A DNA stretch of 64,000 bases, taken from the NCBI RefSeq assembly GCF_001570365.1, contig NZ_BBYK01000042.1, positions 1 to 64,000 of the forward strand, in the 5' to 3' direction. The first letter of the stretch is position 1. Each line of letters starts with the position of its first letter. The stretch comes from Microtetraspora fusca. GTDB lineage: Bacteria; Actinomycetota; Actinomycetes; Streptosporangiales; Streptosporangiaceae. The notes beneath the pieces were generated by a model. That model was not told the DNA's origin. It worked only from the letters and a program-made list of their open reading frames with translations, and did not search any database. The position numbers and the translations under genes were made by a program. Positions 1-64,000 of the stretch are shown piece after piece.

Positions 1-16
1 TGAGCCTGCTCGTCCA

Positions 17-56
17 CAGAGAAGGGTGGTTCCCGCAGGGGAGCCGCCCTTCTCTG
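17..56. terminator. Strong hairpin, probable bidirectional terminator
   Basis: A 13-bp stem (one G-U pair) pairs positions 17-29 with 44-56 around a 14-nt loop. It lies just 3' of the minus-strand gene ending at 92 and could also end a plus-strand gene lying left of the window. No long T-run follows, which is common for actinobacterial terminators. Confidence 0.6.
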
Positions 57-91
57 CGTCCTGGGGACGTGCCGTCCCTTTCGGGGCCGTC

Positions 92-961
92 TCAGCCGAC
101 CTTCTCGGTGAGCTTGCCGCCGTCCACGTCGACCACGAGGCACTTGACCGAGGGGTCCCGCTTCCAGGAGGAGGCGTCGGGCGGATAGAGGGAGAAGCTG
201 GCGAGCCGGTCGAGCTTGGGGCTGTCCGACAGGATGCGTGCCAGCCGCTTCTCGCATTCGGACGTCGCCTTGTCGCCCGCCGCGTCCGTGCCCGGCCACG
301 AGTCGGCGGACAGGACGAACTGCGTGATCACCTCGGCGTCGTGCGGCTCGGAACACGGCGTCGCGGTGACGGTGTACGACACCTTGCCGTCGGCGATGCC
401 GTTGAGGCAGTCGCCCTCCCGCAGCTCGGCCACGTTCATGAAGCCGCGACCGGTGATCTCGCCGGAGTCGTCCCGCTTCACCGACGTCATCGCCCCGACG
501 GCCATGATGAGCGTGACGAGCAGCACCCACACGCCGGAGACCGCGAGTCCCGCGATGGCGAAGGCGCGGCCCTGCTCGCCCCGCTTCCTGATCTGCACCA
601 GCGCGATGACGCCGAGGGTGACGGCGATCGGCACGCCGCCGAGAACCCCGAAGACGAGCGACGCCACGGCCAGGCCGTTGGTCTTCGCCGAGGGAGCGCC
701 GTAGGGCGGGGGGTTCCCCGGCGGGTACGCCCCGGGGCCGTAGGGAGCGCCGGCGTAGGGAGCGCCGGCGTAGGGAGCGCCGGCGTAGGGCGGCGGGCCG
801 TACGGGCCGGGCCCGTAGCCCTGGCCTGGTCCGCCCGAGCCGGGCGCCGAAGGATAAGGGGGACCGGAACCGGGCGCCGGTGGATGAGGGGGACCGGAAC
901 CGGGCGCCGGTGGATGAGGGACGCCCGAGGCCGGGGGAGGACCCAGGGGAGATTCGTTCAC
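92..961 (-). CDS. DUF4190 / septum-formation domain membrane protein
   Basis: Predicted 289-residue membrane protein starting at GTG. Residues 1-95 are a Pro/Gly/Tyr-rich cytoplasmic tail made of short repeats (PPHPPAPGSG-like, then APYAG-like) that come from tandem DNA repeats. Two hydrophobic segments typical of DUF4190 follow (about 95-120 and 135-160). The C-terminal extracytoplasmic part has the Cys/His pattern of the septum-formation domain (LREGDC, CSEPHDAEV, and a last Cys near VKCLVV). The family is common in actinobacteria; its biochemical role is not known. The gene is monocistronic, with the hairpin at 17-56 as likely terminator. Repeat number may be hard to assemble correctly. 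Confidence 0.8.
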   Translation of the reverse strand: MNESPLGPPPASGVPHPPAPGSGPPHPPAPGSGPPYPSAPGSGGPGQGYGPGPYGPPPYAGAPYAGAPYAGAPYGPGAYPPGNPPPYGAPSAKTNGLAVASLVFGVLGGVPIAVTLGVIALVQIRKRGEQGRAFAIAGLAVSGVWVLLVTLIMAVGAMTSVKRDDSGEITGRGFMNVAELREGDCLNGIADGKVSYTVTATPCSEPHDAEVITQFVLSADSWPGTDAAGDKATSECEKRLARILSDSPKLDRLASFSLYPPDASSWKRDPSVKCLVVDVDGGKLTEKVG

Positions 962-1063
962 GCGACCCCATGGTGGCCTGCCGTCCTTATCCGCGGCAAG
1001 CGGTGAATGTCAGGCACGCGGTCAGGAAGCGCGGTCCACGGCGCCCCTGACGGCCCTCTCGGG

Positions 1064-1747
1064 TCAGAACCGGGTCGGCACGGCGGCCGCGCAGACGTCC
1101 CGCCTCCGTGCCAGCACCTCCGGCACGCGGTCGTTCAAACGCGCCCAATCGGCGATGTCCGCCGACAACAGGTCGAGCATCCGGAGGATGGACGCGTGAT
1201 CGGCAGTGAGGTGGCGCTGGTGAACGGGTTCATGATGCGCGATCCGGTTCCGGAGCTTGCGGAGGTGGTACAGGTTCACGTGGAGTGGCTTGCGCAGTCC
1301 CCGATAGCCGGGAAACACGCGATGGAGAGCGGGTCGCCAGAGCCGCTCCTCGTAGCCGTTGTGGCCGCCGAGTAGGGTGACCCAGAACCCGAACGACAGC
1401 TCCGCTATGACATGTCCAGGAACGACCCGTGAACGGCCCTGTTCGGCCAGGGACTTGGCGTCGCGGATCTTGGAGGTCGTGATGGCGTCGAAACGTGCTG
1501 ATGGGGAGTCCCACCAGTCTCGCCGCTCGTAAAGATCGGTGAGTTCGCGATCGATCGCGTTGCGAAGAGTGATCTCAAGGCAATGCAGCGGGCCGAGAAG
1601 CGCTGCCGATATTTCGATGTTCCAGGCATAGAGCCGCAGAGCGGAGGGGAGGTCGCCACGGCTGGCGTTGAGGTAGGAGGTCAGCCTCTCTGGCGAAAGC
1701 GCCACCTGGAGCGCGGTTTCGAGGGGAACGTACATTCGCCTTTCCAA
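1064..1747 (-). CDS. Abi-family (AbiD/F-like) HEPN-domain protein
   Basis: A 227-residue all-helical protein resembling the Abi_2 abortive-infection family. Two family signatures are visible: LEITLRNAIDREL near residues 58-70, and RNRIAHHEP near 167-175. The second fits the R-x4-H motif of HEPN ribonucleases (R-N-R-I-A-H). By family knowledge such proteins are thought to cleave RNA and stop cell growth after phage infection; activity here is inferred. An AAGG Shine-Dalgarno lies 3-4 nt before ATG. The gene stands alone between terminators, with no antitoxin-like partner beside it. Confidence 0.75.
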   Translation of the reverse strand: MERRMYVPLETALQVALSPERLTSYLNASRGDLPSALRLYAWNIEISAALLGPLHCLEITLRNAIDRELTDLYERRDWWDSPSARFDAITTSKIRDAKSLAEQGRSRVVPGHVIAELSFGFWVTLLGGHNGYEERLWRPALHRVFPGYRGLRKPLHVNLYHLRKLRNRIAHHEPVHQRHLTADHASILRMLDLLSADIADWARLNDRVPEVLARRRDVCAAAVPTRF

Positions 1748-1801
1748 TCTGTGATCGACGCGCTACTATTCGTTCAGGTGCCCCGGATGAGCCTCTGATT
1801 C

Positions 1802-1827
1802 AAGCTCGCCGGGGCAAGCTTTTTCTT
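1802..1827 (+). terminator. Rho-independent terminator-like hairpin on the plus strand
   Basis: AAGCT/AGCTT arms (1802-1806 and 1817-1821) extended by three further pairs around one mismatch are followed by TTTTTCTT. In plus orientation it looks like a classical terminator, yet no convincing plus-strand gene precedes it. It may end an antisense transcript across the Abi gene. Confidence 0.45.
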
Positions 1828-1881
1828 GGGGGATCCCGTCACCCCGGGTCTCGTTCTGTGATTTCGTCGCTACATAAAGTT

Positions 1882-1911
1882 AGCCCCCCGAACGTGCGTT
1901 CGGGGGGCTTT
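1882..1911 (-). terminator. Terminator of the HelR gene
   Basis: A nearly uninterrupted 12-bp GC-rich stem (AGCCCCCCGAAC with GTTCGGGGGGCT) around a GTGC tetraloop lies about 20 nt past the stop codon of the minus-strand helicase gene. T-rich sequence flanks it on both strands, so it may work both ways. Confidence 0.8.
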
Positions 1912-1930
1912 TCGGGCATCCGTATGTGGG

Positions 1931-3952
1931 CTATCCGGCCAGCTCGGCGGGGAGGTCCTTTTCGTGGACGACGGTCAGCGACGTGACGGCGCGGGTGAGG
2001 ACCACGTACAGCCGGGCCAGGCCGCGCTCCTCGGCCGCGACGATGTCGGCGGGCTCGGCGACGACGACGTGGTCGTACTCCAGACCCTTCGCGAGGGTCG
2101 CCGGGATGACGAGCAGGCGGTGGTCGCCGGTCGAATCGGGTCCGAGGACGGCGTGCTCGACGCCCGCCTCGGACAGGGCCGCCGACGTCGCGGAGACGGC
2201 GGAGTCGGCCACGATCACGCCGATGGAACCCGGCTGCGCGAGGGCCCGCTCCGCCGCGTGGACGATCTCCGCGTGCAGGTCGGACGCCCGCTGTACGGAA
2301 AGGGAGCCGGCGCCGGGGCGCAGCGAGCGCGGGACGGCGAGTTCGGGCGCGACGGAGGGGAGCAGGCGCGCGGCGTAGTCGAGCACCTCGCGCGGCACGC
2401 GGAAGCCCAGCGTCAGCTCGGTGACCTCGCCCGAGGGCTGGCCGAGGTGGTCGAGCACGTCCTTCCACGAGCGGGCGGACCAGGGGGTGGTGCCCTGGGC
2501 GATGTCGCCGAGGATGGTCGCCGAGCCGTTGCGGCAGCGCCGTCCGAGGGCGCGCAGCTGCATCGCGGACAGGTCCTGGGCCTCGTCGACCACCACGTGG
2601 CCGTGCGAGGGGGTGCGCTCGATGAGGTCGGCCAGCTCGTCGAGGAGGGCGGCGTCCGCCGCCGTCCAGCGCGCCGACTTGTGCGACCGGTACGGCTTGC
2701 GCCAGATCAGCGTCTCCTGCTCCTCCGGCGACAGGTCGGACTTGGCGGCGCGGGCGAGGAAGTCGGAGTCGGACAGCAGCCGGAACAGAACCTGCTCGGG
2801 CACGAGCTTCGGCCACACCGCGTCCATGACCTGCTTCACGGGGCGTGAGCGGGCCACGGCGTCCTGGACCCGGTCGTCGGGCGACTCGCCACGGCGCTCC
2901 ATCTGCACGAGTACGGCGTTGGCCAGCCGCTGGGCGAGGGCGGCGCGGCCGGGGCCGTACCGGGTGGTGCCGCGCAGCGAGGCGACGATCTCGCGCACCT
3001 CGTAGTCGGCGACGCGGTAACGGTTGACGCCCTTGGTGTAGAGCACGCCCTCCTCGGGCTTGGTGACGTGCAGCCAGAGGGCGCGTTTCAGCACGCCGGC
3101 CATCCGGGCGTCGCCCTTGATCGCCGCCACGATCGGGTCTTCGGGATGGCCGTGGTCGCCGAGGACGCCTGTCACGGTGGACTGGTCGACCTTCACCTCG
3201 CCCAGGGCGGGCAGCACGGAGGAGATGTAGGAGAGGAACGCGCGGTTCGGCCCGACGATCATCACGCCGGACCTGGTCAGCCGCTCGCGGTGGGTGAAGA
3301 GCAGGTAGGCCGCGCGGTGCAGGCCGACGGCGGTCTTCCCGGTGCCCGGCGCCCCCTGGACGCATACGGTCACGCCCAGGTCGGAGCGGACGATCTCGTC
3401 CTGGTCCGGCTGGATGGTGGCGACGATGTCGCGCATGGGACCGGTGCGAGGGCGCTCGATCTCCTCGGTGAGCAGCCTGCTCTGCCCCAGCTCGCGCCCG
3501 TCGAGGGGTTCGTCCTCGTACGCGGTGAGCGAGCCGCCCTGGTAGCCGAAGCGGCGGCGCAGCGCCACGCCCATCGGCTCGGCCGGGCTGGCCTGGTAGA
3601 ACGCGCGGGAGACCGGAGCGCGCCAGTCGATCACGAGAGCCCGGCTGTCGTCGTCGTGGACGTGCCTGCGGCCGACGTAGATGGTGTCGGGGAGGTCGTC
3701 GGCCGCCGAGCGGTTGAGCCGTCCGAAGAAGAGCGGGGTGTCGGGGTGGTCGGCGAGGGCGGCGACCCGCTGGTCGAGCAGCGCCTGGAGGACCTGCTGC
3801 GAGACCCAGTCGCCGGCCGCGTCGGAGGAGAGCGACGCCGCGTGGTCCCGCATATTCCGCAGCGCGGAGCGGGAGAGGGCCAGATGGGCGCGCTCGGCGG
3901 CGAGTACGTCGTCCGGCGTGGATATGTCGGGGGCGAGTTGGTGTCCGGGCAT
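1931..3952 (-). CDS. helR: HelR/HelD-type RNA polymerase recycling motor ATPase
   Basis: A 673-residue superfamily 1 helicase-like ATPase of the HelD class. Seen: an N-terminal helical region (about 1-75), the DDSRALVIDWRAP segment typical of HelD proteins (101-113), Walker A GAPGTGKT at 200-207, a DEAQD Walker B and a C-terminal VVLTRA motif. Known for the family: HelD proteins insert into RNA polymerase and free stalled or drug-bound enzyme, and the actinobacterial HelR branch gives rifamycin tolerance. The start is backed by GAGGAG about 6 nt upstream. A promoter-like pair lies at 4016-4044. I see no CTCACG/CGTGAG-type dyad resembling the rifamycin-associated element. Confidence 0.87.
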   Translation of the reverse strand: MPGHQLAPDISTPDDVLAAERAHLALSRSALRNMRDHAASLSSDAAGDWVSQQVLQALLDQRVAALADHPDTPLFFGRLNRSAADDLPDTIYVGRRHVHDDDSRALVIDWRAPVSRAFYQASPAEPMGVALRRRFGYQGGSLTAYEDEPLDGRELGQSRLLTEEIERPRTGPMRDIVATIQPDQDEIVRSDLGVTVCVQGAPGTGKTAVGLHRAAYLLFTHRERLTRSGVMIVGPNRAFLSYISSVLPALGEVKVDQSTVTGVLGDHGHPEDPIVAAIKGDARMAGVLKRALWLHVTKPEEGVLYTKGVNRYRVADYEVREIVASLRGTTRYGPGRAALAQRLANAVLVQMERRGESPDDRVQDAVARSRPVKQVMDAVWPKLVPEQVLFRLLSDSDFLARAAKSDLSPEEQETLIWRKPYRSHKSARWTAADAALLDELADLIERTPSHGHVVVDEAQDLSAMQLRALGRRCRNGSATILGDIAQGTTPWSARSWKDVLDHLGQPSGEVTELTLGFRVPREVLDYAARLLPSVAPELAVPRSLRPGAGSLSVQRASDLHAEIVHAAERALAQPGSIGVIVADSAVSATSAALSEAGVEHAVLGPDSTGDHRLLVIPATLAKGLEYDHVVVAEPADIVAAEERGLARLYVVLTRAVTSLTVVHEKDLPAELAG

Positions 3953-4015
3953 GCGAAACTCCTCGCGGGTCGGTGGTGGTTCGCCGCATGGTGACGGCGG
4001 GTAGCGAAACGCAGA

Positions 4016-4044
4016 AGTCTACCGGCGCCCGAATGGGCCCCCAA
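4016..4044 (-). promoter_or_regulatory. Candidate helR promoter
   Basis: On the minus strand, TTGGGG (4044-4039), a 17-nt spacer and TAGACT (4021-4016) match an actinobacterial vegetative promoter. Transcription would start about 55-60 nt before the ATG. Inferred from sequence only. Confidence 0.4.
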
Positions 4045-4296
4045 CCGGTTTTCCCGGCCGCCGGTCGGCCGTGTCGGCGGCTCCCGAACGCCGTTCGTGA
4101 TGATCTCCCGGTAATCGCCTCGACACAGTGCGAAATCGAATAAACCGGCATGGCATCAATGCCGAAAAAACCCCGTAAATCGCGTGTCTCGGGCTAATGA
4201 TGGGGTATGCCGCGACCGGTTGTGATGGGCACCGGCCGGCGTTGCGAGGGGGTGATGCGGTTGTCCCGAGCCGACGGTATTTCCTGGACCTAAGTC

Positions 4297-4496
4297 GTGT
4301 CTGACAAATCACGCTCTGTTGCGTGCGGCTCGGATGGCGCCTCGCCTCGTCGCCCCACCCACGAAAAGTCCTCGCAGGTTCGGACTTTCCGCGGGGCCCG
4401 GGAACGGCGGCCGGAGGCTCTGCTCCGACCTTCTCCTCCGGCTGGTGATGCATCCATCTGGATCCGCGCTCGCTACCGGCAGCATTTGTCAGACAC
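4297..4496. mobile_element. 200-bp MITE-like element with perfect 13-bp terminal inverted repeats
   Basis: GTGTCTGACAAAT (4297-4309) is repeated exactly in reverse complement at 4484-4496, bounding 200 bp with no transposase. The terminal sequence resembles what I recall of some actinobacterial IS ends. No clear target-site duplication is seen next to the ends. The interior can be read as a short GTG-initiated frame that uses the left repeat as its first codons, but nothing suggests a real protein. Confidence 0.6.
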
Positions 4497-4555
4497 TTCG
4501 TGAATCGCTACGGAGCGCGACCGGACCGGACCGACCGGGACGGGTCGTGAACGAA

Positions 4556-4612
4556 GGGGACGGCCGGGCCGTCCCCTGCCGAGGAACTCCCGGCGAGGGT
4601 CACCTCGCCGGG
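4556..4612 (-). terminator. Tandem hairpins ending the XPB-like helicase gene
   Basis: Two perfect hairpins: 4556-4564 with 4568-4576 (9 bp, GGGGACGGC arms), and 4589-4598 with 4603-4612 (10 bp, CCCGGCGAGG arms), the latter overlapping the last codons of the minus-strand gene. TTCGTTC follows the distal stem on the minus strand. Confidence 0.65.
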
Positions 4613-6264
4613 TCCCCCTCCCCCTCGGCCAGCACTTCGTCGGCGTCGATGATCTGGTACGAGTACCCCTGCTCGGCGAGGAAGCGCTGCCGGTGGGCGG
4701 CGAAGTCCTGGTCGACGGTGTCGCGGCTGACCACGGAGTAGAACCGGGCGCCCCCGCCGTCGGCCTTCGGCCGGAGCACACGGCCGAGTCGCTGCGCCTC
4801 CTCCTGCCGTGACCCGAAGGTGCCGGAGACCTGGATCGCGATGGACGCCTCGGGCAGGTCGATCGAGAAGTTCGCGACTTTCGAGACGACCAGCACCTGG
4901 ATCTCCTTGTCGCGGAACGCCTGGAACAGGCGCTCCCGCTCGCGCACCCGCGTCTCTCCCTTGATCACCGGCGCGTCCAGATGCTCGCCCAGCTCGTCGA
5001 GCTGGTCGATGTACTGCCCGATGACGAGGACCTGCTCGCCCGCGTGCCGCCGTACGAGGGCCTCGGCGACGCGGTTCTTGGACGGGGTCGTGGCGCAGAA
5101 GCGGTAGCGCTCCTCGGCCTCCGACATGGCGTAGGCCAGCCGCTCCTCGTCGCCGAGCGTGACTCGGACCTCGACGCAGTCGGCCGGGGCGATCCAGCCC
5201 TGGTTCTCCATCTCCTTCCAGGGCGCGTCGTAGCGCTTCGGGCCGATGAGCGAGAACACGTCGCCCTCGCGGCCGTCCTCGCGGACCAGCGTGGCGGTGA
5301 GCCCGATCCTGCGGCGGGCCTGCAGGTCGGCGGTCATCCGGAAGATCGGCGCGGGCAGCAGGTGGACCTCGTCGTAGACCACGAGCCCCCAGTCGCGGGC
5401 GTCGAACAGCTCCAGGTGCCGGTAGACGCCCTGGCGTTTGGTCGTCATGACCTGGTACGTCGCGATGGTGACCGGCCGGATCTCCTTCTTGGTGCCGGTG
5501 TACTCACCGATCTCGTCGGCGGTCAGCGACGTCCGCTTGATCAGCTCCTGCTTCCACTGGTGCGCGGAGACCGTGTTGGTGACCAGGATGAGCGTGGTCG
5601 CCTGCGCGTGCGCCATCGCCGCCGCGCCGACGATCGTCTTGCCCGCGCCACAGGGCAGCACGACGACGCCGGAGCCGCCGTGCCAGAAGGCGTCCGCCGC
5701 CTCCTTCTGGTACGGCCGGAGCGTCCAGCCGTCCTCGGCGAGCGCGATGGCGTGGTGCTCGCCGTCGACGTAGCCGGCCAGGTCGTCGGCGGGCCAGCCC
5801 AGCTTGAGCAGCACCTGCTTGATGTTGCCGCGCTCGGAAGGGTGCACCATGACGGTCTCGGCGTCGATCCGCTCGCCCACCAGGGGCTGGATCTTCTTGG
5901 AGCGCAGCACCTCTTCGAGCACCGCCCGGTCGGTGCTGGTCAGCACGAGCCCGTGGGTGGGGTGCTTCTCCAGCCGCAGCCGCCCGTAGCGGGCCATCGT
6001 CTCGACCACGTCCACCAGGAGCGCGTGCGGGACCGGATAGCGGCTGAACCCGATCAGCGTGTCCACGACCTGCTCGGCGTCGTGCCCGGCCGCGCGCGCG
6101 TTCCACAGCGCGAGCGGGGTCACCCGGTAGGTGTGAACATGCTCGGGGGCGCGCTCCAGCTCGGCGAAGGGCGCGATCGCCTTGCGGCACTCGTCCGCCC
6201 GCTCGTGGTCGACCTCGAGCAGCAGCGTCTTGTCCGACTGAACGATCAGCGGTCCGTCATTCAA
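4600..6264 (-). CDS. XPB/ERCC3-type DNA repair helicase
   Basis: Superfamily 2 DNA helicase of the bacterial XPB family, about 554 residues. An N-terminal helicase-associated region (about 1-175) precedes the motor: LPCGAGKT Walker A (about 203-210), DEVH box (298-301), GLTATLVREDG motif III, and a C-terminal lobe ending in the SRQEEAQRLGRVLRPK motif VI. XPB enzymes unwind DNA with 3'-5' polarity in repair. I chose TTG at 6264 because AAGGGAG lies 6 nt upstream; the longer TTG frame starting at 6297 has no ribosome-binding site. The nearby gene at 7187-9616 encodes a protein of the helicase-associated family often found next to bacterial XPB. Confidence 0.88.
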   Translation of the reverse strand: MNDGPLIVQSDKTLLLEVDHERADECRKAIAPFAELERAPEHVHTYRVTPLALWNARAAGHDAEQVVDTLIGFSRYPVPHALLVDVVETMARYGRLRLEKHPTHGLVLTSTDRAVLEEVLRSKKIQPLVGERIDAETVMVHPSERGNIKQVLLKLGWPADDLAGYVDGEHHAIALAEDGWTLRPYQKEAADAFWHGGSGVVVLPCGAGKTIVGAAAMAHAQATTLILVTNTVSAHQWKQELIKRTSLTADEIGEYTGTKKEIRPVTIATYQVMTTKRQGVYRHLELFDARDWGLVVYDEVHLLPAPIFRMTADLQARRRIGLTATLVREDGREGDVFSLIGPKRYDAPWKEMENQGWIAPADCVEVRVTLGDEERLAYAMSEAEERYRFCATTPSKNRVAEALVRRHAGEQVLVIGQYIDQLDELGEHLDAPVIKGETRVRERERLFQAFRDKEIQVLVVSKVANFSIDLPEASIAIQVSGTFGSRQEEAQRLGRVLRPKADGGGARFYSVVSRDTVDQDFAAHRQRFLAEQGYSYQIIDADEVLAEGEGDPAR

Positions 6265-6353
6265 TGCCTGCTCCCTTGTACGGCTACCGCCTATCAAACA
6301 AGGGATCGAGCGGAATCACTCCCAGGTTGGCCCAATCGGCCGTCGGCTGGGTC

Positions 6354-6462
6354 GTGTCCACGAACCTTGGCCGGGTCGGTCACTTCGCCGGAGAGAACCC
6401 GCGGTCCTCGCTCCCTTCCGCTCCGCTCCCTCGATCCCGCGCGAACGTTCGCGAACAGCGCA
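6354..6462. repeat. Dispersed intergenic repeat, copy A
   Basis: Starts GTGTCCACGAACCTTGGCC and ends near GCGAACAGCGCA. It matches 21841-21972 across both ends; copy B has about 26 bp more in the middle (a GCGAAGCCCGC hairpin). Both copies are non-coding and lie just beyond the 3' end of a minus-strand gene. Confidence 0.8.
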
Positions 6463-6484
6463 TCAGGAAGTGCCGGTCACGGCA

Positions 6485-6988
6485 CTAGTCGAGGTAGCCG
6501 TTCACGCCGGCCCAGATGAGCACGCCGAACCCGATGACGAGCAGGACGACGTTGATGCCGATGGAGATCCACGTCCACTTCAGCAGGCGCCGCGACGCGT
6601 CCGGCTCGGTGTCGACCTTGCTGAGCGCGACGCCGGCCAGGATGGCGCCCGCGATGCCGCCGAGCGAGACGTAGCAGCTCAGGGCCAGCACGAGGCTGAT
6701 GACGAGGGCCACGATCGCGTGGGTGCGCGGGCCCTCCTGCCGGGGCGGGTACCCGTAGGGCTGCTGCCCGTAAGGGGACCCGTACGGCCCGCCGTAGCCC
6801 TGCTGCCCGTACCCCTGTTGTCCGTAGCCCTGCTGTCCGTACCCCGGCTGCCCGTACGGCTGCTGCCCGTAGGGCCCCTGGCCGTACGGGGAGCCGTACT
6901 GCTGGCCGAACTGGGGATCGGTACCGTACGGGTTCTGCGGGCTCTGCCACTCCTGGGGGTTCTGGCCCGGCTGGTCTGGGGTCGTCAC
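6485..6988 (-). CDS. DUF4190 membrane protein with Tyr-Gly-Gln repeats
   Basis: A 167-residue protein from GTG at 6988, chosen because AAGGA lies about 9 nt upstream; upstream in-frame codons look non-coding. Residues 1-85 are low complexity with repeated GYGQQ and YGQQP units, likely cytoplasmic and disordered. The C-terminal half has two hydrophobic segments flanking a short linker, the DUF4190 pattern. It resembles the gene at 92-961 but lacks the extracytoplasmic septum-formation domain. Function unknown. Confidence 0.8.
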
Positions 6989-7186
6989 CGTCGGTCGATC
7001 CTTCGTCGCGTCTCGGTCCAGATTCTCGAGGTCCAGAAATATCACGGTATGGCGCTCCCCGTTCCGGTGCTGAGGACGGCATCGAAACGGGGAGCGCGAC
7101 GACCACGCGGGACCGGTCGCCAATCCGGACCCACCCGGTCAGCCGGATCATCGCCAATCGGGCATCCGACGGCAACGGATTTACCG

Positions 7187-9616
7187 TCAGTTCACGTCCG
7201 CGATGCCGGTGATGCGGTGCAGCGCGAAGCGGTGGACCGCCGCCCTGGTCTCGTCGTACGCGGTCAGGTAGCCGCCCTCCATCCGGGCCGGCTCAAGGAT
7301 GCGGCTGGTGGCGTGCCCCTGCGAGTCGAGATAGCCGATCCACACCCGCGTCCCCTGGCGTATCGCCTCCTGGAGGGCGCTGATCGTCGCGGCCGAGGGC
7401 GAGCGCGGGACCTGCCCGCGAGGCGCGTCCGTCGGCCCGCGCCGGGCGAGGTGCGCGTCGTCTCCGGCCCTGATCGCACGTACGGCGGCGGCCACCATGT
7501 CGGGGTCGGGCGCGATCGCGGCCCCGCCCCGGGCGAGCGGCTGGCCCTCGGTGCGCCGGGCGTCCGCCCGCGCCACCAGCATGTCTCCCTCCAGGGACTC
7601 GGCCACGGGCGCGTAGCCCATCGCCCGCAGCGCGTCCACCAGGGTCGCCCGTGACGTCTTGGACGCGAGCACGGTCGGCGCGAGCCTGCGCAGGCGCAGC
7701 ACCGCCGCGCGCCGGTCGGCCACCACCTCGTCCAGGACCGCCGGGTCGTCGCAGCGGATGTACGCCGAGGCCGTGCCGACCCGGATCCGGCCGTGCCTGC
7801 GCGCCACGTCGGTGATCAGATAGCGCAGCGGCTGCGGGACCGGCGTGGCCGAATGCCGCTCAAGCAGCGAGAGCAACTCGTCGGCCGACTGGCCCGCGTC
7901 GAGCGCCCGGCGGATCGACCCCTCGCCGAACCGGTACACCGTCGCGCCGCCCTTGGACTCGACGTCCGCCGCCAGGGCGAGCCAGCGGGCGAGGTCGCTG
8001 ACGAGCGGCCCGGGGGCCACCGCGGTCAGGTCGGCCTGCAACAGCACCCGGTCCACCGGCTCGGGCAGCAGCGGCGCGAGCAGCTCCGCCGGGCCGCCTT
8101 GCCCGGCCGCGTACGGCGAGCCGTACGGAGGGAAGGCGCGCAGCAGCGCGCGGCCGTGGCCGGACAAAACACCGAGCCCGGTGACGCCGACGTGCTCGGC
8201 CTCGCGCAGCGCGAACTCGGCCAGCCGGTCGCGCTGGGCGACCCGGCGGCGCGGCTGCTCCCAGGCGAGACGGCCGATCACCGACGCCGCCGTGGGCGCG
8301 ATGCCCGGACCGGCCGCGGCGAGCACCGACAGTGTGCGCAGGCGCACCTCGGAGGCGGCCGACCGACGCAGGTCCGGGTGCAGCGCGTTGATCGGCCGGT
8401 CGCGCTCGTCCCGCTCGCCGATGAGGCCGGGGGCGCGGTCCATGCCCGCCCAGGCGGACGCGAGTAGGGCCCATCTGTCCTCGGTCGCCTTGATCCGCCA
8501 CACGTCGTAGGCGGAGGTGGGCAGCCATTCGCCGTCGACCGACCCGGCGGAGGCGACGAGCCCGGCCGCGTGCGCGACCTCCACCACGAGCCCGGCCGTC
8601 CACTCGGGAAGGTCAAGGAGCTGCGCCGTCCGCTTCAGATCCCGTACGGCGAGGCCGCCCGCGCGCAGGACGCCCGGCGGGTCGTGACTCCAGAGCTCGC
8701 ACAGCTCCTCGACGGTGCGGACGAAGGCGAACGCCTGTCCGGCGGCGGTCCGGTCGGCCAGCGCCTGGTCGCGGGCGACGCCGTCGATCTGGGGCGGCCC
8801 GGGGGAGAGGTCCCGGTGGAGGCGCCCCCCGCGCAGGATCAGTGCCACCTCGCGCGGCAGGGCGACGGTCTCCTCGCCGGTCGCCCCCAGGAGGCCGCGG
8901 GCGAGCAGCTCCTCGATCGGCGACCGCGCGGTGGCCGTGCGGACCTCGCGCCTGGCCCCGGCGACCCGGCCGCTCGGCGGGCCCCAGGCCAGCTCGTCCA
9001 GAGCCGCTCTCGCCTGCGGAGACACCTCGGCGACCAGCCGCTCGACGGTGCCGGACTCGGCGAGCAGCGCCGCCAGCCGCCGTACCGGAGGATCGGGCGC
9101 ATCTCCCGGGGCGATGTCGGCGAGCAGGGCGGTGAGGGCCTCGGACGGGTGGTGCCGGAACACGTCGGCGGCGGGCGGCCCGAGCCCCGCCGGCGGATCG
9201 AGGGCTTCGGTGACCCCCGGCGCGGGCAGCAGCGCCTCGTCCGGGCCGAAGATCAGGCACGCCTCACGCAGCCGGTCCACCGCGTCCCGGAGCGCGGCGT
9301 CCAGCGCGTGGCCCCGCCGACGCTCCTCGGCGCGGCTCCCGTGCGGGAGCGCGCGGGCGAGGATCGCGCGCAGGTCCGGGTACGCCACGGGACCGGGCTG
9401 GAGGGTCAGCGTCTCGACCACGGAGAGGGAGAACCGGTCGAGCCGGTCGAGCGCGCGGCCGATCGCCGAGGGCGTGCCGGCGCGTGCCGCCAGCCCCTCG
9501 ATGTGCGGCGGGACCGGCATGATGAGCTCCGGACGGGCCGCCACGAGGGCGCGGAGCTGCTCGTCCGCGCGGCCGCGCAGCCACGCGGTGAAATCACCGC
9601 TCATCCCGTCGCTCAT
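7187..9616 (-). CDS. Helicase-associated (Helicase_C_3-type) protein
   Basis: A large protein of about 809 residues with no Walker motifs. It contains segments seen in actinobacterial helicase C-terminal domain proteins encoded beside XPB (for example the Rv0862c family): an N-terminal LRALVAARPEL region with helical repeats and a C-terminal WYL-like end (VWIGYLDSQGH, LTAYDETRAAVHRFALHRI) that could bind nucleic acid or a ligand. The start is uncertain: ATG codons at 9625, 9616 and 9604 are in frame, and AGAAGG sits directly before 9616. A role in DNA repair with the XPB helicase is inferred from context. Confidence 0.75.
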   Translation of the reverse strand: MSDGMSGDFTAWLRGRADEQLRALVAARPELIMPVPPHIEGLAARAGTPSAIGRALDRLDRFSLSVVETLTLQPGPVAYPDLRAILARALPHGSRAEERRRGHALDAALRDAVDRLREACLIFGPDEALLPAPGVTEALDPPAGLGPPAADVFRHHPSEALTALLADIAPGDAPDPPVRRLAALLAESGTVERLVAEVSPQARAALDELAWGPPSGRVAGARREVRTATARSPIEELLARGLLGATGEETVALPREVALILRGGRLHRDLSPGPPQIDGVARDQALADRTAAGQAFAFVRTVEELCELWSHDPPGVLRAGGLAVRDLKRTAQLLDLPEWTAGLVVEVAHAAGLVASAGSVDGEWLPTSAYDVWRIKATEDRWALLASAWAGMDRAPGLIGERDERDRPINALHPDLRRSAASEVRLRTLSVLAAAGPGIAPTAASVIGRLAWEQPRRRVAQRDRLAEFALREAEHVGVTGLGVLSGHGRALLRAFPPYGSPYAAGQGGPAELLAPLLPEPVDRVLLQADLTAVAPGPLVSDLARWLALAADVESKGGATVYRFGEGSIRRALDAGQSADELLSLLERHSATPVPQPLRYLITDVARRHGRIRVGTASAYIRCDDPAVLDEVVADRRAAVLRLRRLAPTVLASKTSRATLVDALRAMGYAPVAESLEGDMLVARADARRTEGQPLARGGAAIAPDPDMVAAAVRAIRAGDDAHLARRGPTDAPRGQVPRSPSAATISALQEAIRQGTRVWIGYLDSQGHATSRILEPARMEGGYLTAYDETRAAVHRFALHRITGIADVN

Positions 9617-9948
9617 CCTTCTCATCGTAGGAGTACGGATACGAGGGTTTCTCCCGTGAAGGCGGCCGGGATCGCGGTTTCCCGGCGGCCGCCACACCGG
9701 TGCCGCGCTCGTCCCGCCGCGCCCCCGGGCACCGCCGCGTGGCGGGCTGCCGGATTCAGGGTCGCCGTGTCCCCGGCGGGCTCGCCGTACCGAGGTCCGG
9801 ACCGCGCCGCGTCCGTCGCGCCCAGGAGGGTCATGGTGGCCGTCGTCCACGTCGCCGACCGGCGTGTCCGCGCCCGGCCCCGCCGTACGGCGTCGGCCAG
9901 GCTATATGCCGATGCGGCGCGGTGTCGGGCTTTGGCATCCTTTGTCAG
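9617..9948. other. 332-bp intergenic region
   Basis: This divergent region lies between the helicase-associated gene and the HAD gene. It has a weak TATA-like CTATAT near 9902 and a short plus-strand frame, 9833-9952 (39 codons), with a strong AGGAGG three nt before its ATG and a stop that overlaps the GTG of the HAD gene. That frame could be a small leader peptide, but its Arg/Ala-rich sequence is not recognisable. Confidence 0.45.
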
Positions 9949-10563
9949 GTGAACTCGGTGGGATTCGACCTTGACCTGACTCTGGCGGACACGCGCGCGG
10001 CCATCGGGGCCGTGTATGAGGCGATGCTGCCCAAGTTGGCCTATCCCATCGACGTGGACGTGGTGATCTCACGGCTCGGGCCGCCGCTGGAGGTGGAGCT
10101 GGCCCACTGGATGCCGGAGGAGGAGGTGCCCGCCGCGGCGGATCTGTTCCGGGAGCTGTATCCGCAGATCGCGCTGCCCGCCACGGAGCACATGCCCGGG
10201 GCGCGCGAGGCGCTCGCGGCGGTCCGCCGGGCGGGCGGCCGCATCATCGTGGTCACCGGCAAGAACGCGCGCGACGCCCGGCGCACCGTGGACATGCTGG
10301 GCCTCGATGTGGACGAGGTGGTCGGATCCCTTTTCGGCGCGGACAAGGGACGGGCTCTCGCGACTTTCGGTGCCGGAGCATATGTTGGAGATCACGTAGC
10401 CGACATCGAAGCGGCGCGTGCCGGTGGCGCCACGAGTGTCGCGGTGGCAACCGGGGCGTTCACGGCGGATCAACTAGTCGATCATGGAGCTGACGTGGTG
10501 CTGGAGGACCTCACCCACTTCGCCGGGTGGTTCGACTCCTGGACCGCCGTTTCCGCGTTGTAA
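9949..10563 (+). CDS. HAD-superfamily hydrolase
   Basis: A 204-residue phosphatase-like protein. Motif I DLDLT lies at residues 6-10, motif II Thr in VVTGKNARDARR, and motif IV GDHVADIEAARAGG, with a helical cap between I and II as in phosphoglycolate phosphatase-like enzymes. Substrate unknown. Start GTG at 9949 puts motif I at the usual place near the N-terminus; no clear ribosome-binding site is seen, but the upstream short frame ends at this codon (GTGA overlap), allowing coupled translation. It is followed after 89 bp by the cold-shock gene in the same direction. Confidence 0.8.
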   Translation: MNSVGFDLDLTLADTRAAIGAVYEAMLPKLAYPIDVDVVISRLGPPLEVELAHWMPEEEVPAAADLFRELYPQIALPATEHMPGAREALAAVRRAGGRIIVVTGKNARDARRTVDMLGLDVDEVVGSLFGADKGRALATFGAGAYVGDHVADIEAARAGGATSVAVATGAFTADQLVDHGADVVLEDLTHFAGWFDSWTAVSAL

Positions 10564-10652
10564 AACACAGCCGTCAAGGCGGTCCACAGGCGCCCTTCGC
10601 GGGCATAACCTACATCCATTCCTTTCACGACAGTCTGAACGAGGTCACCCCT

Positions 10653-11051
10653 GTGCCGAGTGGCAAGGTCAAGTGGTACGACGCCGACAAGGGATTCGGC
10701 TTCCTCACCCGCGACGACGGCGGTGAGGTTTTCGTGCATTCATCGGCGCTGCCCAAGGGCGTGGACGTCCTCAAGCCCGGGCAGAAGGTCGAGTTCGGAG
10801 TGGCCGAGGGCCGTCGCGGCCAGCAGGCCCTGTCGGTCCGGGTTCTCGAACAGCCGCCGACTCTCGCCAAGACCGCGCGGGCCAAGGGCAAGCGCAAGAA
10901 GCCGGACGAGATGGTCGTCATCGTCGAGGACCTGATCAAGTTGCTCGACGACATCTCGACGTCCTATCAGAAGGGGAAGCACCCCGACGCCGCGCACGCG
11001 AAGAAGGTCGCGAGCGTGCTGCGCGCCGTCGCGGACGACATCGAGGGTTGA
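10653..11051 (+). CDS. Cold-shock-domain protein with C-terminal extension
   Basis: A 132-residue protein. Residues 1-65 form a cold-shock domain (GKVKWYDADKGFGFL, then VFVHSSAL), an OB fold binding single-stranded RNA or DNA. A Lys-rich linker and a C-terminal helical tail follow, so it is about twice the size of CspA. Size and neighbours suggest the mycobacterial Rv0871 (CspB) type. GTG start with GAGGT about 8 nt upstream. Confidence 0.9.
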   Translation: MPSGKVKWYDADKGFGFLTRDDGGEVFVHSSALPKGVDVLKPGQKVEFGVAEGRRGQQALSVRVLEQPPTLAKTARAKGKRKKPDEMVVIVEDLIKLLDDISTSYQKGKHPDAAHAKKVASVLRAVADDIEG

Positions 11052-11093
11052 CCTTCCGCAGGCCCGGCCGGGACGGCCGCCCGCAGTACGGAC

Positions 11094-12839
11094 TCAGTAC
11101 GGATTCGTCAGGGGCTTGGTGTCGTCCCGCCGGGGCCGCAGCGGCTCGCGCGGGACGACAGGGGTGATGTCGGAGTCCTCGTGCGGCGTCCACACCGGAT
11201 CCTGCGGCGTCTCGTCGTCCTGCGGGATCGTCGCGCCGTCGCCCTGGCCGCCGGCCGTCGCGGCCTCGCCGTCCGGCTCCGCCGGTGGCGTCCCGGCGGG
11301 CTCGGGGACCCGTCGCGCGGCGGTGGCGAGCCGGCGGCGCCGCCGTATCAGCAGCCAGACGAACGTGGCGGCGAGCGCGGCGGAGACCACGGCGAGCCCG
11401 GCCGGGCCGTGCGCGGACAGCGACATGACCAGGCCGGCCAGGCCGCCGAACACCCAGGCGATCTGGAGCAGCGCCTCGGTGATGCCGAACGTGGAGGATC
11501 GCACCTCCTCGGCGATCTCCCGCTGCACGATCGCGTCCAGCGCGAGCTTGCCGAGGCCCTGGGCGAAGGCCGCCACCAGCGCCACGAGCACCGCCGTCCA
11601 CAGGGTGAAGAAGACCGCTGTGACGACAGTGGCGACGGTGGCCAGCACGAGCGTGCCGAGCACGATGACCTGGGGAGAGCGCGACCGCGTCCACGAGGCG
11701 ACCGCCGCCCCGAGGAAGCCGCCTCCGCCGGCGGCGACCGCGAGCAGGCCGAGGGTGACGTGCGGCGCCAGGCCGGGGATGTTGCCGTCCTGCACGAGGA
11801 AGAGCAGGAAGAAGACGAGGAATCCGGCCTGCACGCGGATCGCGGTGTTCGCCCACATGGACTCGCCCACCACCGGCCCGAACTGGAGCAGCTCGCGCCG
11901 GAGCAGCCGTGGCCGGGCCTTCCGCTGAGGGCCGCCTTGACCGTGCTCGCTCGGCCCCCGGTCCGCGCCCGCGGGGCCGTCCGGCGCGTCGTACGGGTCG
12001 TCGGGGGAGTCAGGGGCGCTGGGGTCGTCGGGAGCGTCGGGGTCGTCGTGGGCGTCGGGGGCGAGGTCGGCGTCGAGATCCGGGGAGTCGACGTGCCGCG
12101 GCAGCCGTACGGCGGCGACGCCGGCGACGAGGAAGAGCGCCGTGGTGGCGCGCAGGACCCACTCGGCCCCCAGTAAGGCGGTCAGCCCGGTGGAGACCCC
12201 GGCCGCCGCACCGGCGGCGACCAGCGCGAACAGCGCCACCCGGGCGTTGGCCGCGACCAGGGTGATGTCGGCGGGCAGCACGCTCGGCATGATCGCCGCC
12301 CGGGACACGTTGTACGCCTTCGACAGGACCAGCACGGCGAGGGCCGCGGGAAAGAGCGTGAGCGCGTCGGACGGCCGGATCGCCGCCGCCATGCCCCAGC
12401 ACAGAAGTCCCCGCGCGAAGAGCGTCCCCGCCATGACGTAGCGGCGGCCGGAGCGGAACCGGTCGAGCACCGGCCCCACGAAGGGCGCGACCACCGCGAA
12501 CGGGATCATCGTGACCAGCAGGTAGAGCGCGACCTGGCCGCGAGCTTGGCCGACCGGCAGCTTGAAGAACAGCGCCCCCGCCAGTGCCACGGTGACGAGC
12601 GCGTCGCCCGCCGAGTGCGTGGAGGTCAGCTCGATCAGGCGGCCGAGCCCCGTACGGCCGGCCCCCTGGGCGTGGGTGAGCCTCCGTGTCGCCTGCCCGA
12701 GCCTCCGTGTCGCCCGTCCCAGGCTCCGGGATCCCTGCCCGATTTTCCGACCCGCGTGCGCGACCGACCGGCCCGCCCGCCGGGAGGCGTCGGCGGTGGC
12801 ACGCGTCGCGCGATGCAGTCGGTTCCCGGCATTCCCCAC
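11094..12839 (-). CDS. MFS-type transporter-like membrane protein
   Basis: About 581 residues, starting at GTG 12839 where AGGGAG lies 9 nt upstream. Residues 1-70 are basic and repetitive (RRLGQATRRL-like). Two six-helix halves follow, split by an acidic Asp/Pro linker (about residues 240-285), and a Pro/Asp-rich cytoplasmic tail ends the protein. The family matches what I recall of Rv0876c; the substrate is unknown. Divergent from the DUF3027 gene at 12929 across 89 bp. The Asp-rich linker is unusual and could bind cations or simply be disordered. Confidence 0.8.
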   Translation of the reverse strand: MGNAGNRLHRATRATADASRRAGRSVAHAGRKIGQGSRSLGRATRRLGQATRRLTHAQGAGRTGLGRLIELTSTHSAGDALVTVALAGALFFKLPVGQARGQVALYLLVTMIPFAVVAPFVGPVLDRFRSGRRYVMAGTLFARGLLCWGMAAAIRPSDALTLFPAALAVLVLSKAYNVSRAAIMPSVLPADITLVAANARVALFALVAAGAAAGVSTGLTALLGAEWVLRATTALFLVAGVAAVRLPRHVDSPDLDADLAPDAHDDPDAPDDPSAPDSPDDPYDAPDGPAGADRGPSEHGQGGPQRKARPRLLRRELLQFGPVVGESMWANTAIRVQAGFLVFFLLFLVQDGNIPGLAPHVTLGLLAVAAGGGGFLGAAVASWTRSRSPQVIVLGTLVLATVATVVTAVFFTLWTAVLVALVAAFAQGLGKLALDAIVQREIAEEVRSSTFGITEALLQIAWVFGGLAGLVMSLSAHGPAGLAVVSAALAATFVWLLIRRRRRLATAARRVPEPAGTPPAEPDGEAATAGGQGDGATIPQDDETPQDPVWTPHEDSDITPVVPREPLRPRRDDTKPLTNPY

Positions 12840-12928
12840 GAAGAACGACTCCCTTCCCAGCCTGGGGAATTCCAGTCTTACCCACTGATCAGGGTGTCGT
12901 CCGCTCGCGGCGTGGGTGAAAATGGAGT

Positions 12929-13789
12929 GTGAGTCGCACCCGAACCCGAAGCACCGCAGCGGACCAGGCATGTGTTGCGGCCGTCGAACTGGCCCGCGGG
13001 GCCGCCGAGGAAATCGCCCGTCCCCAGGAGGTGGGCGAGCATCTCGGCTTCGACAGTGAGGGCGACCGCGTTGTCACGCACTTCTTCGAGTGTCTTGATC
13101 GAGCGTACAAGGGATGGCGCTGGGCCGTGACGGTCGCGCGTGCGTCGCGGGCGCGTGTCGTGACGGTGTGCGAGACCGTGCTGCTGCCCGGAAAGGGCGC
13201 GCTGCTCGCCCCGAACTGGGTCCCGTGGAGCCGGCGGCTGCGCCCCGGCGACCTCGGCGTGGGCGATCTGCTGCCGACCGAGGCCGACGACGACCGGCTG
13301 GCCCCTGGATTCACCGCCACCGACGACGACTCCGACCGCCAGATGATCTTCGAGTACGGCCTGGGCCGGGCCAGGGTGCTCTCGGCCTTCGGCCGTGATC
13401 TCGCGGTGCGCCGCTGGCACACCGGCGACTCGGGCCCGCACAGCCCCATCGCGCACGCGGCGCCGGCCCAGTGCTCCACCTGTGGGTTCTACTGGCCGCT
13501 CGCGGGCGCGTTGCGCCTCGGGTTCGGCGTCTGCGCGAACGAGTACGCCCCGGACGACGGGCGCGTGGTCGCCGCCGACCACGGCTGCGGAGCCCACTCC
13601 GAGGCCACCACGGTGCCTTCGATGATCGTCGACCAGCCGCCGCCGATCCTCGACGACCTCGGATACGACCTGCTGCCCGCCGAGGCGGAGGAAGAGGAAC
13701 TCGCCCAGGGCGAGCGGCTGGGCGGCGGCCCCGCCGAATCTGAGGGCTCCGTGGACGAGACCGAGTCCGAGCCTCTCGGCCACTCCTGA
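12929..13789 (+). CDS. DUF3027 family protein
   Basis: A 286-residue soluble protein conserved across actinobacteria. The segment GWRWAVTVARASRARVVTVCETVLLPG and the CSTCGFYWPLAG stretch with nearby Cys/His are recognisable, suggesting metal binding around residues 180-230; the C-terminus is acidic. It resembles Rv0877 in sequence features and position next to the MFS gene. Function unknown. GTG start with GGAG only 2 nt away, so a leaderless or weakly initiated transcript is possible. Confidence 0.85.
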   Translation: MSRTRTRSTAADQACVAAVELARGAAEEIARPQEVGEHLGFDSEGDRVVTHFFECLDRAYKGWRWAVTVARASRARVVTVCETVLLPGKGALLAPNWVPWSRRLRPGDLGVGDLLPTEADDDRLAPGFTATDDDSDRQMIFEYGLGRARVLSAFGRDLAVRRWHTGDSGPHSPIAHAAPAQCSTCGFYWPLAGALRLGFGVCANEYAPDDGRVVAADHGCGAHSEATTVPSMIVDQPPPILDDLGYDLLPAEAEEEELAQGERLGGGPAESEGSVDETESEPLGHS

Positions 13790-13983
13790 TCCGGGCCGCT
13801 CGGGCCTGCTCCGCCGCCCGCCTCGCGCCGTTCGGGGCCGGGCCCGACGTGCTGCCGGGCGCGGTTCGCCGCTGGTCGCCCACGCGTTTTCCGCCTGATC
13901 GCGACGGTACGTGGAAGTGGGCGCCGGTTGGCTAAGGTACGTCCGGACGTGGCGGCGAGATCTGGGACCTGGGGGCTCACGAG

Positions 13984-16900
13984 ATGGACGACTCCTTCGG
14001 CACGGCGCGGATGCGCGACACCGTTCTCGCGGCGTGGACGGCCTCTCCCGCCCGGTTCCGCGAGGACGCCAACGCGGAGGAGGACTTCGCGCTCGGCGGT
14101 TACCGCGACCGGCTGGTCGTCGAGCTGGCGCAGAACGCGGCGGACGCCGCGCTGCGCGCCGGAGCGCCCGGCCACCTGCGGCTGACCCTGCGCGACGGCG
14201 TCCTCCTCGCCGCCAACACCGGAGCCCCGCTGGACGCCGAGGGCGTGGAGGGGCTGTCCACTCTGCGGGTGTCCGGCAAGAAGGACGAGACCGGCGCCGT
14301 GGGACGGTTCGGCGTCGGGTTCGCCGCCGTCGTGTCGGTCTGCGACGCGCCGTCGATCATCTCGCGCGGGACCGGCGGCGTCCGCTGGTCCCGTGAGGAG
14401 ACGGCCGCCCTGGTCGCCGCGCGGCCCGAGCTCGTCGCCGAGCTGGCCGGGCGCGAGGGCCATGTCCCCCTGCTCCGGCTGCCCTTCCCCGCCGAGCCGG
14501 CCGACGTGCCGGACGGTTTCGACACGCTGGTACGGCTCCCGCTCCGGGACGAGGCGGCAGAGCGGGCCGTACGGCGCATGCTGCGCGAGGCGGGCCCGGC
14601 GCTGCCGCTGGCCATGCCGGCGCTCGCCGTGATCGAGGTCGAGCTGGACGGCGAGACCCGGGTGATCTCCGCCGACGGGTGGCACTCCGTCACCGCCTCC
14701 GGCTCCTTCGAGGCCGAGCAGGTGGCCGAGCTGTTCGCCGACCGGCCGACCGAGGAGCGGGCCCGGCCGTACTGGCAGGTCCGCTGGGCGGTGCCGGTGG
14801 CGGCGTCCGGCGAGCCGCGCCCGCTGCCGGAGGACGTGCCGCCCGTCGTCCACGCGCCGACGCCGAGCGACGAGCCGCTCGACCTGCCCGCGCTGCTGAT
14901 CGCCACGCTGCCGATGGCCACCGACCGGCGGCACGCCGCCCCCGGCCCCCTCGCGGACTTCCTGGTCGAGCGGGCGGCCGACGCGTACGTCGAGTTGATG
15001 GCGTCGCTGCCGCGCACGCCGCGGCTGCTCGACCTGGTGCCGGGGCTCATCGGCAAGGGCGAGCTGGACGCGCGGATCCGCCGCGCCATCCTGCGGCGCC
15101 TGCCGGACGTGCCTCTGCTGCCGGCCGTCTCCGCGCCGGAGGAGGAGCCGCGGGACGGCGGGACGGACGCGGCCGCCCCCGTGCCCCGGACGGAGCTGCC
15201 GGACGGTCGCCCCGGGTGGCTGGTGGCCGGACGCGAGGCCAGGGTCGTGGCCGGTCCGCCGGAGTTCCTGGACGCGATCGCCGAGATGGTCCCCGGGCTG
15301 CTGCCCGCCGGCTGGCCGGCCCGCCACCCCGCCGTGGCGGCCCTCGGCGTACGACGGGTGGAGCTGGCCGACGTGATCGACATGCTCTCCGGCGACGCCG
15401 TGAAGGACCGGGAACCCGCGTGGTGGCGGTCGCTGTACGAGGTGCTGCCCGCGGACGACCCGGAGGCGATCGGCGCGGTTCCCGTGCCGCTCGCGGACGG
15501 CCGGCTGGTACGCGGGCCGCGCGGCACGCTGCTCCTGACCGACGGCTCGGCCGCCGGGGCGGGCCCGCTCGACCCGGCCGTCCTGGCGCCGCTCGGCCTG
15601 CGCGTCGTGCATCCGGACGCGGCGCACCCGCTCCTGCTGCGGCTGGGGGCGGCCGAGGCGACGCCGCGTACCGTCCTGGAGGATCCGCTCACGCACGCGG
15701 CGGTGACCGAGTCGCTGGACAGCGCCGATCCCGAGCCGGTGGCGCAGGCCGTGCTGGCGCTGGTCGACGCGGCCGGGCTGACGGCGGGGGAGGCCCCGTG
15801 GCTGGCGGACCTGGCGCTGCGTGGCGCCGACGGCGAGCTGTACCCCGCGGGCGACCTGCTGCTGGCCGACGGCGCGCTGGCCACGCTGATCGACCAGGAC
15901 GTGCCGTTCGGCGTCGCCGCGCCCGACCTGGTCGAGCGGTACGGCTCGCGCGTCCTGGCGGCGACCGGCGTCCTGGACGGGTTCGCCGTGGTCAACGATG
16001 CCGACGTGCTGCTCGACCCCGAGGAGTGCGACCACGATCTCGACCGCGAGGACGAGTGGCTGGAGGCGGTCCTCGACCTGCTGCCCGAGCTCGACGTGCC
16101 GCCCGTGGCCCGCGAGTTCACCGCCGTCCGCGACCTCGAGTACGTCGCGGACTGGCCGGCGGCGCTCGCCCTCCTGTCCCGGCCGCCGCTGCGCGCCGCG
16201 CTGCAGCCGCTGCGCGTGCTGGTGTCGGGTGAGGTCGTCGAGGTGCCGTCGTACACCGCGTGGTGGCTGAGCGCCCACCCCGTGCTGGACGGCCGGCGGC
16301 CCACGTCCCTGCGGCTGCCCGGCGGTGACCCGCTGCTGTTCGGCCTGTACGGCGACGCGCCCGCCGGGGTGGACGAGGTTGCGCTGACCATGATCGGCGT
16401 CCGCTCGTCCCTGGCGGACCTGCTGGCGTCGCACGGCGGCCCGGACGAGCTGCTCGAGCTGATGGCCGACCCGTCGATCGAGGTGGACCGCGCGCAGCTC
16501 CGTGCCCTGTGGATCGCCCTCGCGGCCGTCGATCCGTCCCGGGTGCGCCCGCCGTCGTCGGTGCGTGCCGTACTGGAGGGGGAGATCGTGGTCGCGGACG
16601 CCGAGGACGGCCGCGTCATCGACGGCACGGGCGACGGCGGGGCCGAGAGTGCCGGGGAGCCGGTGGTGGTCGAGGCGCCCGACCTGCTCGCCCTGGTGGC
16701 GGAGCGGCCGCTGGTGCTCGCGCCGTTCGACCTGGCCGAGGCGCTGTCGGAGCTGCTCGACCTGCCGCTGGCGGGCGAACTGGTGAGCGGCGCGGTCACG
16801 TCGTCCGGCGAGGAGCGCCCGGTGCCCGCGGAGGTGCGCTCGCTGCTGCCGACGGCCCCGTCGACGTACGTCGAGCACGGCGAGCTGCTGGTGGACGGCA

Positions 16901-17076
16901 GGCCGGTGCCGTGGCGCTTCTACGAGGGGAAGGTCCACGCGTCCGGCGTCGAGGGGCTGGCCCGCGGGCTGGCGTGGGCGTCCGGGCAGTGGGGCGACCG
17001 GCTCGCGGTCGCCGCGCTCCTGCGCGACCCGGGGCGGGTCCCGCTGCTGCTCGCCGAGGCGGACCTGGACTCCTGA
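13984..17076 (+). CDS. Sacsin/Hsp90-like GHKL ATPase, giant protein
   Basis: A 1030-residue protein. The N-terminus is a GHKL ATP-binding fold: E47-LAQNAADA (N-box) and GRFGVGF at 107-113 (lid/G2 box), as in Hsp90 and sacsin. The remaining 850 residues are rich in Ala, Leu, Asp and Val with no domain I can name. Actinobacteria carry a conserved family annotated as sacsin N-terminal ATP-binding-like; a chaperone or DNA-linked role is guesswork. The ATG is preceded by GGGGG at about 8 nt. No obvious partner is co-transcribed. A weak hairpin (GTGGGG/CCCCAC, 17091-17114) separates it from the converging DUF2530 gene. Confidence 0.8.
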   Translation: MDDSFGTARMRDTVLAAWTASPARFREDANAEEDFALGGYRDRLVVELAQNAADAALRAGAPGHLRLTLRDGVLLAANTGAPLDAEGVEGLSTLRVSGKKDETGAVGRFGVGFAAVVSVCDAPSIISRGTGGVRWSREETAALVAARPELVAELAGREGHVPLLRLPFPAEPADVPDGFDTLVRLPLRDEAAERAVRRMLREAGPALPLAMPALAVIEVELDGETRVISADGWHSVTASGSFEAEQVAELFADRPTEERARPYWQVRWAVPVAASGEPRPLPEDVPPVVHAPTPSDEPLDLPALLIATLPMATDRRHAAPGPLADFLVERAADAYVELMASLPRTPRLLDLVPGLIGKGELDARIRRAILRRLPDVPLLPAVSAPEEEPRDGGTDAAAPVPRTELPDGRPGWLVAGREARVVAGPPEFLDAIAEMVPGLLPAGWPARHPAVAALGVRRVELADVIDMLSGDAVKDREPAWWRSLYEVLPADDPEAIGAVPVPLADGRLVRGPRGTLLLTDGSAAGAGPLDPAVLAPLGLRVVHPDAAHPLLLRLGAAEATPRTVLEDPLTHAAVTESLDSADPEPVAQAVLALVDAAGLTAGEAPWLADLALRGADGELYPAGDLLLADGALATLIDQDVPFGVAAPDLVERYGSRVLAATGVLDGFAVVNDADVLLDPEECDHDLDREDEWLEAVLDLLPELDVPPVAREFTAVRDLEYVADWPAALALLSRPPLRAALQPLRVLVSGEVVEVPSYTAWWLSAHPVLDGRRPTSLRLPGGDPLLFGLYGDAPAGVDEVALTMIGVRSSLADLLASHGGPDELLELMADPSIEVDRAQLRALWIALAAVDPSRVRPPSSVRAVLEGEIVVADAEDGRVIDGTGDGGAESAGEPVVVEAPDLLALVAERPLVLAPFDLAEALSELLDLPLAGELVSGAVTSSGEERPVPAEVRSLLPTAPSTYVEHGELLVDGRPVPWRFYEGKVHASGVEGLARGLAWASGQWGDRLAVAALLRDPGRVPLLLAEADLDS

Positions 17077-17125
17077 GGACCTGGATTCCTGTGGGGATGA
17101 TCTTGGAGCCCCACATCCGGACTTG

Positions 17126-17335
17126 CTAGGGGCGTCGATCGCGGCGGCGGATGTAGGCGAGGCCGAACAGGCCGAGGCCGAACCCCGCCGCGCAGGTCCA
17201 CAGCCACCGGGTCTCCTCCGGCCGTGCGATGAGCAGCACGATCAGCGCGACCAGCCACAACGTCGTACCGACGAGGATGGTCGCGGTGTCGTTCGTCCTG
17301 ATCGGCTGGAGGTCGGGCCGGGGCTGCTGCTTCAC
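17126..17335 (-). CDS. DUF2530 small membrane protein
   Basis: A 69-residue protein with two transmembrane helices (about 19-35 and 43-60) and a basic C-terminus (YIRRRDRR). The pattern KQQPRPDLQPI, then a helix, then ARPEETRWLW fits the actinobacterial DUF2530 family (Rv0879c type). The GTG start at 17335 gives the usual length; the ribosome-binding site is weak (TTGGGT). Function unknown. Divergent from the purine permease across about 195 bp. Confidence 0.75.
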   Translation of the reverse strand: MKQQPRPDLQPIRTNDTATILVGTTLWLVALIVLLIARPEETRWLWTCAAGFGLGLFGLAYIRRRDRRP

Positions 17336-17530
17336 GAGACCCAAGCTTAAAGCCCCCGCAAATCGGAGAGCGGGCGGATCCCGCGTGCAGGGGTGCCGGG
17401 GAGCGGGAGCGGCTACGGAGTGGAACAGGCATGCCACAGAACCCGTAAAATATGCACAAAACGGTCACGGAACCGTCACACTGACCATCGCCCTCTTCTC
17501 GCAGGTCACACGTCCTGCCACTCTTCGCGC

Positions 17531-19015
17531 GTGAGTAACAGCATGAACCCTCGAGCCACCGGCTTTCTTGATCGTTTCTTCTTCATATCCGAGCGTGGCT
17601 CGACCATTGGCCAGGAGGTGCGCGGCGGTTTCGCCACCTTCTTCACGATGGCGTACATCGTCGTGCTCAACCCCATCATCATCGGCACGGTCGCCGACAA
17701 GACCCAGCAGGTGCTCGGGGGTGGCACCGTCCCGAACTTCCCGCTGATCGCGGCGGCGACCGCCTTCGCGGCGGGAATCCTGACGATCGCGATGGGCATC
17801 TTCGGCCGGGTGCCGCTGGCGATGGCGACCGGCCTCGGCCTGAACGCGTTCGTGGCCTTCGGCATCGCCACCCACATGACCTGGGCGGACGCGATGGGTC
17901 TCGTGGTCCTCGAAGGAATCGTGATCGCGATCCTGGTGCTCACCGGATTCCGGGTCGCCGTCTTCAACGCCATCCCGGCTCAGTTGAAAACGGCGATCAG
18001 CGTCGGAATCGGCCTGTTCATCGCGCTGATCGGATTCGTCGACGCGGGCTTCGTGCGGCGCATCCCCGACGCCGCGAACACCACCGTCCCCGTGAAGCTG
18101 GGCGCGCTGGGCAACGGGTCGCTCACGGGCTGGCCCACGCTGGTCTTCGTCGTCGGCCTGGTCGTGACCGCGTTCCTCATCGCCCGCAAGTTCAAGGGCG
18201 CCATCCTCTTGGGCATCGTCGGCACCACGATCCTGGCGATCGTCGTCGAGGCCATCGCCAACGTCGGCCCGCAGGTGGCCCAGGGGCAGCCGGTCAACCC
18301 GGACGGCTGGGCGCTGAACGTGCCCAAGCTGCCGCCGACCCTGCTGGAGCTGCCGGACCTGTCGCTGCTCGGCCAGTTCAACCTCTTCGGGAGCTTCTCG
18401 AAGATCGGCGGGGTCGCGGCGATCCTGCTCGTATTCACCCTCCTGCTGGCCGACTTCTTCGACACCATGGGCACCGTCGTCGGCGTCGGCCGCCAGGCCG
18501 GACTGGTCGCCCCCGACGGCAGCATGGAGCGGACCCGCTCGATCCTGCTGGTCGATTCCCTCGCCGCGGCCGCCGGCGGTGCGGCCAGCGTCTCGTCGAA
18601 CACCACCTACGTCGAGTCCGCCGCCGGCGTCGGGGAGGGCGCCAGGACCGGTCTGGCCAGCGTGGTCACCGGTGTCCTGTTCCTCCTCGCGATGTTCTTC
18701 GCCCCGCTGACCCAGGTCGTGCCGTCCGAGGCCGCGACCCCGGCACTGGTGATCGTCGGCTTCCTGATGATGTCGCAGATCCGGGAGATCGACTTCAGCG
18801 ACTACGAGATCGCGATCCCGGCGTTCCTGACGATCGTGCTGATCCCGTTCACGTACTCGATCACCGCGGGCATCGGCGCCGGGTTCATCACGTACGTGTT
18901 CATCAAGGCGCTGAAGGGCCACGCGCGGCAGATCCACCCGCTGCTGTGGGTCGTCGCCGCGCTGTTCGTCGTGTACTTCACCGTGGAGCCGATCAAGTCC
19001 GTCCTCGGTCTCTGA
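17531..19015 (+). CDS. NCS2-family purine (hypoxanthine/guanine/adenine) permease
   Basis: A 494-residue polytopic permease of the AzgA-like NCS2 branch: SERGSTIGQEVRGGFATFFT at the start, MATGLGLNAFVAF, DFFDTMGTVVGVG and SNTTYVESAAGVGEGARTG. These motifs mark purine-proton symporters; the exact base is not predictable. GTG 17531 and ATG 17543 are both possible starts with weak ribosome-binding sites. A TAAAAT hexamer near 17447 could be the -10 element. A strong terminator follows at 19054-19090. Confidence 0.88.
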   Translation: MSNSMNPRATGFLDRFFFISERGSTIGQEVRGGFATFFTMAYIVVLNPIIIGTVADKTQQVLGGGTVPNFPLIAAATAFAAGILTIAMGIFGRVPLAMATGLGLNAFVAFGIATHMTWADAMGLVVLEGIVIAILVLTGFRVAVFNAIPAQLKTAISVGIGLFIALIGFVDAGFVRRIPDAANTTVPVKLGALGNGSLTGWPTLVFVVGLVVTAFLIARKFKGAILLGIVGTTILAIVVEAIANVGPQVAQGQPVNPDGWALNVPKLPPTLLELPDLSLLGQFNLFGSFSKIGGVAAILLVFTLLLADFFDTMGTVVGVGRQAGLVAPDGSMERTRSILLVDSLAAAAGGAASVSSNTTYVESAAGVGEGARTGLASVVTGVLFLLAMFFAPLTQVVPSEAATPALVIVGFLMMSQIREIDFSDYEIAIPAFLTIVLIPFTYSITAGIGAGFITYVFIKALKGHARQIHPLLWVVAALFVVYFTVEPIKSVLGL

Positions 19016-19053
19016 CCTGCCTCGCCTCGTCGTACGCTGGCGCCGTACGCACG

Positions 19054-19090
19054 CGCGACCCCCGCGGTCCATCCGCGAGGGTCGCGTTTT
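19054..19090 (+). terminator. Terminator of the NCS2 permease gene
   Basis: A 14-position stem with one mismatch (CGCGACCC... with ...GGGTCGCG), a 5-nt loop and a TTTT tail, 38 nt past the permease stop codon. Confidence 0.85.
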
Positions 19091-19121
19091 GCGTTTCCTT
19101 GACGAACATCCGGACAGTGGA

Positions 19122-19169
19122 ATACCGGTGATGCCGGTATAGTTAGCAAAGGTAATGAGTCATGCTAAC
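19122..19169 (+). promoter_or_regulatory. Twin palindromes upstream of the MarR gene (probable operator)
   Basis: Two inverted repeats lie back to back: ATACCGG-TGATG-CCGGTAT (19122-19140) and GTTAGC-16 nt-GCTAAC (19142-19169). The second straddles the ATG of the MarR gene. TTGACG at 19099-19104 could be the -35 element. The layout fits autorepression by the MarR protein. Confidence 0.6.
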
Positions 19170-19623
19170 GAACCATCCCAAGACAGAGTCGATCGCGAAT
19201 CTACGTACCGACGCCGGGCTGGCGTCCGCCCTGCGCGTCTCGCTGGCGCGGCTGAATCGGCGGCTGCGCAAGCAGGCCGCGCAGCATTCCTTGACCCCCA
19301 CCCAGCTCGCGACGCTGGCCGCCGTCGAGCGGCACTCCGCGATGACGCCCGGCGAACTGGCGGAGCACGAGAAGGTGCAACCGCCCTCGATGACCCGCGT
19401 CATCGCAAAACTGGAGGAGCGCGGTCTGCTCGCGCGCAGCCCGCATCCCACGGACCGGCGACAGGTCACCGTGAGCGTGACGGAGGCCGGCGCGACGCTC
19501 CTCAGGGAGGAGCGGCGGACCAAGGAGGCGTGGCTGGCCCGGCAGTTGAAGGGGTTGACGGCCGAGGAGAAGGCGACGCTGAGAGCGGCGGCGCCGATCC
19601 TGGAGAAACTCTCCAAGACCTGA
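19162..19623 (+). CDS. MarR-family transcriptional regulator
   Basis: A 153-residue winged-helix regulator. The LTPTQLATLAAVER segment, the recognition helix MTPGELAEHEKVQPPSMTR and the wing PTDRRQVTVSVTEAG are typical of MarR. It probably dimerises and represses itself and the MFS gene that starts within about 80 bp. Palindromes overlap its start. The gene order resembles the mycobacterial Rv0879c-Rv0880 segment. The effector cannot be predicted. Confidence 0.9.
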   Translation: MLTNHPKTESIANLRTDAGLASALRVSLARLNRRLRKQAAQHSLTPTQLATLAAVERHSAMTPGELAEHEKVQPPSMTRVIAKLEERGLLARSPHPTDRRQVTVSVTEAGATLLREERRTKEAWLARQLKGLTAEEKATLRAAAPILEKLSKT

Positions 19624-19703
19624 CGGCGGCCGGCGAGACGAGCCGGAGCACCGCCGTCGACGAATCGGACGCGGCGGCGGGCCGGACGCGGCACGGCGGC
19701 GGG

Positions 19704-20999
19704 ATGTTCCGGTCGCTGCGCAACTACAACTACCGGCTGTTCGCGGCCGGGGGCATCGTCTCCAACGTCGGCACCTGGATGCAGCGGACCGCCCAGGACT
19801 GGCTGGTGCTGCAGCTGACCGGCGGCAGCGGGTCGGCGCTCGGTGTGACCGTGGCGCTGCAGTTCCTGCCCGTGCTCCTGTTCGGGCTGTGGGGCGGGAT
19901 GCTCGCCGACCGCTACCCCAAGCGGCCGGTGCTCATCGTGGCCCAGTCCCTCATGGGCGCGCTCGCCCTCACCATGGGGATCCTCACCCTCACCGGATCC
20001 GCCCAGGTCTGGCACGTCTACGTGATGGCGTTCGTCCTCGGTGTCATCTCGTGCGTCGAGGTGCCCACGCGGCAGTCGTTCGTCGTCGAGATGGTCGGCC
20101 GCGAGGACCTGTCGAACGCGATCGCGCTGAACAGCTCGACGTTCAACCTCGCCCGGGTGTTCGGCCCGGCGCTGGCGGGCGTGCTCATCTACTGGATGGG
20201 CACCGGACCGATCTTCATGCTCAACGCCGCGTCGTTCGCGGCGGTGATCGCCGGGCTCGCGCTCATGCGGAAGTCGGAGCTGTGCACCCCCGAGCCGGTG
20301 CCCCGGGCCAAGGGCCAGCTCCGCGAGGGGCTGCGGTACGTCGCACGGAGTCCCGACCTGCTGCTGCCGATCCTGATCGTGGGGTCGATGGCGATATTCA
20401 CGCAGAGCTTCTCGACCAGCATCGCCCTCATGGCCACCAAGGTGTTCGGCGCGGGCGCGTCCTCGTTCGGCGTCGCGTCCAGCGCGTTCGCCGTTGGAGC
20501 GCTCGGAGGGGCGCTGCTCGCCGCCAAGCGGGTCAGGCCGAGCCGGCGCTTCCTGATCATCGGCGCGATCTGCTTCGGCGTGTTCCAGGCCGTCGCGGGC
20601 CTCGCGCCGAGCTACCCGGCGTTCCTGGCGTTCCTGATCCCCGCCGGGATGGCCGTGGTGACCGTGAACACCACCGCCAACGCCACCGTCCAGATGGGCG
20701 CGTCGCCCGAGATGCGCGGACGCGTCATGGGGATCTACGTCCTGGTCTTCACCGGTGGCGCCCCCATCGGCTCGCCGCTGGTGGGCTGGCTGGCCGAGGT
20801 GGCCGGTCCTCGGGTGTCGGTGGTCGTGGCGGGCGTCCTCAGCCTGCTCGGCGTCGGCCTCGCCGTACTGGTGACGCGGATCGTGGCCGCCCGGGTGCGG
20901 CCGGAGAAGGCCCTGGAGGGTGTGCCGGGCGAGATGCCCGCTGCGGGGCGGACGCCAGCGGGTTCGCTCACCCGCTGGCGGCTGCGCCGAGCCGCCTGA
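19704..20999 (+). CDS. MFS exporter (EntS/enterobactin-exporter-like)
   Basis: A 431-residue, 12-helix transporter beginning FRSLRNYNYRLFAAGG, with the MFS motif A variant GMLADRYPKRPVL between helices 2 and 3 and the family segment EVPTRQSFVVEMVG. ATG 19704 is the only standard start in a suitable place, but in-frame codons from a CTG overlapping the MarR stop (CTGA at 19620) look codable and could add 28 residues. Its position after the MarR gene suggests regulated drug or metabolite export. Confidence 0.85.
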   Translation: MFRSLRNYNYRLFAAGGIVSNVGTWMQRTAQDWLVLQLTGGSGSALGVTVALQFLPVLLFGLWGGMLADRYPKRPVLIVAQSLMGALALTMGILTLTGSAQVWHVYVMAFVLGVISCVEVPTRQSFVVEMVGREDLSNAIALNSSTFNLARVFGPALAGVLIYWMGTGPIFMLNAASFAAVIAGLALMRKSELCTPEPVPRAKGQLREGLRYVARSPDLLLPILIVGSMAIFTQSFSTSIALMATKVFGAGASSFGVASSAFAVGALGGALLAAKRVRPSRRFLIIGAICFGVFQAVAGLAPSYPAFLAFLIPAGMAVVTVNTTANATVQMGASPEMRGRVMGIYVLVFTGGAPIGSPLVGWLAEVAGPRVSVVVAGVLSLLGVGLAVLVTRIVAARVRPEKALEGVPGEMPAAGRTPAGSLTRWRLRRAA

Positions 21000-21015
21000 C
21001 CGGAGCCGGGGGCCG

Positions 21016-21038
21016 CCGGCGGGCGCTTCGCCCGCCGG
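21016..21038 (+). terminator. Hairpin after the MFS gene
   Basis: A perfect 10-bp stem, CCGGCGGGCG with CGCCCGCCGG, and a 3-nt loop, 17 nt past the MFS stop. A second hairpin, CTCGCGC/GCGCGAG (21052-21073), lies just before the next start codon. There is no T-run. Confidence 0.5.
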
Positions 21039-21082
21039 GCCCTCCGGAGCCCTCGCGCGCTGCGGTGCGCGAGAATCGATGG

Positions 21083-21742
21083 GTGAGCAGGTTGTTCGTG
21101 GCGCTGTCACCGCCTGCCGGGGTGCTGGCCGAGATCGCGGCCGAGGTGGGCCCGAGGCGGGTGGAATGGCCGGGCCTGCGCTGGGTGGACGACGCCCTGT
21201 GGCACGTCACGCTCGCGTTCCTCGGTGAGGTGCCCGACGACGTGCTGCCCGAGTTGGACGTACGGCTGGCCCGCGCGGCCGCGCGCCATCGGCCCATGAG
21301 GGTGTGGTTCGGTTCGGCGGGCGCGTTCCCCTCGCTCGGCAGGGCACGGACCTTCTGGGTGGGCCTCAACACCGTCCCTCCGGACGAGACGGAGGTTTCT
21401 CCGAGCGCCGGAAGGCACGGCGGCTCGCGGGACGCGGAAACGCGGGAAAGCCCGCGCGGGCGATCGGGGGCGTTCGCCGAGCCGATGGTGCGGCTGGCGG
21501 CGTCGCTCGCCGCCGGGGCCCGGCGTGCCGGGGCGGCGGAGGTGGACCGGAAGCCGTTCCACCCCCACCTGACCCTGGCGCGGTCACGGCACGGCGATGA
21601 CCTGCGGCCGCTCGTGTCCGCGATGAGCGCGTTCCGTGGGCGCGAATGGGACGCGGACGTCGTCCATCTGGTGCGCAGCCATCTGGGATCCCATGTTCGC
21701 TATGAGCAGGTCGCGGTCTACCCACTCGGTGGACGCGATTAG
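21083..21742 (+). CDS. thpR: RNA 2',3'-cyclic phosphodiesterase (2H family)
   Basis: A 219-residue 2H phosphoesterase with both catalytic HxT motifs: HVTLAF (H41/T43) and HPHLTLAR (H162/T164). Known members open 2',3'-cyclic phosphates or ligate 2'-5' RNA ends. Residues 99-130 are a charged, Ser/Arg/Gly-rich insertion between the motifs that ordinary ThpR proteins do not need; the family is nearer 180-190 residues. The GTG start has no strong ribosome-binding site, and a hairpin ends 9 nt before it. Confidence 0.85.
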   Translation: MSRLFVALSPPAGVLAEIAAEVGPRRVEWPGLRWVDDALWHVTLAFLGEVPDDVLPELDVRLARAAARHRPMRVWFGSAGAFPSLGRARTFWVGLNTVPPDETEVSPSAGRHGGSRDAETRESPRGRSGAFAEPMVRLAASLAAGARRAGAAEVDRKPFHPHLTLARSRHGDDLRPLVSAMSAFRGREWDADVVHLVRSHLGSHVRYEQVAVYPLGGRD

Positions 21743-21752
21743 GCTCCAATGC

Positions 21753-21836
21753 GTGGATCGTCCTCGTCGTTGGTTGCTGCCCACGGTGCTCGCGCTGCTC
21801 GTGTTCATCGTGGTGATCGGAGCGTTGCTCCGTTAG
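21753..21836 (+). CDS. 27-residue single-span membrane peptide
   Basis: A short frame beginning VDRPRRWLLP, then about 17 hydrophobic residues and ending LLR. A basic N-terminus followed by one transmembrane helix is a typical layout for small membrane proteins, and it begins 10 nt after the thpR stop. The ribosome-binding site is poor. Conservation in relatives would decide; function unknown. Confidence 0.45.
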   Translation: MDRPRRWLLPTVLALLVFIVVIGALLR

Positions 21837-21840
21837 TGGA

Positions 21841-21972
21841 GTGTCCACGAACCTCGGCCGGGTCGGTCACTTCACCGGAAGGAATCCGCGGTCCTCGCGA
21901 AGCCCGCTTCGCCGGGCCTCCGCTCCAGTCCTCGCTCCCTCGATCCCGGCTGAACGATTGCGGACAGCGCAC
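21841..21972. repeat. Dispersed intergenic repeat, copy B
   Basis: Full-length counterpart of 6354-6462, beginning GTGTCCACGAACCTCGG. It includes a GCGAAGC/GCTTCGC hairpin (about 21897-21912) absent from copy A. It abuts the 3' end of the aldo/keto reductase gene and may serve as its terminator. A 21-bp piece (21888-21908) recurs inverted at 31390-31410. Confidence 0.8.
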
Positions 21973-21974
21973 AG

Positions 21975-22943
21975 CTACCAGGCGTACTCCTCCGGAGACG
22001 TCTTGAAGCCGGGGAAGATCTCGTCGATGCGGGCGAGCGCCTTCTCGTCGAGCTTGATCTCCAGGGCCTTGATCGTCCCGTCGAGCTGCTCCAGGGTGCG
22101 CGGTCCGACGATCGGGGCGGTGACGGCCTTCTGGTGGAGCAGCCAGGCCAGGCCGACGTTCGCCGGGTCCTCGCCGAGCTCGTCGCAGAACGCCTCGTAA
22201 CGCTCGATCTTGTCGCGGTGCTTCTCCAGCTCCCGGGCGATCACCTCGGACGCGGAACGCCCCTTGTCGATCTTGCGGAGGATGCCTCCGAGCAGGCCGC
22301 CCGCGAGCGGGCTCCACGGGATCAGGCCGAGCCCGTAGTCCTCGCACGCCGGGATGACCTCCAGCTCGGCGGCCCGGACGATCAGGTTGTAGTGGGACTG
22401 CTCGGAGACCAGGCCCAGCGAGTTCCGGCGGCGGGCCGACTCCTGCGCCTTGGCGATGTGCCACCCGGCGAAGTTGGACGATCCGACGTACAGGATCTTG
22501 CCCTGCTGCTTCAGGATGTCCATGGCCTCCCAGAACTCCTCGAACGGGGTGTTCCGGTCGACGTGGTGAGCCTGGTAGAGATCGATGTAGTCGGTCTGCA
22601 TGCGCTTCAGCGACGCGTCGCAGGCGCGGCGGATGTTGAGCGCCGACAGGCGGCCCTCGTTGGGCCAGTCGCCCATGTCGCCGTAGAGCTTGGTGGCGAT
22701 GACGGTGCGCTCGCGGCGGCCGCCGCCCTGGGCGAACCAGCGCCCGATGATGTTCTCGGTGATGCCCTCGCCCTTCTTCCACCCGTACACGTTGGCGGTG
22801 TCGAAGAAGTTGATCCCCAGCTCGTGGGCGCGGTCCATGATGGCGAAGGAGTCGTCCTCCGAGGTCACGGGGCCGAAGTTCATCGTGCCCAGGCAGAGCC
22901 TGCTGACTTGGAGACCTGTGCGGCCAAGCTGTCCGTAATCCAT
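21975..22943 (-). CDS. Aldo/keto reductase
   Basis: A 322-residue NADPH-dependent oxidoreductase of the AKR (beta/alpha)8 fold. Catalytic tetrad positions are visible: Asp and Tyr in FFDTANVYG, Lys in VIATKLYG, His in YQAHHVD. The phosphate-binding end SNFAGWH and VGPRTLEQLDG are also typical. The physiological substrate is unknown. ATG at 22943 is preceded by GGAGG. Single gene; the repeat at 21841-21972 follows directly. Confidence 0.9.
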   Translation of the reverse strand: MDYGQLGRTGLQVSRLCLGTMNFGPVTSEDDSFAIMDRAHELGINFFDTANVYGWKKGEGITENIIGRWFAQGGGRRERTVIATKLYGDMGDWPNEGRLSALNIRRACDASLKRMQTDYIDLYQAHHVDRNTPFEEFWEAMDILKQQGKILYVGSSNFAGWHIAKAQESARRRNSLGLVSEQSHYNLIVRAAELEVIPACEDYGLGLIPWSPLAGGLLGGILRKIDKGRSASEVIARELEKHRDKIERYEAFCDELGEDPANVGLAWLLHQKAVTAPIVGPRTLEQLDGTIKALEIKLDEKALARIDEIFPGFKTSPEEYAW

Positions 22944-23162
22944 GCCCTCCACCCTAAGAACCTGGAGTGGACTCCAGTCGAGTGCGCCCGGTTCGAGTCG
23001 CTCGGGTCGCCATGCCGCGGACCCCTGTGGTTTCGCGTCGACGGAACCATGCGGACGTTCAACGAATGATCGACGTAGCCTCCGGGTGTCCGCGCCGACG
23101 GCGTCCGTGCGGGTTCGGTCGGGAATGATTGGCGCATGCGGAGCGGGACGGGGAGATTGCCG

Positions 23163-24305
23163 ATGCGGAGGACAAAGCGCTCGGACGGCGCGGCCAGTCG
23201 GCGTCTGATCCGGCTGACGGCGCCGGTGCTCGCCCTCCTGCCGGTGCTCGCGCTGTCCGCCGGAGCGCTGCCCGCCGCCGCGCGCTCCGCTTCTCTTACG
23301 GCAGCGGTCCCTCCGGTCGCGGCGGATTCGGCGGTGGGGGACGAGGGGCGGCTGCTGTTCACCTTCACGGACCCGCGCATCGACGAGTCCAGCGGGCTCG
23401 CGGTCTCGCCCACCCATGACGGCATCGTCTACACCCACAACGACAGCGGCGACAGCGCGCGGTTCTTCGCCGTCGGCATGGACGGGAAGACCCGGGCCAC
23501 GTTCCGGCTGGCCGGCGTTGCGGCGCGGGACTGGGAGGCCATGGCCGCCTCCGTGGACCCGGCGACCGGCAAGGGAGTCCTCTGGTTCGCCGACATCGGC
23601 GACAACCTCGACGGCGCCTGGCCGGACGTCTCCGTGTACAAGGTGGACGAGCCCGCGACCATGCGGTCGGCGACGCTCCAGGCCACCCGCTACCGCTTCC
23701 GCTACGAGGGCGGCGCCAGGAACGCCGAAGGGATGATGATCCATCCCAAGACGGGCCGGCTGTACATCGTGAGCAAGGAGTTCTCCGGCTCCGTCTTCAT
23801 CGCGCCCAAGGTGCTGCGTACCGACCGGGTGAACCTGCTCAAGCGGGTCGGACCGGCGCCGATCATGGCGACCGACGCGGCGTACGCGCCGGACGGGTCG
23901 AGCTTCGTCATCCGCACGTATTTCTCCGCCTCGCTCTATCGCGCGCCGGGCGATCTCGTCACCCGTCTCACGATGCCGCCGCTCAAGCAGGCCGAGTCCA
24001 TCGCGTACACGCGGGACGGCAAGGCGCTGCTGACCGGCTCGGAGGGGCTCAACAGCCCGGTCTACCGTGTTCCGCTCCCGGTGGACGTGGTCGGGCCCTC
24101 CGCGTCGGCGACGCCCGCCGAGGCGGCGGACGCCCCCACCGGTACGGCCGGGGCCGGTGACAAGGGATCGGTCACCGCTTCGGGAGGCGGGCCGGGCAAG
24201 GACGAGGGCGGCGGGATCCCGTTCTCGATGGTGGCGCTCTGGGTGGGGACGGCCGTCGGGGCGATCGGCATCATCGCCGCGATCGCCTACCGCACCGCCC
24301 GTTGA
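23163..24305 (+). CDS. Secreted, membrane-anchored beta-propeller-like protein
   Basis: About 380 residues. The start at 23163 has GGGGAG 8 nt upstream. Arg-rich N-terminus and a hydrophobic signal segment (to about residue 45), then a domain with repeated beta-strand motifs: IDESSGLAVS, HNDSGDS, DWEAMA, FADIGDN and AEGMMIHPKTGRLYIVSKE. These resemble esterase-like phytase or SMP-30-type propellers. A Gly/Ala linker and a C-terminal helix (about 350-375) would anchor it to the membrane with the propeller outside. Substrate unknown. Confidence 0.7.
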   Translation: MRRTKRSDGAASRRLIRLTAPVLALLPVLALSAGALPAAARSASLTAAVPPVAADSAVGDEGRLLFTFTDPRIDESSGLAVSPTHDGIVYTHNDSGDSARFFAVGMDGKTRATFRLAGVAARDWEAMAASVDPATGKGVLWFADIGDNLDGAWPDVSVYKVDEPATMRSATLQATRYRFRYEGGARNAEGMMIHPKTGRLYIVSKEFSGSVFIAPKVLRTDRVNLLKRVGPAPIMATDAAYAPDGSSFVIRTYFSASLYRAPGDLVTRLTMPPLKQAESIAYTRDGKALLTGSEGLNSPVYRVPLPVDVVGPSASATPAEAADAPTGTAGAGDKGSVTASGGGPGKDEGGGIPFSMVALWVGTAVGAIGIIAAIAYRTAR

Positions 24306-24310
24306 TCGCT

Positions 24311-24353
24311 GTGTCTATTTGCGCTCGCTTCGCTCGCGCGGGCTCGGGGCGCC
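24311..24353. repeat. Second dispersed repeat family, copy 1
   Basis: GTGTCT, then a GCGCTCGCT-CGCTCGCGCGGGCTCGG core that recurs in reverse complement at 50460-50555. Looser similarity extends to about 24400 (CTCGTCGCTC-like segment). It lies just after a stop codon. Confidence 0.55.
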
Positions 24354-24453
24354 GGAAGTCGGCTTGTGCCCTCGTCACGTCCTCACTCCTTCGTCGCTCC
24401 GGGCGTCCCTCGGTTACTTCACCGCCGCGCCCCGAGCGTGATGGCTTGGCGGC

Positions 24454-24828
24454 TCACATCTTGGCGACGAACGGCTCGCCGAGCAGCGCGTGCTCGACCA
24501 GCTCGACCGACCGGGCCAGCCGTACCAGGCGGGCGCCCTCGCGGCGGTAGGCGTCGAGCACGGCCTCGACGGCGTGCGGCGGCAGGTGGCCCTTCAGATC
24601 CACGGCGGCGCCGCGGTAGCCGGTCCTGGCCGCCTCAATCTCCGCCCGGACGTGGTGGCGGGCCATCCGGGCGAGCGCCAGCGGGTGCCGCCTGAGCACG
24701 CCGTACGCGCGGTAGTCGGGCGGGACGGCGTCGAGCAGCCACGCCGCGGCCGTCTCCTCCCAGTCGGGGGTGTCCGGCGGGCGCACCTCCGACGGCCATC
24801 CGGTGGGCAGATACACGCTGACCAGCAT
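24454..24828 (-). CDS. Conserved hypothetical protein
   Basis: A 124-residue helical protein beginning near VYLPTGWPSEVRPP and containing AWLLDAVPPDYRAYGVLRRHP. Proteins with this pattern are widespread in actinobacteria, but I know no function. The start could be ATG 24837 or 24828; neither has a strong ribosome-binding site. Divergent from the L-2-hydroxyglutarate oxidase gene. Confidence 0.7.
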   Translation of the reverse strand: MLVSVYLPTGWPSEVRPPDTPDWEETAAAWLLDAVPPDYRAYGVLRRHPLALARMARHHVRAEIEAARTGYRGAAVDLKGHLPPHAVEAVLDAYRREGARLVRLARSVELVEHALLGEPFVAKM

Positions 24829-24923
24829 ACCGAACATGAGTTCGATCTAGAGGGCTGTCCCTCGGGGTGTCCTCTGCGCTAACTTGCGATGATGCGCGTT
24901 CTGGTGATGAAAGCCGGACAATC

Positions 24924-26105
24924 ATGAAGATCGGCGTGATCGGCGCAGGCATCCTCGGGCTGGCGGTCGCGCGTGAGCTCGCCTCCTCCGGAGCCGAGGT
25001 GACCGTGCTCGACAAGGAGAGCCGGGTCGCGGCGCACCAGACCGGGCACAACAGCGGGGTCGTCCACGCCGGCATCTACTACGCCCCGGGATCGCTCAAG
25101 GCGCGGCTGTGCCGGGACGGCGTCGCCATGCTGCGCGAATACTGCGCCGAGCACCGCCTGCCGTACGACGAGGTGGGCAAGCTGGTCATCGCCTCGACCC
25201 GGGCCGAGCTGCCCGCGCTGCGCAGGATCGCCGAGCGGGCGCGGGAGAACGGCGTTCCGGGCATCGTCGAGCTGGACGCGCTCGGGCTGCGCGAGGTGGA
25301 GCCGTTCGCGGTGGGCGCGGGAGCGGTGCATTCACCCACCACCGCGATCACCGACTTCCCGGCCGTCGCCCGCCGTCTCGCCGAGGACGTGGTCGCCATG
25401 GGCGGCGCGGTACGGCTGTCGCATCCGGTCAGGGCGCTGTCCGAGACCGCGAGCGGTGTGGTGGTGGTCGCGGGGCGCTCCCGGTTGAGGTTCGACGCGG
25501 TGGTGTCGTGCGCCGGACTGGGCACGGACCGGGTCGCCGCGCTCGCCGGGGCTCCGGGGGACGTGCGGATCGTGCCGTTCCGGGGTGAGTACCGGCGACT
25601 GAGGGGCGCGGCGCGCGGCCTGGTGCGCGGGCTGATCTATCCGGTGCCCGATCCCCGCTATCCGTTCCTCGGCGTCCACCTGACCAGGCGGATCGACGGC
25701 GAGGTCCTGGTCGGACCCAACGCGGTCATGGCTCTCGCGTTCGAGGGCTACCGGTGGCGGGACCTGTCTCCGGGCGATCTGCGGGAGATCCTCGGCTGGC
25801 CGGGCACCTGGCGGATGGCCGGGCGGAACTGGCGCACCGGCGTGCGCGAGGTGTACGGCTCGGTGGCCCCGGACGCGTTCCTGACCGCCGCGAGGCGGTA
25901 CGTCCCCATCCTGGGGCCCGCGGATCTGGAGCCCGCGGAGGGAGGCGTGCGGGCGCAGGCGGTCGGCCGGGACGGGCGGCTGCTCGACGACTTCGCGATC
26001 GACGTCCACGGCAGGATCGTGCTGGTCAGGAACGCGCCGTCGCCTGCCGCCACGGCGAGCCTCGCCATCGCCCGACATGTCGTCTTAACGGTGCCTTTAG
26101 GATGA
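24924..26105 (+). CDS. lhgO: L-2-hydroxyglutarate oxidase
   Basis: A 393-residue FAD enzyme of the DAO superfamily. The dinucleotide fold GVIGAGILGLAVARE is at residues 4-18; HNSGVVHAGIYYAPGSLKA and the FRGEYRRL segment are signatures of the LhgO branch, which oxidises L-2-hydroxyglutarate to 2-oxoglutarate. The C-terminal PSPAATASLAIA binds the flavin end. Single gene; the promoter region of the following regulator begins at its stop codon. Confidence 0.9.
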   Translation: MKIGVIGAGILGLAVARELASSGAEVTVLDKESRVAAHQTGHNSGVVHAGIYYAPGSLKARLCRDGVAMLREYCAEHRLPYDEVGKLVIASTRAELPALRRIAERARENGVPGIVELDALGLREVEPFAVGAGAVHSPTTAITDFPAVARRLAEDVVAMGGAVRLSHPVRALSETASGVVVVAGRSRLRFDAVVSCAGLGTDRVAALAGAPGDVRIVPFRGEYRRLRGAARGLVRGLIYPVPDPRYPFLGVHLTRRIDGEVLVGPNAVMALAFEGYRWRDLSPGDLREILGWPGTWRMAGRNWRTGVREVYGSVAPDAFLTAARRYVPILGPADLEPAEGGVRAQAVGRDGRLLDDFAIDVHGRIVLVRNAPSPAATASLAIARHVVLTVPLG

Positions 26106-26174
26106 TGCACCTAGAGTGCTTGATGCCCTGAACGTCATCTTCACGTTGCCTTAAGGAAATTCGGTCAACATGTC

Positions 26175-26888
26175 ATGGTGAGCGAATTCCCAGAAGCCCG
26201 GTTGCTGATCGTTGAAGACGAGCCCAACATCCTGGAACTGCTGGCGGCCAGCCTGCGGTTCGCGGGATTCGAGGTCACTACCGCCTCAAACGGAGGCGAG
26301 GCGGTCGCGGCGGCCCAGCGCCACCGGCCCGACCTGATCGTCCTCGACGTGATGTTGCCCGACATGGACGGATTCGACATCGTCCGCCGCCTGCGTGGTG
26401 GCGGAACGCACACGCCTGTCGTCTTCCTGACCGCTCGGGACGCGACCGAGGACAAGATCCGCGGACTCACGCTCGGCGGCGACGACTACGTCACCAAGCC
26501 GTTCAGCCTCGAAGAGGTCATCGCCCGCATCCGGGCCGTGCTACGCCGTACGGCGGGGGACCCGATGGCGGCTCCGCCCCGGCTCACCTTCGCGGACATC
26601 GAGTTGGACGAGGAGTCCCACGAGGTGTGGCGCGGCGGCTCCGCCATCCCGCTGTCCCCGACGGAGTTCAAGCTGCTGCGCTACTTCATGGCGAACGCGG
26701 GCCGGGTGCTGTCCAAGGCGCAGATCCTCGACCACGTGTGGGACTACGACTTCCGCGGTGACGCCGGCATCGTCGAGTCGTACGTGTCGGTGCTCCGCCG
26801 CAAGGTGGACAACACTCACCCCCGGCTCATCCACACCCTCAGGGGCGTCGGATACGTGATGCGAACCCCGCCGTCCGGCACCGTGTGA
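26175..26888 (+). CDS. OmpR/PhoB-type response regulator (first copy)
   Basis: A 237-residue regulator. The receiver domain has acidic pocket E14/D15, phospho-acceptor D58 (LIVLDVMLPD) and Lys in GGDDYVTKPFSLEEV; the C-terminal winged helix ends in VESYVSVLRRKVDN. Its stop overlaps the kinase start (GTGA), so the two are co-translated. Two near-direct repeats upstream (26086-26104 and 26141-26159, TGCCTT cores) could be its own binding sites. Closely similar to the regulator at 35649. Confidence 0.95.
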   Translation: MVSEFPEARLLIVEDEPNILELLAASLRFAGFEVTTASNGGEAVAAAQRHRPDLIVLDVMLPDMDGFDIVRRLRGGGTHTPVVFLTARDATEDKIRGLTLGGDDYVTKPFSLEEVIARIRAVLRRTAGDPMAAPPRLTFADIELDEESHEVWRGGSAIPLSPTEFKLLRYFMANAGRVLSKAQILDHVWDYDFRGDAGIVESYVSVLRRKVDNTHPRLIHTLRGVGYVMRTPPSGTV

Positions 26889-28399
26889 CCGTGGCGGGGA
26901 GGTGGTCGGACCGCACGCCGCTGCGGATCAAGCTGATCGCCGCGATGTTGGCGCTGGTCGCCGTAGCCCTCGCCGTCATCGGCGTCGGCAGTGTCTCGAT
27001 GCTCAGCGGCTATCTCGTGGACCGGGTGGACGCGCAGCTCGACATGGTCGTGCACGACGTCGGCAGGCAGATGAAGCGCAAGCCGGTGGAGCTCGTCCGG
27101 CTGCGCACGCCCCCGGACGGCTGGATCGCCGTCTACGACCACGAGGGCACCCTGATCGCCACCCAGGCGGGGATGTCCGTCGAGGACATTCCCGGGCCGC
27201 GTTCGCCCGCCCACGACACGGACGTGCCGCAGACCGTCCCCGCCCGGTCGGGGAGCGGCACGTGGCGGGTGCGCGTCGTGATGGAGCCCGAATCCGGCAG
27301 CGCGCTCGTCGCGATCGACCTGGCGTCCGTCCGGCAGATCACCACCCGGCTCGCGCTCATCGAGCTGCTCGGCAGCCTTCTCGTCATGGCCGTGCTCGTC
27401 GTGGTCGGCATAGTGACCGTACGGCGCAGCCTGCGCCCGCTGGCCGAGATCGAACGGACGGCCGAGGCCATCGCGGGCGGCGACCTCAGCAGCCGCGTCC
27501 CCGACCGTCATCCGCGTACCGAGGTGGGACGGCTGTCCCGCTCGCTCAACGGGATGCTCTCCCAGATCGAGGCGGCGTTCCAGGCCAAGGCGTCGTCGGA
27601 GGCCGCCGCCCGCGAGTCGGAGGAGCGGATGCGCCGGTTCGTCGCGGACGCCTCTCATGAGTTGCGCACGCCGCTCACCTCCATCCGCGGGTTCGCCGAG
27701 TTCCACCGGAGGGTGCCGGGCAACGACACCGGCCGCCTGATGCGGCGGATCGAGGACGAGGCCGCCCGGATGGGCCTGCTCGTGGACGACCTGTTGCTGC
27801 TCGCCCGCCTGGACCAGCAGCGTCCGCTCCAGGAGCACCCGGTGGACCTGCTCGCCATCGCCGCCGACGCCGTCTACGACGCGCGGATCCTGGCGCCGGA
27901 CCGCGACATCTCCCTCCTGGTCGAGTCCGACATCGCCCTGATCGTCGAAGGTGACGAGGTACGGCTGCGCCAGGTCGTCGGCAACCTGATGAACAACGCC
28001 ATGACCCACACGCCCCCGGGCACGCCGGTGACCGTACGCGTCGGGACGGCCGGCGAGCGGGCAGTGGTCGAGGTCGCGGACAAGGGCCCCGGCATGACGG
28101 CCGAGCAGGCGGAGCGCGTGTTCGAACGCTTCTATCGGGCCGACCTGTCCCGGGCGCGCAAGGACGACGCGGCCATGCGGGCGGCCGGGGGGAGCGGCCT
28201 CGGGCTGTCCATCGTCTCGGCGATCGTCCGCGCGCACGGCGGCCGCGTGACCGTGGAGACGGCGCCCGGCGCGGGAGCGGCCTTCCGCGTCGTGCTCCCG
28301 CTCACCCCCGAGGTCCTCACCCCCGAGGACGCCCGGGACGAGGAACCGGACCCGGCCGAGGAGACCTCGCCCGCTTCTCAGGCGACCCGCACCGAGTAG
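26885..28399 (+). CDS. Sensor histidine kinase (first copy)
   Basis: A 504-residue membrane kinase: transmembrane helices about 17-40 and 157-179 with a 115-residue sensor loop outside, HAMP (about 180-232), H-box DASHELRTPLTS with H258, then N-box NLMNNAMTHTPPG and G-box GGSGLGLSIV. It partners the regulator upstream. The 3' end overlaps that of the antitoxin gene tail-to-tail by 22 nt. Signal unknown; membrane or cell-wall stress is likely because export genes follow. Confidence 0.94.
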   Translation: MTVAGRWSDRTPLRIKLIAAMLALVAVALAVIGVGSVSMLSGYLVDRVDAQLDMVVHDVGRQMKRKPVELVRLRTPPDGWIAVYDHEGTLIATQAGMSVEDIPGPRSPAHDTDVPQTVPARSGSGTWRVRVVMEPESGSALVAIDLASVRQITTRLALIELLGSLLVMAVLVVVGIVTVRRSLRPLAEIERTAEAIAGGDLSSRVPDRHPRTEVGRLSRSLNGMLSQIEAAFQAKASSEAAARESEERMRRFVADASHELRTPLTSIRGFAEFHRRVPGNDTGRLMRRIEDEAARMGLLVDDLLLLARLDQQRPLQEHPVDLLAIAADAVYDARILAPDRDISLLVESDIALIVEGDEVRLRQVVGNLMNNAMTHTPPGTPVTVRVGTAGERAVVEVADKGPGMTAEQAERVFERFYRADLSRARKDDAAMRAAGGSGLGLSIVSAIVRAHGGRVTVETAPGAGAAFRVVLPLTPEVLTPEDARDEEPDPAEETSPASQATRTE

Positions 28400-28710
28400 T
28401 CCCCGAAGTCCGCCACCACCTCCAGGGTCCCGCCCAGGGCGACGACATAGGACCGGACGACGTCCATCCCGCCCACCTGGCCGTGCTCGATTTGGGACAC
28501 GCGCGCCTGGCTGATGCCCATCCGCGCGGCGAGGAGCTTCTGGGAGACGCCCAGGCGCTTGCGCATCTCGGCCAGTTGAGCACCGCGAAGCTCCGCGCGA
28601 AGTTGCTCGCGTCCAGCCTCGCGTCCGGCGACTCGCTCCGGCGAGTCCCAGTCAGGGTCGATCTCGCGGATCTTGGCCTTGGTATCGGACCACCTGACGA
28701 ACTCGCTCAT
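28378..28710 (-). CDS. XRE/HigA-type antitoxin
   Basis: A 110-residue DNA-binding protein. The helix-turn-helix MRKRLGVSQKLLAARMGISQ is followed by the second recognition segment ARVSQIEHGQ; the N-terminal part may neutralise the toxin. It starts at ATG 28710, overlapping the toxin stop (ATGA), the usual higBA order with toxin first. The AT-rich dyad upstream of the toxin gene (29092-29110) is the probable operator. The antitoxin frame is intact although the toxin is not. Confidence 0.88.
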   Translation of the reverse strand: MSEFVRWSDTKAKIREIDPDWDSPERVAGREAGREQLRAELRGAQLAEMRKRLGVSQKLLAARMGISQARVSQIEHGQVGGMDVVRSYVVALGGTLEVVADFGDYSVRVA

Positions 28711-29084
28711 CGCTGACCTTCCTTGTCCTTCTCGGCGCGGTATGCCGCGTAACGCTCCTCGGCCAGTGGGATCGCTGTCCGGTACCAACGGTTCCATTCC
28801 CCCGATTTGTCACCTGCGACCAGCACGATCGCTTCGCGCGTCGGGTCGAACACGAAGAGCAGGCGGATCTCTGCATCGCCGGGAACTCGGGGACGTAACT
28901 CTTTGAGGTTGTGCAGGACACGAGAGTGGTGGATCCGGTCGACGAGAGGGCGGCCGAGCTTCGGACCTTGCAAGGCAAGCTCGTCCAGCGCCTGTTCGAT
29001 CTTTTATGCGGTGGCGGGGTCGTTCTTGCAGATGTCGAGAAACCAGCCGTTCACTTCGGCGTGCAGCACGATTTCCCAGGCCAT
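28707..29084 (-). pseudogene. HigB/RelE-like toxin with an in-frame stop
   Basis: The frame begins MAWEIVLHAEVNGWFLDI at 29084 and runs 26 codons to TAA at 29004-29006. The same frame then continues without a shift (KIEQALDELALQG, LLFVFDPTREAIVLVAGDKSG, WYRTAIPLAEERYA) to the stop that overlaps the antitoxin start. This is the phage-derived Gp49-like/HigB fold. One base change (for example TAC to TAA) explains the break, so the toxin is probably inactive. A restart at the TTG codon at 28973 would lack the N-terminal third. A sequencing error is the main alternative. Confidence 0.8.
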
Positions 29085-29091
29085 GCTGCGA

Positions 29092-29110
29092 ATATAACAG
29101 ATCCTTATAT
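29092..29110 (-). promoter_or_regulatory. AT-rich palindrome, probable toxin-antitoxin operator
   Basis: ATATAA-7 nt-TTATAT lies 8 nt before the toxin start and overlaps a likely -10 element on the minus strand. An antitoxin binding here would block transcription. Confidence 0.6.
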
Positions 29111-29203
29111 CGAGGGTGGAGGTGTTACGGCAAGGAGCTCTCCGTACGCACGGTGGTTCGGTCGGACGTTCGCCGAGGGCTGCCACCGCCGGGCTTATGA
29201 CGG

Positions 29204-31228
29204 TCAGGGGGAGGGGGGCGATGTGGGGGACAGGCCGGGGAAGCTTCCGTCGGGGAAGGTGCCCGCGCCCGCCGTGCCGTCCGGTACGACCACCTCGTCG
29301 CCCTCGCCGAGACCGTCGACGATCTGGACGTACTGGTCCCCTTCGACACCGATACGCACCTGGCGGCGGACGTCCTCGCCGCCGACCCGTACGGTCACCG
29401 TCGCCGTCCCGCCCGGTCCGGTCTCGACCGCACGCGCGGGGACGTAGACCGCGTTCTCGGCCGCGCCGGTCGTCACCGACACGTACGCGGTCTGGCCGAC
29501 GAGCAGGTTCTTCGGCGCGCTGGACAGGGCGACGCGTACGCCGTACCGGACGAGCTGGTTGGTCGTCGTCGCGGTGACGTCGATGTGGGTGATGGTCCCG
29601 GCGAACTCCTGCCCGGGGTGGGTGTCCACGGTCACCGAGGCTCGCTGGCCGACCTTGAGCTTGCCGATGTCGGACTCCGTGAACAGCGCGTTCACCTGGA
29701 GCTCGTCGAGGTTGCCGAGGGTGATGAACGCGGCGCCCGCGTTCGCCGTGTCCCCGGCCTTGCCGCCGACGCTCATGACCGTGCCCCTGGACGGTGCCTT
29801 GATGGTCACTCCGGCCAGCGCCTCCTTGGCGCCCGACAGCTCGCGCTTGGCGGTGGTGACATCGGCCTCGGCCTGCTCCACCGACACAGCCGCGCCCCCG
29901 GAGGGACCGCCTGCGTTGCGACCCTCCCCGACGGAGCCACCCGCGCCTCCGGAGCCGCCCTTGGCTGAGCCTCCCCCGTTGGAGGTGCCGCCGTTGGAGC
30001 CGTTGGAGGCGGTGACGCGGCCGGCGGTCGGCTTCCCGGTATCGGTGGTGGACATCCCGTCGCCGGTCGCGCAGTTCGCGGCCGAGCCCGCCGTCGCGGA
30101 CGGCTTCGCGGACGCGTTCCCGGCGTCGGTCCCCGCCGCCGAGCCGCCGCCCAGGATGCCGCCCGAAGTGCCGCCGGCCGGGTTCCCGCCGACGGTGAGC
30201 ATCTTGACGATGGTCTCGATGATGCCCTGGGTGATCGTCACCGTTTCCCTGACGGTCACCCGCTCGGTGACGACGACCGTCTGGGTGACGGTGACCGTGG
30301 GGACCGGCTCCGGCGCCTGGCTCGGCTCGGGCTGAGGCGCCTGGGACGGTTCTGGGGTGGGCTCGGCCCCCGAGGCCGTCGGCTCCGGATGCGTGCCCCG
30401 TGCGGGCCGCCGTGCTTCGGATCGCCCAGATCTGCCGGTCCCGGCCGTTTCGGCCTCGGACGCCGCTGCGCCGGACGATCCGTCCCCACTTCGGGGCCCG
30501 CCTCCCCCTGAGGAGCGCCGCACGGCGTCGCGTACGGGCTCGGACGTGGTGGTGATCGTGGTCGTGGCGATCGGCGTCGGCTTCGACGTCGTCGTGGAGA
30601 TGGGCGTCGGACGCGAGGTGGTCGTCGAGATCGGCACCGGCGCTGTCGTCACCAGTGGAACGGGGGTCACCACGACCGGGTCGGCCGCCGAGGCCGAGGG
30701 AGCGGCCGAGGAGGGCCGGGGCGAGGCCGACGCGCCCTTTCCGGGCGGGCAGGAGGCCGTGGCCGCGGGAGTGGGGCCGGTGGAGGGAGCGGCGGACCGC
30801 TGGGCCACCGTCCGGTTCGGCGTGGAGGTGGCGGAGTTCGTGGAGGAGCTCTCCGCCTTCTCCGCGTTGTCGAGCGCCTCGTACGCGGCCGAGAGCGCGG
30901 CGCGGGCGGCGAGGTAGTTCTCCCTGGCCTCGGTCGCGTCCACCCGGGCGAGGGCCTGTCCCGCCCGTACTTTCTGGCCGGGCTTCACGTACACCTTCCG
31001 CACCACGCCCGAGGCGCCGAAGGACAGGTCGCGGCTGTGCGCGTCCACCGTGTTGCCGCTCGCGGAGACGACGGAGGTGACGTCGCCGCGTCTGGCGGCC
31101 ACCAGCTCGATCCTCGCGGTGGGGGCGGCACCGTCGCCGCCGCCGAGGAGGTAGACGCCGCCGCAGGCGAGTACGGCGCAGGCGAGAACCAGACCTCCTG
31201 TGCGAAGGACCCTGGGCGGAACAGTCAT
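29204..31228 (-). CDS. Membrane-fusion (HlyD/MacA-like) protein with a huge low-complexity insert
   Basis: A 674-residue adaptor. One N-terminal transmembrane helix (about 8-28); first half of the lipoyl/barrel-sandwich domain (VTSVVSASGNTVDAHSRDLS, VRKVYVKPGQKVRAGQALARVD); first hairpin helix to about 125. Residues about 128-455 are Ser/Thr/Pro/Gly-rich with repeats such as PISTTTS-PTPI and PEPSQAP. Then comes the second helix (VEQAEADVTTAKREL), the second lipoyl half (TIKAPSRGTVMSVGG), the beta-barrel and the membrane-proximal domain. Ordinary adaptors have no such insert. Divergent from the second adaptor at 31555. Confidence 0.85.
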   Translation of the reverse strand: MTVPPRVLRTGGLVLACAVLACGGVYLLGGGDGAAPTARIELVAARRGDVTSVVSASGNTVDAHSRDLSFGASGVVRKVYVKPGQKVRAGQALARVDATEARENYLAARAALSAAYEALDNAEKAESSSTNSATSTPNRTVAQRSAAPSTGPTPAATASCPPGKGASASPRPSSAAPSASAADPVVVTPVPLVTTAPVPISTTTSRPTPISTTTSKPTPIATTTITTTSEPVRDAVRRSSGGGGPRSGDGSSGAAASEAETAGTGRSGRSEARRPARGTHPEPTASGAEPTPEPSQAPQPEPSQAPEPVPTVTVTQTVVVTERVTVRETVTITQGIIETIVKMLTVGGNPAGGTSGGILGGGSAAGTDAGNASAKPSATAGSAANCATGDGMSTTDTGKPTAGRVTASNGSNGGTSNGGGSAKGGSGGAGGSVGEGRNAGGPSGGAAVSVEQAEADVTTAKRELSGAKEALAGVTIKAPSRGTVMSVGGKAGDTANAGAAFITLGNLDELQVNALFTESDIGKLKVGQRASVTVDTHPGQEFAGTITHIDVTATTTNQLVRYGVRVALSSAPKNLLVGQTAYVSVTTGAAENAVYVPARAVETGPGGTATVTVRVGGEDVRRQVRIGVEGDQYVQIVDGLGEGDEVVVPDGTAGAGTFPDGSFPGLSPTSPPSP

Positions 31229-31554
31229 GCGGAAAATGGTGGTGGCGCCAGGTCATACCAGGCTCAGCCACGCCTGAGAGTTGTCTGTGTACGGCCTCGT
31301 CACCGGCCGTTTCCCGAGCTCGATATCCGCCCAAATCGCCCCACGGGAGCGGAGCGCGCGGGAGTCAGGACCGCAGGGAAGGCCAGTGGAGCGGGCTTCG
31401 CGAGGACCGCAGCTTCCGTCGAGCGCGGCGAAACCCCCAGCTCGTCCCGTGGAACCCGTGTCGCCGGACGTCAGGCGCGTACGGGCGGAGTTGTCAGCAA
31501 AGCTTCAGGCACGTCCGAAGTTGGCCCAAGCCCGGCCCGGCAAGGTGAAGGCCC
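31229..31554. other. 326-bp divergent intergenic region
   Basis: Lies between the two divergent adaptor genes and should hold both promoters. It contains a 21-bp segment (31390-31410) that matches repeat copy B in inverted orientation and a related GGACCGCAGG stretch before it. No coding region is evident. Confidence 0.5.
31390..31410. repeat. Fragment of the first dispersed repeat, inverted
   Basis: These 21 bases are the exact reverse complement of 21888-21908. Flanking similarity is weak, so this is probably an old, decayed copy. Confidence 0.55.
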
Positions 31555-32763
31555 GTGAAGCTGTCCACCAGGCGCAGGGCGCTCATCGTGAACGGCACCC
31601 TCGGGGTGCTGGTGGCGGGTGGCGCGGTCGCCGCCTACCTCTCCCTCGCGGGCCCTGTCGGCCCGGCGAGCGCGTCCGGCGCCTCGACCGTGACCGTGGG
31701 GCGGGGAACGGTCCTGGACTCGGTCTCGGCCTCCGGCTCCCTGGAGAGCGCTCGGAGCGCGTCGCTCAACTTCCGTACCAGCGGGACCATCTCCTCGATC
31801 AGTGTCAAAGAGGGCCAGAAGGTCAAGAAGGGGCAGGTGCTGGCGCGGCTGGACGGCTCCTCGCAGCGCGACGACCTCGACGCCGCGTCCGCGAGCCTCA
31901 GCGTGGCCAAGGAGCAGAACGAGAGCCAGGCGACCGCCTCCAGCTACTCGCAGTACGTGAAGGCGCTCAACTCCTACAAGAGCGCCAAGCGGGCCCTGGC
32001 GGAGACCGTCCTCACGGCGCCGTTCAGCGCCACGGTCACCGCGATCAACGGTGTGGTCGGGGACGGCGCCGGGTCTTCGCTGGGCGGCGGCGGCGGGGCC
32101 TCCTCCGGCGGTGGAGCGTCGTCGGGCGGCGGCGGGACCGGCGCGTCGGGTGGGAGCTCGTCGGGCTCCGGGCTGATCGAGCTGATCGACACCTCGAAGA
32201 TGCAGATCGTCGGCGACTTCACCGAGTCCGACGTCACCAAGCTGAAGGTCGGTCAGGCGGCCACGATCTCCTTCGACGCCCTGTCGGGGGTGACCACCCA
32301 GGGCAGGGTCAGCATCATCAACCCGGTCGCCGCCACGAGCAACAACGTCGTGCAGTATCCGGTGACCGTCACGCTCACCGAGATCCCCGACGGCGTACGG
32401 CTGGGCCAGACGGCCACGGTCCAGGTGGTGGTCGGCAAGGCGGAGAACGTCCTGACCGTGCCGACCTCGGTGATCACCACCGCTGGAGGCCGTACGAGTG
32501 TCACCGTGCTGCGGGACGGGCGGCAGGTCGCCCGGCCCGTGGAGGTGGGTGTCGCGGGCGACGGCGTCACGGAGATCAAGTCCGGCGTCGAGGAGGGCGA
32601 CCAGGTGGTCCGTCCGGCCGTCACATCAGGCGGGACCGGCGGATTCTCCGGAGGCGGGGTCCGCCTGCAGGGAGGCTTCCCCGGTGGCGGTGGGATGTCC
32701 GGCGGCGGTGGGATGCCCGGCGGCATGACCGGACGCGGCGGCGGATCGGGCGCCGGGAGATGA
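31555..32763 (+). CDS. MacA-like periplasmic adaptor (membrane-fusion) protein
   Basis: A 402-residue adaptor: N-terminal membrane helix (about 9-29), lipoyl halves (SASGSLESARSASLNFR, ISVKEGQKVKKGQVLARLDG), a short hairpin, a Gly/Ser-rich loop (about 172-202), the beta-barrel ESDVTKLKVGQAATI, and a Gly/Met-rich tail after residue 358. It should link the ABC pump encoded downstream to the cell envelope or substrate. Its stop overlaps the ATPase start (ATGA). GTG start at 31555 with AAGG nearby. Confidence 0.88.
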   Translation: MKLSTRRRALIVNGTLGVLVAGGAVAAYLSLAGPVGPASASGASTVTVGRGTVLDSVSASGSLESARSASLNFRTSGTISSISVKEGQKVKKGQVLARLDGSSQRDDLDAASASLSVAKEQNESQATASSYSQYVKALNSYKSAKRALAETVLTAPFSATVTAINGVVGDGAGSSLGGGGGASSGGGASSGGGGTGASGGSSSGSGLIELIDTSKMQIVGDFTESDVTKLKVGQAATISFDALSGVTTQGRVSIINPVAATSNNVVQYPVTVTLTEIPDGVRLGQTATVQVVVGKAENVLTVPTSVITTAGGRTSVTVLRDGRQVARPVEVGVAGDGVTEIKSGVEEGDQVVRPAVTSGGTGGFSGGGVRLQGGFPGGGGMSGGGGMPGGMTGRGGGSGAGR

Positions 32764-33614
32764 GCAGCCCGATGGACGGCCCGATGGACGGAGATCGGCA
32801 CGGATCCGCGAGCCGGTGGGCGGGCGGGCCGATGAGCGAACCCGCCGAGGGCGCGGCGACCGCGGGCGACCCGGTCCTTCTCATCCGCGATGTCACGAAG
32901 GTCTACGGCGAGGGGGAGGCGACCGTACGCGCCCTGCGCGGCGTCTCGCTGACCGTCGAGCCCGGCGACTACGTGGCGATCATGGGGGCGTCCGGCTCCG
33001 GCAAGTCCACTCTGATGAACATCATCGGGTGCCTGGACGTGCCGACCGCCGGGACGTACCTGCTCGGCGGCGTGGACGTGGGCGCGCTCGACGAGGTCAG
33101 GCAGGCCCGCGTGCGCAACCGGCGCATCGGGTTCATCTTCCAGTCGTTCAACCTGATCCCTCGGATGACCGCGCTGGCGAACGTCGAGCTCCCGCTCGCG
33201 TACGGCGGCGTGCGGGCGGCCGAGCGGCGCAGACGGGCGCTCGCCGCGCTGGGCCTGGTCGGGCTGTCCGACCGGGTGGGACACCAGCCGAACGAGCTGT
33301 CCGGCGGCCAGCAGCAGCGCGTCGCGGTCGCCCGCGCGCTCGTCACCTCACCGACGCTGCTGCTGGCCGACGAGCCCACCGGCGCCCTGGACAGCACGTC
33401 CACGAGAGACGTCCTGGCGATCTTCGATCGGCTGAGCCTGGGCGGCAGGACGATCGTCGTGATCACCCACGAGGACGACGTGGCCGCGCACGCCAAGCGG
33501 GTCGTCCGGCTGATGGACGGCCGGATCGTGGACGACCGCAGGCAGGCGCCGGTGGACGGGCCGCCGCCGCTGATCGGCGACCGACCCGCGACGGGAGCGA
33601 TGAGCGAGCGATGA
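32760..33614 (+). CDS. MacB/LolD-type ABC transporter ATPase
   Basis: A 284-residue ATPase. Walker A GASGSGKST at 76-84, Q-loop FQSFN, signature LSGGQQQRVAVARAL, Walker B LLLADEPTGALD and H-loop VVITHE. The first 37 residues are a low-complexity Met/Gly/Asp-rich extension; translation might instead begin at ATG 32832. Both ends overlap neighbours by ATGA, indicating tight co-translation with the adaptor and the permease. Confidence 0.93.
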   Translation: MSSPMDGPMDGDRHGSASRWAGGPMSEPAEGAATAGDPVLLIRDVTKVYGEGEATVRALRGVSLTVEPGDYVAIMGASGSGKSTLMNIIGCLDVPTAGTYLLGGVDVGALDEVRQARVRNRRIGFIFQSFNLIPRMTALANVELPLAYGGVRAAERRRRALAALGLVGLSDRVGHQPNELSGGQQQRVAVARALVTSPTLLLADEPTGALDSTSTRDVLAIFDRLSLGGRTIVVITHEDDVAAHAKRVVRLMDGRIVDDRRQAPVDGPPPLIGDRPATGAMSER

Positions 33615-34858
33615 ACGTCCTGGAGATCACCCGGTTCGCCGTACGCGGCCTGACCGCGAACAAGATGCGCAGCATCTTGACGATGCTCGGCATCCTCATC
33701 GGCGTCGCGGCGGTGATCCTGCTCGTCGCGGTCGGCCAGGGCTCGTCGGACGTGATCAAGCAGCGCATCCAGAGCCTGGGCGCGAACACGCTCACCGTCT
33801 CCGCGTCGTTCTCGGGCGGGTTCGGCGGCCCGGCGGGGCGCGGCGGCGGTGGCGCGGCCGGCCCGCGCACGCAGGCGCGCGGCCTCACCCTTGAGGACGC
33901 CCGCGCCATCGCCTCCTCGGGCGACGCGCCCTCCGTCAAGAGCGTCTCGCCGCTCGTGACCTCCTCGTCCGCCACGACGACGTACGAAGGAGCGAGTCAC
34001 AGCATTTCCCAGGTCGTCGGTACATATCCGAGCTATTTCGAGGCGACCAACAAGTCGGTGACCTCGGGGGCGTACTTCACGAACCAGGACGTCACGGCGG
34101 TCCGCAAGGTCGTGGTCATCGGGAAGACGGTCGCCGACGAGCTGTTCGGCCAGGTCGATCCGGTGGGCAAGAAGGTCAACATCCAGGGCGCCGGGTTCAC
34201 GGTCGTCGGGGTGCTCAAGGAGTCGGGCTCGACCGGCGGCCAGGACGCCGACGACGTCGCCGTCGCCCCGCTGCCCGCCGTGCAGCAGAGCCTGACCGGG
34301 TATGGCTCGCTGGGCGGCATCGTCGTGCAGGCCACGAGCGCCGAGACGACGGACGCGGCCGAGGCGGAGATCACCGCGATCCTCGACCAGCGGCACGAGA
34401 TCACGGGGAGCGCGACCGCGGACTACCGGATTCTCAACCAGGCCAGCCTGCAGGAGACGGTGACCGAGGCGACCGGGACGTTCACCGTGCTGCTCGCGGC
34501 GGTGGCGGCGATCAGCCTGCTCGTCGGCGGCATCGGCATCACGAACATCATGCTCGTCACCGTCACGGAACGGACCCGCGAGATCGGCATCCGCAAGGCG
34601 ATCGGCGCTCCCCGGGGCGCGATCCTCGGCCAGTTCCTCATCGAGGCGACCCTGCTCAGCCTGGTCGGCGGCCTGCTCGGGGTCGGTGTGGCCGTCGCCG
34701 GGAGCCGGTTCACCATCGCCGGGGTGCAGCCGGTCATCGTTCCGCAGTCGATCGTGCTGGCTCTCGGCGTCTCGGTCGCCATCGGCCTGTTCTTCGGCAG
34801 CTATCCCGCCAACCGCGCCGCCAAGCTGCGCCCGATCGAGGCACTGCGCTTCGAGTGA
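33611..34858 (+). CDS. MacB-like ABC permease
   Basis: A 415-residue FtsX/MacB-type permease: helix 1 at about 20-41, a large extracytoplasmic domain (about 45-285) that carries a Gly-rich insert near residues 70-90, then three helices with the hallmark NIMLVTVTERTREIGIRKAIGA between them. Ends with PANRAAKLRPIEALRFE, the usual MacB C-terminus. With the ATPase and adaptor it forms a mechanotransmission-type exporter; the substrate is unknown. Confidence 0.93.
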   Translation: MNVLEITRFAVRGLTANKMRSILTMLGILIGVAAVILLVAVGQGSSDVIKQRIQSLGANTLTVSASFSGGFGGPAGRGGGGAAGPRTQARGLTLEDARAIASSGDAPSVKSVSPLVTSSSATTTYEGASHSISQVVGTYPSYFEATNKSVTSGAYFTNQDVTAVRKVVVIGKTVADELFGQVDPVGKKVNIQGAGFTVVGVLKESGSTGGQDADDVAVAPLPAVQQSLTGYGSLGGIVVQATSAETTDAAEAEITAILDQRHEITGSATADYRILNQASLQETVTEATGTFTVLLAAVAAISLLVGGIGITNIMLVTVTERTREIGIRKAIGAPRGAILGQFLIEATLLSLVGGLLGVGVAVAGSRFTIAGVQPVIVPQSIVLALGVSVAIGLFFGSYPANRAAKLRPIEALRFE

Positions 34859-34900
34859 CCCCGCGTGGTGACCGAGACGAGCACCAGACCAGGAGATGAG

Positions 34901-35572
34901 ATGAGCAGAGCGAAGGCCGGGGCGCACGGGCCCGAGGCCGAGATGCCGGCGGCGGAGTTGCTGGACACCTCGCCGTTCGGCGACGAGCCCGAAACGGAGC
35001 CTGAGGCGCGGCCGGCCAGGCGGGGGATGTCGAAGGTCACCCTCGTGCTCGGCGCCGGCGTGGTGCTCATGGCGGGCGTGCTCATCGGCATCCAGGCCCA
35101 GAAGGCGTGGGGGACCGCGTCCCCGTCCGGCGCCGCGTCCATGACGGGGACCGGCGCCGCGCGCGGGCTCGCCGGGGGCTTCGGCGGCGGCACGGGCCGC
35201 GGCTTCGGCGGCGGCATGCCCGGTGGCTTCCCCGGGGGCGGCCAGGGCTCCCAGCGGGGCCAGGGCTCGCAGGGGCAGGACGGTCAGGGCCCACAGGGGC
35301 AGGGCGGTCAGGACCAGCCCGGCAGAGCCGGATCGTCCGGCGGCATGACCGTCGGCACGGTCAAGCTCGTGGACGGCGCCAAGGTCTACGTCCAGACCGC
35401 GGGCGGCACCATCGTCACGGTCAGGACCGGCGGCGACACGAAGGTGCAGGTCACCAAGGCCGGAAAGGTCGCCGATCTCAAGGTCGGCGGCCAGGTCGTC
35501 GTCACCGGCCCCACTGACGAGGAAGGCGCGGTGGACGCCACCTCGGTCGTCCAGAGCTCCAGGAACCGCTAG
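34901..35572 (+). CDS. Single-span protein with Gly-rich linker and OB-like C-terminal domain
   Basis: A 223-residue protein starting at ATG 34901, supported by GGAG 5 nt upstream. Acidic cytoplasmic N-terminus (1-45), one helix (about 48-66), a Gly/Gln-rich linker (about 85-145) and a small beta-rich end (GTVKLVDGAKVYVQTAGG, VADLKVGGQVVVTG) like DUF5666 domains. Its place between the exporter and the regulator suggests an accessory role in export. Confidence 0.7.
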   Translation: MSRAKAGAHGPEAEMPAAELLDTSPFGDEPETEPEARPARRGMSKVTLVLGAGVVLMAGVLIGIQAQKAWGTASPSGAASMTGTGAARGLAGGFGGGTGRGFGGGMPGGFPGGGQGSQRGQGSQGQDGQGPQGQGGQDQPGRAGSSGGMTVGTVKLVDGAKVYVQTAGGTIVTVRTGGDTKVQVTKAGKVADLKVGGQVVVTGPTDEEGAVDATSVVQSSRNR

Positions 35573-35648
35573 CGAGAGCCGGCCCGTACGCCCCCCCGCC
35601 GGCCCTGGCGGCAGGGACGCGGACCGGCCCCCGAAGGGAGAACACCAG

Positions 35649-36312
<664 letters not shown>

Positions 36313-36338
<26 letters not shown>

Positions 36339-37815
36339 GATCAAGCGGCGGCTCGCCCGCACTCCTCTCTGGCTCCGCCTGGTCGGGGCCACGCTGCTGC
36401 TGGTGACGCTCGCGGTCGCGCTCACCGGCGGCTTCGCCGTGCAGTTGCTGCGCGGCTATCTGATCGACCGGGTGGACCGGCAGCTCACGGTCTTCACCCG
36501 ACTCAAGGCCGCCCCGCAGGGGGACCAGGACCGGGTGACGCCGACTCCCGGCGGGACGCGGCCCCAGCGGCAGCCGGGCTTCTACTACATCGTCCTGCTG
36601 GACGCGCAGGGCAACGCCGTACGGACCGTGCAGGAGCCCCCGAACGTCGATCCGCCCGTCCTGCCCCGGCTCACGGCCGGCGTCACCGAGCGGATGCGCC
36701 GTACGCTGTTCACCGCCGACTCGCACTCCGGAGGGCGGTGGCGCGTGGTCGCCATCGGCGAGCCGGGCGGCGTCACCCGGGTCGTCGCGGTCAGCCTCGC
36801 CGACATCGACGGGACCGTCTCCCAGCTCGTCGTCATCGTGGCCGGGGTCGGCTTCGGGGTGCTCGTCGCGCTCGGCCTGGCCTGCTACTGGCTCGTACGG
36901 CGCAGCCTGCGCCCCCTCGGCGAGATCGAGCGCACGGCGCAGGCGATCGCGGGCGGTGACCTCTCCCGGCGGCTCCCGCTGCGGCACCGCCGTACGGAGA
37001 TGGGACGGCTGGGCCGGGCGATCAACGGCATGCTGTCCCAGATCGAGTCGGCGTTCCGCGACCGCGAGAAGTCGGAGGCGATGGCGCGCCAGTCCGCGTA
37101 CGACGCGCGGCGGTCCGAGGAGCGGATGCGCCGGTTCGTGGCCGACGCGTCGCACGAGCTGCGCACCCCGCTCACGTCGATCCGCGGGTTCGCCGAGCTG
37201 TACCGGCAGGAGCGCTCCCAGGACCCGGCGGTGGTGCTGCGCCGGATCGAGGACGAGGCGGCGCGGATGGGCCTCCTCGTGGACGACCTGCTGCTGCTCG
37301 CCCGGCTGGACCAGCAGCGCCCGCTGGAACGGCTGGCCGTGGACGTGCTCAGCCTGGCGGCGGGAGCCGTGCTGGACGCGCAGACGCTCGCACCGGAACG
37401 CGAGATCGACTTCGTCCGGCTGGACGGCTCCGACGGCCCGGTGAAGGCGCTGGGCGACGAGCACCGGCTCCGCCAGGTGATCGGCAACCTGGTGGGCAAC
37501 GCCCTGCGGCACACCCCGCCCGGCACGGCCTTCCGGGTCGGGGTGGGGACGCTGCCCGACGACGGCTCCGGAGGCGGCGGGACGGTCCTGATCGAGGTGG
37601 CCGACGAGGGGCCGGGCCTGCGCGAGGAGCAGGCCGAGCGCGTCTTCGAACGGTTCTACCGCGCGGATCCGGCGCGCAGCCGCGCCGACACGGGCGGGAC
37701 GGGGCTCGGGCTGTCCATCGCGGCCGCCATCGTGGAGGCGCACGGCGGCACCATCACGGCCGAGTCCCCGCCGGGCGGGGGAGCCGTCTTCCAGGTCCGC
37801 CTCCCGGCCTGCTGA
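36313..37815 (+). CDS. Sensor histidine kinase (second copy)
   Basis: A 500-residue kinase paralogous to that at 26885: helices about 21-45 and 171-195, a shorter divergent sensor loop, HAMP with the same RRSLRPLGEIERTAQAIAGGDL signature, H-box DASHELRTPLTS with H281, N-box NLVGNALRHTPPG and G-box GGTGLGLSIA. The cytoplasmic halves of the two kinases are much closer to each other than the sensor loops, so they likely read different signals. Confidence 0.94.
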
Positions 37816-37949
37816 GACGCGTCCGGACCCCCGCGACTCCGGTTGCCGGACCGGCTTACACACACCGCATCGCCTTTTGCCCGGCTTTGTGCCAGAAAGT
37901 TCTTGTATTTCGGCATTTAGCGGGGGCCGGTGCGGGAAGGTCCGTGGGT

Positions 37950-39722
37950 ATGCCGGGCGGTACGGGGCTGCTCGAAGCCCTTGCAGCGCTGCGACGTCAA
38001 CTCGACCACGACCTGTTCCCCCTGGAGATCGGGGACGTCGCTGCGGACCGGCGCGCCCTCAAGGAGCTGACCGGGCAGCTCGACGACTACCTGCTGCCCC
38101 GGCTGACCGCCATCGACGCGCCCCTGCTGGCCGTCGTCGGCGGGTCCACCGGCGCGGGCAAGTCCACCCTGGTCAACTCCATCGTCCAGGCGGACATCAC
38201 CGAGCCCGGCGTGCTCCGGCCGACCACTCTCGCGCCCACCCTCGTGGCCGGTCCCGAGGACGCGGACTGGTTCATGTCCGGCCGCGTGCTGCCCACTCTG
38301 CCCCGGGTCACCGGGCCGGGGCCGGGCCAGCCGGGCACCCTGAAGGTGGCCGTGGTGCGGGCGCTCACGCCGGGGCTGGCGCTGCTCGACGCCCCCGACA
38401 TCGACTCCGTCGTCACCGCCAACCGCGAGCTGGCCGCGCAGCTCCTCGCCGCCGCCGACCTGTGGTTGTTCGTCACCACCGCGGCCCGCTACGCCGACGA
38501 GGTCCCCTGGAGCTTCCTGCGCAGCGCCCGGGAACGCAGCACCGCCCTCGCGATCGTGCTGCAGCGGGTCCCGACGGAGGCGATGGCCCCGATCACCGCC
38601 GACCTGGAGCGCCTGCTCCGGGAGAACGGGCTGGCCGGGACGCCCCTCTTCGGCATCCCCGAGCTGGTCCTCCCGTCGGAGCGGGCCAGGTTGCCGGCCG
38701 AGGCCGTACGTCCGGTCACCGACTGGCTGGGCGCCCTGTCGGCCGACGCGCGATCCCGCGCCCGGGTGGTACGCCAGACGCTGTCCGGCGCCCTGGACAG
38801 CCTCGTCGTCCGGGTGCCCGTCCTCGCCTCGCACGTGGAACAGCAGCGGCAGGGTGTCGCGAGCCTGCGCGACGTCGCCGTGAAGTCGTACGACTCGGCG
38901 ATGTCGGCCTTCAACGAGGGGATGCGCGACGGCTCGCTGCTCAGGGGCGAGGTGCTCGCCCGCTGGCAGGAATTCATCGGCACCGGCGACCTGATGCGCG
39001 CCCTGGAGTCCCGGGTCGGCTGGGTCCGCGACCGCGTCGTCGCCTTCATCAGGGGACGTCCCGCCCCCGACCGGGAGCTGCGGGTGGCGCTGGAGAGCGG
39101 CGTCGAGGCGCTGATCCGCTCCTCGGCGGAAGGCGCCGCCGAACGCGTCGTGGAGTCGTGGCTGTCCATGCCCGCGGGCCGTGACCTGCTCGAACGCGCG
39201 GGCGTCGCCACGGCCGGACGGCTCGGCCGCGCGTCGCCCGATCTGCGCGCCACCGCCGCCGCGGAGGTGCGCGCCTGGCAGGGAGAGGTGCTCGACCTGG
39301 TACGCACCGAGGGCGCGGACAAGCGGATCGCGGCCCGGGCCGCCTCCTACGGCGTGAACGGCCTCGGCCTGCTGCTCATGTTCGGCGCCTTCGCGTCCAC
39401 CGGCGGCATCACCGGCCTGGAGATCGGCATCGCGGGCGGCACCAGCGTGGTGAGCCAGAAGCTCCTTGAGGCGATCTTCGGCGACCAGGCGGTGCGCATC
39501 CTGACCTACGAGGCGCGCCAGGCCCTGGGCCGACGGGTCCGGGGCGTCCTGGACCGGGAGCTGGCCCGGTTCACCGACCTGCTCGACGGCCTCGTCCCGG
39601 ACGAGGAGATCCCGGAGCGGCTGCGGGCCGCCGCCAGAGTCGTGGAGGAGCGGAAGCGGGAGATACCGGTCGCGGCGGTCCCGGGCGGCGGGGAGAGCGG
39701 GCCCTCCGGCGGTACGCGGTGA
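37950..39722 (+). CDS. dynA: Dynamin-like GTPase (DynA-type)
   Basis: About 590 residues. GTPase domain: P-loop GGSTGAGKST (64-73), switch Thr region RPTTLAP and LLDAPDID. A long helical stalk follows, then a hydrophobic segment (YGVNGLGLLLMFGAFAS, about 468-490) for membrane insertion and a basic C-terminal helix. In Streptomyces, an adjacent pair of dynamin-like proteins (DynA/DynB) stabilises FtsZ rings during sporulation septation; length and pairing match. ATG 37950 has GGGAAGG 9 nt upstream. The stop overlaps the second GTPase gene. Confidence 0.75.
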   Translation: MPGGTGLLEALAALRRQLDHDLFPLEIGDVAADRRALKELTGQLDDYLLPRLTAIDAPLLAVVGGSTGAGKSTLVNSIVQADITEPGVLRPTTLAPTLVAGPEDADWFMSGRVLPTLPRVTGPGPGQPGTLKVAVVRALTPGLALLDAPDIDSVVTANRELAAQLLAAADLWLFVTTAARYADEVPWSFLRSARERSTALAIVLQRVPTEAMAPITADLERLLRENGLAGTPLFGIPELVLPSERARLPAEAVRPVTDWLGALSADARSRARVVRQTLSGALDSLVVRVPVLASHVEQQRQGVASLRDVAVKSYDSAMSAFNEGMRDGSLLRGEVLARWQEFIGTGDLMRALESRVGWVRDRVVAFIRGRPAPDRELRVALESGVEALIRSSAEGAAERVVESWLSMPAGRDLLERAGVATAGRLGRASPDLRATAAAEVRAWQGEVLDLVRTEGADKRIAARAASYGVNGLGLLLMFGAFASTGGITGLEIGIAGGTSVVSQKLLEAIFGDQAVRILTYEARQALGRRVRGVLDRELARFTDLLDGLVPDEEIPERLRAAARVVEERKREIPVAAVPGGGESGPSGGTR

Positions 39723-41512
39723 GGCTGAAGCGGAGAAGGGGCGCGGTCTCCCTGGACGACCGGCTCACGGCGCTCGCGGAGGCGGCCGATCTGGCGGAGG
39801 GGCGGCTCGGGCACCCGCTGGTCGAGCGGGCCAGGGCCGTGGTGGCCCGGGCGGGCACGCGCAGCGGGCTCTCCGTGGACCACACCGCCGTCGCCCTCGC
39901 CGGAGCGACCGGCAGCGGCAAGTCGTCGCTGTTCAACGCGCTGGCGGGCACGCCGCTCGCCGACGTGGGGGTGACCCGGCCGACGACCGCGCACGGCCAG
40001 GCCGCGCTCTGGGACGGGGGCGGTGCGGGGCCGCTCCTGGACTGGTTCGAGGTGCCCCGGCGGCACTCGGTGGACGGCGGCGACCTCTCCGGGCTCATCC
40101 TGCTCGACCTGCCGGACCACGACTCGATCGAGCTGGCCCACCGGCTCGAGGTCGATCGCCTGGTCGCCGTCGTGGACCTGCTCGTGTGGGTGCTCGACCC
40201 GCAGAAGTACGCGGACGCGGCCGTGCACGAGCGGTATCTCCGGCCGCTGGCCCGGCACCGGGACGTCATGCTGGTCGTGCTCAACCAGATCGACCGGCTG
40301 CCGCGTCCCGCCGTCGGCCGCTGCCTGGCGGACCTTCGCGCGCTCCTGGCCGCGGACGGCCTGTCCGGCGTGCGGATCGTGGCCGTGTCGGCGCTGACGG
40401 GCGAGGGCCTGCCGGAGCTGCGCGAGGCGCTGTCCAGCCTGGTGTCCCGCCGTACGGTGTGGGCGGCGCGGCTCGCCGCCGACGTCGCCGCGGCGGCCAC
40501 CGTCTTGGCCGGGGTCGAGGACGGCGCTCCCGAAGCGGCCCCCGGCGCGGCGACGCCGTTCCGGAGACTCGGTACGGTGCCGCCGCAGCGGCGGGCGGCC
40601 GAGCGCTCCGCGCGTTGGCAGACCGGCGAGCGGCCGAGGCGGTGGGGGCGGCCGCCGCGCCGGCCGGGAGAGGCGTCCCCGGAGATCCCCACGGTGCCGC
40701 CCCCCGGGCTCCCCGAAGGGAGGCGGCGGACCGGGCCGTCGCCCGGCGCCCTGGAAGAGGCGTTGGTCGAGGCCCTGCAAGAGGCGGCGGCGGTGCCGTT
40801 GGTCGTCCAGTCCGTGGCCAAGGCGCACCGGCACCGGTCCGTGGCGGCGACGGGGTGGCCGGTGACCCGCTGGCTGCGGAGGCTGCGCCCCGACCCACTC
40901 CGCCGGCTCCACATCGGAGGCATCCCCGGTACGCCGGGACGGACGTCCGTGCCCGCGGCGACCGCCGTCCAGCGGTCGCAGGTGGACACCGCGATCCGGG
41001 AGGTGGGCGCGCAGGCCGCCCGGGAGACGCCCGAGCCGTGGGCGGCGGCCGTCCGGCACGCGGCCCGCTCGCACCGCGGCGAGCTGGCGGACGAGATCGA
41101 CATGGCCGTGGCCCGGACGTCCCTCGGCGTGTCGCGCCGGCCGCGGTGGTGGCGGGCCGTTGGAGCGCTGCAGTGGTCGGTCTTCGCCGTGCTGGTGGCC
41201 GGGGCCGCCTGGCTGCTCGCGCTGTTCGCCGTCGCCGCGCTCATGCTGCCCCCGCCGCCCACGCCCAAGGTGGGCGAGGTGCCGTGGCCGACGGTGCTGC
41301 TGGTCGGAGGCGCGATCGTGGGGGTGGCCGTCGCCCTGGTGAGCCGGCTGGCCGCCTGGGTGGGCAGCCGGCGCAGGGCGCGCCGGGCCGCCCGCGTCCT
41401 GCGCGCGAGCATCGCGGCGGTCGCCCACCGCCTGGTGCTCGTCCCGGTGAGCGAGGAACTGGACCGCTACCGCCGCTTCCTCGCGCTCATCACGATCGCG
41501 CGATCACGCTGA
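39719..41512 (+). CDS. dynB: Dynamin-like GTPase with two membrane helices (DynB-type)
   Basis: A 597-residue GTPase: P-loop GATGSGKSS (62-70), switch RPTTAHG, LLDLPDHDS for the DxxG box and LNQID for the NKxD box (Gln replaces Lys). A basic Pro-rich linker (about 270-350), a helical stalk and two transmembrane helices (about 480-503 and 520-545) follow. It starts at GTG overlapping the upstream stop (GTGA), implying a stable two-protein complex at the septal membrane. A general membrane-remodelling role is the alternative. Confidence 0.75.
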   Translation: MRLKRRRGAVSLDDRLTALAEAADLAEGRLGHPLVERARAVVARAGTRSGLSVDHTAVALAGATGSGKSSLFNALAGTPLADVGVTRPTTAHGQAALWDGGGAGPLLDWFEVPRRHSVDGGDLSGLILLDLPDHDSIELAHRLEVDRLVAVVDLLVWVLDPQKYADAAVHERYLRPLARHRDVMLVVLNQIDRLPRPAVGRCLADLRALLAADGLSGVRIVAVSALTGEGLPELREALSSLVSRRTVWAARLAADVAAAATVLAGVEDGAPEAAPGAATPFRRLGTVPPQRRAAERSARWQTGERPRRWGRPPRRPGEASPEIPTVPPPGLPEGRRRTGPSPGALEEALVEALQEAAAVPLVVQSVAKAHRHRSVAATGWPVTRWLRRLRPDPLRRLHIGGIPGTPGRTSVPAATAVQRSQVDTAIREVGAQAARETPEPWAAAVRHAARSHRGELADEIDMAVARTSLGVSRRPRWWRAVGALQWSVFAVLVAGAAWLLALFAVAALMLPPPPTPKVGEVPWPTVLLVGGAIVGVAVALVSRLAAWVGSRRRARRAARVLRASIAAVAHRLVLVPVSEELDRYRRFLALITIARSR

Positions 41513-41538
41513 GCGGCCCGCGCGACCTGCTCTCACGC

Positions 41539-42627
41539 TCACGTGTCCGTGGCGCGGTCGGCCTGCCTGCGGGCGGCGTCCAGCGGGTCGGGCAGTGGGT
41601 TCTTCGCGGTCTCGATCTGCCGTGGGCGACCGGCGGTCACCTCGCTGTCCTCGGCCGCCGCCTTCGCCTCCGCGGCGGCGCGCTCGGCTTCCTTGACGGC
41701 CTCGGTCCCGGCGGTACGTTCCCGCTGGTCGGGCTCGCGGGTCGCCGCCGAGCGGGGCAGCGCCTCGGTGAACGCCCGGGAGACGCCCTGCAGCGCCGAG
41801 GTGACCTCGCTCGGGATCACCCAGAACGTGTTGCCCTGGCCGTTGGCGAGCTGCGGGAGGACCTGGAGGTACTGGTAGGCGAGCATCTTCGGGTCGGGGT
41901 CGTTGCGGTGCACCGCCTGGAACACCTCGTCGATCGCCTGCGCCTGGCCCTCGGCCTTGAGGATCTGGGACGTACGCTCACCCTCGGCGCGCAGGATCGC
42001 GCTCTGCTTCTCGCCCTCGGCGGTGAGGATCTGCGACTGCCGGAGACCTTCGGCGGTGAGGATCGCGGCGCGCTTGTCCCGTTCGGCGCGCATCTGCTTC
42101 TCCATCGCCTCCTTGATGGTCTTCGGCGGGTCGATCGCCTTGATCTCGACGCGGTTCACCCGGATGCCCCACTTGCCGGTCGCCTCGTCGAGCACGCCGC
42201 GCAACTGGCTGTTGATGGTGTCGCGCGAGGTCAGCGTCTTCTCCAGGTCCATGCCGCCGACGACGTTGCGGAGCGTGGTCACGGTGAGCTGCTCCACGCC
42301 CTGGATGAAGTTCGCGATCTCGTACGCCGCCGCCCGCGGGTCGGTGACCTGGAAATAGAGCACGGTGTCGATGTCGACGACCAGGTTGTCCTCGGTGATC
42401 ACCGGTTGCGGCTTGAACGAGACCACCTGCTCGCGCAGGTCGATCAGTGGCCGCACCCGGTCCACGAAGGGGATGATGAAGTTCAGGCCGGGGCCGAGCG
42501 TGCGGTTGTACCGGCCCAGCCGCTCCACGTTGCCCGCGCGGGCCTGCGGGACGATCCGGACGGCTCGCAGCACGGTGGCGACCACCAGCACGGCGACGAC
42601 GATTCCCGCGATCAAGGACCACTCCAT
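41539..42627 (-). CDS. SPFH/band-7 (stomatin, QmcA-like) membrane protein
   Basis: A 362-residue protein: N-terminal helix (about 3-22), SPFH domain (VPQARAGNVERLGRYNRTLGPG to about 200), then Ala/Glu-rich coiled coil with ILTAEGE and AILRAEGE repeats and a hydrophilic, charged tail. These proteins oligomerise and organise membrane microdomains. AGGAG lies 5 nt before ATG. The NfeD gene is 14 nt upstream in the same operon, the standard NfeD-SPFH pairing. Confidence 0.92.
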   Translation of the reverse strand: MEWSLIAGIVVAVLVVATVLRAVRIVPQARAGNVERLGRYNRTLGPGLNFIIPFVDRVRPLIDLREQVVSFKPQPVITEDNLVVDIDTVLYFQVTDPRAAAYEIANFIQGVEQLTVTTLRNVVGGMDLEKTLTSRDTINSQLRGVLDEATGKWGIRVNRVEIKAIDPPKTIKEAMEKQMRAERDKRAAILTAEGLRQSQILTAEGEKQSAILRAEGERTSQILKAEGQAQAIDEVFQAVHRNDPDPKMLAYQYLQVLPQLANGQGNTFWVIPSEVTSALQGVSRAFTEALPRSAATREPDQRERTAGTEAVKEAERAAAEAKAAAEDSEVTAGRPRQIETAKNPLPDPLDAARRQADRATDT

Positions 42628-42641
42628 GCTCACTCCTGCGT

Positions 42642-43073
42642 TCAGTCCCGTGGGTAGACGAGGGCGGTCGCTCCCTCGATCTCGATGACGTCCACCGTGG
42701 CGCCCGCCGGGATGACGAGGGTCTCGTCGTAGGAGCGGGCCGACCACTCCTCACCGCCGATGCGTACCCGGCCGTCCCTGGCGGTCACCTCCTGGGTCAC
42801 GTACGCGGGCCGGCCGACCAGCGCGGGGACGCCGAACTTGCGGGACGGCGGCTGCGTGAGGTGGCGGCGGGCGATCGGGCGGACCCCGGCGATCCCGGCG
42901 ATGGAGGCGGCGATGAAGACGACGAGCTGGAGGCCCATGGGGACCCCGAGGGCGGCGACGCCCGCCGTGAGCAGCGCCGCGACGGCGATCAGTCCGAGGG
43001 CGGCGGTCAGGGTGAAGATCTCGGCCACTCCCAGGCCGGCGGCCAGGATCAGCCATATGATCCACGAGTCCAT
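42642..43073 (-). CDS. nfeD: NfeD-family membrane protein (short form)
   Basis: A 143-residue protein: three to four N-terminal helices (about 3-75), then an OB-fold domain (VGRPAYVTQEVTARDGRVRIGGEEWSA, then GATVDVIEIEGATALV). It is the short NfeD without the ClpP-like protease domain. First gene of the NfeD-SPFH operon, with GGAGG 7 nt before ATG. It partners the SPFH protein in membrane organisation. Confidence 0.92.
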   Translation of the reverse strand: MDSWIIWLILAAGLGVAEIFTLTAALGLIAVAALLTAGVAALGVPMGLQLVVFIAASIAGIAGVRPIARRHLTQPPSRKFGVPALVGRPAYVTQEVTARDGRVRIGGEEWSARSYDETLVIPAGATVDVIEIEGATALVYPRD

Positions 43074-43125
43074 TTTTTCGCCTCCAAAGCGATAAACGGA
43101 TCCCGTTTCGTAGGGGTTCCTGCTT

Positions 43126-44424
43126 TTACGTTAACTCTGTATGGGCGACACCTGATGTTTCAAGATTCGGTGGAATCATCGGGCTGATGAACGCGCGCAC
43201 CGGTCCCGGCTCGCGGAGCGCGCTGCCCTTCAGCCACTCGTACCAGGAGAGTTGCCAGTAGCCCCAGCCGTTGTTCCACTCCAGCTCGCGGTCGGTGCCC
43301 GTGACGATGACCGGATCACCGCGCAGCGCGTTGTCGTAGAACCACGTGGCCTGGTCGGGGCGGGCGTTCACGCAGCCGTGGCTCACGTTGGCCCGACCCT
43401 GCGCCCACACGTTGTTCTTGGCGTGCACGTATTCGCCGCTGTTGGAAATCCGCACCGCGTGGCCGATCATCACGTCGTAATACTCGGGATCACCTTTCTT
43501 GCGGCCCGGCGAGACCATGCGGACCGGATCGCCCTTCTCCATCGTCAGGTGGATGCCACTGGTGGTGGTGTACTCCCTGGTGGTGGCCATGCCGGCGCTG
43601 ATGGCCATGTGCTGGGCGACCACGCCGTCCCGGCGCACCACCATCTGGTGGGCGCGCGTGTCGACCGTGCTGACCATGCGCCGCCCGACGGAGAACGCGG
43701 TCGTGCGGTCCGCCGTGCCGTACGTGCCGGGGGCGGCGCGTACGCCCGCGAGGTGGGCGGTGAAGACGACGCTCTGCCGGGCCGGCCACAGCTTCCTGGT
43801 GCGGAACACGACCTGGCTGTCGCCGAACCAGTGCCACGCGCCGTCCACCGGCCCGCTGTACGACGTGGAGTACGCCCGGGTGTCCTGCTGGCCGTACGCC
43901 GCCGGGGTGTCGAGCGGGGCGGCACGGACCTCCAGGGCCCGCTCAACCGCCCGCCGGTCCTCGACGGGCCGGTCGAACGTCAGGATGATCGGCATCCCCA
44001 CGCCGACGGTCTCCTGGTCGTTCGGGGTGACGGAGAGAACGTCGAACGCGTGCCGCGGGCGCAGGGTGCGGAACCGGCCCGTGATGCGGGTGGTCGCGCC
44101 GCCGGAGGCGGCCGCCGTGGCGTTCACGACGTACTGGGTGTCGGGCGCCAGCATCCAGTCGGAGCGCCACACGGTGTGGGAGGCGTTGAACGTGCCCGGC
44201 ACGGCGACGTCGCCCGCGTACGCGCTGAGCGCGGTCAGCGTGCCGTCGTGCGCCGTGACGACCAGCCCCTTGTCCGGCCGGGCGGCCGAGGCGTCCGGCG
44301 CGGGAGACATCGTGATGCGCGGCATCGCGCGCGGACGCTCCGGTGGGGGCAGGGCCGAGCACGCGGCGAGGAGGAGCAGCGCCGCCGTCGCGAGGAGAGC
44401 CGTCGTCCACGCCGCGAACCGCAT
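43126..44424 (-). CDS. L,D-transpeptidase lipoprotein (Ig-like domains plus YkuD)
   Basis: A 432-residue cell-wall cross-linking enzyme. Signal peptide ends in a lipobox, LAAC (Cys about 21). Two Ig-like domains (about 45-250) are followed by the YkuD catalytic domain with the active-site motif SHGCVNARPDQATWFYD (catalytic Cys). The C-terminal WYEWLKGSALREPGPV tail matches mycobacterial LdtMt2-type enzymes. It forms 3-3 peptidoglycan cross-links and resists most penicillins but is hit by carbapenems (family knowledge). GAGGAGG lies 10 nt before ATG. Confidence 0.93.
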   Translation of the reverse strand: MRFAAWTTALLATAALLLLAACSALPPPERPRAMPRITMSPAPDASAARPDKGLVVTAHDGTLTALSAYAGDVAVPGTFNASHTVWRSDWMLAPDTQYVVNATAAASGGATTRITGRFRTLRPRHAFDVLSVTPNDQETVGVGMPIILTFDRPVEDRRAVERALEVRAAPLDTPAAYGQQDTRAYSTSYSGPVDGAWHWFGDSQVVFRTRKLWPARQSVVFTAHLAGVRAAPGTYGTADRTTAFSVGRRMVSTVDTRAHQMVVRRDGVVAQHMAISAGMATTREYTTTSGIHLTMEKGDPVRMVSPGRKKGDPEYYDVMIGHAVRISNSGEYVHAKNNVWAQGRANVSHGCVNARPDQATWFYDNALRGDPVIVTGTDRELEWNNGWGYWQLSWYEWLKGSALREPGPVRAFISPMIPPNLETSGVAHTELT

Positions 44425-44613
44425 CCGCCGCCTGCCTCCTCGGTGCCCGATCCAGGTGCCGCGCCGTGGACCTTCCCGGCTCGCCGCGTCCGCCGGGGCG
44501 GCTCCTCACGGCGGCGCCGGGTCACCGGGGCACCCCGGCGGACCCTCGCCGTGACGAGGATCCACGGGACGCCTTCGTCGCGCTGAGTAGCAGTATAGGT
44601 GCGGATCGTAGCC

Positions 44614-45789
44614 CTACGTCGCCGGCGTGATCCTCCCGGTAACCTCTCCAAGCGCGATGCCGCCCGGCGCGACCGCGCTGATCGTCACGGTGTCGCCGTC
44701 CTCCAGGAAGGAGCGCGTGGTGCCGTCGGCCAGCTTGATCGGCTCGGCGCCGTTCCAGGTCACCTCGATGAGCGAGCCGAACGCGCCCTCGCTGGAGATC
44801 GTCCCGCTGGCGAACAGGTCGCCCGTGCGCAGCGACGCGCCGTTGACGGTCATGTGGGCGAGCATCTGGTCGGGTGTCCAGTACATGCCCTGATAGGACG
44901 GGGTCGAGATCGTCTCGCCGTTCAGCTCGATCCGCAGCGCGAGGTCGAGGCCCCACGGAGCGTCCCTGCGCAGGTAGTCCATGGGGGCCGGGTCCTGCTC
45001 GCGCCCGGCGACCCGGGCCGGGCACAGGGCCTCGAGCGGCGTGATCCACGGCGAGATCGAGGTGGCGAACGACTTGCCGAGGAACGGGCCGAGCGGCACG
45101 TACTCCCACGCCTGGATGTCCCGTGCGCTCCAGTCGTTGACCAGGGTGACCCCGAAGACGTGGTCGTCGAACGCCCGGGCCCGCTCGCCCAGCCGGGTCG
45201 GCGAGCCCACCACGAAGCCGAGCTCGGCCTCGATGTCCAGCCGCACCGAGGGGCCGAACGACGGCCCCGGCATCCGCTGCCCGCACGGCCGCCTGATCGG
45301 GGTGCCCGAGACGACGACCGTCCCCGCGCGCCCGTGGTAGCCGACGGGGAGGTGCCGCCAGTTGGGCTTCAACGGCTCCTCGTCGGGGCGGAAGATCCGC
45401 CCCAGGTTGGACGCGTGCTCCAGCGAGGCGTAGAAGTCCACGTAGTCGGCCACCTCGACCGGCAGGTGCATCGTGACCTGGTCGAGCGGGACCAGGTGCG
45501 GTTCGACGACCGCCCGGTTCCCGCCCGCCTCGTCGGCGCGGTCGGCGGCGAGGAGCGTCCGCAGCCGGGCACGCGTCTCCTGCCATGCCGTACGCCCCCG
45601 GGCGAGGAAGGGGTTGAGGCTAGGTGCGGCGAACACCTCGTCGTGCAGCACGGGCGCGAGGTCGAGCACGTGGTCGCCCACGCGCACGCCGACCCGGGGC
45701 GCCTCTCCCGGGCGCGAGAAAACGCCATAGGGCAGGTTGTCCAGGCCGAAGAGCGACTCGTCCGCCCCCGGCACCCAGCTTCGCGTCAC
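44614..45789 (-). CDS. fahA: Fumarylacetoacetase
   Basis: A 391-residue enzyme that splits fumarylacetoacetate to fumarate and acetoacetate, the last step of tyrosine/homogentisate breakdown. Family segments: VDFYASLEHASNLGRIFRP, RHLPVGYHGRAGTVVVSGT, DIEAELGFVVG with the metal-binding acids, and VTLVNDWSARDIQAWEYVPLGPF. N-terminal SH3-like part 1-115. Lies 55 bp downstream of hmgA in the same direction. I do not see the maleylacetoacetate isomerase here. Confidence 0.95.
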   Translation of the reverse strand: MTRSWVPGADESLFGLDNLPYGVFSRPGEAPRVGVRVGDHVLDLAPVLHDEVFAAPSLNPFLARGRTAWQETRARLRTLLAADRADEAGGNRAVVEPHLVPLDQVTMHLPVEVADYVDFYASLEHASNLGRIFRPDEEPLKPNWRHLPVGYHGRAGTVVVSGTPIRRPCGQRMPGPSFGPSVRLDIEAELGFVVGSPTRLGERARAFDDHVFGVTLVNDWSARDIQAWEYVPLGPFLGKSFATSISPWITPLEALCPARVAGREQDPAPMDYLRRDAPWGLDLALRIELNGETISTPSYQGMYWTPDQMLAHMTVNGASLRTGDLFASGTISSEGAFGSLIEVTWNGAEPIKLADGTTRSFLEDGDTVTISAVAPGGIALGEVTGRITPAT

Positions 45790-45844
45790 CGTCGTCCTCT
45801 CCGTCGGAGCTGTGTTGTGTGTCCCGGTCGTTCTACCCCGCCGG

Positions 45845-47017
45845 TCAGCGGCGGGGGGCCCACGTCCAGGCGTACGCCGGATCCTCGCACGCCAGGGCGG
45901 CCGCGCCCAGGTCGAGCGGGCGGAACGTGTCGATCATGACGGCCATCTCGGTCGTCTCCTTGTGGCCCTGCCGTACGGCCTCGACGACGGCCTCGACCGC
46001 GCCCGGCTGCGGCCCGTGCGTGAACCCGGCCGGGTGCAGCGAGATCGAGCCGACGTCGATGCCCGAGCCCCGCCGCGCGCTGTAGTCGCCGCCGACGTAG
46101 AACATCAACTCGTCGGAGTCGACGTTGTGGTGGTTGTACGGGATCGGCACCGCGTCCGGATGGAAGTCCAGCGGCCGGGGGCAGAACGAGCAGATCACGA
46201 AGCCCGGGCCCTCGAACGTCTGGTGCACCGGCGGCGGCGCGTGCGTCCGCTTCACGATCGGCTCGAAGTCCTGGATGTTGAACGCGTACGGGTAGAGGTA
46301 GCCGTCCCACCCGACGACGTCGAAGGGGTGGTGGGCGTAGGTCAGCCGGGTGAGCCCGCCGCGCGTCCGGACGAGCACCTGCACCTCCTCGCCGTCCACG
46401 AGCAGCGGCTCGGTGGGCGCGCGCAGGTCGCGCTCGCAGTACGGCGCGTGTTCGAGGAACTGGCCGTACGCGGACAGGTAGCGCTTGGGCGGGCGGATGT
46501 GCCCGGCCGCCTCGACGACCAGCGCGGTGACCGGGCCCTCCGGGACCCAGCGGTGGATGGTGCCGGTCGGGATGACGACGTAGTCGCCCTCGCCCGCCTC
46601 GATCACGCCGTACGTGGACTCGAACCGAGCCCGGCCGCTCGCGATGTAGACGCACTCGTCGCCCATCGAGTTGCGGTAGAGGTCGCTGGGCGCGTCGGTC
46701 GCGACGTACGACATGCGGACGTCGGAGTTGCCGGCGAGCGGCTGCCGCCCGGTGACGAGGTCGCCCGTGGCGGCGAGGTCCTGGGTGCGGAAGTGCCGCG
46801 GAGAGAGCGGCAGGTTCGGCGTGAGGCCGGGAGCGGCGAGATCGACGGCCTCCGCCTTCACGATCGCCGTCGGCAGGTGGCGGTGGTAGAGCAGCGACGA
46901 GTCGGACGAGAAGCCCTCTTCGCCCATGAGCTCCTCGGCGTAGAGCCCGCCATCCGGGCGGCGGAACTGGACATGGCGCTTGCGTGGCACATCGCCCACG
47001 ACACGGTAGTACGGCAT
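45845..47017 (-). CDS. hmgA: Homogentisate 1,2-dioxygenase
   Basis: A 390-residue Fe(II) ring-cleaving dioxygenase. Cupin segments GDYVVIPTGTIHRW and VVGWDGYLYPYAFNIQDFEP are typical, and the C-terminal SISLHPAGFTHGPQPG carries expected iron ligands. It converts homogentisate to maleylacetoacetate; fahA follows. ATG with GGAGG 4 nt upstream. A TTGACA hexamer at 47096-47091 on the minus strand is the best -35 candidate, though its -10 partner is weak. Regulation by the adjacent IclR protein is likely. Confidence 0.95.
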   Translation of the reverse strand: MPYYRVVGDVPRKRHVQFRRPDGGLYAEELMGEEGFSSDSSLLYHRHLPTAIVKAEAVDLAAPGLTPNLPLSPRHFRTQDLAATGDLVTGRQPLAGNSDVRMSYVATDAPSDLYRNSMGDECVYIASGRARFESTYGVIEAGEGDYVVIPTGTIHRWVPEGPVTALVVEAAGHIRPPKRYLSAYGQFLEHAPYCERDLRAPTEPLLVDGEEVQVLVRTRGGLTRLTYAHHPFDVVGWDGYLYPYAFNIQDFEPIVKRTHAPPPVHQTFEGPGFVICSFCPRPLDFHPDAVPIPYNHHNVDSDELMFYVGGDYSARRGSGIDVGSISLHPAGFTHGPQPGAVEAVVEAVRQGHKETTEMAVMIDTFRPLDLGAAALACEDPAYAWTWAPRR

Positions 47018-47296
47018 TGGCCCTCCGCGCGTACGGAATGCGGACGTCGGTGTCCTCTATACGTACGACGATCCGGCATAGGCGTGGAGATGTCAAACCC
47101 TTTGGGCCACAAAAAGATGATTCATCCCGGCGTTGCGGCGGCGACGGTCGGCGATGCCCCTGCCGTCGATGTCAGGCAGGGAGCACCCCGGCCTTCCGAC
47201 GGCTGATCGCCGGAGCGGTGAAAGCACGCTGCTGTCAGCGAATCAGCGCCCGCGCACAGCCGTCTCCACCGCTTGTGGATAACCGCGGGGACGGGA

Positions 47297-48004
47297 TCAC
47301 TGGGCGAGGGTGCGGGCGAGGTCGCGGGCGGCCTCGACAACGCGGGGACCGACCGCGTCGACGTCGAGCAGGCCGAAGGTGACGACCCCGACGGAGGCCT
47401 CCAGCCAGGGAAGCCCGCGGAGGGGGACGGCGATCCCGCGCGCGCCCTCCTGCAACTGCCCTTCGGTGACCAGGAACGGCCGGGCCGCCGCCGTCTCCGG
47501 CTCCGCCTCGCCGCCCGCCGGACGGGAGCCCGGGTGCGCCTGTACCCGGGCCGTCTCCTCGCGGAGGGCGAGGATGGCGAGCCCGGCGGCTCCGCGGGTG
47601 AGCGGGTGGCGGGAGCCTTCCCGGTAGGCGAGGTGCATGTCGGTCCACGACGGCTCGACCACGGCCACGGCGACGCCGTCCTCGCCCTCGGCCACGGTCA
47701 GATGCGCGGTGGCGCCGACCTGCTCGGCGAGCGCGCGCAGCGCGGGCAGCGCCGCCGCGCGCAGCAGGGGTTGCACGGCCTGCGCCATCACGAGCACGCC
47801 GAAACCCAGGTGGACCCGCCCCTGCGCGTCGCGCCGGGCGAACCCCTCATTCTGCAAGGTGGTGAGCAGCCGGTAGACGACGGGGCGGCTCAGCCCGAGC
47901 TCCTGGGCCAGCTCCGTGGGGGTGCGCCCCCGGTTTCCGTCGGCGAGCAGCCGCAGCAACCGCAGCCCGCGCTCCAGCGTCTGCGCCGATTCCGCCGCCA
48001 TCAT
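47297..48004 (-). CDS. IclR-family regulator, probable homogentisate pathway regulator
   Basis: A 235-residue regulator: N-terminal winged helix (AQTLERGLRLLRLLADGNRGRTPTELAQELGLSRP in two stretches, residues 7-41) and a C-terminal effector domain with GSRHPLTRGAAGLAILA. It lies directly upstream of hmgA/fahA on the same strand, suggesting control by a tyrosine breakdown intermediate. ATG 48004 has no ribosome-binding site but sits 6 nt from GATAAT, so the transcript is probably leaderless. Confidence 0.88.
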   Translation of the reverse strand: MMAAESAQTLERGLRLLRLLADGNRGRTPTELAQELGLSRPVVYRLLTTLQNEGFARRDAQGRVHLGFGVLVMAQAVQPLLRAAALPALRALAEQVGATAHLTVAEGEDGVAVAVVEPSWTDMHLAYREGSRHPLTRGAAGLAILALREETARVQAHPGSRPAGGEAEPETAAARPFLVTEGQLQEGARGIAVPLRGLPWLEASVGVVTFGLLDVDAVGPRVVEAARDLARTLAQ

Positions 48005-48010
48005 GGTGCG

Positions 48011-48016
48011 ATTATC
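48011..48016 (-). promoter_or_regulatory. -10 element of a probable leaderless promoter
   Basis: GATAAT on the minus strand ends 6 nt before the IclR start codon, which puts the transcription start at the A of ATG. No good -35 is seen 17 nt upstream. Confidence 0.5.
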
Positions 48017-48081
48017 GCCACTCCACCCGCCGGGCCGCCCTCCGCCCTGGCGGCCCGGGGCGATGTATGGCGATGACGCGG

Positions 48082-48297
48082 TCAGGCGAGCGGGCGGCCG
48101 CTCTGGAGCCAGGCGCCGAACTCGTCGATGTTGATGAGGCCGTCGCCGTCGGTGTCGACCTTGTCGATCACAGCCTGCGCGCTCTCCACGGTGATCCGCT
48201 CGCCGAGCACCTCCATGAGGCGCACCAGCTCTCCGGCCGAGATCAGGCCGTCGTCGTCGCTGTCGACGAGGTCGAACGTCGCCGCGTACTCGCTCAT
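48082..48297 (-). CDS. EF-hand calcium-binding protein
   Basis: A 71-residue calmodulin-like protein with two complete EF-hand loops: DSDDDGLISAGE (about 12-23) and DTDGDGLINIDE (about 48-59), with Asp at positions 1, 3 and 5 and Glu at 12. Small EF-hand proteins (CabD/CalD-like) are known in actinomycetes. A GGAG-rich leader precedes the ATG. The calcium-linked target is unknown. Confidence 0.92.
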   Translation of the reverse strand: MSEYAATFDLVDSDDDGLISAGELVRLMEVLGERITVESAQAVIDKVDTDGDGLINIDEFGAWLQSGRPLA

Positions 48298-48605
48298 GTC
48301 TCTTCTCCTCGTCCGGCGGCTCGTCGGCGTCCGAGAGCGTTTCCGGCTGTGGGTTCTGGTTGGCGAGCAGCACGATAGCCGGACAAGTCGCGATCGGAGC
48401 CGTTTTGCGGCAAGCCCGGATCGGTGTCTCCGCCGTCCCCCGGCCCCGACCGTTGGGCCCTGGCGTCAGGGAGCGCCGTGTCGTCGCCCTGCCGATCAGG
48501 AGAGGGCGCGCCGGGCCCGGCTCTGGGGCCGGGCCTGGACGGTGAGGGGTCAGGGGCGATCGCGTGCCTGCGATGCGAGGCCCGCGCCTGTCGTGGAGCC
48601 GCCGC
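48298..48605. other. 308-bp intergenic region
   Basis: Holds the leader of the EF-hand gene at its left end and a strong hairpin at 48514-48535 (GGCCCGGC/GCCGGGCC) that may end the minus-strand hydrolase gene. I see no further gene. Confidence 0.5.
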
Positions 48606-49481
48606 TCAACGGCCGATCTGGGAGAGGAGCCACGGCCGCAGGACCGGCAGGACGTGGGTGGGCTGCATGGCCTGCGTGTGGTCGAGCCCGTCCAGGACGC
48701 GTACGTCCCATCCGAGGTCTTCCAGTTCGGCGTGTCGTTCGATGATCGGACCGGCCAGGCTGACGTGGACGTCGCCCCAGCGTTCTCCGTAGGAGATCTC
48801 GTCCGCCGAACCCACGAAGCACAGGCGGGGGCAGCCGATCCGGGGTTGGGCGGCTTCGTCGTCGAAGCCGCGCAGTGCCTGGTACAGGGTGACGAACTGG
48901 CGGGCCTGCGGTTCTGAGATGGTCACCTCGGCGGTGTCCCAGTCGAACTCGTCGGCCGTCTGCGCGTCTCCGGCCTGTTCCGCGGGCTCCTGCCGGTCCT
49001 GCGGGGTGTGCGTGGCCGCGGCCGCCAACTCGTGCGTGGCGACGGTGACCTTCAGCATCCCGTCATAGGGCCCGCCCAGGGGCGGGAACCCGCCCATGAC
49101 CAGCGCGGACAGCCGGTCCGTGCGGATGGCCAACTGGAGCCCGCTGAGGGCCAGCCACGAATATCCGTAGTAGGCGAACCGGTCGGCGCCGACCGCGTCG
49201 GCGACCGCCAGCAGATCCGCCGCGATGGCGTCCGGCGTCAGGGTGTCCGCCTTGGGGGTGGCCATGACGTGGCCCTCGTAGTCGAACGCGGCGACCCGGA
49301 ACGCGTCGCCGAGCCCCTCGACGAGGGAATGGCCGAGCGCCGGGTCCATGCCCCACTTGCGCATCTCGTCGGCCTTGGGGCCTTCGGCCGGTCGCGGGTT
49401 GACCGGGAGCAGCACCGTGGGGCCGGCGCCGTGGACCTCGATCTCGATCGTGCTTCCGTCGTGCAGTTTCGCTTGGGGCAT
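48606..49481 (-). CDS. Alpha/beta-hydrolase
   Basis: A 291-residue alpha/beta-hydrolase-like protein. The nucleophile elbow appears as YYGYSWLALSG (Ser in G-Y-S-W-L, lacking the second Gly of GxSxG). An acid in GSADEISYGERWGDVH and the terminal His of GLDHTQAMQP complete a likely triad. A charged, Gln/Glu-rich loop lies near residues 160-185. Substrate unknown. It diverges from the TetR gene, whose paired operator sites lie between them, so it is probably TetR-controlled. Confidence 0.82.
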   Translation of the reverse strand: MPQAKLHDGSTIEIEVHGAGPTVLLPVNPRPAEGPKADEMRKWGMDPALGHSLVEGLGDAFRVAAFDYEGHVMATPKADTLTPDAIAADLLAVADAVGADRFAYYGYSWLALSGLQLAIRTDRLSALVMGGFPPLGGPYDGMLKVTVATHELAAAATHTPQDRQEPAEQAGDAQTADEFDWDTAEVTISEPQARQFVTLYQALRGFDDEAAQPRIGCPRLCFVGSADEISYGERWGDVHVSLAGPIIERHAELEDLGWDVRVLDGLDHTQAMQPTHVLPVLRPWLLSQIGR

Positions 49482-49523
49482 GGGGGTTCTCCGCTCATAC
49501 GCCGCCAGGAGAAGCTAACTCCA

Positions 49524-49567
49524 TATGGCATAAACTGTTGACGAGGAAGACCATACCTTATGCCATA
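49524..49567. promoter_or_regulatory. Inverted repeat operator between hydrolase and TetR genes
   Basis: TATGGCATAA (49524-49533) and its exact reverse complement TTATGCCATA (49558-49567) are 24 bp apart. TTGACG at 49538-49543 lies between them, so bound repressor would cover both divergent promoters. Confidence 0.65.
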
Positions 49568-49580
49568 AGGAGTTGTTGTC

Positions 49581-50411
49581 GTGACCGTCTTCGCAGGCCA
49601 GGGAGATGCGGCCCGATCGATGGCCTTGTTGTGGGGCGGGCAGGATATTCCCGCAGCCCAGGCCGGTGGCCCGCGCAAGGCGCCGGGGCCCAGACGCGCG
49701 CTGAACATCGACATGATCGTGGAGGCGGCGATCGCGGTGGCCGACGCGGATCCCATGACGGCCGTCTCGCTGCGCGCGGTGGCCGACCGGCTCGGCTGCA
49801 CCTCCATGGCGCTGTACACCTACGTGCCGAGCAAGGCAGAGCTCCTGGACCTGATGTACGACCGCGCGCACGCCGAGCTGTCCGCCCACCACGACCTGAG
49901 CGGGGGATGGCGCGCGGCGGTGGCCTCCTGGGCGGGGGAGCTGAGGGCGTTCTACCTGCGGCACCCGTGGGTGCTGCAGGTGTCCCACGCCCGCCCAGTG
50001 CTGGGCCCGCACGAGCAGGCCGTCATGGAGACGCTGGCCGGCATCGTCTTCCAGACGGGGCTGCCCGCCGCGACGCTGCGCGGCGTCGTCGCCGCGCTGT
50101 TCCACTTCGTGCGCGGGAATGCCCAGGCCGCCGCCGAGTCACGGATCGCCGCCGCCGCGACCGGGATGTCGGACGAGGAATGGTGGGCCGGCCGCTCCGC
50201 CCTGCTGGGACGCCTCGCCCCCGACTTCGCCGAACGCTTCCCCATGTCGATCCGGCTCTCGGCGCGTGAGCGGGACACCGCCCGCCGCGACGGGGCCACG
50301 TACGTCGAGGACCAGGCCGACGAGGCCTTCGCCACCGGGCTGGCCGTCCTCCTCGAAGGAGTCGACGCCACCAGGAAGACCCTGCCGCCCCCGCCCTCCG
50401 CGTCGGCGTAG
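49581..50411 (+). CDS. TetR/AcrR-family regulator
   Basis: A 276-residue regulator. After a 38-residue extension, the helix-turn-helix is visible: IVEAAIAVADADPMTAVSLRAVADRLGC then TSMALYTYVPSKAELLDLMYD. The C-terminal ligand domain resembles the TetR_C-type class (TetR_C_1-like). The GTG start at 49581 follows AAGGAG by 9 nt. It probably represses itself and the divergent hydrolase through the sites at 49524-49567. A shorter start inside the extension is possible. Confidence 0.88.
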   Translation: MTVFAGQGDAARSMALLWGGQDIPAAQAGGPRKAPGPRRALNIDMIVEAAIAVADADPMTAVSLRAVADRLGCTSMALYTYVPSKAELLDLMYDRAHAELSAHHDLSGGWRAAVASWAGELRAFYLRHPWVLQVSHARPVLGPHEQAVMETLAGIVFQTGLPAATLRGVVAALFHFVRGNAQAAAESRIAAAATGMSDEEWWAGRSALLGRLAPDFAERFPMSIRLSARERDTARRDGATYVEDQADEAFATGLAVLLEGVDATRKTLPPPPSASA

Positions 50412-50459
50412 CCCCAGGCGCGGCGGTGGCTGGCCTGAGGAACGAGCGGGCTGAGGAAC

Positions 50460-50555
50460 GAAGCCCCGAGCGACGAGGGAAGACATCGCCTAAGGGGCGC
50501 CCGAGCCCGCGCGAGCGGAGCGAGCGCCATCAAACGCGGCGAAGCCGCTAGACAC
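50460..50555. repeat. Second dispersed repeat family, copy 2
   Basis: In reverse complement this matches 24311-24353: GTGTCT at the outer end (50550-50555) and the GCGCTCGCT-CGCTCGCGCGGGCTCGGG core (50496-50527). It carries an extra GCGGCTTCGCCGC hairpin and lies after the TetR stop codon. Confidence 0.55.
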
Positions 50556-50631
50556 TGGCCACAGAGCATGGGTGGCGACCGAATATGCTGGCGCTACGTC
50601 AGTTTCATATCCCTAGAGGGAGAACTTTGCG

Positions 50632-50724
50632 ATGTACAAGGAATTCGCCGGCGAGGTCGTGATGTGGCTGATCCCCGTCGTCGTCCTTCTGGGGCTTGCC
50701 GTCCTGGTCACCGCGACGGCCTGA
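50632..50724 (+). CDS. 30-residue small membrane protein
   Basis: Begins MYKEFAGEVVMWLIPV and continues hydrophobic to the end (LVTATA). One transmembrane helix with an acidic N-terminal tail. It has a good GGGAGA ribosome-binding site 8 nt upstream and its own terminator at 50786-50816, so it looks like a real, separately transcribed small gene. Function unknown. Confidence 0.65.
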   Translation: MYKEFAGEVVMWLIPVVVLLGLAVLVTATA

Positions 50725-50785
50725 CACGAGCGTCTGAAACCCGGCAGTACCCCAGCACATCCCCGGCGGGCCGTCGCCCGCCGAA

Positions 50786-50816
50786 GAGGCCGAGCCCTGC
50801 GAGGGCCCGGCCTCTT
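50786..50816 (+). terminator. Terminator after the small membrane protein gene
   Basis: A 13-position stem with one mismatch, GAGGCCG-GCCCT with AGGGC-CGGCCTC, and a 3-nt loop, followed by TTCACATTT. Confidence 0.7.
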
Positions 50817-50890
50817 CACATTTCCCGGATGTGCCGCGCCCTCCGGTCACCACGCCGGCCCGGCTCCTGCCACGCGGTCCGATCAGTGCC

Positions 50891-50938
50891 GTGGGGCCGT
50901 GGGGCCGTGGGGCCGTGAGGCCGTGAGGCCGTGGGGCC
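50891..50938. repeat. 8-bp tandem repeat
   Basis: Six copies of GTGGGGCC, two of them GTGAGGCC. Non-coding, just before the leader of the next gene. Such short arrays often vary in copy number. Confidence 0.75.
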
Positions 50939-51044
50939 GGGGTGCCCAGGTATCAGGGTGTCGGGCACGGCGGTCGGCCTGCCGGCGCGAGCGCCCAAGG
51001 TAGGAAAAGTCTGGCAAGATCGTTTCTGTGAAGTTAGGAGCGAC

Positions 51045-51569
51045 ATGCCGACGATTGCGGAAGCCGTAGCCGACCACCCTTATCCGCTGATCCGCGGAGG
51101 AGGCCTCTTTCTCATCTTCATCGGCCTGGGCTGCCTGGGAAGCTGGGCGTTCAACAAGTACTGGCTCCCGTTCCTGATCGGCGGATTCGTCACGGGGTTC
51201 ACGGCGAGCGGTCTCAGCGCGCTGTTGCCCAGCCTCGGCAGCCCGTCGTTCGCGCAGATCGCCGGGCTGGTCGGCGCGATCGTCATCGAGATGGGCCTTA
51301 TCTATCTGGCCCTCACGAAGACCAAGAACGCGGATGAGCGGACGCAGATCCTGACCATCCTGTTCGTGGTCGGCCTGCACTTTCTGCCGATGGGCCTCGC
51401 CCACGGCCCGCTGATCGCGATTCTGGGAGTCCTGATCGCGATCAACGCGTTCCTCGGCCTGCGCCTGGCCCGCGTGCCCGCCCCCGCGTTCGGTGTCACC
51501 GACGCGCTGCTCAAGCTCGGCTTCGGCGGCGTGATGCTCTTCGCCTATCCGGCCCTGACGTTCACCTGA
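51045..51569 (+). CDS. Polytopic membrane protein (DUF6609-like)
   Basis: A 174-residue protein with about five to six transmembrane helices and short loops; PYPLIRGGGLFLIFIGLGC near the start and GLHFLPMGLAHGP in the middle are distinctive. It resembles small actinobacterial membrane proteins annotated DUF6609. The ATG at 51045 is supported by AGGAG 4 nt upstream. Function unknown. Confidence 0.75.
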   Translation: MPTIAEAVADHPYPLIRGGGLFLIFIGLGCLGSWAFNKYWLPFLIGGFVTGFTASGLSALLPSLGSPSFAQIAGLVGAIVIEMGLIYLALTKTKNADERTQILTILFVVGLHFLPMGLAHGPLIAILGVLIAINAFLGLRLARVPAPAFGVTDALLKLGFGGVMLFAYPALTFT

Positions 51570-51634
51570 CGTCCGCCGTGGCCCAGAGCGCCGGCCCACC
51601 CACACGGTGCTGAAGGAACGGCCGGACCGAAAGT

Positions 51635-52456
51635 TCAGAGACGGAAGTCGTCGGCGTGGTCCCGCGCCCATTCCGCGAACGTCTGGGCAGGCCGCCCGGT
51701 GAGCTTCTCGACGATGACAGAGGTCTCGGGGACGACGTCGACGCCCTCCGTCCACGCGCGCATGATCGCCTCCACTCCCATCGCGGGCATCGTCCTGCCC
51801 AGGTCGGCGCGCGCCTGTTCGGGGGTGACCACCTCGATCGGGATCGGCCTGCCGATGGCCGTACCGATGTGCCCGACCTGCTCGCGCAGGGTGAGCGCCT
51901 GCGGCCCGTACAACGTGTACGCCTGTCGTCCGTGCCCCCGCTCGGTCAGCGCCGTGACCGCGAGCGCGGCTATGTCCCGCTCGCTGACCGGAGCCGTCAG
52001 CGCCTCCGGGTACGGCAACCGCACCGCCTGCCCCTCCTTGATCGCCCGCATCCACCACCATCGGGTGTTGGTCGCGAACATCCCCGGCCGGATGAAGGTC
52101 CAGGACAGCCCGGACTCCTGCAGGGCCGACTCCACGACCCGATGGTCCCGAGCGATCGGATTGCGGTCGGCGCCGGGCTGCACGATCGCCCCGGACGACA
52201 ACAACACCACGTGCCGGACCCCGGCCGAACGGGCGGCCGCCACGAACTCGTCGATGCCCGCGGGTTTGGCGTAGAGAAAGACCTGTGACGCGCCCTCCAG
52301 TACGGCGGGCAACGTTTCCGGCATATCCAGATCCGCCGCCACATGGGAGGCGTCCGGCGTTCTGCTCGTCAGCCGGACCGGCACGCCCGAAGCGGTCAGA
52401 CCTGCGGCGACATGGCGGCCGACGCTCCCCCGGGCGCCGAAGACAACCGTGACCAT
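51635..52456 (-). CDS. NmrA-like NAD(P)H-binding reductase
   Basis: A 273-residue atypical short-chain dehydrogenase: N-terminal Rossmann motif VVFGARGSVGRHVA (3-16), then VLLSSGAI and the RPGMFATNTRWW segment of the NmrA/azoreductase-like group. The ATG at 52456 has GAGGAGG 9 nt upstream; the longer open frame upstream looks non-coding. Role unknown; it might serve as a redox sensor or quinone reductase. Its 5' side faces the diterpene operon. Confidence 0.83.
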   Translation of the reverse strand: MVTVVFGARGSVGRHVAAGLTASGVPVRLTSRTPDASHVAADLDMPETLPAVLEGASQVFLYAKPAGIDEFVAAARSAGVRHVVLLSSGAIVQPGADRNPIARDHRVVESALQESGLSWTFIRPGMFATNTRWWWMRAIKEGQAVRLPYPEALTAPVSERDIAALAVTALTERGHGRQAYTLYGPQALTLREQVGHIGTAIGRPIPIEVVTPEQARADLGRTMPAMGVEAIMRAWTEGVDVVPETSVIVEKLTGRPAQTFAEWARDHADDFRL

Positions 52457-53080
52457 CGTGTGGGGCCTCCTCTGATCCTCGGTGAGCAGCTTGACGAGTC
52501 GGGTGGGCAGGACCCGCCGGGTCTCGGGTGACGGCGAGTCGCCTCCGAGGATGTCCCGGACGAACCGCGGCACCGTGGTGGGCGCGAAGATGATCGCATA
52601 GGCGGCATTTCCGAGCGTACGGGGGGCGGGTGTCAACGGAACGGCCCGGCCCACCCGAACCCCGGTGCCCACTGTCGCGACGGGTGAACGGAGGGTGAGC
52701 TCACTTCCCCCTATTGGTGGCTCAACCATGACAATCTCCGCGATTTCTGCATGTCACTCAACAGATCACAAAATTGGTCAGTCCGACGACCTTGATTCGG
52801 ACGATTTGATCATGTGATACTGCCGCCAGGTGTCGATGATGACTGAGGGCATCTCGTAGCGTCATGCGGCTTGTGAGGCAAGGAAGAACCGGAGGTACCG
52901 CGGGCTGAAGAACGTCATGGCGGCCTGAACCGAGTACCGACCACGTACCGACCCACGTCAAAGCGCACTGGATGACGCGCCGACGGACTGTCCCGCGTCG
53001 CCTGAGCCGTCCTTGCCGGTCGGCGGGTGACCGCGGGTGCATGTGCGCCGGATGTGAATTCCTGCTGGGAGAACGCCCAA
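52457..53080. other. 624-bp divergent intergenic region before the diterpene operon
   Basis: An AT-richer island (52740-52825) holds GTCCG...CGGAC and ATCACA...TGTGAT dyad elements and a promoter candidate. Between 52860 and 52925 the minus strand can encode a short peptide (MTFFSPRYLRFFLA...) with no clear ribosome-binding site. No other gene recognised. Confidence 0.5.
52792..52821 (+). promoter_or_regulatory. Candidate promoter of the P450-terpene operon
   Basis: TTGATT (52792-52797), an 18-nt spacer and GATACT (52816-52821), inside a dyad-rich island. It would give a leader of about 250 nt. Confidence 0.35.
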
Positions 53081-54436
53081 ATGTCAACAGACGTCGTCGC
53101 GCCCCCACCCGAGGCGAGGACCCTGCCCTTCTACCGGGCCCTGGCCAAGTACACCCGCGACCCTATCCGGGCCTTCGAAGAGGCGGGGAAGCAGGCCGAG
53201 GGCAGGATCGTCCGGCTCAACATGGGCCCCTTCAAGCCCTACCTGGTGACGCACCCCGACCACGTCCAGCACGTGCTGCGCGGAAACTGGTCGAACTACG
53301 TGCGCGAGGGCATGTTCTGGGACCCGCTGACCTCGCTGTTCGGCGACGGCATCTTCTCCGACGGCGCGGGCTGGCAGGAGAGCCGCAAGATCGTCCAACC
53401 GCTGTTCACCACCCGGTACATCGACTCGCTCACCGAGCGCATGGCGTCGATCCTCGCCGAGCAGATCGAGGAGGAGATACGGCCGGGGGTGCCCTTCGAC
53501 GCCTTCACCATGGTGTCGAAGATCGTCCACCCCACGATCGTCCGGCTCTTCTTCGGCGACAAGATCTCGCGTGAGGACATCGCCCAGCTCGTCCCCGCGT
53601 ACGACACGGCCGTGACGTCGAAGGCGATCAGGCTGGTGCTGCCGTTCGTGCCCGAAGGTGTCCCGCTGCCCGGGGACAAGGCGTTCGAGCGGTCCATCAA
53701 GACGATCGACGAGGTCGCGTACGCGCGTATCCGCGAGGTCCGCCGCAACCTGGACGACGACCAGGACATCGTCTCGGCGCTGTGCCGTGCCCGCAAGGAC
53801 GAGCCCGGTGAGGCCGGCGACCGGAAGATCCGCGACGACCTCGTCGGCATGCACGGCGCCTCCACCGAGACGTCGGCGACGGCACTGACGTGGATCTGGC
53901 CGGTGCTCGACGCCCACCCCGAGATCGCGCAACTGGTTTACGAGGAGGTCGACCGGGTGGTCGGCGCGGGCCCGATCAGCCCCGCGCACCTGCCGGAGCT
54001 GCGCTATCTCCGGATGTTCCTGAACGAGATGCTCCGCCTGTACCCGGTGGGCTGGATCCTCCCCCGGAAGGTGGTGGCGGACGACGTCATCGGCGGGGTC
54101 CAGGTCAGGGCCGGCTCGACCGTCGTGCTCAGCCCCTACCTGACCCACCGGCTGCCGGAGTTCTGGGACCGCCCGCTGGAGTTCGATCCCGAGCGGTTCG
54201 ATCCGGAGAGGGAGGACCGCCGACACCGCTACGCCTACTTCCCCTATGGCGGCGGGCCGCACCAGTGCCTCGGGCCGTCCCTCTTCATGATGGAGGCCCT
54301 GCTGCTGGTGGGCGGGATCCTGAGCAGGTTCCGACCGGTTCTCGGCAACACGACCCCGATCGTGCCGAAGCTCGCCTCGACCCTGCGCCCCAACCAGAGC
54401 GTCCAGATGACCCTCGTGCCGATCGAGCGTTCCTGA
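53081..54436 (+). CDS. Cytochrome P450
   Basis: A 451-residue P450. Seen: I-helix GASTETS (259-265; Ser replaces the usual second Gly of the oxygen-binding AGxET), ExxR as EMLR (316-319), PERF near 371, and heme ligand Cys396 in FPYGGGPHQCLG. GGGAG lies 9 nt before ATG. First gene of a three-gene operon, 2 nt from the next gene, so it most likely oxidises the diterpene made by the two downstream enzymes. Redox partners are not encoded nearby. Confidence 0.93.
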   Translation: MSTDVVAPPPEARTLPFYRALAKYTRDPIRAFEEAGKQAEGRIVRLNMGPFKPYLVTHPDHVQHVLRGNWSNYVREGMFWDPLTSLFGDGIFSDGAGWQESRKIVQPLFTTRYIDSLTERMASILAEQIEEEIRPGVPFDAFTMVSKIVHPTIVRLFFGDKISREDIAQLVPAYDTAVTSKAIRLVLPFVPEGVPLPGDKAFERSIKTIDEVAYARIREVRRNLDDDQDIVSALCRARKDEPGEAGDRKIRDDLVGMHGASTETSATALTWIWPVLDAHPEIAQLVYEEVDRVVGAGPISPAHLPELRYLRMFLNEMLRLYPVGWILPRKVVADDVIGGVQVRAGSTVVLSPYLTHRLPEFWDRPLEFDPERFDPEREDRRHRYAYFPYGGGPHQCLGPSLFMMEALLLVGGILSRFRPVLGNTTPIVPKLASTLRPNQSVQMTLVPIERS

Positions 54437-54438
54437 TC

Positions 54439-55401
54439 ATGCACGAGCACCACCTCCGTACGGCGGGGAGCGCGGGCACGGCCGCGAAGGGGTTCGCGGC
54501 GGCGGCCGAGATGGGGCGGATCGCGGCGCTCGCCGCCGCGGGCGGGCGCGACCTGCGAAAGTGCGCGGACGCGTACGGCGACCTGTTTCTCGGGAAGCCG
54601 TTCGACCCCGGCTTCTTCGCCGCGCTGGCCCACGTCGGCGCGGCCGGCTCGCCCTGGGAGACGGCGGACCGGCTGCGGATCGTCAACCGCGCCGCGCTGT
54701 GGGTCTTCGCCGTCGACTGGCTGATCGACGTGACGGCGAAATCCGCCGACGACGTCGATCGGATCGTGCGCGACTGCCTCGCCGCGGCGAACGGCACGGC
54801 GGAGGCGGCCACGCCGCTCACCCGGCTTCTCGTCGACATCCGGGACGAGCTGGCCTCCGTGCCCGCGTTCGCGACCGGCGGCCCGGTCTGGAACGCCCAA
54901 CTCGAACGCATGCTGATGGCGATGGCCCGCGAGTGGCACTGGAACGCGGCGCGCGCCGAGACGGCCGACCCGGAGACAAGGGACGGCGAGGCGGCGGAGC
55001 GGGAGCCGATCCTGCCGGACCTGGAGGAGTACCTCGGCAACGCCGACGGCACCGGCTCCTCCTTCGTCAATGTCTCTCACTGGATCTTCACGGGCGGTCC
55101 GTGGACGCTGGAGCACCTCGACGAGCTGATGGCGATCAGCGCGGAGGTCCAGCGCTATCTCCGGCTGCTCAACGATCTCGCCACCTATCGGCGGGACGTC
55201 GGCTGGGGAGACGTGAACGTGCTGATGCTCGGCGTCGATCGCGCCGAGGTGTCGGAGCGGATGGCGCGGCTCGCGGAGCGCACCGGAGAGCTGCTCGAAC
55301 CGCTGCGGGACGTGTGCCCGCGCACGGTCGCCTACCTGGAATGCCAGGTCGGCTTCAACACCGGGTTCTACGGCGGCGCGGATTATTGGGGTGAGATGTG
55401 A
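54439..55401 (+). CDS. Class I terpene synthase-like protein
   Basis: A 320-residue alpha-helical protein of the terpene synthase fold. The NSE-type metal triad is recognisable as N245-D-L-A-T249-Y-R-R-D253 (Asp replaces Glu). The first Asp-rich motif is degenerate: D93-W-L-I-D97 followed by SADD at 102-105 instead of DDxxD. It would use the product of the class II cyclase encoded next, as in bacterial labdane-type pathways. It starts 2 nt after the P450 stop and overlaps the cyclase start (GTGA). Weak motif conservation leaves room for a non-canonical activity. Confidence 0.75.
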   Translation: MHEHHLRTAGSAGTAAKGFAAAAEMGRIAALAAAGGRDLRKCADAYGDLFLGKPFDPGFFAALAHVGAAGSPWETADRLRIVNRAALWVFAVDWLIDVTAKSADDVDRIVRDCLAAANGTAEAATPLTRLLVDIRDELASVPAFATGGPVWNAQLERMLMAMAREWHWNAARAETADPETRDGEAAEREPILPDLEEYLGNADGTGSSFVNVSHWIFTGGPWTLEHLDELMAISAEVQRYLRLLNDLATYRRDVGWGDVNVLMLGVDRAEVSERMARLAERTGELLEPLRDVCPRTVAYLECQVGFNTGFYGGADYWGEM

Positions 55402-57077
55402 GCATCGGCGACCTGGTTGTTCCGGAAAGCGCGGAGGCCCTCGCCGACGCGGCCGACGAGTTACTTGTCGGCCTCATGGCCCGGCCGTGGGGACAGGCCT
55501 CCCCGTCGGTGTACGAGACCGGTCGCCTGGTCACACTGACCCCCTGGCTCGCGGGGCACGCCGAGCGGGTCGAGTACCTGGTGCGCACGCAGCGCCAGGA
55601 CGGCACCTGGGGCGCCAGGGACGGGTACGAACTCGTCCCCACCCTCAGCGCGACGGAGGCGCTGCTGTCCGACCTGCTGCGCGGCGACGGGACCCATGAC
55701 GGGAGCGCCGGAGCGGCGGCGGGTCCCGGCGCGGTCGCCGACGCGGTGCGCCGGGGACTGGAGGCGCTGCACGACCGGCTCGGCGGCACCTCTTCGGACC
55801 CGGCCGCGACGGCCCGGCCGGCGCTGGACGCCTCGTCCCTGCCGGACATGCCGGCGCTGGACATGATCGTGCCGTCCCTCGTCCTGGCGATCAACGAGCA
55901 TCTCAACGAGCTGGAGCGCACCCCGGGCGCGGTGGTCGAGGCGGGCGGGCGGCGGCTCGGCCTGCCGTACGGCATGGGCATGGAACGGCTGGCGAAGGTG
56001 CGGGCGCTGGTCGCCTCGGGCGTGGACCTGCCGGAGAAGCTGGTGCACGCCCTGGAGATCGCGGGCGAGGTGGCCGGCGGCGCCGCGGCGGTCCGCCCCA
56101 CCCCGATCGGGAGCGTGGGCGCGTCACCCGCCGCCACCGCCGCCTGGCTGGGCGACCGCGGCCTGCTGGACACCACCGACCGCTCGCTGCGGCACCTGGA
56201 GGCGGTCGCGCGCCGGCACGGCGGTCCCGTCCCGGTCGGGTTGCCGATCACGGTGTTCGAGCGCGGGTGGGTGCTGAGCTGGCTGGCCCGCGCCGGCATC
56301 GACATCGACGCGCCGCCGGAGATGCTCGCGGACATGCGGGCGGCGATCGGCCCGTCGGGGACGCCGGCGGGGCCGGGCCTGCCGCCCGACGCCGACACCA
56401 CATCCGTCGCGCTGTACGCGCTCGCCCTGCTGGGCGTGCCGTGCGAGCCGTCCGGGCTGCTGGCGTTCGAGACGGGCACGCACTTCTGCACCTGGCCGGG
56501 GGAGGACGGCTTCTCCGTCAGCGTCAACGCCCACGCGCTCGACGCCTTCGGCCAGTACGTCCGCGCGCTCCCGGACGACGCCGCGCGGTACCTGCCGTAC
56601 GTCCAGAAGCTGTCGGCGCTGGTGCGCGACCACCAGCGGCCGGACGGGAGCTGGGACGACCGGTGGCACGCCTCGCCGTTCTACGCGACGGCGTGCTGCG
56701 CGCTGGCCCTGGGCGACTTCGGCGGCGAGGAGTCGGCGGAAGCGGTACGGCGGGCCGTGCGCTGGGTGCTGTCCACACAGCGCCCGGACGGCTCCTGGGG
56801 CCGATGGGAGGGGACGGCGGAGGAGACCGCCTACGCCATGCAGGTCCTGCTGCTCTCCCGCCTCCACGGGCAGGGAGCCGCGGCGGCGGAGGTCACGGAG
56901 GCGGCGGCGCGGGGCTACGCGTTCCTGCTGGAGGCCGGGGCCGACGCCGACGATCCTCCGCTCTGGCACGACAAGGACCTCTATCTCCCGGTGGCCATCG
57001 TGCGCGCCGCGGTGCTCGCGGCGCTGCACCTCGCTCGGACCGATCCAGTTGTTATGGAGTGGTACGGACAGTTATGA
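55398..57077 (+). CDS. Class II diterpene cyclase
   Basis: A 559-residue betagamma-fold cyclase. Acid motif D331-A-D333-T-T (DxDD variant; the last Asp is Thr, the likely catalytic middle Asp is kept). QW-type repeats QRQDGTW (65-71), QRPDGSW (413-419) and QRPDGSW (461-467). Such enzymes protonate geranylgeranyl diphosphate to labdanyl, halimadienyl or related diphosphates. The DxDTT form suggests a non-labdane outcome, but this cannot be read from sequence. No GGPP synthase is in the window, so the precursor must come from elsewhere. Confidence 0.88.
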   Translation: MSIGDLVVPESAEALADAADELLVGLMARPWGQASPSVYETGRLVTLTPWLAGHAERVEYLVRTQRQDGTWGARDGYELVPTLSATEALLSDLLRGDGTHDGSAGAAAGPGAVADAVRRGLEALHDRLGGTSSDPAATARPALDASSLPDMPALDMIVPSLVLAINEHLNELERTPGAVVEAGGRRLGLPYGMGMERLAKVRALVASGVDLPEKLVHALEIAGEVAGGAAAVRPTPIGSVGASPAATAAWLGDRGLLDTTDRSLRHLEAVARRHGGPVPVGLPITVFERGWVLSWLARAGIDIDAPPEMLADMRAAIGPSGTPAGPGLPPDADTTSVALYALALLGVPCEPSGLLAFETGTHFCTWPGEDGFSVSVNAHALDAFGQYVRALPDDAARYLPYVQKLSALVRDHQRPDGSWDDRWHASPFYATACCALALGDFGGEESAEAVRRAVRWVLSTQRPDGSWGRWEGTAEETAYAMQVLLLSRLHGQGAAAAEVTEAAARGYAFLLEAGADADDPPLWHDKDLYLPVAIVRAAVLAALHLARTDPVVMEWYGQL

Positions 57078-57079
57078 TC

Positions 57080-57104
57080 TTGTCACCATGCTCAAAGGTG
57101 ACAA
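57080..57104 (+). promoter_or_regulatory. Inverted repeat after the cyclase gene
   Basis: TTGTCACC-9 nt-GGTGACAA, a perfect 8-bp dyad directly after the cyclase stop codon. It could be a weak terminator or an operator for the conservon. Confidence 0.4.
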
Positions 57105-57148
57105 ATACTGACCTATTCGGACATTAGGTCTATAAATGCATAGTCGCC

Positions 57149-57178
57149 TTGAGGGGATTTAATATCTTTTGCTAGGGT
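57149..57178 (+). promoter_or_regulatory. Candidate conservon promoter
   Basis: TTGAGG (57149-57154), an 18-nt spacer and TAGGGT (57173-57178) in an AT-rich stretch unlike the surrounding DNA. The leader to cvnA would be about 105 nt. Confidence 0.45.
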
Positions 57179-57288
57179 ACCCCGGGTGCGGTGCGGCAAT
57201 ATTGGCGTGCCCATGTCGCGGCATAAAGTGGCATTCAGGGTAATTGCCGAGGAAATGTGCCGCGGGATTCTCACATATTGAGGTACCT

Positions 57289-59736
57289 ATGCGCTTCCGC
57301 AATTCGCGTGTAAAGACCAAGGTCACGGCCTTGCTCGTGTCGCTCACCGCGCTGTGGGCGTTCGCGGCGTGGGTGACGCTGCGGGAGGGCGTGGACCTGC
57401 TCGGTGCGACCACGATCGACAGCACCCTGGTCGAGCCCAGTGAGCCGCTCGTTTTCGAGTTGCAGCGCGAGCGGCGGATCTCCCTCGGGCGTCTCGGAAA
57501 CGCCGGGGCGTACTCCCGGCAGGAACTGCAGGAGCAGCGGGCCCGCACCGACAAGGCCCGGGCGGAGTACACGAGCTCGGCCAAGAGCGGGAACATCTCG
57601 TTCGCCGCGAGCGACGCGCTCCAGGAGAACGTCCGCGGCACGCTCCGCCTGCTCGACGGCCTGGCCGCGACCCGGACGGCGGTGGACGGCGGGCGGATCG
57701 GCCGGCAGCAGGCCGAGGACGCCTACAACGACATCACCGAGTCCTTCTTCCGAATGTACGAGTCCGTCGCCACCTTCAACGACGTCGACGTCGCGCGGGA
57801 CGGTCGCACGCTCAACGAGCTCTTCCGGGGCCGGGAGGCGCTCGCCCAGGAGGACGCGCTGCTCGCCGGCGTCTTCGCGACCGGACGGTTCACCGAGGCC
57901 GACCACCAGCGGTTCGCCGTCCTCGTCGGCGCGCAGCGCTACATCCTGGAGCACGCCGCGGTCAGCCTCCCCGAGGCGGAGCGGGCCGCGTACGACAGGT
58001 GGAGCAAGAGCCGGGCGGTCACCAGCCTGCGCAACATGGAAGACCAGCTCCTGCAGGCCCGCCAGGTGGAACGCCCGCTGACCGTCACCGACGCCCAGTG
58101 GCGCTCGGTGGTCGAGCCCGCGCTCGACGGCCTGCAGAAGATCGTCATCGACGGCGGTGACAGCCTCGTCGGCCGGGCCGTCCCGCTCGCGGTCGGCGTC
58201 ATCGTCCGCCTCGTCCTCGCCGGTGTCCTCGGCCTCATCGCCGTCGTCGCGTCGATCATTCTCGCGATCACCACGGCCCGCGCCCTGGTCCAGCAGCTGG
58301 AGAAGCTCCGCGACGCGGCGCTCGAACTCGCCCACGAGCGGCTGCCCAGCGTCGTCAACCGGCTCGGCCACGGCGAAAAGGTGGACGTCGCCGTCGAGGC
58401 GCCGCCCCTCCAGTTCGGCGGCGACGTCATCGGCCAGGTCGGCCAGGCGTTCAACGCCGTCCAGGAGACCGCGATCCGCACCGCGGTCGAGGAGGCCGAA
58501 CTGCGGCAGAGCATCCGCGACATCCTGCTCAGCCTGGCCCGCCGCACGCAGTCGCTCGTCCACCGGCAGCTCACGCTGCTCGACGTCATGGAGCGACGCG
58601 AGAACGACGAGGCCGAGCTGCGCGACCTGTTCCGCGTCGACCACCTCGCCACCCGCATGCGCCGCAACGCGGAGAACCTCATCGTCCTCTCCGGCGCATC
58701 CCCCGCCCGTGCGTGGCGCCGCGCCGTCCCGATGGTCGACGTGGTGCGCGGCGCGCTCGCCGAGGTCGAGGACTACACCCGGGTCACCGTGCTCCCGATG
58801 GGCGACGTCGAGCTGACCGGACGCGCGGTCGGCGACGTCATCCACCTGCTCGCCGAGCTGGTCGAGAACGCCGTGTCGTTCTCCCCGCCGTACACGATGG
58901 TCCAGATCAGCGGGCAGGTCGTGGCCAACGGCTACGCCATCGAGATCGAGGACCGCGGTCTCGGCATGACCGAGGAGGATCTGGCCGCGACCAATGAGCG
59001 GATCGCCGATCCCCCCGAGTTCAACCTGTCCAGCACGGCCCGCCTCGGCCTCTATGTGGTCAGCAAGCTCGCCGAGCGGCACGCCATCCGCGTGGTGCTC
59101 AAGAGCTCGCCGTACGGAGGGACGACGGCGATCGCCCTGCTTCCCCACGAGCTGATAGGCGACGGCATGAACCAGCAGAGCCCGTCCGAATCCGCGGCCG
59201 ACGACCGGCCGGCCGGTGAGAACGCCTTCGGCGCGGCGCGCGACGAGCAGGAGAACCCCTCGTTCCCCGTCTCGCGGATCGCTCTGGTGGGCGGCCGGGA
59301 GCCGTCGGTCCAGGCCGTGCGGACGATCCCCGACCCCGCGGCGTCCTCGGCCCCCGGGACGGCCGCCGACGCGCCCGACGTCACCGGCCCGCACACCGGC
59401 CCCTTCACCGGCCCGTTTACCGGGCCCGTGCCCGGCCCCCGACCGGAGCCGGGGCCGGAGCCGGGGCCGCGGCCGAACGACGAGCAGGGGACGCCGCCCG
59501 AGCCGGCCTTCACGCCGTCCGGCCTGCCGTTCAGGGTGCCGCAGGCGAGCATCGCCCCCGCGCTGCGCGACGACGCGCAGGCCGGAGCCGCCGACGAGGA
59601 CGACGACGACCGCTCCCCGGAGGAGATCCGCAAGATCATGGGGTCGTTCCAGAGCGGCACCCGGCGGGGCAGGTCCGACGCGTCGAAGCTGGTCGGCGAG
59701 GACACCGGCCCCTTCGACGGCCGGCCGTCGGCGTGA
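57289..59736 (+). CDS. cvnA: Conservon sensor kinase-like protein CvnA
   Basis: An 815-residue membrane protein. Helix 1 (about 12-28), a large extracytoplasmic nitrate/nitrite-sensor (NIT)-type helical domain (about 40-295), helix 2 (about 303-326), a HAMP-like linker, a helical region with SLVHRQLTLLD, and a GHKL ATPase domain (N-box ELVENAVSFSPP, then DRGLGMTEEDL). A disordered Pro/Gly-rich tail with TGPFTGPFTGP repeats follows. CvnA proteins start the cvn operon and resemble kinases, though a conserved phosphorelay is unproven. GAGG lies 5 nt before ATG. Confidence 0.92.
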   Translation: MRFRNSRVKTKVTALLVSLTALWAFAAWVTLREGVDLLGATTIDSTLVEPSEPLVFELQRERRISLGRLGNAGAYSRQELQEQRARTDKARAEYTSSAKSGNISFAASDALQENVRGTLRLLDGLAATRTAVDGGRIGRQQAEDAYNDITESFFRMYESVATFNDVDVARDGRTLNELFRGREALAQEDALLAGVFATGRFTEADHQRFAVLVGAQRYILEHAAVSLPEAERAAYDRWSKSRAVTSLRNMEDQLLQARQVERPLTVTDAQWRSVVEPALDGLQKIVIDGGDSLVGRAVPLAVGVIVRLVLAGVLGLIAVVASIILAITTARALVQQLEKLRDAALELAHERLPSVVNRLGHGEKVDVAVEAPPLQFGGDVIGQVGQAFNAVQETAIRTAVEEAELRQSIRDILLSLARRTQSLVHRQLTLLDVMERRENDEAELRDLFRVDHLATRMRRNAENLIVLSGASPARAWRRAVPMVDVVRGALAEVEDYTRVTVLPMGDVELTGRAVGDVIHLLAELVENAVSFSPPYTMVQISGQVVANGYAIEIEDRGLGMTEEDLAATNERIADPPEFNLSSTARLGLYVVSKLAERHAIRVVLKSSPYGGTTAIALLPHELIGDGMNQQSPSESAADDRPAGENAFGAARDEQENPSFPVSRIALVGGREPSVQAVRTIPDPAASSAPGTAADAPDVTGPHTGPFTGPFTGPVPGPRPEPGPEPGPRPNDEQGTPPEPAFTPSGLPFRVPQASIAPALRDDAQAGAADEDDDDRSPEEIRKIMGSFQSGTRRGRSDASKLVGEDTGPFDGRPSA

Positions 59737-59779
59737 CCGTCCCCCCAGCCGTTCACCCCGTAATAAGGAGATCTCCCCG

Positions 59780-60211
59780 GTGACGCAGAAGACCAGCGCG
59801 TCCGCCGACCTGGCCTGGTTGCTCGATGACCTGGTCGGCCGGGTGCGCGAAGCCGAACACGGCATCGTCCTGTCCACGGACGGCCTGCTCATGGCGTCGT
59901 CCAAGGGGCTGGGCGTCGACGACGCCGAGCACCTGGCCGCGGTGGCGGCGGGCGTCCAGAGCCTCGCCCGCGGCGCCAGCGAGCGGTTCGGCGGCGGCAA
60001 GATCCGCCAGACCATCATCGAGATGAAGTCGGCCTACCTCATCGTCGGCGTGGCCGGCCCCGGCGCCTGCCTGGCCGTGCTGTGCGCGCAGGACGCCGAC
60101 GTCGGCCTCGTGGCGTACGAGATGGCCATGCTCGTCGCCCGGGTCGGACAGTATCTGACCTCTCCCGCGCGAACCGTCGAACCCCCAGCCAGGAGCGAAG
60201 TGCCGCGATGA
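59780..60211 (+). CDS. cvnB: Roadblock/LC7 protein CvnB
   Basis: A 143-residue roadblock/LC7 protein (LAWLLDDLVGRVREAEHGIVLSTDGLLMASS; GACLAVLCAQDADVGLVAYEM). Family members regulate small GTPases; here it probably acts on CvnD. GTG start with AGGAG 9 nt upstream. It ends by ATGA overlap with cvnC. Confidence 0.95.
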   Translation: MTQKTSASADLAWLLDDLVGRVREAEHGIVLSTDGLLMASSKGLGVDDAEHLAAVAAGVQSLARGASERFGGGKIRQTIIEMKSAYLIVGVAGPGACLAVLCAQDADVGLVAYEMAMLVARVGQYLTSPARTVEPPARSEVPR

Positions 60212-60591
60212 ATATGGAGCGAAGTCCCGGAGACGCCCAGGAGGAGTGGCTGCTCGACGAGCCGACCGTCCGCCCGTACGTGATGACGCGCGGGCGCACC
60301 GACGCGAGGGGCAGGTTCGACCTCGTGACCATCGCGGTGACGATCCGCTCCACCACGGGAGCGGAGGTCGGTCTCGACCCCGAACACCTCACCATCGCCA
60401 GGCTGTGCCGCAGGCCCCTGTCCGTGGCGGAGATCGCCGCCCACATGGACCTGCCCGCCGGGATCGTACGCGTGCTGCTCGGCGACCTGCTCGAAAAGGG
60501 CTACGTCGCCGTCCAGCAACCCCAACCGGAGACGGACGTGCTCGACGAGAGAACTTTCAGGGCGGTGCTCGATGGCCTCCGGGCACTCTGA
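60208..60591 (+). CDS. cvnC: DUF742 protein CvnC
   Basis: A 127-residue DUF742 protein with a winged-helix-like body: EWLLDEPTVRPYVMTRGRT near the start, then LCRRPLSVAEIAAHMDLPAGIVRVLLGDLLEKGYV. It binds the other Cvn proteins in known conservons. Overlaps cvnB by 4 nt and cvnD by 20 nt. Confidence 0.95.
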   Translation: MNMERSPGDAQEEWLLDEPTVRPYVMTRGRTDARGRFDLVTIAVTIRSTTGAEVGLDPEHLTIARLCRRPLSVAEIAAHMDLPAGIVRVLLGDLLEKGYVAVQQPQPETDVLDERTFRAVLDGLRAL

Positions 60592-61171
60592 CCCGCCCAA
60601 GCTGCCCAAGGCGATCAAGCTGCTGATCGCGGGTGGCTTCGGGGTCGGCAAGACCACCATGGTGGGCGCGGTGTCGGAGATCCGCCCGCTGCGCACCGAG
60701 GAGACGCTTACCGACCGCAGTGTGGGCGTGGACGATCTGACCGGGGTGGAGACCAAGAACACCACCACCGTGGCCATGGACTTCGGGCGCATCACCATCG
60801 GCGACGAGTTCATGCTGTACCTGTTCGGCACGCCGGGCCAGGAGCGGTTCTGGTTCGTCTGGGACGAGCTCGCCCGCGGCGCCCTCGGCGCGGTGGTGCT
60901 CGCGGACACCCGCAGGCTCGCCGACTGCTTCCCCTCCGTGGACTACTTCGAGCGCAGGGGCACGCCGTTCGTCGTGGCCGTCAACTGCTTCGACGGCACC
61001 CCGCAGTACGAGCTCGACGAGGTGAAGCTCGCGCTCAACCTCGGCTCTGCGGTCCCGGTGCTGCTGTGCGACGCGCGCAGGCGCGAGTCCGGCAAGGAAG
61101 TGCTGATCACCCTCATCAAACACGCGTACAGCAGGCGCCCGGCCGCGGCCAAGGAGGCCTCGGTCCGCTGA
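60572..61171 (+). CDS. cvnD: Small GTP-binding protein CvnD
   Basis: A 199-residue GTPase of the MglA/CvnD type: P-loop GGFGVGKTT (21-29), switch region DDLTGVETKNTTTVAMDFG, G3 variant LFGTPGQERF, and NCFDG in place of NKxD. In Streptomyces conservons this is the GTPase output, assembled with CvnB and CvnC at the membrane. It closes the four-gene operon. Confidence 0.95.
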   Translation: MASGHSDPPKLPKAIKLLIAGGFGVGKTTMVGAVSEIRPLRTEETLTDRSVGVDDLTGVETKNTTTVAMDFGRITIGDEFMLYLFGTPGQERFWFVWDELARGALGAVVLADTRRLADCFPSVDYFERRGTPFVVAVNCFDGTPQYELDEVKLALNLGSAVPVLLCDARRRESGKEVLITLIKHAYSRRPAAAKEASVR

Positions 61172-61241
61172 CCGCCGCGGTGGCCGTGCCGACACGGCCA
61201 CCGTCCGTGACAGAGAGTGACGGGGCAGGTAGGAACGCGGC

Positions 61242-61925
61242 ATGACCTCGCCGCGGCTCACCCTGTTCGCCGTCATCCTCACCTTCGGCACGGGATCGGT
61301 GGACGCGGCGAGCTTCGTCCGGCTCGGCGGGGTCTTCAGCAGCGTGATGACCGGAAACCTCGTCGTGGCCGGGTCCGCGATCAGCAGCGAGTCCCTCGAC
61401 ACGGCGCTGCACACCGTCGTCGCGCTCGTCGGATACGTCATGGGGGCCGCCCTCGGCACGCACGTCGCGGGCCGGCCCCGGCCGGACGAGCCCGTCTGGC
61501 CGGGCCGGGTCACCGTCACCCTGGCGATCGAGCTGGGAGTGATCGCGTGCTTCGCCCTCGGATGGGAGCTGGCGGGGGAGAAGCCGGGGATCGTCGCCGA
61601 GCACGTCCTGCTCGCGCTCGCGGCGCTGGCGATGGGCATGCAGAGCGCGGCGATGCGCGGCCTCGGCGGGCGGGCCGCCCTGTCCACGACGTACCTCACC
61701 GGCACCCTGACCGGGGTGGTGGCCGCCCTGCTCACGCCCCGGGAAGGCGCGCGGTTCGACGTGCCCGGCATGGCCATCCTGGCCGCCCTCACCGCCGGGG
61801 CCGCCGCCGGGGCGGCGTTCGTCTCCTTCGCCCCGGCGTTCCTTCCGGCCATCCCCCTGACCACGCTCACGCTGGTCGTCGTACTCGCCTTGTTCACCGG
61901 ACCGCCCGGCGCGGCGGCGGGGTGA
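61242..61925 (+). CDS. DUF1275 (YoaK-family) membrane protein
   Basis: A 227-residue polytopic protein with about six helices. The family signatures GSVDAASFVRLGGVFSSVMTGN near the start and MQSAAMRGLGGRAALSTTYLTGTLTG in the middle are clear. Function unknown for the family. AGGTAGGAA precedes ATG. It follows the conservon after 70 bp and may be read through. Confidence 0.9.
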   Translation: MTSPRLTLFAVILTFGTGSVDAASFVRLGGVFSSVMTGNLVVAGSAISSESLDTALHTVVALVGYVMGAALGTHVAGRPRPDEPVWPGRVTVTLAIELGVIACFALGWELAGEKPGIVAEHVLLALAALAMGMQSAAMRGLGGRAALSTTYLTGTLTGVVAALLTPREGARFDVPGMAILAALTAGAAAGAAFVSFAPAFLPAIPLTTLTLVVVLALFTGPPGAAAG

Positions 61926-62004
61926 TCGGCGGCCCGGGGCTCTGGCCGACGAAGCCGGGCAGAGGCAGAATCATGGTGAGATCACCTGATATATGGAGGT
62001 CGCC

Positions 62005-62238
62005 GTGCGCACGAGGCCGGGGGAGAACAACGAGGAGCCGCCCGAGATCATTCGTGGCCATACGGAGGACGTGCACGAGTACGTCGTCGAGCAGGTCAGG
62101 GACGTGACCCGCGGCGGGAAGATCGTGCTGGAGATCGGCGGCCCCCGCGTGGACACCGCCTTCCGTGAGCTCTTCCCCGTCACCTACGACATCGTCATCG
62201 AGCATCCCGAGGACAAGACGACCGGCGAGGACAAGTAG
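62005..62238 (+). CDS. Small acidic hypothetical protein
   Basis: A 77-residue protein, strongly acidic at both ends, with EDVHEYVVEQVRDVTRGGKIVLEIGGPR in two stretches. I choose GTG 62005 because GGAGG sits 5 nt upstream; the ATG at 61993 would place that site inside the coding region. No recognised domain. Possibly an accessory protein; nothing in its context fixes its role. Confidence 0.65.
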   Translation: MRTRPGENNEEPPEIIRGHTEDVHEYVVEQVRDVTRGGKIVLEIGGPRVDTAFRELFPVTYDIVIEHPEDKTTGEDK

Positions 62239-62474
62239 TCGCCGAGCCCGGTCCAGGGTCGAACGCGACGGCGTTCTCCGTAGCAGGGCTCGGTCCGTGC
62301 GTGCGAACCCGGCGCGCTCCGGGGCCCGAGCGCCGCACGTCCGGGTGAGGATGTCACGCGTCGTGAATGGTGTCGTTCCGGTGCCGTGGGTAGGTGAACC
62401 TCCCGACCAAGGCGCCCGGCGCGTGTGGCCGGCCGCGAGCGGTCGTCGAGGCGATACCGAGCCGGTGGGGGAGC

Positions 62475-63581
62475 ATGAGCCGCCTGCGCGACGTCCAGTG
62501 GATCGACGCCCTGCGATACGCCGTCCCCGTGCTCGCGGTCGCGACGCTCGGGCTCGCGTGGGGACGCGTCCTGCCGCCCGCCGTCGCGGTCATCGTCGCG
62601 CTGCTGCTGGCCGGGGCCGTGCTGTCCGCGGTCCACCACGCGGAGGTGGTCGCGCACCGGGTGGGCGAGCCGTTCGGGTCGCTCGTCCTCGCGGTGGCGG
62701 TGACCGTCATCGAGGTGGGGCTGATCGTCAGCATGATGGTGTCCGCCGGGGGCGAGACGTTGTCGCTCGCCCGAGACACGGTCTTCGCGGCGGTCATGAT
62801 CACATGTAACGGCATCGTCGGGCTCTCGCTGCTCGTCGCCGCATTGCGTCATCGCGTCGCGGTGTTCAACGCGGGGGGCACCGGGAGCGCGCTCGCCACC
62901 GTGGCGACCCTGGCCACGATGTGCCTGGTGCTCCCCGCCTTCACCACCACGACGCCGGGTCCGGCCTTCTCGCCGCCGCAGCTCTGGTTCGCCGCCGTCG
63001 CCTCGCTCGCGCTGTACGTGCTGTTCGTGGTCACCCAGACGATCCGGCACCGCCGGGCGTTCCTGCCGGTGACCGAGGAGGGCGAGGTCATCGACGACGT
63101 GGAGGAGCACGAGGCCCAGCCCTCCACCAGGCTGACGGCGGGCAGTCTCGCTCTGCTGGTGGTGGCGCTGGTCGCCGTCGTCGGCCTGGCGAAGGTCGAG
63201 TCCCCCGCGATCGAGGCCGCGGTCCACGCGGCCGAGCTGCCACAGTCGGTGGTGGGCGTCGTGATCGCGCTGCTGGTCCTGCTGCCGGAGAGCATCACCG
63301 CCGTACGGGCCGCCCGGCGGGACCGGGTGCAGATCAGCCTCAATCTCGGGTTCGGCTCGGCCATGGCGAGCATCGGGTTGACCATCCCCACCATCGCCAT
63401 CGCCTCGACCTGGCTGAGCGGGACCCTGCTGCTCGGCCTCGGCCCGATGCAGATCGTGCTGCTGGCCCTGACGGTCGCCGTGGCCACCCTCACGGTCGTT
63501 ACCGGGCGGGCGACCCTGCTCCACGCTGGGGTCCACCTGGTGGTGTTCGCCGCCTTCCTCTTCCTCGCGGTCAGCCCCTGA
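62475..63581 (+). CDS. Ca2+(Na+)/H+ antiporter, ChaA-type
   Basis: A 368-residue CaCA-superfamily antiporter with about 11 helices. The two alpha-repeat signatures are seen: GEPFGSLVLAVAVTVIEVGL (with the ion-binding Glu) and LPESITAVRAARRDRVQISL then GFGSAMASIGLTIP. An acidic cytoplasmic loop (VTEEGEVIDDVEEHE) lies between the halves. Starts at ATG 62475 after GGGGGAG; the first 27 in-frame codons upstream are not needed. Role: proton-driven cation export. Confidence 0.9.
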   Translation: MSRLRDVQWIDALRYAVPVLAVATLGLAWGRVLPPAVAVIVALLLAGAVLSAVHHAEVVAHRVGEPFGSLVLAVAVTVIEVGLIVSMMVSAGGETLSLARDTVFAAVMITCNGIVGLSLLVAALRHRVAVFNAGGTGSALATVATLATMCLVLPAFTTTTPGPAFSPPQLWFAAVASLALYVLFVVTQTIRHRRAFLPVTEEGEVIDDVEEHEAQPSTRLTAGSLALLVVALVAVVGLAKVESPAIEAAVHAAELPQSVVGVVIALLVLLPESITAVRAARRDRVQISLNLGFGSAMASIGLTIPTIAIASTWLSGTLLLGLGPMQIVLLALTVAVATLTVVTGRATLLHAGVHLVVFAAFLFLAVSP

Positions 63582-63685
63582 CCCGTTCTCCGTCCCCGCG
63601 GGGGCCGTATCCCGCGAATCGTGGGACACCGATTCCGCCTCACCACTTCCGTAGGCCGAAGCGCGCGGGGCCGTAGGCTCCGCCC

Positions 63686-64000
63686 ATGTCTCCCTCCGTC
63701 TCTCGTCCTCAGCGGAAGCGCCCGCAGGAACCGGCCGCGCCCAAGGTGCCCACGTCACTCTCCGTCGCGCGGTTGCCCGAACACGACCTCGAAGACGACC
63801 GCACGTACCGCTCGATGGCGTTCACGGGCATCGACCTGTCGAACCGCGATGCGGAGATCGCCGACTTCGAGGGCTGCCGGCTCGTCGACACCGGCTTCGC
63901 GGGCACCCGGCTGCGGCGGGCGGGCTTCGTCGATGTGGAGTTCGAGCGCTGCGACCTGTCGACCATGGCGGCCAGGATGACGACCGTGCAGCGAAGCCGG
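63686..64000 (+). CDS. Pentapeptide-repeat protein (5' part, cut by window end)
   Basis: An open frame from ATG 63686 runs off the right edge (105 codons visible). After a basic leader (SRPQRKRPQEP) come pentapeptide-type repeats: FTGID LSNRD AEIAD FEGCR LVDTG FAGTR LRRAG FVDVE FERCD. Such right-handed beta helices occur in DNA-gyrase-protecting and many unknown proteins; function cannot be fixed from a fragment. Confidence 0.8.
   Translation, partial: MSPSVSRPQRKRPQEPAAPKVPTSLSVARLPEHDLEDDRTYRSMAFTGIDLSNRDAEIADFEGCRLVDTGFAGTRLRRAGFVDVEFERCDLSTMAARMTTVQRSR

Follow-up and report, generated by a model that had tools for sequence, protein, structure and literature searches.

A diterpenoid operon that diverges together with the sensor of an adjoining conservon in Microtetraspora fusca: a candidate pheromone-like locus

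Introduction

A compact terpene operon in Microtetraspora fusca raises the question of what its product might be for, and whether the genes that lie next to it have a part in the answer. The operon lies in a 64,000-nt stretch of DNA (contig NZ_BBYK01000042.1, positions 1 to 64,000; hereafter the window). The reading put forward here is that a diterpenoid is made by this locus, which most likely also encodes the system that senses it, a proposal on which we regard the balance as even.

Results

The enzyme operon

Three genes on the + strand encode a cytochrome P450 (53081-54436; 451 aa; Pfam p450 3e-70), a class I diterpene synthase of the Sat1646 type (54439-55401; 320 aa; Pfam Terpene_syn_C_2 4.7e-9) and a class II diterpene cyclase (55398-57077; 559 aa, GTG start; Pfam SQHop_cyclase_C 1.2e-15). 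All are open frames; the first two are separated by 2 nt and the last two overlap by 4 nt. Among PDB sequences, the class I protein matched Sat1646 (7e4n, 5.9e-75) and the class II protein matched 5bp8 (PtmT2, 2e-115), and dN/dS against three other Microtetraspora was 0.25-0.36 for all three genes. Open frames, Pfam, PDB matches and dN/dS thus agree on the three-gene operon of the original prediction, and its labdane-related character (class II, then class I, then oxidase) is borne out by homology. The absence of a nearby GGPP synthase also held, none of the six polyprenyl synthase matches in the genome being on the 411-kb contig C41; nor was a polyprenyl synthase found near the operon in the other three Microtetraspora. 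Since such a gene is near only some loci (14 of the 64 class I-selected and 15 of the 20 sensor-selected ones), the GGPP synthase was dropped as a core member and is taken as optional.

A putative biosynthetic-operon promoter, proposed from a consensus match only, lies at 52792..52821 (+ strand), with TTGATT (52792-52797) and GATACT (52816-52821) 18 nt apart. The segment TTGATCATGTGATACTGC is identical across four Microtetraspora, and GATCATGTGATACTTC is also present upstream of the P450 gene in loci L042, L045, L046 and L055.

Relationship to known operons and expected product

Sequence comparison places the window operon as a diverged relation of a characterised operon of Salinispora, terp1/sat (SaDTS/Sat1646, SaCPS/Sat1645 and CYP1051A1; product isopimara-8,15-diene / 19-ol), in which the same three kinds of genes are adjacent and both diterpene enzymes show the motif variants seen in the window. 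A Salinispora-like locus (L131) has the gene order of the window and also a conservon (see below); identity between the two is 43% for the P450, 48% for class I and 50% for class II. The Streptomyces stt cluster (Stt4548, Stt4542), in which Stt4548 converts CPP into isopimara-8,15-diene (PMC9814573), unlike the window includes a GGPP synthase, and its class I enzyme has a canonical DDCAD motif and matches the window class I protein at only 1.3e-13.

Both metal motifs of class I enzymes are present in the window protein, as D93-W-L-I-D97 and N245DLATYRRD253. In the first, the first and last Asp are kept and the second D is replaced by W, as in Sat1646, which carries D-W-x-x-D and makes isopimara-8,15-diene (PMC9814573). 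The acid motif of the class II protein is D331-A-D333-T-T, D333 being the central acid Asp of DxDD, and the DxDTT form, with Thr at the fourth position, is shared by 74 of 80 sequences, among them the Salinispora-like copy. In the P450, the Cys ligand and ExxR are present in all 77 sequences, window included; in the haem loop, His for Arg is family-wide (75/77), and Phe to Tyr is peculiar to the window (1/77). The original prediction had taken motif variants in all three enzymes as signs of a non-standard product. However, DWxxD and DADTT are common to the Salinispora operon, with DWxxD found in Sat1646 itself, and therefore give no reason to expect an unusual product; among the P450 variants, only Phe to Tyr is specific to the window. 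The motif variants were accordingly rejected as evidence for a novel product.

The Thr at the place of Sat1646 Tyr183 is a better hint of a different product. That is, instead of the catalytic dyad Tyr183-Tyr288, the window enzyme has Thr and Tyr (Y311 at the Tyr288 place), with Gly for Asn182; Tyr183 is kept in only 3 of 69 class I sequences, the window among the 69. By these residues, the window class I protein is an enzyme related to Sat1646 and not the same enzyme. The class II protein has D525 at the position of PtmT2 D502 and Tpn2 G485, which is a class II product switch (PMC9814783), and from this residue its product is predicted to be of the labdane type. Normal CPP stereochemistry we infer from SaCPS only, the window cyclase being 50% identical to that of L131. 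Taken together, the three genes probably make an oxidised pine-resin-like diterpenoid. GGPP from elsewhere in the cell would be protonated by the class II Asp333 and cyclised, giving copalyl diphosphate. The class I enzyme would bind this diphosphate with Mg2+ via DWLID and NDLATYRRD, ionise it and close the third ring to an isopimaradiene-type olefin, with the Thr in place of Tyr183 probably shifting the final proton loss, and the P450 would add oxygen after the class I step.

The conservon next door

Downstream on the same strand lie cvnA (57289..59736), encoding a membrane sensor kinase-like protein with NIT and HATPase domains (PF08376 9.5e-44, PF02518 2.2e-12), cvnB (59780..60211; roadblock/LC7, PF03259 6.6e-24), cvnC (60208..60591; DUF742, PF05331 5.6e-34) and cvnD (60572..61171; Ras-like small GTPase, PF03029 1.2e-34), the last 70-95% identical in linked loci. 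This gene order and these domains are those of a conservon, as in Cvn8, Cvn9 and fkmR1-4. NIT domains take their name from nitrate and nitrite. While the originally predicted gene unit stood as a three-gene operon, its limits were too short, as the co-directional conservon (57289-61171) belongs to the conserved unit. That earlier reading of the locus had missed both the adjoining conservon and the joint divergence of sensor and enzymes.

According to PMC13343842, a P450-type accessory, CvnE, pairs with a CvnA that has no sensory domain. In the window, by contrast, the P450 is upstream in the terpene operon and CvnA has a NIT domain (9.5e-44), so that the P450 was ruled out as a CvnE accessory.

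A conserved putative conservon promoter was located at 57149..57178 (+ strand), with TTGAGG, 18 nt and TAGGGT with a TGC extension. The motif TGCTA[AG]GGT occurs in 38 of 76 gaps between the class II gene and cvnA versus a mean of 0.1 in shuffles, and TGCTAnnGT in none of 77 stretches upstream of the P450. With two conserved promoter-like blocks, the enzyme and conservon halves need not be co-transcribed.

Linkage across genomes

Of 65 class I-selected loci from two families, window included, 55 carry all seven genes in the order P450-I-II-cvnA-B-C-D and in one direction. These include L131, with a class I protein 97.9% identical to Sat1646; the main text of the 2021 sat paper mentions no conservon, GTPase or roadblock protein. 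It counts against the sensing proposal that fermentations of the Salinispora sat strain gave no detected diterpenoid (PMC9814573). For 120 genomes of family f37, both positions were among the matches listed; in 110 of these, a cvnA sensor follows the class I gene downstream at no more than 5 kb, in the same orientation. Among 20 counter-selected loci, that is, loci with the sensor not listed beside a Sat1646-like class I gene (19 of them from one genus), a P450 homolog was present in all 20 (one partial) and class II in 19. The counts of this survey, polyprenyl synthase included, were made with queries PT_L081 and PT_L085 and, for L157, with Pfam. In some loci the Sat1646-like class I gene is absent or has a distant terpene synthase in its place.

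Elsewhere in the window's own genome the pairing does not recur: none of the other terpene synthase matches has a cvn homolog at up to 1.5 kb (0/5 loci, four genes), and the same distance around the other CvnA genes contains no homolog of the window P450, class I or class II (0/6). Linked CvnA copies scored 615-1329 bits (window itself excluded), and the window's own paralogs at most 473. The linked copies do not separate cleanly in a CvnA tree, which shows two changes and has five long-branched paralogs among them; the strict one-clade test was therefore dropped, and bit scores and linkage were used instead.

Joint divergence of enzymes and sensor

Identity comparisons of locus pairs showed that CvnA residues 41-300 (57409..58188, + strand) form a sensor half that diverges along with the enzymes. 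In six disjoint locus pairs, P450, class I, class II and sensor diverge jointly (37-66% identity; sensor 43-51%), and the CvnA kinase half and CvnD remain 95-99% identical. As a control, with each CvnA gene oriented by its similarity to the window copy, sensors of unlinked conservon orthologs from five diverged genome pairs were 72-98% identical in 22 pairs (21 of them at least 82%), whereas the linked sensors of these genome pairs are only 43-51% identical. The pair G143/G144 is a weak case (linked sensor 51% versus control sensors at 59-69%), and within Microtetraspora (G000/G003) the linked sensor, at 70%, comes close to the controls, which are only a little higher (73-87%).

Across 38 locus pairs with CvnA kinase halves at least 95% identical, which are not phylogenetically independent and include six disjoint diverged ones, sensor identity correlated with the averaged identity of the P450 and the class II protein (r 0.957) and far less with CvnD (r 0.20) or the kinase half (r 0.28). 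Mirror-tree correlations, computed without distance control, were 0.50-0.66 and told us little. The nearest neighbour by sensor was that by enzymes for 47 of 76 loci and that by kinase half for 19. Among pairs of the 76 loci, sensor identity reached at most 57% when the enzymes were below 60%, and was at least 83% in the eight pairs with enzymes at 85% or more; that is, no mismatched sensor-enzyme pair was seen.

In all five diverged pairs examined, sliding DNA identity drops at about the beginning of the P450 gene and is high again from CvnA TM2 onwards. Together with the residue profile and fourfold sites, this outlines an exchangeable cassette at 53081..58200 (+ strand; ends approximate), comprising the P450, class I and class II genes and the 5′ third of cvnA. 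Silent (fourfold) sites mark the same boundary, which is softer in L139/L140, and are diverged across the whole cassette, CvnA residues 1-40 included. Selection on sensor amino acids alone was thus ruled out, and the alleles exchanged must have been old ones.

Discussion

In comQXP of Bacillus and agr of Staphylococcus, synthesis genes co-vary with the sensor half of the receptor, and the kinase half and relay are conserved. The window locus shares this covariation of synthesis genes and sensor half against a conserved kinase half and relay, which is the pattern of polymorphic ligand-receptor loci, and CvnA is for this reason proposed as a diterpenoid sensor. Unlike comQXP and agr, however, it has no peptide: enzymes for a cyclic diterpenoid stand beside a Ras-like GTPase relay, and the ligand is a proposed one. 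The NIT sensor of CvnA would be displayed outside the membrane and its state relayed via CvnB and CvnC to CvnD, a small GTPase that would change gene expression. Enzymes and sensor would be swapped between strains as one cassette, with the kinase half, roadblock, DUF742 and GTPase staying in place, as expected if each sensor allele matches the adjacent diterpenoid; the outcome would be a pheromone-like circuit with chemical variants. We tentatively extend this, with a confidence somewhat short of even, to a diterpenoid pheromone family, that is, a polymorphic locus in hundreds of actinomycetes in which a strain-specific cyclic diterpenoid is received by a matched extracellular CvnA half feeding a conserved Ras-like GTPase relay, with cassettes exchanged across genera as chemical 'dialects'.

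The strongest alternative, which we consider possible though doubtful, is that the biosynthetic operon is an ordinary one and the conservon in its cluster responds to an outside cue, the sensor half being a passenger of enzyme recombination that ends in the CvnA kinase half. The silent-site divergence, extending through CvnA residues 1-40, would fit, as would the fact that, on the right, the first strongly conserved sequence to be reached is the kinase half. Conservons also adjoin or lie within other biosynthetic clusters, as in the window: Cvn8 represses an adjoining lanthipeptide cluster (PMC13343842) and fkmR1-4 is a conservon within a polyketide cluster (PMC4383371). A passenger sensor is, however, harder to reconcile with the lack of any mismatched pair among the 76 loci and with linkage maintained across two families.

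An unlikely alternative is a competition locus, in which diversifying selection would act on the diterpenoid as an antibiotic or repellent, and CvnA would sense injury or competitors' compounds, so that both diversify. The high divergence of enzymes and sensor and the loss or swapping of the class I gene in some loci agree with this, but such a model does not require matched co-exchange. That the conservon came to lie beside the terpene genes by chance and the two were simply inherited together is very improbable and already disfavoured: the separate promoter-like blocks would allow it, but the linkage (110/120 genomes among the matches listed, 55/65 loci, 19/20 counter-selected loci) and the lack of such neighbours at the other terpene synthases and CvnA genes of the same genome argue against it.

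The proposal of a diterpenoid sensed by its own locus concerns the pairing with the conservon, which is what matters here; taken by themselves, the enzyme genes add one more member to a known pathway. Judged by title and abstract, none of the papers listed in a literature search, with most subscription journals outside its scope, deals with a locus joining a conservon with a terpene or cyclase gene, and a search with the same limits listed no paper on a diterpene synthase from Streptosporangiaceae. In two families a diterpenoid pathway is kept beside one particular G-protein-like system, the sensor half of which is co-exchanged with the enzymes. PMC13343842 describes the ligands of CvnA sensors as still to be tested. 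The CvnA ligand and the role of the diterpenoid operon merge here into one testable pair, the product and its matching sensor. If true, the pheromone reading gives conservon NIT sensors a proposed organic ligand class, and bacteria with this locus may sense their own diterpenoid.

The enzyme operon and its predicted product

The three genes recognized in the original prediction as a compact operon (separated by 2 nt or overlapping by 4 nt), encoding a P450, a class I diterpene synthase and a class II diterpene cyclase, are all intact at 53081-57077 of the forward strand with that spacing, on contig C41 of the 9.02-Mb assembly. The closest homologs of the class I enzyme belong to Microtetraspora sp. 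NBRC 16547, M. niveoalba and M. glauca (75-78%), the gene being found in all four Microtetraspora genomes searched, including the window's own. Compared with other Microtetraspora species, dN/dS is 0.25-0.36 for the three enzymes.

Among proteins of solved structure, the class I enzyme matches Sat1646 of Salinispora best (5.9e-75), a synthase that converts copalyl diphosphate (CPP) to isopimara-8,15-diene (PMC9814573). As Sat1646 has the metal motifs EDWQVD and NDLASYERD (PMC9814573), the VDWLID and NDLATYRRD motifs in the window are of the same kind. At the Tyr183-Tyr288 dyad of Sat1646 (PMC9814573), the window enzyme has Thr and Tyr, respectively. Among 69 class I sequences including the window's, Tyr288 is retained in 65, while the Tyr183 place is occupied by F (22), L (17), T (8), C (6), R (4), Y, I and A (3 each), V (2) or S (1). 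The Y183F variant of Sat1646 no longer made compound 1 but isopimara-8(14),15-diene, and with Y183A less of compound 1 was obtained (PMC9814573); therefore, the residue at this place probably determines the product.

The class II cyclase is closest, among solved proteins, to PtmT2 (2e-115) and then Tpn2 (4e-68). Its acid motif, D331-A-D333-T-T, follows the DxDTT pattern seen in 74 of 80 sequences (window counted), the other six being DADTS (3), DADST (2) and DADSS (1); the Salinispora-like copy has DADTT. Given that PtmT2 D502 and Tpn2 G485 mark the labdane/clerodane switch (PMC9814783) and that the window has Asp525 there, the cyclase is predicted to form a labdane. In L126, L129, L139, L141 and L142 (5 of the 80 sequences), Gly stands instead of Asp, which is clerodane-type in Tpn2, and in these loci class I residues 183-185 (TGL, AAV, VAG) form combinations absent from the other loci, so that a skeleton change is possible. 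L058 has no residues at the switch, and L137 is broken there.

The P450 Cys and ExxR are retained in all 77 sequences. In the haem loop, an Arg-to-His change is common to the family (75/77) and a Phe-to-Tyr change is peculiar to the window. When compared with the Salinispora-like locus L131, class I is 48% identical, class II 50% and the P450 43%. Isopimara-2-one-3-ol-8,15-diene has been described from a Micromonospora (PMC4584356), and oxidised isopimaranes thus occur in that genus.

A conservon is part of the conserved unit

The conserved unit is bigger than the three-gene operon. Directly 3′ of the class II gene, a conservon (57289-61171, same direction) comprises cvnA (NIT 9.5e-44, HATPase 2.2e-12), cvnB (roadblock), cvnC (DUF742) and cvnD (GTPase). 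The surroundings of 64 Sat1646-like class I genes from families f1 and f37 were compared along with the window; 55 of these 65 loci have the full order P450-I-II-cvnA-B-C-D, all genes running in one direction. The order is incomplete in L010 and class II precedes class I in L132, both loci being truncated where the contig stops; the P450 is missing from L047 and L049, which retain no more than the C-terminal part of cvnA; L059 and L135 have undergone rearrangement; and L061, L074, L075 and L077 have only a class I paralog, whose second motif has GD instead of ND and whose C-terminus is degraded, adjoining a CvnD-like GTPase. Within the 20 kb retrieved for these four, the window P450, class II and cvnA have no homolog. 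L131 has all seven genes, its class I being 97.9% identical to Sat1646; the words conservon, GTPase and roadblock are absent from the main text of the 2021 Sat1646 paper (PMC9814573).

The gap ahead of cvnA contains a putative promoter by consensus match, TTGAG-N17/18-TGCTAgGGT, and TGCTA[AG]GGT occurs in 38 of 76 class II-cvnA gaps versus 0.1 in shuffles. Upstream of the P450, the four Microtetraspora share a distinct putative block, likewise a consensus match (TTGATT-N18-GATACT in the window), the -10 part of which is also present in L042, L045, L046 and L055. With different putative promoter blocks, the enzyme and conservon halves can, as judged from sequence, be expressed separately.

Several other features were noted. 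Genome G800 holds two complete seven-gene copies (L126 and L127). Class I has one in-frame stop in G1011 (L137) and G1016, and class II is split into two pieces in L137 and L058, indicating that the locus decays in some lineages. In the window, cvnD is followed by a DUF1275 gene (61242-61925), which among 44 loci is present in L007, L009 and L046 and absent from L008. Second conservons closely related to the linked one lie away from class I at G954:C3:112236-114569 (L214) and G909:C31:479206-481533 (L217); their CvnA proteins match that of the window with 744 and 693 bits, respectively.

Distribution and class I replacement

Class I homologs (E<=1e-20) occur in 204 of 341 genomes and 28 of 68 genera of the window's family, and the CvnA sensor domain (E<=1e-30) in 217 of the 341 genomes: 200 have both, 4 class I alone, 17 the sensor alone and 120 neither. 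A class-wide draw yielded class I in 19 of 394 genomes, 18 in the window's family (window genome counted) and one in f37, which contains a Salinispora-like genome and is therefore presumably Micromonosporaceae. In f37, class I (E<=1e-12) was found in 173 of 354 genomes, with 146 in one genus among the matches listed. Of 120 f37 genomes with both positions among the matches listed, 110 have the sensor on the same strand, downstream of class I and within 5 kb (median spacing 2698 nt among these matches). Three of the remaining ten have the two within 5 kb on one contig in another order or strand, and G954 and G909 do have a linked copy, the other copy being among the matches listed.

A counter-selected sample of 20 loci, without a sensor listed beside a Sat1646-like class I, was narrow, 19 coming from one genus (g39). 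A P450 homolog adjoined the conservon in all 20 (partial in L156) and class II was present in 19; three proved to be complete seven-gene loci. Among the other 17, L150 (as translation only), L151, L154, L155 and L157 were opened, and Pfam identified a terpene synthase in the last four: that of L151 is distantly Sat1646-like (37%) and encoded on the opposite strand, those of L154 and L155 adjoin cvnA, also on the opposite strand, and that of L157 lies upstream of the P450. Class I is therefore replaceable while the P450, class II and conservon remain. A nearby polyprenyl synthase was found for 15 of the 20 counter-selected loci and for 14 of 64 others. Separately, in the window genome, a 678-aa open frame at C68 4142-5779 (reverse strand; L005/L083) matches polyprenyl synthase and terpene synthase models, with the prenyltransferase part N-terminal, opposite to the arrangement in fungi.

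The CvnA sensor diverges together with the enzymes

Between the window and L046, from another genus, three upstream genes are 87-95% identical, and identity is likewise high for the CvnA kinase half (96%), CvnB (87%), CvnC (95%) and CvnD (95%), but low for the P450 (49%), class I (54%), class II (65%) and CvnA sensor (45%); L046 yielded no counterpart of the window gene at 51635-52729. The same pattern is seen in six disjoint pairs whose kinase halves are at least 94% identical (WIN/L046, L053/L060, L044/L067, L153/L163, L140/L142 and L162/L167): identity is 46-51% for the P450, 37-58% for class I (in pairs allowing comparison), 55-66% for class II and 43-51% for the sensor, versus kinase half 96-99%, CvnB 88-98% and CvnD 95-98%. 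Conversely, L139/L142 retain both enzymes and sensor (P450 97%, class I 91%, class II 92%, sensor 90%), as do L060/L078, L154/L158 and L153/L167. Over 38 pairs with kinase halves at least 95% identical, sensor identity correlated with the averaged P450 and class II identities (r 0.957), compared with 0.20 for CvnD and 0.28 for its own kinase half. Given CvnD, partial correlations over 1830 pairs with P450, class I and class II were 0.69, 0.53 and 0.51 for the sensor and 0.26, 0.27 and 0.34 for the kinase half. For 47 of the 76 loci, the sensor and the enzymes pointed to the same nearest neighbour; the sensor and the kinase half did so for 19.

Since sensor domains might simply evolve fast, unlinked conservons of the same genomes were compared (reciprocal best by kinase half, >70%; for most genomes, part of the listed CvnA places). 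Five diverged genome pairs supplied 22 pairs of unlinked orthologs, with sensors 72-98% identical (21 of 22 at least 82%) and kinase halves 88-100% identical, compared with 43-51% and 97-99% for the linked CvnA. By pair, control sensors (number of pairs) versus linked sensor were 88-93% (6) versus 45% for G000/G083, 94-98% (4) versus 51% for G081/G068, 72-89% (6) versus 43% for G008/G007, 87-95% (4) versus 43% for G153/G185 and 87-88% (2) versus 47% for G954/G951; G909/G951, sharing a genome with the latter, gave 86-92% (3) versus 48%. The enzymes are retained in G954/G909, and there the linked sensor is 90% identical versus 88-96% for controls. Two comparisons count against a co-varying sensor: G143/G144, with controls at just 59-69% and the linked sensor at 51%, and G000/G003 within Microtetraspora, with 73-87% and 70%.

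The diverged cassette has recognizable edges. On the right, sliding DNA identity rises again at CvnA TM2 in all five diverged pairs, and by residue CvnA is diverged over 41-300 and conserved from 301 onwards. On the left, DNA identity drops within about 0.8 kb 5′ of the P450 in three pairs with alignable flank; WIN/L046 differs there by a gene, and the L139/L140 flank is unalignable. Fourfold sites identical in WIN/L046 number 61/139 (P450), 130/241 (class II) and 34/69 (CvnA 41-300), and 169/179 in CvnA 341-640 and 107/114 in CvnD; L139/L140 show a smaller step in CvnA (24/63 versus 119/175). Such silent divergence goes beyond amino acid change alone and indicates that old alleles were exchanged. 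For this reason, the main rival explanation is still that the sensor was exchanged as a passenger with the enzymes, rather than co-varying with them functionally.

Proposed role of the locus

Alongside the gene content, motifs, linkage and co-divergence observed here, a mechanism may be proposed. By homology, the class II cyclase would form CPP, the class I enzyme would convert it to an isopimaradiene-type olefin and the P450 would oxidise this olefin. The pattern of divergence, together with precedent, suggests that CvnA could sense the diterpenoid product and that the GTPase could relay the signal to gene expression: Cvn8 represses the lanthipeptide cluster adjoining it (PMC13343842), and a conservon lies within the frankiamicin cluster (PMC4383371).

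The three-gene operon is a further example of a known operon type; the new variant part is the seven-gene locus with its co-varying sensor, on which no paper was found among the matches listed in the literature searched. Analogues of such a locus are comQXP and agr. A diterpenoid pheromone locus is the furthest reading that the data allow.
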